Assembly (NCBI GenBank): GCA_015489365.1
Contig: WFZW01000127.1
Span: forward strand, 1 to 33,385
Direction: 5' to 3'
Source: Deltaproteobacteria bacterium
GTDB taxonomy: Bacteria; Desulfobacterota; Dissulfuribacteria; Dissulfuribacterales; QOAL01
Length of the DNA stretch: 33,385 bases
Both the position numbers and the translations under genes were made by a program. Every line of letters starts with the position of its first letter. Position 1 is the stretch's first letter. Below are positions 1 to 33,385 of the stretch, in pieces. Below the pieces are notes generated by a model, which saw nothing but the letters and a program-made list of their open reading frames with translations, was not told the DNA's origin and searched no databases.

Positions 1-410
1 AAATAGGGCCTTGGTACGATCACTTGGTCGCCGGGCTCTAGGATCGCCTTGAATATGATGTTGAGCCCCCCGGCAGCGCCGCAGGTCATTATGATTTCCT
101 CTTCGGAGACAGGTACCTGGTGTTCCCTTCCCACGAAGCCTGCCACCTTTTTCCTGGTCATGGGGATGCCGGCATTGGGCATATAGGCGTGAACGCCAGG
201 TGATCTGTCCGAGGCCGCCACTTCCAGGGCCTTCTGGAAGGCATCAGGCGGTGCCAGATCAGGGTTCCCAAGGCTGAAATCGCATACCTTGTCTGCCCCA
301 TATTTGGTCTTGAGGCGGGCCCCTTCCTCGAACATTTTCCTGATCCATGAGGATTTTTCCATAAATCCAAGCATTTTTGAGGAGATAGTAGTGGTATTAG
401 ATTGGTCCAT
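1..410 (-). CDS. PLP-dependent aminotransferase (class I/II), N-terminal fragment running off the left edge
   Basis: Manual translation of the minus strand from ATG at 410: MDQSNTTTISSKMLGFMEKSSWIRKMFEEGARLKTKYGADKVCDFSLGNPDLAPPDAFQKALEVAASDRSPGVHAYMPNAGIPMTRKKVAGFVGREHQVPVSEEEIIMTCGAAGGLNIIFKAILEPGDQVIVPRPY. Typical aminotransferase N-terminal motifs. Absent from the supplied ORF list because it has no stop inside the window. Confidence 0.88.
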   Translation of the reverse strand, partial: MDQSNTTTISSKMLGFMEKSSWIRKMFEEGARLKTKYGADKVCDFSLGNPDLAPPDAFQKALEVAASDRSPGVHAYMPNAGIPMTRKKVAGFVGREHQVPVSEEEIIMTCGAAGGLNIIFKAILEPGDQVIVPRPY

Positions 411-738
411 TGTTTCTTTTCTCCCTGGAATAACTATTTTAGCGTAACAGATCGGTATTTATTAAAGACTTTTTTGCCATGGACATACATAAATTTTTCT
501 TCATGCTCGAGCGGGCACGAAGAAGGTTCTAAATGTCTGCGGCAATGTGTTGACCGCAGGAAAGGATTACGTATATTTGGCCCTGGCCAGTAGGTCAGGA
601 ACAGTTGTCTCCTGTACCCTTTTGTAGGCCGTGGCTGAATAGATACCCCCTGGAAGTGAAAAGGGTTGGCCTTGAAGGAGAGGCCTATCAAGAATAGATG
701 TAGCATGCCATAGGCAAATACGCTATAAGGTCTTTACT

Positions 739-1419
739 ATGAAAATACAGATTGCACCATCAATTCTTTCCGCGGATTTTTCAAGGTTGGCAGAAGAGAT
801 ACAGGCAGTTGAACGTGTGGGTGCGGACCTTATCCATGTAGATGTGATGGATGGCCATTTTGTTCCCAATATTACTATTGGGCCCCTTGTGGTCAGGTCA
901 TTAAGGCCGGTTACAAGATTGCCCTTGGACGTTCATTTGATGATAGAGGAACCTGCCAGATACATAGATGACTTTGCACAGGCAGGCGCTGATTGGATAT
1001 CGGTACATGTGGAGGCATGTGTTCACCTACACAGGACGGTTCAGGCTATAAGGGCCCTTGGGATAAAGGCCGGGGTCGTGCTCAATCCGGCGACGAATCC
1101 ATGTGAACTGGAATACGTGCTTGACGATCTGGATTTTATACTCGTCATGGGAGTAAATCCGGGCTTTGGTGGACAGGATTTTATCCCATCGACATTGGAG
1201 AAAATCAGGGCCTTGAAGGAGATGTGCCGCAGAAAGGACAGGATTGTTCCCATAGAGGTAGATGGAGGGATAAATCCTGGAACCATAAAGGAGGTGGCTG
1301 CAGCCGGTGCGGATATATACGTGGCAGGATCGGCGGTATTTGGAGCCGGTAGCTATGAAGAGGCTATCAGGGAATTGCGTTTTTTGGCAAACGGAATCAA
1401 GACCTCGGGGATTAAATAA
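739..1419 (+). CDS. rpe: Ribulose-phosphate 3-epimerase
   Basis: [43 protein letters not shown] and EVDGGI motifs. Confidence 0.96.
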
Positions 1420-1560
1420 AGGCAATGTGGATTTGCAAGGTTGAATCCACATCTTTAGGCAGCATGTTGCCTGGATATGACGCCGCGTTTTTTATGTTAT
1501 ACCCTAATCGGTTCCCTTTTGGGTCAATTGCGGGCATGCAAGGACAAAGAGCAGAGATTC

Positions 1561-1695
1561 CCAGCGGTACATTTTAATACATTGTTGTGTCTGTCCCGGG
1601 AATGCGGTTACCGCAAAAATCCATCCTGAATCAGGGATGTATCTTCATACCCTGGGGGGGGTAGCGTAAAGGATACGGGCTGTATGAAGGTTTGG
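1561..1695 (+). repeat. Dispersed structured intergenic element, copy 1
   Basis: Shares GGGAATG..GGTTACCG, TGTATCTTCATAC and AGGATACGGGCTGTATGAAGGTTTGG with the other copies; CTTCATAC/GTATGAAG pairing. Confidence 0.7.
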
Positions 1696-1697
1696 AT

Positions 1698-1730
1698 TTA
1701 AAAAGGGGGGAAGCACCCCCCTTTTTTAAA
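1698..1730. terminator. Bidirectional rho-independent terminator
   Basis: TTAAAAAGGGGGG-aagca-CCCCCCTTTTTTAAA perfect hairpin with T/A tracts on both sides, between convergent rpe (+) and the small protein gene (-). Confidence 0.85.
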
Positions 1731-1741
1731 ATCTAAAGGGA

Positions 1742-1948
1742 TTAACAACCTTCTACAGCGGCCGCCCTCTTGATCTTGATTTTTACGTTGTCACCAACCT
1801 TGGCCTTGCATTTCCCCTTGATCTTGACGACCATTTCCTTCCCTTCCATCTTGACGACCTGGCCCTTACAATGAGCAGCGAGGCTGACTCCAGACATACC
1901 AAGTGTAAAAAGTAAGGCTATAGTGAGTGATGTAATCTTCTTGCGCAT
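1742..1948 (-). CDS. Small exported protein of 68 aa, function unknown
   Basis: MRKKITSLTIALLFTLGMSGVSLAAHCKGQVVKMEGKEMVVKIKGKCKAKVGDNVKIKIKRAAAVEGC: clear signal peptide and a Lys-rich beta-like domain. GGAGGG RBS-like sequence upstream. Start chosen at 1948, not 2110. Confidence 0.72.
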   Translation of the reverse strand: MRKKITSLTIALLFTLGMSGVSLAAHCKGQVVKMEGKEMVVKIKGKCKAKVGDNVKIKIKRAAAVEGC

Positions 1949-2135
1949 ATTTCCCTCCTTGTTTTTTGGGTCACCAGGCGTTAAATAAAAGACCTTGGCG
2001 AGGCTTATCTTGTAACATTTTTTACTATACGAGTATAGGTCCTGTGTCAAGCCTTGATTTTTTATTCGAAAATACATTTTTTTTGATTGGCCATGGACAC
2101 ACAAGGACATATACGGACAAAAGGTAAAATGTTTT

Positions 2136-2275
2136 CAGTGGCGTATTTTCATACTTCGTTGTGCCCGCCCAGGGAATGGCAGTTACCGTGAAAATATGCC
2201 TTGGCTAAGGGCTGTATTTTTTTTCATTTCCAGGGGAGAGCAGCACGGAGGATACGGGCTGTATGAAGGTTTGGG
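2136..2275 (+). repeat. Dispersed structured intergenic element, copy 2
   Basis: GGCGTATTTTCA...TGAAAATATGCC 12-bp pairing, GGGAATGGCAGTTACCGTGAAAATA, GCAGC-ACGGAGGATACGG-GCTGT hairpin, TATGAAGGTTTGG. Confidence 0.75.
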
Positions 2276-2326
2276 ATAAGGGTTTGATGTTAAGAGGGTG
2301 TCTGGTAACCATCTGCGCAATCCGAG

Positions 2327-3793
2327 TTGATGGGCCAGGTGCCAGGAGCCAAAACGAAGAAGATGATTTGTTCAGGCACTCAGTTGATGGCCTTGATTGA
2401 TACCACAGACCATGAAAACAAGGGCAGCGGATTGAGACTAATACTCGATTTGGCCGTAAAGCTCAATAGTGCCTTTCTCAAGGCAAGCCAACTTGATGAT
2501 ATCTTGAAGGCCGTCTTGGTGGGGGTGACCGCTGGTGAAGGGCTTGGCTTTAACAGGGCCTTTTTGTTTACGATAAATGCAAAGGGAAAGAAAATCGAAG
2601 GCAAGCTTGCCATAGGTCCGTCTAGTCCGGAAGAGGCAGGTGTGATATGGGGCGAAATCTCCCAGAAAAGGCTTTCCCTCTTCGAGATCCTCGATAACGT
2701 CCGTGATGCATTGTTTGATCCCAACCATCCACTAAATCTGTTGGTAAGGCAGGTGGTCGTGCCATTGACCAATACGGAGCACGTCTTTGTCAGGGCGATC
2801 AAGGAAAGGAACGCCTTCCACGTATGTGATAATGGAGCACCTGATGCGCTGGATCTATCCAGGGCATTTTGCGAGGATGTATGCAATATCTTGAATGTAA
2901 AGGACTTTGCTGTTGCGCCCCTATACACTCAGGAGGAGGCATTCGGGTTGATAGTTGCAGACAATGCCATTACCCATGTACCGATCTATGCAAGCAATGT
3001 GGAGGCACTGCATCTTTTTTCATCCCTGGCCTCTATGGCCATATGCCAGATCAACATGATTGCGGCGTTGGAGGAGAAGATTGCCCAGTTAAAGGAACTT
3101 AATGCCATAGTAGAAAGGGACAAGGATGCATTGATTGAGGCAGAAAGATACGCTGCGCTTGGCCGTATGGCCGATCAACTGGTCCACGAAATAAGGAATC
3201 CTGTTTCTGTGATAGGTGGGATGGCAAAGATCTTACAGCGAAAGGTAGATAACCCTTCACTCAGGGCCTATGTAGATAATATAGCCAGCCAGGCAGGAAG
3301 GTTGGAGCAGATTCTGTCCGAGTTGCTCGATTTTTCCGTCCGGTTGCAACTAAATATTGAAGATGTGTATCTGTATCAGTTGGTTAATGCCTCTATAAAT
3401 CTCTTCCATGGAGAGATCGAAAGACACAATGTGGCCTTACATGTTTATATGCCAGATGAGGAACCTGTAATCAAGATAGACAGACTGGTATTTCAGCAGG
3501 CCTTCATGAACATACTCAAAAATGCCATCGAGGCCATGCCGGACGGAGGCATGTTACTTGTAACCGTGGATGTTAAGGATAATATGGTTGAGATCCAGGT
3601 TACAGATACAGGGCTTGGTATTGCCAAGGGTCATCTCGCCAAGGCGGATGAGCCGTTTTTTACGACAAAGACCCATTCCATGGGCTTGGGGTTGAGCCTG
3701 GCGAAACGCGCTATAGAAAGTCATGGCGGTGCATTGTGCCTTTCCAGGAATAAATTCGGCGGTACCACTGCTTCCATAACCTTGCCCCTGTGA
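2327..3793 (+). CDS. GAF-domain sensor histidine kinase
   Basis: HEIRNPVSVIGGMAKIL (H-box), NILKNAIEAMPDGG (N-box), VTDTGLGI and MGLGLSLAKRAIESHGG (G-boxes); GAF-like N-terminus. The true start may be slightly downstream. Confidence 0.92.
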   Translation: MMGQVPGAKTKKMICSGTQLMALIDTTDHENKGSGLRLILDLAVKLNSAFLKASQLDDILKAVLVGVTAGEGLGFNRAFLFTINAKGKKIEGKLAIGPSSPEEAGVIWGEISQKRLSLFEILDNVRDALFDPNHPLNLLVRQVVVPLTNTEHVFVRAIKERNAFHVCDNGAPDALDLSRAFCEDVCNILNVKDFAVAPLYTQEEAFGLIVADNAITHVPIYASNVEALHLFSSLASMAICQINMIAALEEKIAQLKELNAIVERDKDALIEAERYAALGRMADQLVHEIRNPVSVIGGMAKILQRKVDNPSLRAYVDNIASQAGRLEQILSELLDFSVRLQLNIEDVYLYQLVNASINLFHGEIERHNVALHVYMPDEEPVIKIDRLVFQQAFMNILKNAIEAMPDGGMLLVTVDVKDNMVEIQVTDTGLGIAKGHLAKADEPFFTTKTHSMGLGLSLAKRAIESHGGALCLSRNKFGGTTASITLPL

Positions 3794-3809
3794 ACCCGAT
3801 GGACTTGCG

Positions 3810-4598
3810 ATGGAAAAGATAGATTATCTGGTCGACACCCATGCCCATTTGGATATGCCTCCACTTAATGGTGAGATTGACAGGGTACTTGATAGGGCAA
3901 AGATCAATCAGGTGGGGCAGGTGATCAGCGTGGGTATTGATTTGGACAGCTCGAAAGAGGCAGTCAGGATTGCCGCAGAATATGAACCGGTATTTGCCGC
4001 CATTGGTATACATCCCCATGAGGCCAAAAATGTCCAGCAGGAGGATTTCGAAAGACTTCAGGGTATGGCCTCGCTACAGGAGGTGGTGGCATGGGGAGAG
4101 ATCGGTTTGGACTTCTTCAAGGAATATTCCCCACCTGATATGCAGCGGAGGGTTTTTGAAGAGCAGCTCGATCTGGCCACGCGGGTTGGATTGCCGGTAA
4201 TAATCCATGACAGGGACGCCCATGATGCAGTCGTGGAGATATTGGGTAACTATGCAGGCCAGGGCCTGAAAGGGGTTTTCCATTGTTTTTCAGGCGGCAT
4301 GGATCTCGCTAGAAAGGTCTTGGATCTTGGCCTTTATATCTCTATTACTGGGGTAGTTACCTTCCCCAAATCCAGACAATTGCAGGATGCAGTCAGATAT
4401 GTTCCGATTGACCGCTTATTGGTGGAGACGGATTCTCCCTTCCTGTCCCCTGTGCCCTTCAGAGGGAAGCCAAATGAGCCGGCCAGGGTGGCAATCGTGG
4501 CAAAGACCGTTGCACATCTCAAAGATTTGAGTATCCAGGAGGTGGCCCATTGGACGACAGCCAATGCAAGGGCCCTTTTCGGACTGCCGCGGATCTGA
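3810..4598 (+). CDS. tatD: TatD family metal-dependent hydrolase
   Basis: VDTHAHLDMPP, AAIGIHPHEA, WGEIGLDFF, PVIIHDRDAHDA, FHCFSGG, LLVETDSPFLSPVPFRGKPNEPA. Confidence 0.95.
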   Translation: MEKIDYLVDTHAHLDMPPLNGEIDRVLDRAKINQVGQVISVGIDLDSSKEAVRIAAEYEPVFAAIGIHPHEAKNVQQEDFERLQGMASLQEVVAWGEIGLDFFKEYSPPDMQRRVFEEQLDLATRVGLPVIIHDRDAHDAVVEILGNYAGQGLKGVFHCFSGGMDLARKVLDLGLYISITGVVTFPKSRQLQDAVRYVPIDRLLVETDSPFLSPVPFRGKPNEPARVAIVAKTVAHLKDLSIQEVAHWTTANARALFGLPRI

Positions 4599-5170
4599 TA
4601 TTGGCCTCTGCCTCTCCCAGGAGAAAGAGGCTACTGTCTGGGTTGGGGATCCGATTCAGGGTGCTCGTAAATCCGGAAGAGGAACCACTGCCGACCGAGG
4701 ATATTATCCCCGAGGATTTTGTCCTTGGGAATGCGCGGCTTAAGGCCTTGGGTGTAGGGAAAAGATATCCAGGTTCAGTCACCCTTGGTGCAGATACGAT
4801 AGTGGTGTCAGATGGCAGGATATTGGGAAAACCCAGGGACCATAAAGATGCCTTCGAGATGCTTTCCGGCCTGGTAGGAAAGACACACGAGGTAGTCACC
4901 GGATGCCATATTTGTTGGCCATCAAGAGAGATTAACATAGATATGATATCAATGACCAGGGTCAGTCTTTCTGTATACGGTCAGGACGTGATCCGGGCAT
5001 ATGTGGCCACTGGTGAGCCGTTGGACAAGGCTGGCAGCTACGCGATTCAGGGCATAGGGGCATTCCTGGTGAAATCCATAAGAGGGTCCTATACCAATGT
5101 GGTCGGATTGCCCATGAATGATGTAGTGAGGACGTTGATGGATATAGGCGTTCTGGAGACGAGGATTTAG
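4550..5170 (+). CDS. maf: Maf-family nucleotide pyrophosphatase
   Basis: LILASASPRRKRLLSGLGI, ADTIVVSDGRILGKP, TGEPLDKAGSYAIQGIGAFLVKSIRGSYTNVVGLP. The start overlaps tatD and is uncertain. Confidence 0.94.
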   Translation: MDDSQCKGPFRTAADLILASASPRRKRLLSGLGIRFRVLVNPEEEPLPTEDIIPEDFVLGNARLKALGVGKRYPGSVTLGADTIVVSDGRILGKPRDHKDAFEMLSGLVGKTHEVVTGCHICWPSREINIDMISMTRVSLSVYGQDVIRAYVATGEPLDKAGSYAIQGIGAFLVKSIRGSYTNVVGLPMNDVVRTLMDIGVLETRI

Positions 5171-5173
5171 TAG

Positions 5174-5866
5174 ATGCCTTGCTTGGAATTTCAAGAGATC
5201 AACCGGCGGATACGCGCTGCTGCCCAGAGGGCCAATCGTTCTCCTGAGGATATAAGGCTGCTTGCAGTTACCAAGACAAGGTCTCCGGATGTGGTTAGGA
5301 GTGCATATGGCTGTGGACAGCACCTTTTTGGAGAAAATTATATCCAGGAGGCCGTTTCAAAGTTATCTAATCTTGAGGACCTGCGCCCCTTCACAAGATG
5401 GCATTTCATAGGGCATCTTCAACGAAATAAGGCCAAGTTGGCAGCCGATTTGTTCGATTGTGTGGAAACAATTGATTCCATAAAATTGGCAAGGACACTG
5501 GATAGACACAGTAGGGCGTGCGGAAAGGTCCTTGACGTGCTGCTCCAGGTGAATATTGCAGGTGATCCGGCAAAATCGGGCCTTGCTCCAGGGCAGTTGC
5601 CTGAGATTCTAGAAAACATATTGGATCTTGAAAACATACGGGTAAAGGGCCTCATGACGATTCCCCCCTGGTCAACCGAGGCAGAGGGGGCGAGAAGGTG
5701 GTTTCGCGCCCTGCGTGACCTCAGGGATGAAATGGTCCGGGAGTTTGGGGAGGATTGCGGGCTTAGGGAGCTTTCCATGGGCATGACCCACGATTTCGAG
5801 GTGGCAATCGAGGAAGGCGCTACCATAGTTCGTATAGGAACGGCCCTGTTTGGTCCCAGAAGGTGA
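5174..5866 (+). CDS. yggS: YggS/PROSC family PLP-binding protein
   Basis: LLAVTKTRSPDVVRSAYGCGQHLFGENYIQEA, WHFIGHLQRNKAK, LLQVNIAGDPAKSG, LSMGMTHDFEVAIEEGATIVRIGTALFGPR. Confidence 0.95.
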   Translation: MPCLEFQEINRRIRAAAQRANRSPEDIRLLAVTKTRSPDVVRSAYGCGQHLFGENYIQEAVSKLSNLEDLRPFTRWHFIGHLQRNKAKLAADLFDCVETIDSIKLARTLDRHSRACGKVLDVLLQVNIAGDPAKSGLAPGQLPEILENILDLENIRVKGLMTIPPWSTEAEGARRWFRALRDLRDEMVREFGEDCGLRELSMGMTHDFEVAIEEGATIVRIGTALFGPRR

Positions 5867-5885
5867 AGGAGCAAGGACAAAGGAT

Positions 5886-6260
5886 ATGTACGAGGTATTC
5901 ATAAAGACCCATTTTTCATCAGCCCACTTTTTGCGCAATTATCCAGGCAATTGCGAGCATCTTCATGGTCACAACTGGGAGGTTAGGGTTGCCGTCAGGG
6001 CCGGCAGTCTAAATGGTATCGATGTGGCCATTGATTTTAGGGATCTTAAGAGGATAGTGGGGCAGATAATGTCTGAACTTGATCATATCAATTTGAACGA
6101 TCACCCAGCCTTTCAGGACCATAATCCCTCATCTGAACGCATCGCTGAATATATCTATGACCGCGTGAAGGAGGAGCTTGGTTCGTTCCCACATGTTTCC
6201 ATGGCCAGTGTCACGGTTTGTGAGACACCCAAATCGGGCGTGACCTTTTCAGAAGATTAG
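5886..6260 (+). CDS. queD: 6-carboxytetrahydropterin synthase (QueD)
   Basis: FSSAHFLRNYPGNCEHLHGHNWEVRV, DFRDLK, LDHINLNDHPAF. Confidence 0.93.
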   Translation: MYEVFIKTHFSSAHFLRNYPGNCEHLHGHNWEVRVAVRAGSLNGIDVAIDFRDLKRIVGQIMSELDHINLNDHPAFQDHNPSSERIAEYIYDRVKEELGSFPHVSMASVTVCETPKSGVTFSED

Positions 6261-6269
6261 AGGGCCTTG

Positions 6270-6914
6270 ATGCCGTCCCGATTGAAGGTTTGCGAGACCT
6301 TCCTCAGTATCCAGGGTGAAGGGGCCTTGGTAGGTTATCCATGTTTTTTTATCAGGCTTACCGGCTGCAATCTCAGATGCACTTACTGCGATACTAGTTA
6401 TGCCTATCACGAGGGAGAGATGCTATCGGTGGATTCGCTGGTGGAAAGGGCCATACAAAGCAGGGCCTCCCTAGTAGAGATTACCGGTGGGGAACCCCTG
6501 GTACAGGGTTCTGTATACCGCCTTATGGAGCGTCTTGTCGCGGTTCGTAAAACGGTTCTTCTCGAAACCAATGGGAGTATTGATCTTTCTATGGTACCCA
6601 GAAGGGTGATTAAGATCGTGGACATGAAGACCCCTGGAAGCGGTATGGATAGGCATTGGCATCGTAATAATCTCAGGTGGATAGGGGCCAAAGACCAGTT
6701 GAAATTTGTTATTACCGATCGCTATGACTATGAATGGGCTGTCAGGCAGATCCAAAGGTTCCGGCTTACAGATTTTACCCAGGTCATCATTTCTCCATGC
6801 TGGGGGCGTCAAGATCCGGCTGAGCTTGCCAGGTGGGTGGTGGAAGATGCCAAAGATGTGCGTTTTCAGCTACAACTCCATAAGATCCTTTGGGGTGACA
6901 AAAGGGGCGTATAG
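6270..6914 (+). CDS. queE: 7-carboxy-7-deazaguanine synthase (QueE), radical SAM
   Basis: ETFLSIQGEGALVGYPCFFIRLTGCNLRCTYCDTSYA, EITGGEPLVQ, LLETNGS. Confidence 0.94.
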   Translation: MPSRLKVCETFLSIQGEGALVGYPCFFIRLTGCNLRCTYCDTSYAYHEGEMLSVDSLVERAIQSRASLVEITGGEPLVQGSVYRLMERLVAVRKTVLLETNGSIDLSMVPRRVIKIVDMKTPGSGMDRHWHRNNLRWIGAKDQLKFVITDRYDYEWAVRQIQRFRLTDFTQVIISPCWGRQDPAELARWVVEDAKDVRFQLQLHKILWGDKRGV

Positions 6915-7154
6915 AGAGGCCATGGGTATGGATGGTAAATTTTAACATTATTTGATCTCCAATCCTTTGAGGTGACCAGACCTTATTTTATTGGGAAGGT
7001 TAGGCCTTTTTTGTACGTTTTGGTAGTAACTATTTGAATCTACAAGTATTTTTTTGAAATTTGATGCAATTAGAATAGAGGGGAAGCACTTAATTCATCG
7101 GTAAGGTTACTGGTAAATAATAAGAGACAAAAAAGACAAGCTATTCAAAAGGCG

Positions 7155-7183
7155 TTGACAGAATTGACCAAATAATGTAAAAG
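7155..7183 (+). promoter_or_regulatory. Candidate sigma70-like promoter for the atp operon
   Basis: TTGACA (7155-7160), 17-nt spacer, TAAAAG (7178-7183) in the AT-rich gap upstream of atpF'. Confidence 0.35.
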
Positions 7184-7272
7184 CTTCCAGTAGAATTTTC
7201 TGAATGGTGCTTCATTTTTCTTAAGCTCCTAGATTTATTGGTTGTTTAGCCTTCGGGGGGAAGGAGAACAAT

Positions 7273-7698
7273 ATGATTACACTTGATTGGTCATTCTGGG
7301 CTCAGCTGATCAGTGCCCTGATAATGATGGCGCTCCTGAATTCAATGCTGTACAAGCCGATGAGGCGCATGTTGCAGAAACGTGAAGAAAAGATGTCCAC
7401 GATCCGCAGCGACGTGGAGAAGTTTGAGCGAAACGCCAAGCAGCTTCTGGAGAATTTTGAGAAAAAGATGAGTGAGGCCAGGCTTGCTGGCAAAAAGGAG
7501 ATGGAGAAGCTAAAGGATGAGGCCAGGAAGACGGAGGGTGAGTTGATGGAGGCCGCATCCAAGGAGGCCCAAGAAAAGAAATCGCAATTGTTGGCAGAGC
7601 TTACCAGCCAGATCGAGGCAGCTAGGAAGGAACTTCAGGCCAAGGCCGAGTCCTTCGCTGTTGAGATCGCCCAAAAATTGCTGGGGAGGGCTGTATAA
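7273..7698 (+). CDS. atpF': F1Fo ATP synthase subunit b' (second b-type subunit)
   Basis: Short N-terminal TM helix then a long charged coiled coil; first gene of the atp cluster. Confidence 0.88.
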   Translation: MITLDWSFWAQLISALIMMALLNSMLYKPMRRMLQKREEKMSTIRSDVEKFERNAKQLLENFEKKMSEARLAGKKEMEKLKDEARKTEGELMEAASKEAQEKKSQLLAELTSQIEAARKELQAKAESFAVEIAQKLLGRAV

Positions 7699-8390
7699 TG
7701 TCTTGTCGCCTTCTACGCATATTCCTAGTTTTGGTCGCATGTTGTTCATTGATGTTCATTTTTGTCCCTGGGACGCTCTGTGCTGCTGCTGAAAACGAAA
7801 TGGGCACCCAGGTCTCGGATATGCACGGGGCCGCTGATGCGGCAGGCGGGCATATGGAGGCTACCCATAAGGCAGGGCATGAGGAGCACGGGCGTTTTGG
7901 TATTACCCATACCCAGTTGATGAACTTTATATGGCACTGCTTGAATTTTACCCTCCTGGTCATCATCCTTGTAAAATTTCTCAAAAAACCTATTGTGGAT
8001 GCCCTGCATGGGAGGACAGAGTCCATTAGGGCGGCCTTTGACGAACTGGCGGCCCAAAAGGCTGAGGCCGAGCGTCAATATGCAGAATATGAACGTAAGT
8101 TGTCAGGTATGGATGCCGAGGCCGACAGGATACTTAAAAGTTTTATAGAACAGGGACAGGCAGAGAAGGAAAAGATAATTGCCCAGGCCAAGGAGACGGC
8201 CGAAAGGATCAAGGCTCAGGCAGAATTCTATATTCAGCAAGAGTTGGAAAAGGCCAAGACCGAGTTGCGTGAAGAGGTCGCTGATATGGCGGTAAAGATG
8301 GCCGAGGAATTGGTGAAGAAAAATCTGACAGAGCAGGATCATCATAAGCTCATCAGTGAATATCTTGAAAGGGTGGTGCAAAAAAATTGA
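7698..8390 (+). CDS. atpF: F1Fo ATP synthase subunit b with signal-like and His-rich N-terminal extension
   Basis: HTQLMNFIWHCLNFTLLVIILVKFLKKPIVDAL plus coiled coil; atpH follows with a 4-bp overlap. Confidence 0.92.
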   Translation: MSCRLLRIFLVLVACCSLMFIFVPGTLCAAAENEMGTQVSDMHGAADAAGGHMEATHKAGHEEHGRFGITHTQLMNFIWHCLNFTLLVIILVKFLKKPIVDALHGRTESIRAAFDELAAQKAEAERQYAEYERKLSGMDAEADRILKSFIEQGQAEKEKIIAQAKETAERIKAQAEFYIQQELEKAKTELREEVADMAVKMAEELVKKNLTEQDHHKLISEYLERVVQKN

Positions 8391-8938
8391 TAAGCACAGT
8401 ATTAGCTAGAAGGTATGCCAAGGCCCTTTTCGCTGTGGCCAAAGAGGAAAAGAGCCTGGAGGCCTACAGCAAGGCGATACAGGCAATTGGTACCTTATTA
8501 GCAGAAAACCCGGATGTGGAATCGGCTCTGGAAAGCCCGGTGGTCTCTCCTGAGATCAAAGAAGAGATCGTGGAGTACATAATCAAGGCGATCCAAGTAA
8601 AGGAACCGCTGGCAAATTTTCTCAGGCTTTTGGTGGAGCGGCGACGGATTCAGCACCTGCGAATCATTGCGGAATCCTTTCAAGAACTCATGGATGAAGA
8701 GATGGGGGTCATCCGGGCAAGGGTTGTAACGGCTGTGCCGTTACCGGCCGAACTCAAGAAAAAGGTGGCGGAGGTTTTATCCAAAGTTACGGGGAAGACG
8801 GTTGCATTGGTGACGGAAGAAGACCCCACCATCATCGGCGGTGTGGTAGCCCATGTCGGCGATATGGTTTGGGATGGAAGTATAAGAAGCCAGCTTCAGG
8901 GCTTTAAAGAATCCATAGGGAGGGGCGAGATAGGATAA
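8387..8938 (+). CDS. atpH: F1Fo ATP synthase subunit delta
   Basis: [19 protein letters not shown]-terminal [22 protein letters not shown]. Confidence 0.95.
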
Positions 8939-10461
8939 TGGCACAGATAAAGGCATCTGAAATAAGTGATATCATAAAGAAAAAGATTCAGGAATTTGAG
9001 AAGACCGTAGATCTGGCTGAAACAGGCACCGTGTTATCGGTCGGTGACAATATCGCCAGGGTCTATGGTGTGCGTAACTGTATGGCCATGGAACTCCTGG
9101 AATTTCCCGGGGGGATTATGGGTGTCGCCCTGAACCTAGAGCAAGACAACGTGGGTGTCGCCGTCATGGGTGATTGTGCCAAGATCAAGGAAGGTGATCT
9201 GGTCAAAAGGACGGGAAGGATTGCCCAGGTTCCAGTAGGCGAGGCGATGCTAGGGCGCGTGGTCGATGCGCTTGGTAATCCGATAGATGGCAAGGGCCCA
9301 ATAAACGCGAAGGAATTCCGTAGAATAGAAGAAAAGGCCCCGGGTGTTATCGCCAGAAAGCCTGTGCATGAACCGTGCTATACTGGCCTTAAGGCAGTCG
9401 ATGCCATGACCCCTGTTGGAAGGGGCCAGAGGGAGCTGATAATTGGAGATAGGCAGATAGGCAAAACGGCCATCTGTGTCGATGCCATTATCGCCCAGAA
9501 GGAGACCGATGTCTATTGTATCTATGTAGCCGTTGGCCAGAAGCAGGCTACAGTAGCCCTGGTGGTCGAGGCCCTCCGCAGACATGGTGCCATGGATTAC
9601 ACCACGGTGGTTGCGGCAAGTGCAAGTGAGCCTGCATCCCTTCAATATCTTTCGGCGTTTGCAGGTTGCGCCATGGGGGAATATTTCCGGGATAATGGCA
9701 AGCACGCCCTGATCATCTATGACGATCTATCAAAACAGGCGGTTTCCTACCGCGAGCTTTCACTCCTTCTTCGGCGTCCTCCAGGACGTGAGGCATATCC
9801 AGGCGATATATTTTATAACCACTCCAGGTTGCTGGAACGCGCCGCCAAGCTAAACGACGACCTGGGGGCGGGAAGCCTTACTGCCTTGCCCATCATTGAG
9901 ACCCAACAGGGTGACGTTTCCGCTTACATCCCAACAAACGTTATTTCGATCACAGACGGGCAGGTATACCTTGAGCCTTCCCTGTTCTTTGCAGGGGTAA
10001 GGCCGGCTATCAACGTAGGTCTATCCGTATCGCGGGTTGGTGGTGCTGCCCAGGTAAAGGCCATGAAACAGGTGGCTGGTACCCTAAGGCTCGATCTTGC
10101 CCAGTACAGGGAGCTTGCCGCCTTTGCCCAGTTTGGAAGCGATTTGGACAAGGCTACACAGCAGCAGTTGAATCGTGGTGAGCGCCTTGTGGAGCTCCTC
10201 AAGCAACCGCAATATCAACCATTGCCCATGGAGAAGCAGGTGGTAGCCCTTTTTGCCGGTACCAAGGGCTTGTTGGATCCATTGCCGGTATCCTCAATTC
10301 AAGAGTTCGAAAAGGAGCTGTATGACTTCGTGGAAAAGAAGCATCCAGAGATATTTTCAGAACTCAAGGAAAAGGAGGTTATCAGCGAGGCACTTGAGAA
10401 GAAGATGAGGTCCGCAATAGAGGAGTGCGTCCAGGAGTTCAAGACGACTCATAACCTTTAG
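8938..10461 (+). CDS. atpA: F1Fo ATP synthase subunit alpha
   Basis: [15 protein letters not shown] (Walker A), [48 protein letters not shown]. Confidence 0.98.
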
Positions 10462-10481
10462 CAAAAGAGGGCTGTTGTTAG

Positions 10482-11369
10482 ATGGCTTCACTAAAGGATA
10501 TTCAGCTAAAGATCGTCGGTGTCAAAAAGACCGAGCAGATAACCAAGGCCATGAATATGGTCGCTGCCGCAAAGCTTCGTGGCGCACAAAGCAGGATGGA
10601 GGAGTTTCGTCCATATGCCGAGAAATTCGGTTCTGTCATGGGGGAGCTTGCTGGTGGAACGAATCCTGCCTCTTTTCCCTTGATGGAAATAAGGGAGAAT
10701 ATCAAGAAGGTGGCATTGGTTATCGTAACCTCTGATCGCGGCTTGTGCGGGGCATTCAATGCCAACATAATCAATGCCTCTGAAAAATTTTTTGCAAGCC
10801 AGAGTGAAAAGGGCAGGCAAACCGCTGCAATCTGTATAGGGCGCAAGGGGAGTTCCTACTTCGAGAAATCACCGGTCGAGGTTATTTACAAGATGACCGA
10901 TTGTATGGCCGATATACAGATGTTCAATGCCAAGCAGGTCGGCCAGAAATTGATTCAACTCTTTCTAGATGGTGTGATAGACGAGGCACATGTGATCTAT
11001 GGCCGATTTATCAATGTGGCCGTTCAAAAGCCGGCTATAAGACGTCTTCTCCCCATAAGCCAGGAAGGCCTAGAGGAAGGCGCCGAGGCAGAAAAAGAAG
11101 GCCCAACTGCAGCGTATATCTATGAGCCAGAGCCAGAGGCTATACTTAATCAATTGATGCCTATGTTCATAAACGTGCAGATTATGCATGCCATGCTGGA
11201 GACGGGTGCCAGCGAACAGGCAGCCAGGATGACGGCCATGGATAATGCGACCAGGGCTTGCAAAGATATGATCGAAAATCTGACATTGGCCTATAACAAG
11301 GCCCGTCAAGGTGCTATTACGACAGAGCTTATGGACATTGTTGGTGGTGCCGAGGCCTTGAAGGGCTAA
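10482..11369 (+). CDS. atpG: F1Fo ATP synthase subunit gamma
   Basis: SLKDIQLKIVGVKKTEQITKAMNMVAAAKLRGAQ, SDRGLCGAFNANI, MTAMDNATRACKDMIENLTLAYNKARQGAITTELMDIVGGAEAL. Confidence 0.97.
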   Translation: MASLKDIQLKIVGVKKTEQITKAMNMVAAAKLRGAQSRMEEFRPYAEKFGSVMGELAGGTNPASFPLMEIRENIKKVALVIVTSDRGLCGAFNANIINASEKFFASQSEKGRQTAAICIGRKGSSYFEKSPVEVIYKMTDCMADIQMFNAKQVGQKLIQLFLDGVIDEAHVIYGRFINVAVQKPAIRRLLPISQEGLEEGAEAEKEGPTAAYIYEPEPEAILNQLMPMFINVQIMHAMLETGASEQAARMTAMDNATRACKDMIENLTLAYNKARQGAITTELMDIVGGAEALKG

Positions 11370-11393
11370 ATGACGCGATTTTAACCGGGATGA

Positions 11394-12857
<1,464 letters not shown>

Positions 12858-12911
12858 ACGATGCCTGCCGGTGTGTTTCTGGTGTAACGGTTGCTGAAAT
12901 AGGATATTACC

Positions 12912-13331
12912 ATGGCAAACAAATTGATCCTGGAGGTAGTGACCCCAAGCAGGCAAGTCGTTAGCGATGAGGTTGATCTTGCTACCGCTCCTGGTACGGA
13001 TGGGGTCTTCGGCGTGATGGCAAATCATGCACCGCTTCTCGCAACGCTACAGATAGGTGAGATGCACTATGAGAAAGATGGAGAGGTGGTGCGTCTCGCT
13101 GTAAGTGGCGGTTTTTGCGAGGTTTCCAATAATAGAATGACTATACTGGCCGAGGCGGCCGAAAGATCCGAGGAGATTGATATCGACCGGGCGTTGAGGG
13201 CCAAGGAGAGGGCCGAAAGAAGGCTTCAGGAGGCCGAGGCACGCAAGGCAGAGATAGATCTTGCCAGGGCCAAGGCCGCGATGACCAGAGCACTTGTACG
13301 GCTTAAGATAGCACAGCAAAAGCAATCGTAA
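12912..13331 (+). CDS. atpC: F1Fo ATP synthase subunit epsilon
   Basis: LILEVVTPSRQVVSDEVDLATAPGTDGVFGVMANHAPLLATLQIG. Confidence 0.96.
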   Translation: MANKLILEVVTPSRQVVSDEVDLATAPGTDGVFGVMANHAPLLATLQIGEMHYEKDGEVVRLAVSGGFCEVSNNRMTILAEAAERSEEIDIDRALRAKERAERRLQEAEARKAEIDLARAKAAMTRALVRLKIAQQKQS

Positions 13332-13360
13332 GAATTTTCGGGTTGTGAGGGAGTTCAATT

Positions 13361-13390
13361 GGGGGCGAGTTGATCTTGCCCCCTTTTTTT
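13361..13390 (+). terminator. Rho-independent terminator of the atp operon
   Basis: GGGGGC-gagttgatctt-GCCCCC followed by TTTTTTT just after atpC. Confidence 0.85.
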
Positions 13391-13420
13391 ATCCAAAATA
13401 CCTGCCTTCCTTGGATAGCT

Positions 13421-13505
13421 TACCGTAATAATACAGGGTCATAGGGTGGTATCTTCATGTACTAGGGGGACAGCACCAAGGTACGGACCACATGAAAGTT
13501 TGGAT
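13421..13505 (+). repeat. Dispersed structured intergenic element, copy 3
   Basis: TACCGTAATAATACAGGGTCATAGGGTGGTATCTTCATGTACTAGGGGGACAGCACCAAGGTACGGACCACATGAAAGTTTGG; ends a few nt before the glmU start. Confidence 0.8.
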
Positions 13506-13508
13506 GGA

Positions 13509-14492
13509 ATGATGAATGTTGCAGGACTTGTTTTGGCCGCCGGCAAGGGAACCAGAATGAAGTCCCAGGTTCCCAAGGTGATGCATGGACTCCTGGGTAT
13601 CCCCATACTTGGGCACGTCCTTGCTTTGCTCGATTCCACTGGTGTTGAGGATGTTACCGTGGTGATTGGCCATGGTGCCGATATCGTCGGGGCCTTTGTT
13701 AAGGAATATGGGGGTAATGTGGCGGTCCAGGAGGAGCAACGGGGGACAGCCCACGCGGTGCTGGCCGCAAGGGATGTATTGAAAAAGTTTGATGGGGATG
13801 TATTGATACTTTGTGGGGATACCCCGCTGTTGAAACCGGGTACACTTTCCGGTTTCATTGAGGCCCATCGGTCGTCCGGTGCCATCATTTCAATTTTATC
13901 ATCAAATTTTTCAGATCCTACCGGTTATGGTCGTATTATCAGGCACAGGGATAATCCTGCTTCGGTGCGGGCAATAATTGAAGAGCGTGATGCAACGGAT
14001 GAACAACGCAGGATAAGGGAGATCAATACCGGAAGTTACATATGCAGCAGTCAGTTTTTATTTGATTCCCTTGGTGAGATCGGGTGCGATAACGTACAAG
14101 GGGAATACTATTTGACCGACATCGTGGAACTGGCCGTGAGGAGAGGAGAAAAGGTGAGTGCTATTTGCTCTGCCTCCGAGGAGGAGGCCCTGGGTATAAA
14201 TTCGCGGGCAGATCTTGCTAGGGCAGAGAGGGTATTGTTGAATAGGCTATTGCACAGGTGGATGTCCGAGGGAGTGACATTCGAGCTTGCTGAATCAATA
14301 TACCTGGAACCCAGGGTAAAATTGGAGCGGGATGTTGTCATAGGCCCTCATTCGGTCTTGAAGGGGAATACTATCATTAAGAAGGGGGCCGTCATCGGGG
14401 CCTTTTCTTACCTGGAAAATGTAACCGTTGAATCCGGTGTTACCATTTCTCCCTACTCCATTTTAAAGAAAAGCAAGTGTCCTGCACAGTAA
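13509..14492 (+). CDS. glmU: UDP-GlcNAc pyrophosphorylase/GlmU-like, C-terminal LbH acetyltransferase domain apparently truncated
   Basis: VAGLVLAAGKGTRMKSQVPKVMH, LILCGDTPLL, NTGSYICSSQFLFDSL, LGINSRADLARAE. Stops after about 325 aa with only the first hexapeptide repeats (VIGPHSVLKGNTIIKKGAVIGAFSYLENVTVESGVTISPYSILKK). Confidence 0.88.
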   Translation: MMNVAGLVLAAGKGTRMKSQVPKVMHGLLGIPILGHVLALLDSTGVEDVTVVIGHGADIVGAFVKEYGGNVAVQEEQRGTAHAVLAARDVLKKFDGDVLILCGDTPLLKPGTLSGFIEAHRSSGAIISILSSNFSDPTGYGRIIRHRDNPASVRAIIEERDATDEQRRIREINTGSYICSSQFLFDSLGEIGCDNVQGEYYLTDIVELAVRRGEKVSAICSASEEEALGINSRADLARAERVLLNRLLHRWMSEGVTFELAESIYLEPRVKLERDVVIGPHSVLKGNTIIKKGAVIGAFSYLENVTVESGVTISPYSILKKSKCPAQ

Positions 14493-14590
14493 CCGGACAG
14501 GACATGAGAGGGCGATTTTGGCGCCTTATCCCATGGGTGTTCTACCTGACAAACCGTTTGTACAGGCGTGAATTCGCCTGAATCCATTCG

Positions 14591-14700
14591 CCCAAACTTC
14601 CATGCGGCCCGTACCTTGGTGCCGCACCCCCAATACATGAAGATACAGCCCTAGATTCCGTATTTTCACGGTAACTGTCATTCCATGGGCTAAATACGCC
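14591..14700 (-). repeat. Dispersed structured intergenic element, copy 4
   Basis: Reverse complement: TTACCGTGAAAATACGGAATCTAGGGCTGTATCTTCATGTATTGGGGGTGCGGCACCAAGGTACGGGCCGCATGGAAGTTTGG. Confidence 0.85.
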
Positions 14701-14947
14701 TCTGGAAACATCTTATCTTTTTTTCCATACCCAACAGGGCATGCAAAAGTTCCAGATGTGAAACCATAACCGATAGACTGCTATATACATGGGCCGTGAG
14801 TAGGGATCAAAGGGCAAGAGGGCCATCATAATCATAATAATATCCGATGATCCTTCCCCGCCATATTCAAAAAAGCAATTGGATTTAGCTGAAATCATTT
14901 GCTATTCTTGGTGCATTCACTATAAAGGCGAGGCAAGGGAGAAGATC

Positions 14948-16447
14948 ATGCAACCTTTGATCAAAGGACATGGAGGCCGCTGTTTCTTAATCCTCTTCTT
15001 ATGCACGACCGGCATCTTGTTAATCCATGGAGCTTGCTGGAGTCTCAACCTGTATCAAAGGGACGGCATGAGGCTGGATACCGATATTGACCTGGCAGCT
15101 AGGTACGAATACTGGAAATGGTTTTCACCAAAAAAACAGGCAACTGACCGAAACCGCTACGATTTCTTTTTTACAAGATCCAGGTTGGATATGGATCTTT
15201 CGAATCAACACCTGAACGTCTTTGTCCAGCTACAAGACGTTCATATGTGGGGACTGCCGGACAAATCCATATCCTCTCCTCCAGCGGGTCCACTTGGCGG
15301 TGGTGCCATCTATTTCGCCCATGGCCAGCAGAAAGACTACCACAGCACCGCTATACGACAGGCATATATAAAAAGCAACAGGCTGTTTTCAAAGGGGCCT
15401 TCGTTCAAGATAGGTCGCTTTGACTATACAGACGGGCTTGAGGTCACCTACAGCAACAAGAAACTGTCCTGGATCAAGAAGATGAGAGTGGCAGAGCGCC
15501 TCATAGGCCCATTTATCTGGTCAAGCTTCTGGCGAAGTTTTGACGGCATGGAGCTATTTTTGGACACCGATCCTTTAAATCTCACTGGCATGGCCACCCA
15601 TCCGACACAGGGCGGATTTGAAAACGATACGCAAACCACGATCCATGACATAGATCTTGCCACCCTTACCTTGACGTTAAGGTACAATACCTTAATAAGG
15701 AATAACGAGGCCCGCATCTTCTACTTCTATTATCAGGACAAAAGGGACGTGCCCAAGGCGGACAACACACCTGCTGGATCTGACCTCGATAGCGGTAACA
15801 TCATCATACATACGATAGGGGCGCATCTGCTCGGCATCCACCCCGCCTTGACAGGTACCATTGATTGGTTGTTCTGGGGCGCCTACCAGGCCGGCAGATG
15901 GGGCAGGCTCGATCATCAGGCATGGGCCTTGGCGGTCGAATTCGGCTATCAGTTCGATCACACCAGATGGCGTCCCTGGATAAGGACTGGATATGCGGTT
16001 GGCTCCGGGGACGCAGACCCAAACGACGGATGGCATAATACATTCTATCAACTGGTGCCAACCTCGCGAAAATATGCCCTGTTTCCATTCTATAATATGA
16101 TGAACAGTGAAGACCTGTTCATCCAGGCCATATTGAAGCCATCCACAAAAACGACCATAAGGACCGATCTTCATCGCCTAAGGCTCAATGATGCCTCTGA
16201 TCGTTGGTACATGGGAGCAGGCCCTACCCTTGAGTCAGGAAGGATCTTTGGCTATATAGGCCGTCCCTCCTTTGGGGACCATGATCTGGGGGTACTGGCT
16301 GATATCACCCTGATCTATCACCACTCACCCCATCTTTGGTTTACCGCCTATTATGGTCACGTGTTTGGGCAGGATGTGATCAAGAACATCTATCCCAGGG
16401 ATAGGGATGCGGACTATGCATACCTTGAAATGGGATTGAGATTCTAG
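14948..16447 (+). CDS. Outer-membrane beta-barrel (alginate-export/porin-like) protein
   Basis: Signal peptide followed by DIDLAARYEYWKWFSP, RFDYTDGLEV, repeated amphipathic aromatic beta-strand pattern and terminal aromatic residue (...YLEMGLRF). Confidence 0.75.
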   Translation: MQPLIKGHGGRCFLILFLCTTGILLIHGACWSLNLYQRDGMRLDTDIDLAARYEYWKWFSPKKQATDRNRYDFFFTRSRLDMDLSNQHLNVFVQLQDVHMWGLPDKSISSPPAGPLGGGAIYFAHGQQKDYHSTAIRQAYIKSNRLFSKGPSFKIGRFDYTDGLEVTYSNKKLSWIKKMRVAERLIGPFIWSSFWRSFDGMELFLDTDPLNLTGMATHPTQGGFENDTQTTIHDIDLATLTLTLRYNTLIRNNEARIFYFYYQDKRDVPKADNTPAGSDLDSGNIIIHTIGAHLLGIHPALTGTIDWLFWGAYQAGRWGRLDHQAWALAVEFGYQFDHTRWRPWIRTGYAVGSGDADPNDGWHNTFYQLVPTSRKYALFPFYNMMNSEDLFIQAILKPSTKTTIRTDLHRLRLNDASDRWYMGAGPTLESGRIFGYIGRPSFGDHDLGVLADITLIYHHSPHLWFTAYYGHVFGQDVIKNIYPRDRDADYAYLEMGLRF

Positions 16448-16471
16448 GGGAAAAATTCACGAGGATCGTCC

Positions 16472-17329
16472 ATGAAGAAGCGTCTGGACTCACCGGAAAG
16501 AAGGGAATTCATAAGATCATACACGGCGGCTGCACTGGCGGCCGCCCTACCCGCCTGTACCCCTGAGGCGGGACTGTTCAGAAAGCCGGATCTCAGGGTA
16601 TGGTCTTGCGGCGGACTTGCCGAGGCATTCATCCTGGCAAACAGATGTTACGAGGAAATGACCGGTACGAAGATAGGCTACACCGGGGCCTTTGCCGCTG
16701 CCCTTGGCGACAGCCTCCTGAAGGGTGCCAGCACCGATGTGTTCGCAGGTAGGGTGCTGAAATTGGCAAAGAAACTCAGGGTCAAGGGAAAGATGTCCTA
16801 TTTCAAGCCCCTGTGCTTCACGGAGTATGTCATAGTGACGCCCCTTGGGAACCCGGCAGGGATCAAGGACCTAGCGGATCTGGCAAGGCCAGGGGTAAGG
16901 GTGATCCTTGCTCCTGGCGCATCACCCCCGGGTGGCAAGGCGGTTCTGGCCCTTTTGAAAATGGCAGGGATACGGGATAAGGCCCTTGAGAACACCGTGG
17001 TAAGGGGAAGTTGTGTCCAGAGGATCATGAAGGATGTTATCCAGGGGAAGGGGGATGCAGCCATAGTCGAAAGGCGTCTTACCAGGATACCGCGCTTTGT
17101 CGGCAAGACTGAGATCATATCCATACCCGAGCGGTATCAACCGCCTCCTCCGCTCACCTTTACGGTCGGTGTGATGAAATCCGCAAGCGACAGGGGGGCA
17201 GCGGATCGATATGTGGAATTCATCACATCAGAAAAGGGGCAATCCTTTTTCCATAGGCAGGGATTTATTCCCGCCATATCGGAGAGGGGGAAAATGCTTA
17301 TTGAACGCTTTGGAGTAAAGGATGTCTAG
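16472..17329 (+). CDS. Molybdate-type ABC transporter substrate-binding protein (ModA-like), lipoprotein/Tat-like signal
   Basis: RREFIRSYTAAALAAALPAC signal/lipobox, GTKIGYTGAFAAALGDSLLKGASTDVFAG, VIVTPLGNPAGIKDLADLARPGVRVILAPGASPPGGKAVL. Confidence 0.82.
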   Translation: MKKRLDSPERREFIRSYTAAALAAALPACTPEAGLFRKPDLRVWSCGGLAEAFILANRCYEEMTGTKIGYTGAFAAALGDSLLKGASTDVFAGRVLKLAKKLRVKGKMSYFKPLCFTEYVIVTPLGNPAGIKDLADLARPGVRVILAPGASPPGGKAVLALLKMAGIRDKALENTVVRGSCVQRIMKDVIQGKGDAAIVERRLTRIPRFVGKTEIISIPERYQPPPPLTFTVGVMKSASDRGAADRYVEFITSEKGQSFFHRQGFIPAISERGKMLIERFGVKDV

Positions 17330-18059
17330 GCTACGATATCTGAGGATCTGGAGACGCGGAATCCAGTTGTCCATGCTTGCCATGCTTGGTCAGTGGTCCT
17401 TTTACGGGATCTTCAGGTGCCCGTTTCCCGTCCCGTTTGTCTCCTGTACTAATTGTCCGGTGATTACCTGCCAGGGAAGACTGGCAAGCCTTTTCTGGGG
17501 CACCTGGGGACTGATTCTCTTTTCAGGACTGGTCTTCGGTAGGGTCTTTTGCGGTTGGGCCTGCCCGGGAGGGTTCGTCTCCCAAATGATCGGGAGGTTG
17601 CTTCCCCGAAGGGTCCGATGGAAAGATGGGATCAAGGGGGCACATCTTGGAAAATATATTGCACTTGCCGTAATCCTTTATCTATGGCTCGCAATATCCA
17701 ATCCCAGATGGGCCGTTCCTATTCGTATCGGTGCCTTCATCGAATCCGTGGAATTGACCTTTCAGAATGCTGGTCCCTATTGGTTTACAAGGACGCTTAC
17801 GGTCCTCCTGTTCCTGGCAATCGGTTTATTCATCTCAGGTGCGTGGTGCAGATATGCATGTCCCACGGGTGGACTACTGGAACTGCTGCGTGCCTTTTCC
17901 CCCCTTCGTATCTACAAGACCGATGTATGCAACAACTGCGGCCTCTGTAAGGACATATGTGAAATGGATACGATGCCAGGGGAGGCGAACTGCACCAACT
18001 GCACGGAATGCATCCCTGCCTGTCCAGGCAAGGCCATAAAGATAGGTCGCCATCCGTAG
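17322..18059 (+). CDS. NapH/CcoG-like membrane 4Fe-4S protein
   Basis: VFCGWACPGGFVSQMIGRLLPRR, GAWCRYACPTGGLLELLRAFSPLRIYKTDVCNNCGLCKDICEMD, NCTNCTECIPACPGKAI. The start overlaps the upstream gene. Confidence 0.88.
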   Translation: MSRLRYLRIWRRGIQLSMLAMLGQWSFYGIFRCPFPVPFVSCTNCPVITCQGRLASLFWGTWGLILFSGLVFGRVFCGWACPGGFVSQMIGRLLPRRVRWKDGIKGAHLGKYIALAVILYLWLAISNPRWAVPIRIGAFIESVELTFQNAGPYWFTRTLTVLLFLAIGLFISGAWCRYACPTGGLLELLRAFSPLRIYKTDVCNNCGLCKDICEMDTMPGEANCTNCTECIPACPGKAIKIGRHP

Positions 18060-18173
18060 ATATCAGCCTTGAGCAGCATTAGTAGTAACCGCGTCCTATC
18101 CATAGTCAAAGACTATGTTCCGGTCCTTAATCATAAAATATTCCGATTTGACTTGATAACTATACCCTTTATT

Positions 18174-18257
18174 CTAAACTTCCATGCGGTCCGTACCTTG
18201 GTGCCGCACCCCCAATACATGAAGATACAGCCCGTAGACTCTGTATTTTCACGGTAA
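18174..18257 (-). repeat. Dispersed structured intergenic element, copy 5
   Basis: Near-identical to copy 4: reverse complement TTTACCGTGAAAATACAGAGTCTACGGGCTGTATCTTCATGTATTGGGGGTGCGGCACCAAGGTACGGACCGCATGGAAGTTTAG. Confidence 0.85.
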
Positions 18258-18353
18258 ATCGAAACATGAGACACAAGCTTATACTACCCACATGAAACGA
18301 CGAGAGGACATAAGAGCATGACTTATCTGCATCAATCAAGATATTGAACCGGA

Positions 18354-18371
18354 AATCGGTGGTTACCGATT
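18354..18371 (+). promoter_or_regulatory. Inverted repeat/hairpin in the hdrA-fdhA leader
   Basis: AATCGGT-GGTT-ACCGATT perfect 7-bp dyad. Confidence 0.4.
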
Positions 18372-18461
18372 GGCCTGGTGCAGGCTGTAAGTTCTGATTG
18401 CCTCTCCCGATTACCTGCCTTCTGACCCTATTTTGACCCTTGCCTCATAAGCTTCCCAACA

Positions 18462-18496
18462 GGGGCCAAATGGCCGGTAAGACCGGAAGAGGCCCC
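18462..18496 (+). promoter_or_regulatory. Nested hairpin in the hdrA-fdhA leader (possible structured 5'UTR)
   Basis: GGGGCC-aaatgg-CCGG-taaga-CCGG-aaga-GGCCCC, about 100 nt upstream of the hdrA ATG. Confidence 0.35.
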
Positions 18497-18584
18497 GGGG
18501 ATCTGAAGCTGTCTTCCCTTATGGACAGGTTCAAACCCTGCTGCATTATGTCCTTGAAGTCCTGTGTAACAAGGATAAGACATT

Positions 18585-21500
18585 ATGGATACCAATATCT
18601 TCAAGTCTACAAAGGGCCTGGTTGGCTCAGTGCTGGTGGTTGGCGGGGGTGTTGCAGGCGTTCAGACCTCCCTTGACCTCACAGGGCTCGGATACAAGGT
18701 CTATCTTGTGGAAAAGAGCGCTGCCATAGGCGGTGCCATGGCGAGGTTGGACAAGACCTTCCCCACCAATGACTGTTCCCTGTGTATCCTTGCCCCCAAA
18801 CTGGTGGAGGCAGGAAGGGACCCCAACATCGAGATCCTTACCAACGCGGAACTGGTCTCCCTGGAAGGAGAGGCGGGGGCCTTCAAGGCGGATATCAGGT
18901 GCAGACCCCGTTTCATAGACGAGGAGGCGTGCACGGGTTGCGGCCAGTGCAGCCTGTATTGCCCAAGGGTGATTGCCGACGACTACAACGCGCGACTGGA
19001 TATCAGCCGGGCAGCCCACATCGATTATCCCCAGGCCGTGCCCACTAGCTATTACATAGACGCCAAGGCATGCCTACGTGTCAATTACGATACCTGCGGC
19101 CTGTGCGCCTCTCTCTGCCAGGCCAGGGCAATCCGCTTTGACCAGGAGGAAGAAATCAGGCGTCTTGATGTCGGGGCCGTGATACTTGCGCCCGGTTTTG
19201 GCCGGATCAACGAGGAGGTCTTCAGGAGGTATGGATGGGGCAGGTATGAAGACGTCCTGACTGCGTTTGAATTTGAGCGGCTCATGTGCGCGAGCGGCCC
19301 AACCAGCGGCTCAATCGTGAAGATCTCGGACAGGAGCCATCCGCGGCGCATTGCCTTTCTCCAGTGCATTGGCTCAAGGGATGTCACCTGCGGCAATAAC
19401 TACTGCTCATCGGTCTGCTGCATGTATGCCATCAAACAGGCCACCATGGCCAGAGAGCACCTCCCGGAGGCGGAAATCACCCTCTTTTACATGGATATCC
19501 GTACCCACGGCAAGGGCTTTGACGCCGCAAGGGAGCGCGCAATCAGGGAAAACGGGTTCCGGATCATCTACGCACGTCCACCCAGGGTGGAAGGGATCGA
19601 TGGGATGCTCTTTCTTACCTATGTCACCCCAGAGGGAAACCATGTCAGCGAGGCCTTCGACATGGTTATCCTCTCCCAGGGACTTGAGGCCCCTGAAGGC
19701 GCTGAAGGACTAGCAAGGGCGGCCGGGATCGACCTGAATCCCTACGATTTTGCCGCCACCGGCATCTACGCCCCCCTTTCCACCTCCAGGGCCGGCATCT
19801 ATGTGATCGGGGCCTTCCAGGGGCCGAAGGACATCCCGGACAGCGTGACCCAGGCAGGGGGGGGCCGCGGCCCTCTGCTCCGGTCTCCTCCGGGGTGCCC
19901 GCGGCAGCCGGATAGTCACGGCTGAATATCCGCAAGAGAGGGATATAGCCGGAGAAGAGGCGCGGATCGGCGTCTTTGTCTGCCACTGTGGCACAAACAT
20001 CGGCGGGGTCGTGGATGTGCCATCGGTGCGGCAGTACGCGGCCAGGCTTCCAGGGGTGGTATACGCGGCGGACAATCTCTACACCTGTTCCCAGGACACC
20101 CAGAGACATATCGCGGAGATGATAGACAGGCACAGACTGAACAGGGTGGTCGTGGCGGCCTGCACCCCCAGGACCCACGAACCCCTTTTCCAGGCCACGC
20201 TCCGGGCAGCCGGACTCAACCGTTCACTCTTTGAGATGGCCAATATCCGGGACCAGTGCTCCTGGGTCCACATGAACGAACCGGAAGCGGCCACGGAAAA
20301 GGCCAAGGATCTCGTGCGCATGGCAGTGACAAAGGCCGCCTACCTGGTCCCTCTGGCCGAGCAGTCGCTGCCGGTTACCGGATCGGCCCTTGTGATAGGC
20401 GGCGGGGTGGCGGGCATTACCGCGGCCCTGACAGTAGCGGACCAGGGTTATGAGTGCGTGCTGGTGGAACGGGGAAAGGATCTGGGGGGACAGGCGCTGA
20501 AGCTCACTGCCGACCGGAACGGGCAGGATCCCAGGGAAAAGGTTGCGGCCCTTATCAGGCAGGTGGAAGGGCATCCCCGCATCAGGGTCCTTAAGCGCGC
20601 TGAAGTTTCGTTGATCTCAGGCTACGTGGGCAACTTCACCTCTACTGTCGCCACTGATTCAGGAAACCAGTCAGTCAAGCACGGCGTAACGGTGCTGGCC
20701 ACCGGTGGGCATCCATATTGCCCTGGCGGGCGGTACCTGTACGGCAAGTCCCCCAGGGTAATGACCCAGTTGGAGCTTGAGGCAAGACTTGCCTCTGATG
20801 ACCCCCTTCCACCGGATGCCGGGCAGGTCGTGATGATCCAGTGCGTTGGCTCCAGGGGAGAGGATCTCGCCTATTGCAGCAGGGTCTGCTGCGGACAGGC
20901 GCTCAAAAACGCCATCAGGCTCAAAAGGGCCAGGCCGGACCTCGGAGTGGTCATCCTTTACCGGGACATGCGGGCCTATGGCTTTCTGGAAGACGACTAC
21001 CAGGAGGCCAGGCGCATGGGCGTCATATTCCTGCGCTACAGCCCCGAGAGACCTCCCCGGGTCCTGGAGGAAGAGGACAGGGGCGGCACGCTCACGGTAA
21101 GGGCCTGGGACCCTCTCATCGGAGAAGATGTTGAGTTCAGGACAGACATGCTGGTGCTCTCAGTGGGCGTGGTGCCGGAGGACCAAAGGGACCTTGCCGG
21201 CATGCTGAAGGTGCCGGTTACGGAAGACGGATTCCTTCTTGAGGCCCATGTAAAGCTCCGCCCGGTGGACCTGCCCGTGGACGGCGTATACGTCTGCGGG
21301 CTTGCCCATTCTCCCAGGTCTATTGACGAATCCATTGCCCAGGCACAGGCCGCGGCAGCCAGGGCCTGCCGGTCCCTGGCGCGGGGGAGCATCGTGCCAG
21401 AGCCCATTGTCTCCAGCGTGGACGAGGAAAAGTGCGTAGGATGCGGGGCCTGTGAACGGTTTTGCCCGTACAAGGCCATCCGGCTCCACAAGGAGGGGAA

Positions 21501-21663
21501 AAAATGCAAGGCAAGGACCATAACCGCCTCCTGCAAGGGGTGCGGGATCTGCGCATCCCGCTGTCCCACAATGGCCATAGACATGGGCCGCTTTACCTGT
21601 GAAGGGATCATGGCCCAGATTCACGCCTTTAGCGAAAGGGAGGAAACCAATGGCAACCAATAA
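18585..21663 (+). CDS. hdrA: Double-module HdrA-like FAD/4Fe-4S protein, interrupted by an apparent +1 frameshift at a G8 tract (about 19857-19864)
   Basis: ORF 18585..19925 (VVGGGVAGVQTSLDLTGLGYKVYLVEKSAAIGGAMARLDKTFPTNDCSLCILAPKLVE...GAFQGPKDIPDSVTQAG) continues after removal of one G as GAAALCSGLLRG...IGVFVCHCGTNIGGVVDVPSV...SALVIGGGVAGITAALTVADQGYECVLVERG...CVGCGACERFCPYKAI...CKGCGICASRCPTMAIDM (ORF 20011..21663 frame). Confidence 0.85.
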
Positions 21664-22267
21664 GTATGAACCCAGGATCCTGGGATTTCTGTGCAACTGG
21701 TGCTGCTACACCGCGGCCGATTCCGCGGGAGTTGGCAGGTATCAATATCCCCCGAACCTGCGGGTCATCCGCATCATGTGCACCGGCAGGCTTGATCCCT
21801 CTTTTCCGCTGGAGGCGCTGGCTACCGGCGCGGACGGCGTCTTCGTGGGCGGTTGTCACCCTGGCGAATGCCACTATCAGGATGGAAACTACCACGCGCT
21901 GGTGAGCGCCGCCCTGGTCCATGAAGGCATGGAGATGCTGGGGGTGCGTAAGGAACGTTTTCTCATTGACTGGGCCTCAGCCGCGGAAGGCCCCCATTTT
22001 GTCAAGATAATCACAGACTTCACCCGGCAGGTCACAGAGCTTGGCCCCCTGGGTAAGGCAGAGGGCCGGGATGCCAAGCGACTGCGCAGGCGTCTTTCCA
22101 TGGCGGCCGCGGCGGCCAGGGGCAGGAAGGTGCGCACAGGGCTTATAAACGCTGCCAGGGAGATGATGAAGGGCCGGGATTTCAGCAGGGAGGGCATCGC
22201 CGGCCTTGTCCGGGATAAATGCGGCCGCTCCCTTGAGACCGCGTTGGGAGACAGGGCAGGACGATGA
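21650..22267 (+). CDS. mvhD: MvhD/FlpD-type hydrogenase delta subunit (2Fe-2S, Hdr-associated)
   Basis: PRILGFLCNWCCYTAADSAGVGRYQYPPNLRVIRIMCTGRLDPSFPLEALATGADGVFVGGCHPGECHYQDGNYHA. ATG at 21650 with upstream GGAGG. Confidence 0.92.
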   Translation: MATNKYEPRILGFLCNWCCYTAADSAGVGRYQYPPNLRVIRIMCTGRLDPSFPLEALATGADGVFVGGCHPGECHYQDGNYHALVSAALVHEGMEMLGVRKERFLIDWASAAEGPHFVKIITDFTRQVTELGPLGKAEGRDAKRLRRRLSMAAAAARGRKVRTGLINAAREMMKGRDFSREGIAGLVRDKCGRSLETALGDRAGR

Positions 22268-25200
22268 AAGACGCAGGCAGGAAGGTCACCATCTCCATTG
22301 ACGGAAAGCGGATAACCGCCGCGCGGGGGACCACGGTGATGGAAGCGGCGGACAGGGCCGGTATCCACATACCGCGCCTGTGCCATCTGCCCGGAAAGGG
22401 GGAACCTGCCAGGCCATGCCGCCTCTGCACAGTGGATGTGGACGGGAGAAAGGTCAGGGCGTGCGTCACCGAGGTCTGTGAAGGCATGGCCGTGGTTACG
22501 GACAGTCCAGGCATCTTTTCCTACAGGAAGAGTCGTCTTGAAGAACTTGCCTCCATACACTACGGCGACTGCAAGGCCCCGTGCAGCCTCGCCTGTCCCG
22601 GGGGAATAAACGTCCAGGGCTATGTCAATCTCATCGCAAAGCGGGAATTCGGGGCGGCGCTCAGGCTCATCAAGGAGAAAAATCCCCTCCCTGTATCAGT
22701 TGGAAGGGTCTGCCCTGGTTTTTGTGAGACCAGGTGCAGACGAATCCTCCTGGATGAGCCCCTGGCTATCAATCACCTGAAGAGGTTCGTGGCGGATTAT
22801 GCCAGGGAATTTGGTTTCAAAGACGAGGAGATCGGCGAGCCTACCGGCAAAAAGATAGCCGTAATCGGCGGGGGGCCGGCAGGCCTTTCCTGCGCATATT
22901 TCTTGAGGAAACAAGGGCATGGTGTCACCATCTTTGAGGCAGAGGACAGGCTGGGCGGACTTTTACGCTACGGCATACCAGGATATAGACTTCCGAACAA
23001 GGAGGTGGATGGAGAGGTACAGACTGTCCTGAACCTGGGGATCCAGGCAAGGCTGAACAGCCGCTGGGGTAAAGATTTCAGCCTCCAGGATCTAAGGGAC
23101 AAGGGCTTTGAGGCCATATTCATTGCAACCGGCCTTTCCGGTCAGAAACAATTAGAGATAGAGGGCGCCGGGTGCGCCATCTGTGCTCTTGCCTTTTTGA
23201 AGGAGGTCAACCAGGGTGGCAGGCCTTCTATCGGTGCCGAGGTCCTGGTCGTTGGCGGCGGTGATATTGCCGTTGACGCGGCCAGGAGCGCAAGGCGCCT
23301 TGGCGCAAAGCAGGTAACGGTGGTCTATCCAAGGTCCAGGGTTGAGCTTCCCGCCCATCAAAGGGATATCGAAGAGGCTGAAAGGGAAGGGGTCCAGTTT
23401 TTCCTCATGGCCACTCCAATGAAGATTATGGGAGAGGGTGGGAGGCTCAAGGTGGAGTTGGCGCGGACCGTATTGGATGAACCTGACCAAAGAGGCATCC
23501 GTCACCCTGTCCCCATGCCGGGTTCACGTCTCTACTGGACGGGGGACACAATCATTTCGGCCCTTGGCCAGGAGGGAGATCCCGGTTTTCAAGCCTACGG
23601 GGAACTTGAGGCCTCCATCCAGCTTACCCCCAAAAAGACCATAAAGGTCCATCCGGGCACCATGAAGACCAGCGTGGAAGGCATCTATGCCGGGGGGGGA
23701 CCTGGCCACCGGCCCAAGGACGGTAATCCAGGCAGTGGCCGGCGGCCGGCGCGCTGCGGAGGCCATCCATGCATATCTCATGCAGGAAAAGGTCGGGACT
23801 TTCGAGCCCCGTTTTAATTTTACCAGGGGAAAACGTTTTGAAGACGTGGATATGCACAACTTTGATGGCTGCAATATCCAGTTGAATGAGACCATGCCCT
23901 CAAGACCGCCTGAGCACAGGCTTGGGGACTTTGACGAGGCGGAGCTTGGTTTTTCAGAGGAGATGGCGGTCAGGGAGGCCCGCCGCTGCCTCCAGTGCGG
24001 CTGCCTTGGGCTTTCAAAGTGCACCCTTAGAGAACTTTGCATTGGTTACAAGGTCAAGGCAAAAAAGGCCGGGAAGAGGCTCAAATACAGGGTTGATAGC
24101 CGCCATCCATTTATAGTGGTGGATGCCAACAAGTGTGTTGGCTGCTCAAGGTGCGAGAGGAGTTGTGCATACGGGGCATTGGAATTGCGCATCAGGACAG
24201 ATCAAGGCACACAAATTATAACCAGTCTCTCTATAGGGTTTAATGAGAAATGTGTCTCCTGCGGGGCCTGCGTGGATGCCTGCCCCACCGGGGCGCTCAC
24301 CAAGAAGGGCCTCTATGTCCCGCTCCTTCCGGGAGCAGCAGAGGTGACCCAGAGCGTCTGTACCTATTGCGGGACCGGGTGCAACATAAATATCCACGCC
24401 AGGCACGACGTGATCCTTGAGGTAAAGGCAGACCCGCTCCAGCCCCCCAACCACGGCGACCTCTGCGTAAAGGGCAGGTTCGGTTTTGATTTTTACCGCC
24501 ACCCGGACCGGCTCACCCATCCCCTGGTGCGGATGAGCCGGGATGAGCCCTTCCGGAGGGCCTCCTGGGATGAGGCCATCTCCCTTGCTGCCGGCGGGTT
24601 TGCGAGGATCAGGGATGGCTACGGCCCGGAGGCCCTCGGGGTCGTCACCTCGTCACGGTGTGAGAACGAGGTCAACTACCTGGCCCAGAAGCTCTGCCGG
24701 GTGGTCTTTAGGAGCAACAACGTGGACAACTGCGCCAGGGTCTGCCACGCCCCGTCGGTCAGCGGGCTGAGGATCGCGCTTGGAAGCGGCGCGGCCACCA
24801 ATCCCCTGGAGGACATCGAGAGGGCGGAGGTGCTGTTTGTCTGCGGATCAAATACCAGCGAGGCCCATCCCGTGGTGGGCGTGAAGGTGCGGCGGGCCGT
24901 CAAGGAGGGGGCAAGGCTTATAGTCATTGATCCAAGGAAGACCGAAGTGGCTGCCATGGCCCATGTCTGGCTTCGGTTGAGACCGGGGACCAACGTGCTG
25001 CTTCTCAACTCCATACTCCAGGTGATCCTCGAGGAGGGACTTGAAAACAGGGAGTTTATCAAGGCAAGGACAGAGGGATTTGAAGGTCTTTGCCGCCACC
25101 TGGAGGCCTTTTCCCCAGAGGCCACCCAGGTCGCCACCGGGGTCGCGCCTGCGCTGGTAAGAGAGGCGGCACGCCTTTATGCGGGCACGGACAGGGGGCT

Positions 25201-26383
25201 GATCCTCTACGGCCTCGGGGTGACGGAACACAGAAACGGGACCAGGGGGGTCATGGCCCTTGCAAACCTGGCACTTGCCACGGGAAACGTGGGCAGGCCA
25301 GGCGCCGGCATCTGTCCCCTCAGGGGACAAAACAATGTCCAGGGCTCCTGCGACATGGGGGCCCTTCCCTCTGTATTTTCCGGATACCAGGACGTCAACG
25401 ATCCGGCGGTCCGGAAGAGGATGGAAGAGGCCTGGGGAGTGGAACTCCCTGCCTCTCCCGGCCTCACCGAGGAAGAGATGTATGGCCAGGCCAGAAGGGG
25501 CCGGTTCAAGGGCCTTTATTGCATAGGCGATGACCCCCTCCACACCCAGGCCGATCTGGCAGCGGTCCGCGAGGCATTTAAAAAGATGGACATGGTGGTC
25601 GTCCAGGACATATTCATGACCGAGACGGCCAGGATGGCCCATGTGGTCCTCCCCGCGGCATGTTTCTACGAAAAGGACGGGACTTTTACCAACGCCGAAC
25701 GGAGAATACGGCGTATCAGAAAGGCGGTTTCGCCCCCGGGCGAGGCCCTGCCGGACTGGGAGATCACCTGCCGCCTGGCCACTGCCATGGGCTACGCCAT
25801 GTCCTACCATGGACCGGCGGAGATCATGGAGGAGATCGCCGGGTGCACCCCGTCCATGGGAGGCGTCAACTACAGGCGGCTTGAGGGTCAGGGCCTCATA
25901 TGGCCCTGTCCGTATGAAGGCCATCCGGGCACGCCGCTGCTCCACCGGGATGCCTTTACCAGGGGAAGGGGCCGGTTCTCGGCGCTCAGCGATGTAAGGA
26001 CCCTGGAAACGCCTGACGAAGACTATCCCCTGGTGCTGATAACCGGGCGCAGACTGGCCCATTACAACAACGGCTCCATGACCAGGCGCTGTCAGGGCCT
26101 GTTGACGCTTGTCCCTGAAGAGACAGTGGAGATCCACCCACGGGATGCCTCACGCCTGGGCATTGAGCAGGGCCAGATGGCCCTTGTCCGTTCCCGCCGG
26201 GGGGAAGTGGAGGTCAGGGCCAGGGTGACGGAACGGAGCCGGCCCGGCACGGTCTTCATGGGCTTTCACTTTGACCGGCCCCTTACCAACCTGCTTACCA
26301 GTCCTGGCCTGGACGAGATCGCCCTCACGCCTGAATACAAGGCGTGCGCAGTGGCGGTCCTGCCCGCGAACAAGGGCGGATGA
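22264..26383 (+). CDS. fdhA: Multidomain formate dehydrogenase alpha fusion: 2Fe-2S ferredoxin + GltD/NuoF-like FAD oxidoreductase + 4Fe-4S + molybdopterin catalytic domain; interrupted by an apparent +1 frameshift at a G8 tract (23692-23699)
   Basis: N-part ITAARGTTVMEAADRAGIHIPRLCHLPG, KIAVIGGGPAGLSCAYFLRKQGHGVTIFEA...VEGIYAGG, continuing after removal of one G as DLATGPRTVIQAVAGGRRAAEAI...VGCSRCERSCAYGAL...SVCTYCGTGCNINIHARHDVILEVKADPLQPPNHGDLCVKGRFGFDF...NVDNCARVCHAPSVSGL...RGQNNVQGSCDMGALPSVFSGYQ...TGRRLAHYNNGSMTRR. Confidence 0.88.
24743..24774 (+). promoter_or_regulatory. Candidate SECIS-like hairpin downstream of UGC (24743-24745) at the FDH Sec/Cys site
   Basis: UGC at the codon homologous to the E. 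coli FdhF Sec (ARVU-HGPSVAGL vs ARVC-HAPSVSGL). UCAG-CGGG-CUGA hairpin with a G in the apical loop, extendable by GUC/GAU; the apical loop starts 17 nt after the UGC. Confidence 0.35.
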
Positions 26384-26400
26384 GGCCTGAAATCAACAGT

Positions 26401-26490
26401 GGGGGCGATGGTACTGGTGTGCCCCGCGGGCTGCAAACCCGTTGGCCCTGTCTAGTAAACAGGGAGGAGGTTCGATTCCCCTCGCCCCCT
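26401..26490 (+). tRNA. tRNA-Sec-like tRNA with GCA (Cys) anticodon, U73, modified 8/4 acceptor/T-stem with bulged A, long variable arm; CCA not encoded
   Basis: Acceptor GGGGGCGA/TCGCCCCC (8 bp); D arm GGTAC-TGGT-GTGCC; anticodon arm GCGGG-CTGCAAA-CCCGT (anticodon 26433-26435 = GCA); variable arm CCCTGT-CTAGTAA-ACAGGG; T arm GG(A)GG-TTCGATT-CCCC; discriminator T at 26490. Confidence 0.9.
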
Positions 26491-26513
26491 TTAGTTTTTG
26501 ATGGCAAGCCGCG

Positions 26514-28448
26514 ATGGCCGATACATTAATCATAGGCACGGCAGGCCATGTGGATCATGGCAAGACCTCTCTCATAAAGGCCCTTACAGGTATTGACCTT
26601 GACAGGGACCCGGAGGAAAAGAGGCGGGGGCTTACAATAAACGCGGGCTATGCCAGCCTTGAAATGGATTCAGGCCTGGTATTTTTCGTGGATGTCCCGG
26701 GTCACCAGGCCTATCTGAGAAACACCATTCGTGGGCTCTGGGGGGTAGAGACGGCCATACTGGTGATCGCCGCGGATGAAGGAGTCATGCCCCAGACCAG
26801 GGAACACCTGGCGGTACTGGAAATTCTTGGCGTTTCAAAGGGGATAGTCGTGCTTACAAGGGTCGATCTGGCGGATGAAGAGGTCCTTTGCATGGCGGAA
26901 GACGAGGCAAGGGACCTTGTCAGGGGCACCTTCCTGGAGGCGGCCCCGGTTATCCGTTTCTCTGCCAGGACCGGGCTTGGGAAGGCCGAAGTAAAAACGG
27001 CTATCAAGGGGTTGTTGTCCAGTGCCCTGCACAGGAACGTGGACAGACCGTTCATGATGCCTGTAGACCAGGTGTTCACCGTGGACGGATACGGGACAGT
27101 GGTGACCGGCTCGGTGGCCTCGGGCAGGATCCATACCGGTTCGATGGTTGAGATATGTCCAGGGAAAAGGCAGGACCAGGTACGCCTGCTCCAGGCGGGC
27201 GGCAAGCCGGTCGAGGCGGTGAGGGCAGGGATGCGGGCCGGGATCAATCTCAGGCTGACCGGCCATGGCCAAATCGCAAGGGGTATGGTGCTCGGAGGAC
27301 CTGGATGCCTGCGTGAGGGGAGATTTGTAAATCTGGAACTCCACCTGCTGGACCACCTCAGAGAGCCTTTAAAAAATCATGCCGTGGTGCGTGTCTTCTG
27401 CGGTTCCTCCCATGCCATGGCCCGGCTTGTCTTGATGGAAGGCGAGGTCCTCCTGCCAGGCCGCAAGGCCCTTTGCCAACTGAGATTCAAAGGAGATATC
27501 GCTGCCCTCCCCCTTTTCCCCCTGGTGATTTCCAGCCTCTCTCCTGTAAGGATCCTGGGCGGCGGGCCGATCCTTGAGATCTCAAGGCGCAAGTGGCGGA
27601 AAAAATACAGAGAAAAAGCAGGTTACCTGAAACTGCTTTCTTCCGGGCGCCTTGGTGACATAGTGGTGGCGATCCTCAAAAACAGCCCTGGCAGGCCGGT
27701 TGATCCCGCTGAGATAGCCATAACTTCCGGTCATTCCCTGGTGGATATGGAGAGAGAAATCAGGGCACTTCTGAACAAAAGAGAACTCTTGTATGTTGGT
27801 CAAAGGGTTTATCTTTACCGATATTTCAAAGAGATAACAGACAATGCCATAAGGGCTGTCTCCACGTATAACTGCCAGAGGCACGAATTCCCTGGTATGC
27901 CCATTGAGGAGATACGGAGCAAGTTCCCCGTTTCTGATGAGGGCTTAAAGGATGCGCTTATAGAGGCCCTCAAGGCAGATGAAGGCCTGGAGACCGCAAG
28001 GGGCGACCGCCTCTGCATGGCCGGTTTCAAGCCCTTTTTGCCCAATAGGCTCGAAGGGATTTCCCGGAAGGTCATTTCTTTTCTGGAGAGCCGTGAGCCA
28101 AGGCCGGTTACCTTTTCAGACCTTAAGGGACTGGACTCTGTTACCGAGGCTGACCTGCGAAGGGTAGTCTCTTTCCTCTTTCATAATGGAAAGATTGTCA
28201 GGATATTCAAGTCCCATAGAGGCAACAGGGAGGAGTATATTACAACCGGGTACCTGGAGAAAATAAAGGAGAGGATCAGCCGGCATATAATGCTTCACGG
28301 CAGGCTCACCTTTGAAGACACGGCCACGGTTATTCCCATCGGCAGGCTCAGATTCAATATCCTCGACTACCTTGATTCCATAAGATTTACCATTAGATCC
28401 CCAGATATGTCGCGAACCTTGGATACTGGGCACAAGCACAGGAAATAG
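26514..28448 (+). CDS. selB: Selenocysteine-specific elongation factor SelB (divergent)
   Basis: IIGTAGHVDHGKTSLIKALTGIDLDRDPEEKRRGLTINAGYASL, VDVPGHQAYLRNTIRG, ADEGVMPQTREHLAVLEILGV, LTRVDL; C-terminal winged-helix region. Starts 23 nt after the tRNA. Confidence 0.93.
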   Translation: MADTLIIGTAGHVDHGKTSLIKALTGIDLDRDPEEKRRGLTINAGYASLEMDSGLVFFVDVPGHQAYLRNTIRGLWGVETAILVIAADEGVMPQTREHLAVLEILGVSKGIVVLTRVDLADEEVLCMAEDEARDLVRGTFLEAAPVIRFSARTGLGKAEVKTAIKGLLSSALHRNVDRPFMMPVDQVFTVDGYGTVVTGSVASGRIHTGSMVEICPGKRQDQVRLLQAGGKPVEAVRAGMRAGINLRLTGHGQIARGMVLGGPGCLREGRFVNLELHLLDHLREPLKNHAVVRVFCGSSHAMARLVLMEGEVLLPGRKALCQLRFKGDIAALPLFPLVISSLSPVRILGGGPILEISRRKWRKKYREKAGYLKLLSSGRLGDIVVAILKNSPGRPVDPAEIAITSGHSLVDMEREIRALLNKRELLYVGQRVYLYRYFKEITDNAIRAVSTYNCQRHEFPGMPIEEIRSKFPVSDEGLKDALIEALKADEGLETARGDRLCMAGFKPFLPNRLEGISRKVISFLESREPRPVTFSDLKGLDSVTEADLRRVVSFLFHNGKIVRIFKSHRGNREEYITTGYLEKIKERISRHIMLHGRLTFEDTATVIPIGRLRFNILDYLDSIRFTIRSPDMSRTLDTGHKHRK

Positions 28449-28462
28449 CCATGCGAAATGTT

Positions 28463-28479
28463 GTTAAGCGGCGCTTAAC
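28463..28479. promoter_or_regulatory. 17-bp palindrome between convergent genes
   Basis: GTTAAGCG-G-CGCTTAAC perfect dyad; function unknown. Confidence 0.4.
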
Positions 28480-28600
28480 GCTACATAGCCCTCGATGGAC
28501 ACCATGTATTGGTTTCGGTCGGATGAAAGGAATCCAAGAATAGAAAAAAATGTGCCAAGCCGTTAGATGCGTCACCGTCAGAGGGGGAATCTTTGCGGTT

Positions 28601-30349
28601 TCAACAACTATTTTTTAAGGACAGAATTTCTTCTGTGAGGTCCTCAACCTTTCTCCCGGCGGTAACCTCATAAACAGGTGCCTCTTTCAGGCCCCAACGC
28701 CGGTGAACCTCCTCTATGCTCTCCTCACGTACCAGCCAGACCATAGGTATGTTGACGGTTTGTACGAGGATGTCCAGTGACTTCGCCCACCCCTGGCCCT
28801 GGAGTTCCCATGGTCCGACCTCGTCAACCACCACCAGGTCGGCCCTTTGGATCCGTTCCGGAGAGAGTGCCCGGCGTCCCACGGCCAATCCTTGTTTGCT
28901 AAAACAAAACGGGCCAAAACCGGGAAGGTCCCCCTCTTTACCCCGGCGGCAGAGGAGCCGGCGCTCCCCGGTAAGGAGGTCCACGATGTCGAATCCACTC
29001 CGTATCCTTCCTTCCCAGAGACCGACTGCCAGGATGCCGCCGACCTCCAGGCCGGCAGCCTTCAAGGCCTTAACCGCCTGGGCAAGGAAGGTGGTCTTAC
29101 CGGCCCCTCTTTTCCCGGTGACGATGAGAGTGGGCGGCCTCCGGGATGTTCGGGGCTGGATGCCGGTTGAGTAGGAGTCCACCTGGCGAATGATCCTGGC
29201 CACGGTCTTTACCGGCTGGGAAAAGAGTCCCCTCCGGGCCGCAGCCAGCCTGTCCACCATGAACGGCAGGATATCAAAGGCCACTGGCAGGGCCAGGTAG
29301 AGCTGACGGAAACCGTGATTTTCCATCCAGAGGCGCAAACCAGGGTTTCGGAGCTCAACCCCGAGGGCGGCAAAACCCGCCACCATGAGCACGGCCCGAA
29401 TGTTCATCTCGAGGCCGGCCCGTGCCCCCTGCCAGCTCCAACCGGTACTGGCACTGGCGTTATTGATATGCCCGAGGAGCATCCCGGCCAGGATGGTGAG
29501 CGCGGCCAGCACGGCCCAGAAGCCGGGCCTCTTCAGATATCTCATGCCTTGACGGTAGCGCAGGGATACCAGGAGGACGTAAAGGGCGACAAGGGCGGCG
29601 GAAATCATCAGCGGCAGTCGCCCCAGGAACCAAAGACCCCCGGAGATAATGATTAGATGGAGGATCAACAGGCCCTTGTGAAAGGCCTGCCCGGGATCTA
29701 CCTTTCTTCCTTCAAACCGCCGGCCGGCCGGCAGAGAGGTGGCGAGGGGACCGGCAGGAAGGTTAAGGGCCCGGTCCCCGATGTACCAACCCAAAAGGGC
29801 CGCGCCGATACCGCCCAGGAGATAGAGCGCCGCCAGTCCTGACACCAGGCGCCAGAATCCATGCTGACTTGGATCAAGCCCCAACTGATGGGCTGCAAGC
29901 TGGTACAGACGCAGGTAGAGGTTCACGAGATTCGGGCCGTAGACTACAAGCAGCCTTCCCACCTTGTGCAGGAGGCTCCAGGAGACGGCCAGTGCCCCGC
30001 CCAGCAGGTATCCCGGGATATTGGGACAGAGGAGTTTTACCCCCGCCTCCAGGCACAGGGCCTCTATCACGATGGCCACCATGGGCCCCAAAATGACCGC
30101 GGAGGGCGAGATGGACTTCATGGCCGCGCAGATAAGGCCGGCCCTAAGGAAGAGCCCTTTCCGCGGCCGGAGCCGGTGGGAGGCAACCAGCAGGCAGACT
30201 GCCCAGGCGCTCAGTATCAATCCGGCCAGCGGGACGTGGAGATTGTGGAGGAAGCTGCCAAGTACGATTTCCATCGAGGCCCAGAGGCTGCCGATACCCG
30301 CGGCCCTGAACCACAAGGGGGACAGCCTCCCCGCCTCATCCCTTTTCAC
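28601..30349 (-). CDS. Fusion of ECF-transporter-like membrane regions (S- and T-like) with a C-terminal THEP1-like NTPase
   Basis: N-terminal hydrophobic S-component-like region (LRAGLICAAMKSISPSAVILGPMVAIVIEALCLEAGV), T-component-like region (MLLGHINNASASTGWSWQGARAGLEMNIRAVLMVAGFAALGVELRNP), then TLIVTGKRGAGKTTFLAQAVKALKAAGLEVGGILAVGLWEGRIRSGFDIVDLLTGERRLL...ADLVVVDEVGPWELQGQGWAKSLD (THEP1/DUF265-type NTPase). Confidence 0.75.
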   Translation of the reverse strand: MKRDEAGRLSPLWFRAAGIGSLWASMEIVLGSFLHNLHVPLAGLILSAWAVCLLVASHRLRPRKGLFLRAGLICAAMKSISPSAVILGPMVAIVIEALCLEAGVKLLCPNIPGYLLGGALAVSWSLLHKVGRLLVVYGPNLVNLYLRLYQLAAHQLGLDPSQHGFWRLVSGLAALYLLGGIGAALLGWYIGDRALNLPAGPLATSLPAGRRFEGRKVDPGQAFHKGLLILHLIIISGGLWFLGRLPLMISAALVALYVLLVSLRYRQGMRYLKRPGFWAVLAALTILAGMLLGHINNASASTGWSWQGARAGLEMNIRAVLMVAGFAALGVELRNPGLRLWMENHGFRQLYLALPVAFDILPFMVDRLAAARRGLFSQPVKTVARIIRQVDSYSTGIQPRTSRRPPTLIVTGKRGAGKTTFLAQAVKALKAAGLEVGGILAVGLWEGRIRSGFDIVDLLTGERRLLCRRGKEGDLPGFGPFCFSKQGLAVGRRALSPERIQRADLVVVDEVGPWELQGQGWAKSLDILVQTVNIPMVWLVREESIEEVHRRWGLKEAPVYEVTAGRKVEDLTEEILSLKNSC

Positions 30350-30353
30350 CTTG

Positions 30354-32384
30354 TTAAAATTTCACCCTTAACCCCACCAGAAAATTGCGCCCCGGCATGG
30401 GCCCGTGACCATCGTCATAATTGAGGTCGGCCGCGTTACTTATGTGGCCAAAGAGCTCTCCCTTCAGGGGAGAAGGCAGGGGAAATCCCTTTCTGATTCC
30501 CAGGTTTAACAGGAAAAAGTCGTCAAGCCTGCGCCTGGTCCCGTCTCTCAGATACTCGTATTGGCAGGCGGTATAAGAGGCCAGCAGGTCCAGGGAGGTA
30601 TTCCAGGGGAGAGAAAACCTGGATTCCAGGTCTAGCTTGTGCCGCGGACGCCTGGGGATATCCTGGTCAAGCCCCTTGTCACGGGCAGAAAGATAGGTGT
30701 AATCACACCTCAGATGCATCCAGGACAGGGGCGCGATCCGCAACCCGGCCTCTACCCCCTTGAGGACCGCCCGTCCCAGGTTGACGTATCTCCATCCCCA
30801 TCTTCCGCGCTCCCGCTGGATAAGCCCTTTAACATTATTATAGAAATAACTGGCCCAGACCCTCCCTTGGCCAAGGTCCCTTTCAAGGCCCAGTTCATAC
30901 TGGACGGTCTCTTCAGGACCCAGGTGGGGGTTTCCGCCCGCATGCGCGCTGTACAACTCCTTTAAATGGGGGAACCTGGTCTTTTTCCCTATGGAGGCAT
31001 GGAACCTGGTATCCCCGGTAAGCCTGTAGACGATCCCCAGTTGGGGATTCCAGGAATCGGTGCTGTCCGGCACGGCCCCGCCGGCCGCCTTGATGGGGTC
31101 AAAATAGTCATAACTGGAACCGGCGACAATGGACAGCCTGTCAACAGGCCGGATCTCGTCCTCGATGGCAAAGGTATAGGTGTTGGCTTCAGACTCCTTT
31201 TCCGGCTGCCATCCAGGCTGATCCCACCCCTTTTTGACCCCGAAGGACTTCTTATCCAGGTACTCCTTTTCTTTATGATTGTCCTTGATGTAGTTAAACC
31301 CCATCCTCAGGAGGCTGATCCTGCCAAGATCAAGATAGGCATGGACTTCTCCGCCTGTGGAATAGTCGTCATACCTGCTCTGTTCAAACCACTTCCTCTT
31401 TGTCTGATGGTTGTCCCAACTTACGTCTTTCAGCATGTCTTCGTGATCCACATAAAAGGCCCGGGCCCTTATGGTGAAGAGTTCATTGAATCTCTTTTGC
31501 CCCACCAGGTTCAGGTGCCACTGGTTCCACTTGGGAAAGGCCCAGTAACGGTCGTATTCCGGGGGGCATCCCCGGTCATTGTTGTGGTAGTCAAAGGACA
31601 GGTAGACCTTTGTATCCTCACTGGGTTCATAACCGATTTTCGCGTTCAGGCTCCGCTTCTGGTAATAACTGAGGTCTCTTCTCCCGCCGTCTTCGTGATA
31701 TGGTGAATTTATCCCGAGGTACTTGCTGTCCCTGTCAAAGTCATTAGAGAGACGGAATCCATGAGACTTGCGATAGCCGGCAAGGAGCCAATAATTGAAT
31801 TTTCCCACCGTGGCCCCGTGATTGAGGATGTAGTTCTGGGTATCGTAGTCTCCAAACGAGCTGGTAAACTCGGTGACAGGTCTTTTTCCCCCCTTTTTGG
31901 TAACGATATTGATCACCCCTCCAAGGGTATTGGCACCATAGAGGACGGAAGAGGCGCCCCTGATAACCCATATCTTGGCAATGGCGTCTACCGGGATCTG
32001 CGAAAGGTCCAGGGTCCCGAAATAGCTCTCATAGGCAGGTACACCATCTATGAGGACCTTTATATCCTTTTGGGCAAATCCCCTTATGTTTACCTGCGAT
32101 TGCCCCTTTCCTCCAATATGGACATCCACCCCGGGGACGAAGTCCAGGGCCTCCCCTGCCGTCTGGACGCCCCAGTCCCTGATCTCTTTAGCGTTTATCT
32201 CGGTAATTGCAGCGGCCTGATTCATGGTCTCCCTGGTTCCAGTTACTAGTACCTCTCCCAACCGAAAGACCGCTGCCGTTTTTCCCTTGGTTTCCTGTGA
32301 GAAACCCGCCTGGGGTACGGCAAGCAAGATAACCCAGCACGCTGCCATAATTGTTTCGATTGCAGTCAACATCTTTCCTATCAC
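30354..32384 (-). CDS. TonB-dependent outer-membrane receptor
   Basis: EVLVTGTRETMNQAAAITEINAKEIRDWGVQTAGEALDFVPGVDVHIGGKGQSQVNIRGFAQKDIKVLIDGVPAYESYFGTLDLSQIPVDAIAKIWVIRGASSVLYGANTLGGVINIVTKKGG (plug) and a terminal beta-barrel strand. Confidence 0.95.
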   Translation of the reverse strand: MIGKMLTAIETIMAACWVILLAVPQAGFSQETKGKTAAVFRLGEVLVTGTRETMNQAAAITEINAKEIRDWGVQTAGEALDFVPGVDVHIGGKGQSQVNIRGFAQKDIKVLIDGVPAYESYFGTLDLSQIPVDAIAKIWVIRGASSVLYGANTLGGVINIVTKKGGKRPVTEFTSSFGDYDTQNYILNHGATVGKFNYWLLAGYRKSHGFRLSNDFDRDSKYLGINSPYHEDGGRRDLSYYQKRSLNAKIGYEPSEDTKVYLSFDYHNNDRGCPPEYDRYWAFPKWNQWHLNLVGQKRFNELFTIRARAFYVDHEDMLKDVSWDNHQTKRKWFEQSRYDDYSTGGEVHAYLDLGRISLLRMGFNYIKDNHKEKEYLDKKSFGVKKGWDQPGWQPEKESEANTYTFAIEDEIRPVDRLSIVAGSSYDYFDPIKAAGGAVPDSTDSWNPQLGIVYRLTGDTRFHASIGKKTRFPHLKELYSAHAGGNPHLGPEETVQYELGLERDLGQGRVWASYFYNNVKGLIQRERGRWGWRYVNLGRAVLKGVEAGLRIAPLSWMHLRCDYTYLSARDKGLDQDIPRRPRHKLDLESRFSLPWNTSLDLLASYTACQYEYLRDGTRRRLDDFFLLNLGIRKGFPLPSPLKGELFGHISNAADLNYDDGHGPMPGRNFLVGLRVKF

Positions 32385-32421
32385 TCCTTCTGAAAAAACT
32401 GCGCAAAAGGCGGAACATGCA

Positions 32422-32441
32422 TTATTCCCTAAAAGGAATAA
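32422..32441. promoter_or_regulatory. Inverted repeat upstream of the TonB receptor (possible operator)
   Basis: TTATTCC-CTAAAA-GGAATAA; on the minus strand TCGTTATTCC-N6-GGAATAATGC. Confidence 0.4.
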
Positions 32442-32472
32442 CGATAAAGTAAAAAAAATTCATCCTAACTGG

Positions 32473-32949
32473 TTAGCCCTTGTTGGGCATTCCAAGCCTG
32501 CAACCCATCATTCCGGCACTGGTCCCAAAGGCAAGGTGCAACAAGAGGAGCAAAAAGGGATCACAGTGAAATCCACTACCGGATAGACTGCGCAACAATA
32601 ATACAAGGGATCCTTTAGCCAGGTGTGACAAGGCAGCAATGCCCGTTGCCGTCATGAAATAGCGCCAGGATCCGGCCAGGAGATTTCTTGTGCGCGGCCA
32701 GAGCACGTCCAATATCAGGCCGGAGATGGCGTACCTTAGAAAGGTTGAGTACCAAGTACCTCCGGTTATGCCTGCCATGGGCATGATCAGAAATGTCGCG
32801 GTGCCCAAGGCAAGGGCTGTGTTTTTATATCCAGGAGGGTGGCGCCAAGGGTACAGATTGCATGAAAGCTTGGGGTTGATGGGTAAAAATCCCTGCCATG
32901 GGCAATTAGGATGAGCACCTCGCCAGATTTTCAGAGAAGGGAGCCTCAA
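32473..32949 (-). CDS. Small hydrophobic membrane protein, possibly ECF S-component-like; N-terminus unreliable
   Basis: ALALGTATFLIMPMAGITGGTWYSTFLRYAISGLILDVLWPRTRNLLAGSWRYFMTATGIAALSHLAKGSLVLLLRSLSG is plausible transmembrane sequence; the first ~40 codons overlap repeat copy 6. Confidence 0.45.
   Translation of the reverse strand: MRLPSLKIWRGAHPNCPWQGFLPINPKLSCNLYPWRHPPGYKNTALALGTATFLIMPMAGITGGTWYSTFLRYAISGLILDVLWPRTRNLLAGSWRYFMTATGIAALSHLAKGSLVLLLRSLSGSGFHCDPFLLLLLHLAFGTSAGMMGCRLGMPNKG
32812..32876 (+). repeat. Dispersed structured intergenic element, copy 6 (degenerate/partial)
   Basis: AGGGCTGTGTTTTTATATCCAGGAGGGTGGCGCCAAGGGTACAGATTGCATGAAAGCTTGG aligns with the 3' half of the other copies. 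Confidence 0.55.
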
Positions 32950-33385
32950 ATCATTTGTAAGGCAGGGGCGGCAAGTGATGTCGTCCGGGCAGCCGTAATC
33001 GGTGGCATGATAATGACCGGCCTCTGGGACCGGATATCAAGGATATTCGAGGCCCATTCCGGTTACAAGGTGGAGGTGGTCGTCTCAGGCCCAAGACCGG
33101 TGCTTGCAAGGGCCTTGGGCCAGGGAAAGGTCGATATCCTCACCATGCATTCCGGGGACATCACCACGAATCTGGTCGCTGATGGCTACGGGCAGAATCT
33201 GCGGCCCTGGACCCGAAACGAACTGGTAATCGTCGGGCCGTTATCCGATCCTGCCGGTATACGGGGGATGAAAGACGGTGCCGAGGCCCTTTGGCATATT
33301 GCGAGAAAGAAGGCCCCTTTTGTGGACTTTCTTGGGGTCGGCAGCCGGGAAGTCTGTCACAGGCTTTGGCGGGAGGCCGGTGTAT
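32911..33385 (+). CDS. Tungstate/molybdate-type periplasmic substrate-binding protein (TupA-like), N-terminal fragment running off the right edge
   Basis: Manual translation: MSTSPDFQRREPQIICKAGAASDVVRAAVIGGMIMTGLWDRISRIFEAHSGYKVEVVVSGPRPVLARALGQGKVDILTMHSGDITTNLVADGYGQNLRPWTRNELVIVGPLSDPAGIRGMKDGAEALWHIARKKAPFVDFLGVGSREVCHRLWREAGV. No obvious signal peptide from this start. Confidence 0.75.
   Translation, partial: MSTSPDFQRREPQIICKAGAASDVVRAAVIGGMIMTGLWDRISRIFEAHSGYKVEVVVSGPRPVLARALGQGKVDILTMHSGDITTNLVADGYGQNLRPWTRNELVIVGPLSDPAGIRGMKDGAEALWHIARKKAPFVDFLGVGSREVCHRLWREAGV

Follow-up and report, generated by a model that had tools for sequence, protein, structure and literature searches.

The 33,385-nucleotide stretch of DNA analysed here (the window) carries on its forward strand an apparent HdrA-MvhD-FdhA operon, a tRNA gene and a gene for a second SelB-type elongation factor. 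The features are listed below, with the evidence for each in brackets.

18585..21663, + strand: hdrA (undivided in genome G029 and in the Sec copy; in the window a G8 tract splits the ORF)
18783-18785, + strand: former Sec site of hdrA, TGT (aligned with the Sec paralogue)
21650..22267, + strand: mvhD, FlpD family (PF02662; aligned with the Sec paralogue on contig C237)
21854-21856, + strand: former Sec site of mvhD, TGT
22264..26383, + strand: fdhA, whose N-terminal part is an NAD(P)-binding oxidoreductase (relatives have a single ORF; in the window a G8 tract splits it)
24743-24745, + strand: former Sec site of fdhA, TGC
26401..26490, + strand: selC*-type tRNA-Cys(GCA) (ARAGORN, Rfam, homologue covariation)
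26401-26408/26482-26489, + strand: its acceptor stem
26410-26423, + strand: its D arm
26426-26442, + strand: its anticodon arm, with GCA at 26433-26435
26446-26464, + strand: its variable arm
26466-26481, + strand: its T arm, with a bulged A at 26468
26490, + strand: its U73
26514..28448, + strand: selB*, second SelB-type elongation factor, 644 aa (TIGR00475, fold, clade)

The tRNA gene lies 17 nt past the fdhA stop and 23 nt ahead of the selB* start at 26514. No promoter-like site and no + strand terminator-like site were found in 26250-28700, and selC* and selB* are probably co-transcribed with the HdrA-MvhD-FdhA genes. Two G8 tracts (19857-19864 and 23692-23699) split hdrA and fdhA; seven G would restore the frame, and the tracts may represent assembly error, phase variation or decay. 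In another genome (G420, L207:2001-8033), inserted ORFs, possibly belonging to a mobile element, break up the hdrA that precedes mvhD-selC*-selB*.

ARAGORN called a tRNA-Cys(GCA) at 26401-26490, and the sole Rfam match in the window was tRNA-Sec at the same positions, scoring 59.5 bits where the gathering score is 47. The cloverleaf has an 8-bp acceptor stem, a 5-bp D-stem with a 4-nt loop, a 5-bp anticodon stem, a 6-bp variable arm and a 4-bp T-stem, GG-A-GG/CCCC, with a single bulged A; CCA is not encoded in this copy. An earlier note, made from the letters of the window, had proposed this structure and position and a check with a tRNA-Sec model, and its description is borne out by ARAGORN, by the Rfam match and by covariation over ten homologues. 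The 8-bp acceptor stem, 4-nt D loop and long variable arm are those of canonical bacterial tRNA-Sec, from which the window tRNA differs in having GCA rather than UCA, U73 rather than G73, a 4-bp bulged T-stem, and a D-stem of 5 bp where 6 bp are described for bacteria.

Sec and Cys machinery in the genome

At the three Cys positions, a paralogous HdrA-MvhD-FdhA cluster on the genome's contig C237 carries in-frame TGA, in the contexts NDCSL(U/C) in HdrA, GG(U/C)H in MvhD and RV(U/C)HAPS in FdhA, all three of which are listed among known selenoprotein families (PMC13188914). Just past the TGA, the Sec copies can fold into hairpins whose loops contain GUC(U), whereas the Cys copies cannot; SECIS hairpins are absent from the Cys copies at the three former Sec sites, the only sites examined, and unlike in canonical SECIS-dependent insertion no hairpin stands just after the codon.

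The window's assembly (2.49 Mb, 99% complete) contains a canonical tRNA-Sec(UCA) on contig C103, a canonical SelB on C227 and SelA on C76, indicating that the selC*/selB* pair is additional to the Sec system; an ordinary tRNA-Cys lies on C143. The earlier note had raised the question of a canonical selC(UCA), selA and a normal tRNA-Cys, and all are present. The genome also has two CysRS genes, both outside the window, one of which is fused to CysK (cysteine synthase) and split over the ends of contigs C186 and C116 (L056, L057).

The tRNA and SelB of the window are the published 'selC* tRNA-Cys / selB*' pair (Mukai et al. 2017, as summarised in PMC7609411 and PMC9437257). The tRNA type is thus not new, and the Soll-group work that the earlier note correctly named already covers it. 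The window shares with the published pairs the GCA anticodon, U73, an 8/4 branch whose T-stem has a bulged A, a long variable arm, a selB* immediately downstream, and the presence of a canonical selC and selB elsewhere in the genome. CysRS* is reported to charge selC*, and its position next to selB* has been described for Desulfobacterales only (PMC7609411). The window differs in having no CysRS* beside selB*. CysRS* is an optional feature, which we found beside some selC* members with UCA.

Conservation of selC* and its SelB* partner

Among ten homologues, 98.6% of the cells are paired under the 8/4 cloverleaf, both-sided changes occur in 20 cells (shuffle mean 7; 0 of 500 shuffles reach 20), and the cloverleaf is broken when the 3' partners are slid. 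Covariation extends to the two innermost pairs of the acceptor (columns 7:83 and 8:82), which supports the 8-bp acceptor stem as genuine. A pseudogene reading of the tRNA was rejected on the covariation in these ten homologues. Across 31 homologues, 245 of 248 acceptor cells are paired and the bulged A is invariant (31/31); the anticodon is GCA in 20 and UCA in 11, and U73 occurs in 29 members, including all 20 with GCA. The comparison with homologues proposed in the earlier note therefore found U73 (in GCA members) and the bulged A kept, with the 8-bp stem maintained by compensatory changes, and the joint conservation of U73 and GCA supports the Cys identity it had suggested. In two UCA members (L255 and L256, from G353 and G276) A73 replaces U73, and the amino acid of these two is less certain.

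A covariance model of the family gave its members 96-114 bits, compared with 43 for the tRNA-Sec and 31 for the ordinary tRNA-Cys of the window's own genome. Searching 396 genomes of the phylum yielded 39 strong matches in 38 genomes (82.8-114.6 bits; the next match scored 68.7). The distribution is patchy, with selB* beside selC* in 5 of the 49 genomes of the order.

The window SelB* matches TIGR00475 at 289 bits, above the cut-off of that model, and has the SelB fold: modelled with a mean pLDDT of 85.6, it can be superposed on E. coli SelB (5lzb) over nearly the whole length. Although the Pfam wing models fall below threshold on this protein, the C-terminal winged helices are predicted to persist, because the modelled structure follows E. 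coli SelB nearly end to end. We take the Sec pocket to comprise Asp180, Arg181 and Arg236 (E. coli numbering, partly by alignment) and an aromatic residue of domain 1. The pocket and the SECIS-domain motif in the last winged helix are altered relative to canonical SelB. Gln stands for Arg181 in the window SelB*, while the Asp, the second Arg and the Tyr of the Sec pocket (PMC5059743) are kept; the pocket Arg is replaced by Gln, Gly or His in 13 of 23 SelB* proteins. In all 23 the last winged helix is without the Lys of the RK(Y/F) motif, which is present in 11 of 11 canonical SelB proteins compared. Judging from these substitutions, binding may be affected.

The SelB* neighbours of selC* form one clade, separate from canonical SelB, in which UCA members are nested among GCA members, corresponding to one or two anticodon changes on the tree. 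A SelB* gene adjoins nearly every selC* that we examined with enough flank, including those of distant families. A same-genus genome (G249) has the same operon ending in selC*, followed only by a 31-nt selB*-like stretch (L206:1-1800). At the acceptor end of the G249 tRNA, A1.C72 is a mismatch and G2.U71 a wobble; next to these, further into the acceptor, is a compensated C:G to U:A change. This acceptor-end decay fits a dependence of the tRNA on SelB*. The dedicated pairing of tRNA and adjacent SelB put forward in the earlier note is thus supported by near-universal adjacency, by the single SelB* clade and by tRNA decay where selB* is a relic. An unrelated gene follows the selB* relic in G249.

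Gene neighbourhoods and candidate Cys codons

Comparison of 30 selB* loci with 80 canonical selB loci placed MvhD near 14 versus 2, HdrA near 8 versus 0 and HGD-D near 8 versus 0, with FdhA-like genes likewise enriched; the loci are related and phylogenetically non-independent, some marker queries were drawn from the selB* loci, and the 80 controls were chosen by similarity to SelB*, a SelB* contig scan having given only loci without the tRNA. In six genomes mvhD lies between selC* and selB*, and one genome family (L260, L262, L265) encodes an unassigned protein of about 200 aa between mvhD and selB*. In seven genomes (L151, L152, L155, L156, L267, L269, L275), selC*/selB* is accompanied by a gene resembling the D component of 2-hydroxyacyl-CoA dehydratase together with one for a BadF-type ATPase; there are no Sec forms of HGD-D in the order. 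Selenium-metabolism genes of the SelD, YedF and YedE types were observed near some selB* loci (L155, L154, L267, L269).

Linkage to HdrA-MvhD-FdhA and HGD-D/ASKHA genes is unmentioned in the reviews PMC7609411 and PMC9437257. We found no earlier description of this context, namely a Cys operon that mirrors a Sec operon and the enrichment of MvhD, HdrA and HGD-D.

No conserved RNA element was found after the candidate Cys codons of hdrA, mvhD, fdhA and HGD-D. Between the G000 and G029 operons, synonymous-site conservation was 0.19-0.20 at the sites in fdhA and mvhD, below the 0.35-0.39 averaged over these genes, and 0.56 against 0.42 after the hdrA site, a difference not distinguishable from noise. 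Codon use at the Sec site of mvhD showed no preference. In hdrA, codons 73-100 form a borderline stretch of high synonymous conservation, which was discounted since its Cys is matched by a Cys in the Sec paralogue.

Possible roles of the pair

We lean modestly towards the view that selC* is charged with Cys, carried by SelB* and read at UGC/UGU, the pair serving HdrA-MvhD-FdhA. CysRS would charge the tRNA with cysteine by way of the identity elements U73 and GCA, and the 8-bp acceptor branch probably makes it bind EF-Tu poorly and the neighbouring SelB* instead; SelB* would bring Cys-tRNA to the ribosome to read Cys codons. As far as sequence can indicate, charging with Cys and delivery by SelB* are likely. 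The pair would then probably serve the selenium-independent redox enzymes, whose former Sec sites are now UGU or UGC. Several points count against this reading: no SECIS-like or other conserved signal follows the candidate codons; the same codons are readable by ordinary tRNA-Cys(GCA), so that the gain from a second channel is not obvious; the enrichment compares related loci; Cys-type FdhA occurs in other genomes with no adjacent selC*; hdrA and fdhA carry frameshifts at the G8 tracts in the assembly; and the Cys operon persists in G249 with no selB* next to it, in a search whose cut-off (E 1e-105) leaves room for a diverged selB* elsewhere in that genome. More tentatively, we can postulate two Cys-decoding channels for the same codons, EF-Tu with tRNA-Cys and SelB* with selC*, the latter serving MvhD, HdrA, FdhA and HGD-D by means of an mRNA signal distinct from the classical SECIS.

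The main rival is a backup for selenium scarcity, in which SelB* would bring Cys-tRNA(selC*) to the UGA of SECIS-bearing Sec mRNAs, UCA members reading it as cognate and GCA members as near-cognate. Cys insertion at UGA has been reported for the UCA type, with use under selenium scarcity posited (PMC9437257); UCA members, 11 of the 31, are interspersed with GCA members in the SelB* tree, and a SECIS-bearing Sec operon is present in the same genome. We nevertheless regard this as unlikely for the GCA-type pair, which adjoins the Cys operon rather than the Sec operon, has an anticodon that mismatches UGA at the wobble position and yet is kept in 20 of 31 members, and encodes a SelB* lacking the Lys of the canonical RK motif.

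Less probable again is an extra tRNA-Cys isoacceptor working with EF-Tu, SelB* having another role. The anticodon and U73 would suit ordinary Cys decoding, and E. coli accepts 12-bp acceptor branches of the 8/4 type in translation (PMC7609411), but the tight linkage of selC* to SelB* and the decay of the tRNA beside the selB* relic argue against it. A gene in the course of being lost, for a relic or a non-translational RNA, would account for the patchy distribution and for the loss of the pair in the sister genome G249; it is very improbable in view of the compensatory substitutions, the intact selB* ORF, and an anticodon and bulge, with U73 in the GCA members, that are invariant across distant families. 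Least probable of all is the insertion of Sec by SelB* at UGC/UGU of the Cys operon after charging with Ser and then Sec by SerRS/SelA, an option of the earlier note that recalls the tRNA-Sec species with sense anticodons (Mukai 2016, cited in PMC7609411), likewise tRNA-Sec-like with a Cys-codon anticodon, and that would suit the long variable arm, the tRNA-Sec-like D arm and Cys codons exactly at Sec sites, but found no support: unlike those Sec-carrying tRNAs, the window tRNA has U73 and GCA that point to Cys, all GCA members have U73 instead of the G73 of tRNA-Ser and tRNA-Sec, many SelB* proteins have altered Sec-pocket residues (Gln for Arg181 in the window), and the Cys paralogues have lost their SECIS hairpins.

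For the paired Sec and Cys operons, Methanococcus maripaludis offers a parallel: according to PMC11097638, it has paired Sec and Cys isoenzymes of energy metabolism in one genome, as does the organism of the window, and uses the Cys set during selenium depletion. Unlike that set as described there, the Cys set of the window carries its own tRNA-Cys and elongation factor. The SelB* proteins show SelB departing in evolution from both the Sec pocket and the canonical winged-helix motif, an example useful for genetic-code engineering. The paired Sec and Cys operons, the Cys one with its own Cys-tRNA and elongation factor, provide concrete candidate targets for the GCA-type selC*/SelB* pair, and make selenium limitation a condition in which the function of this pair becomes testable.
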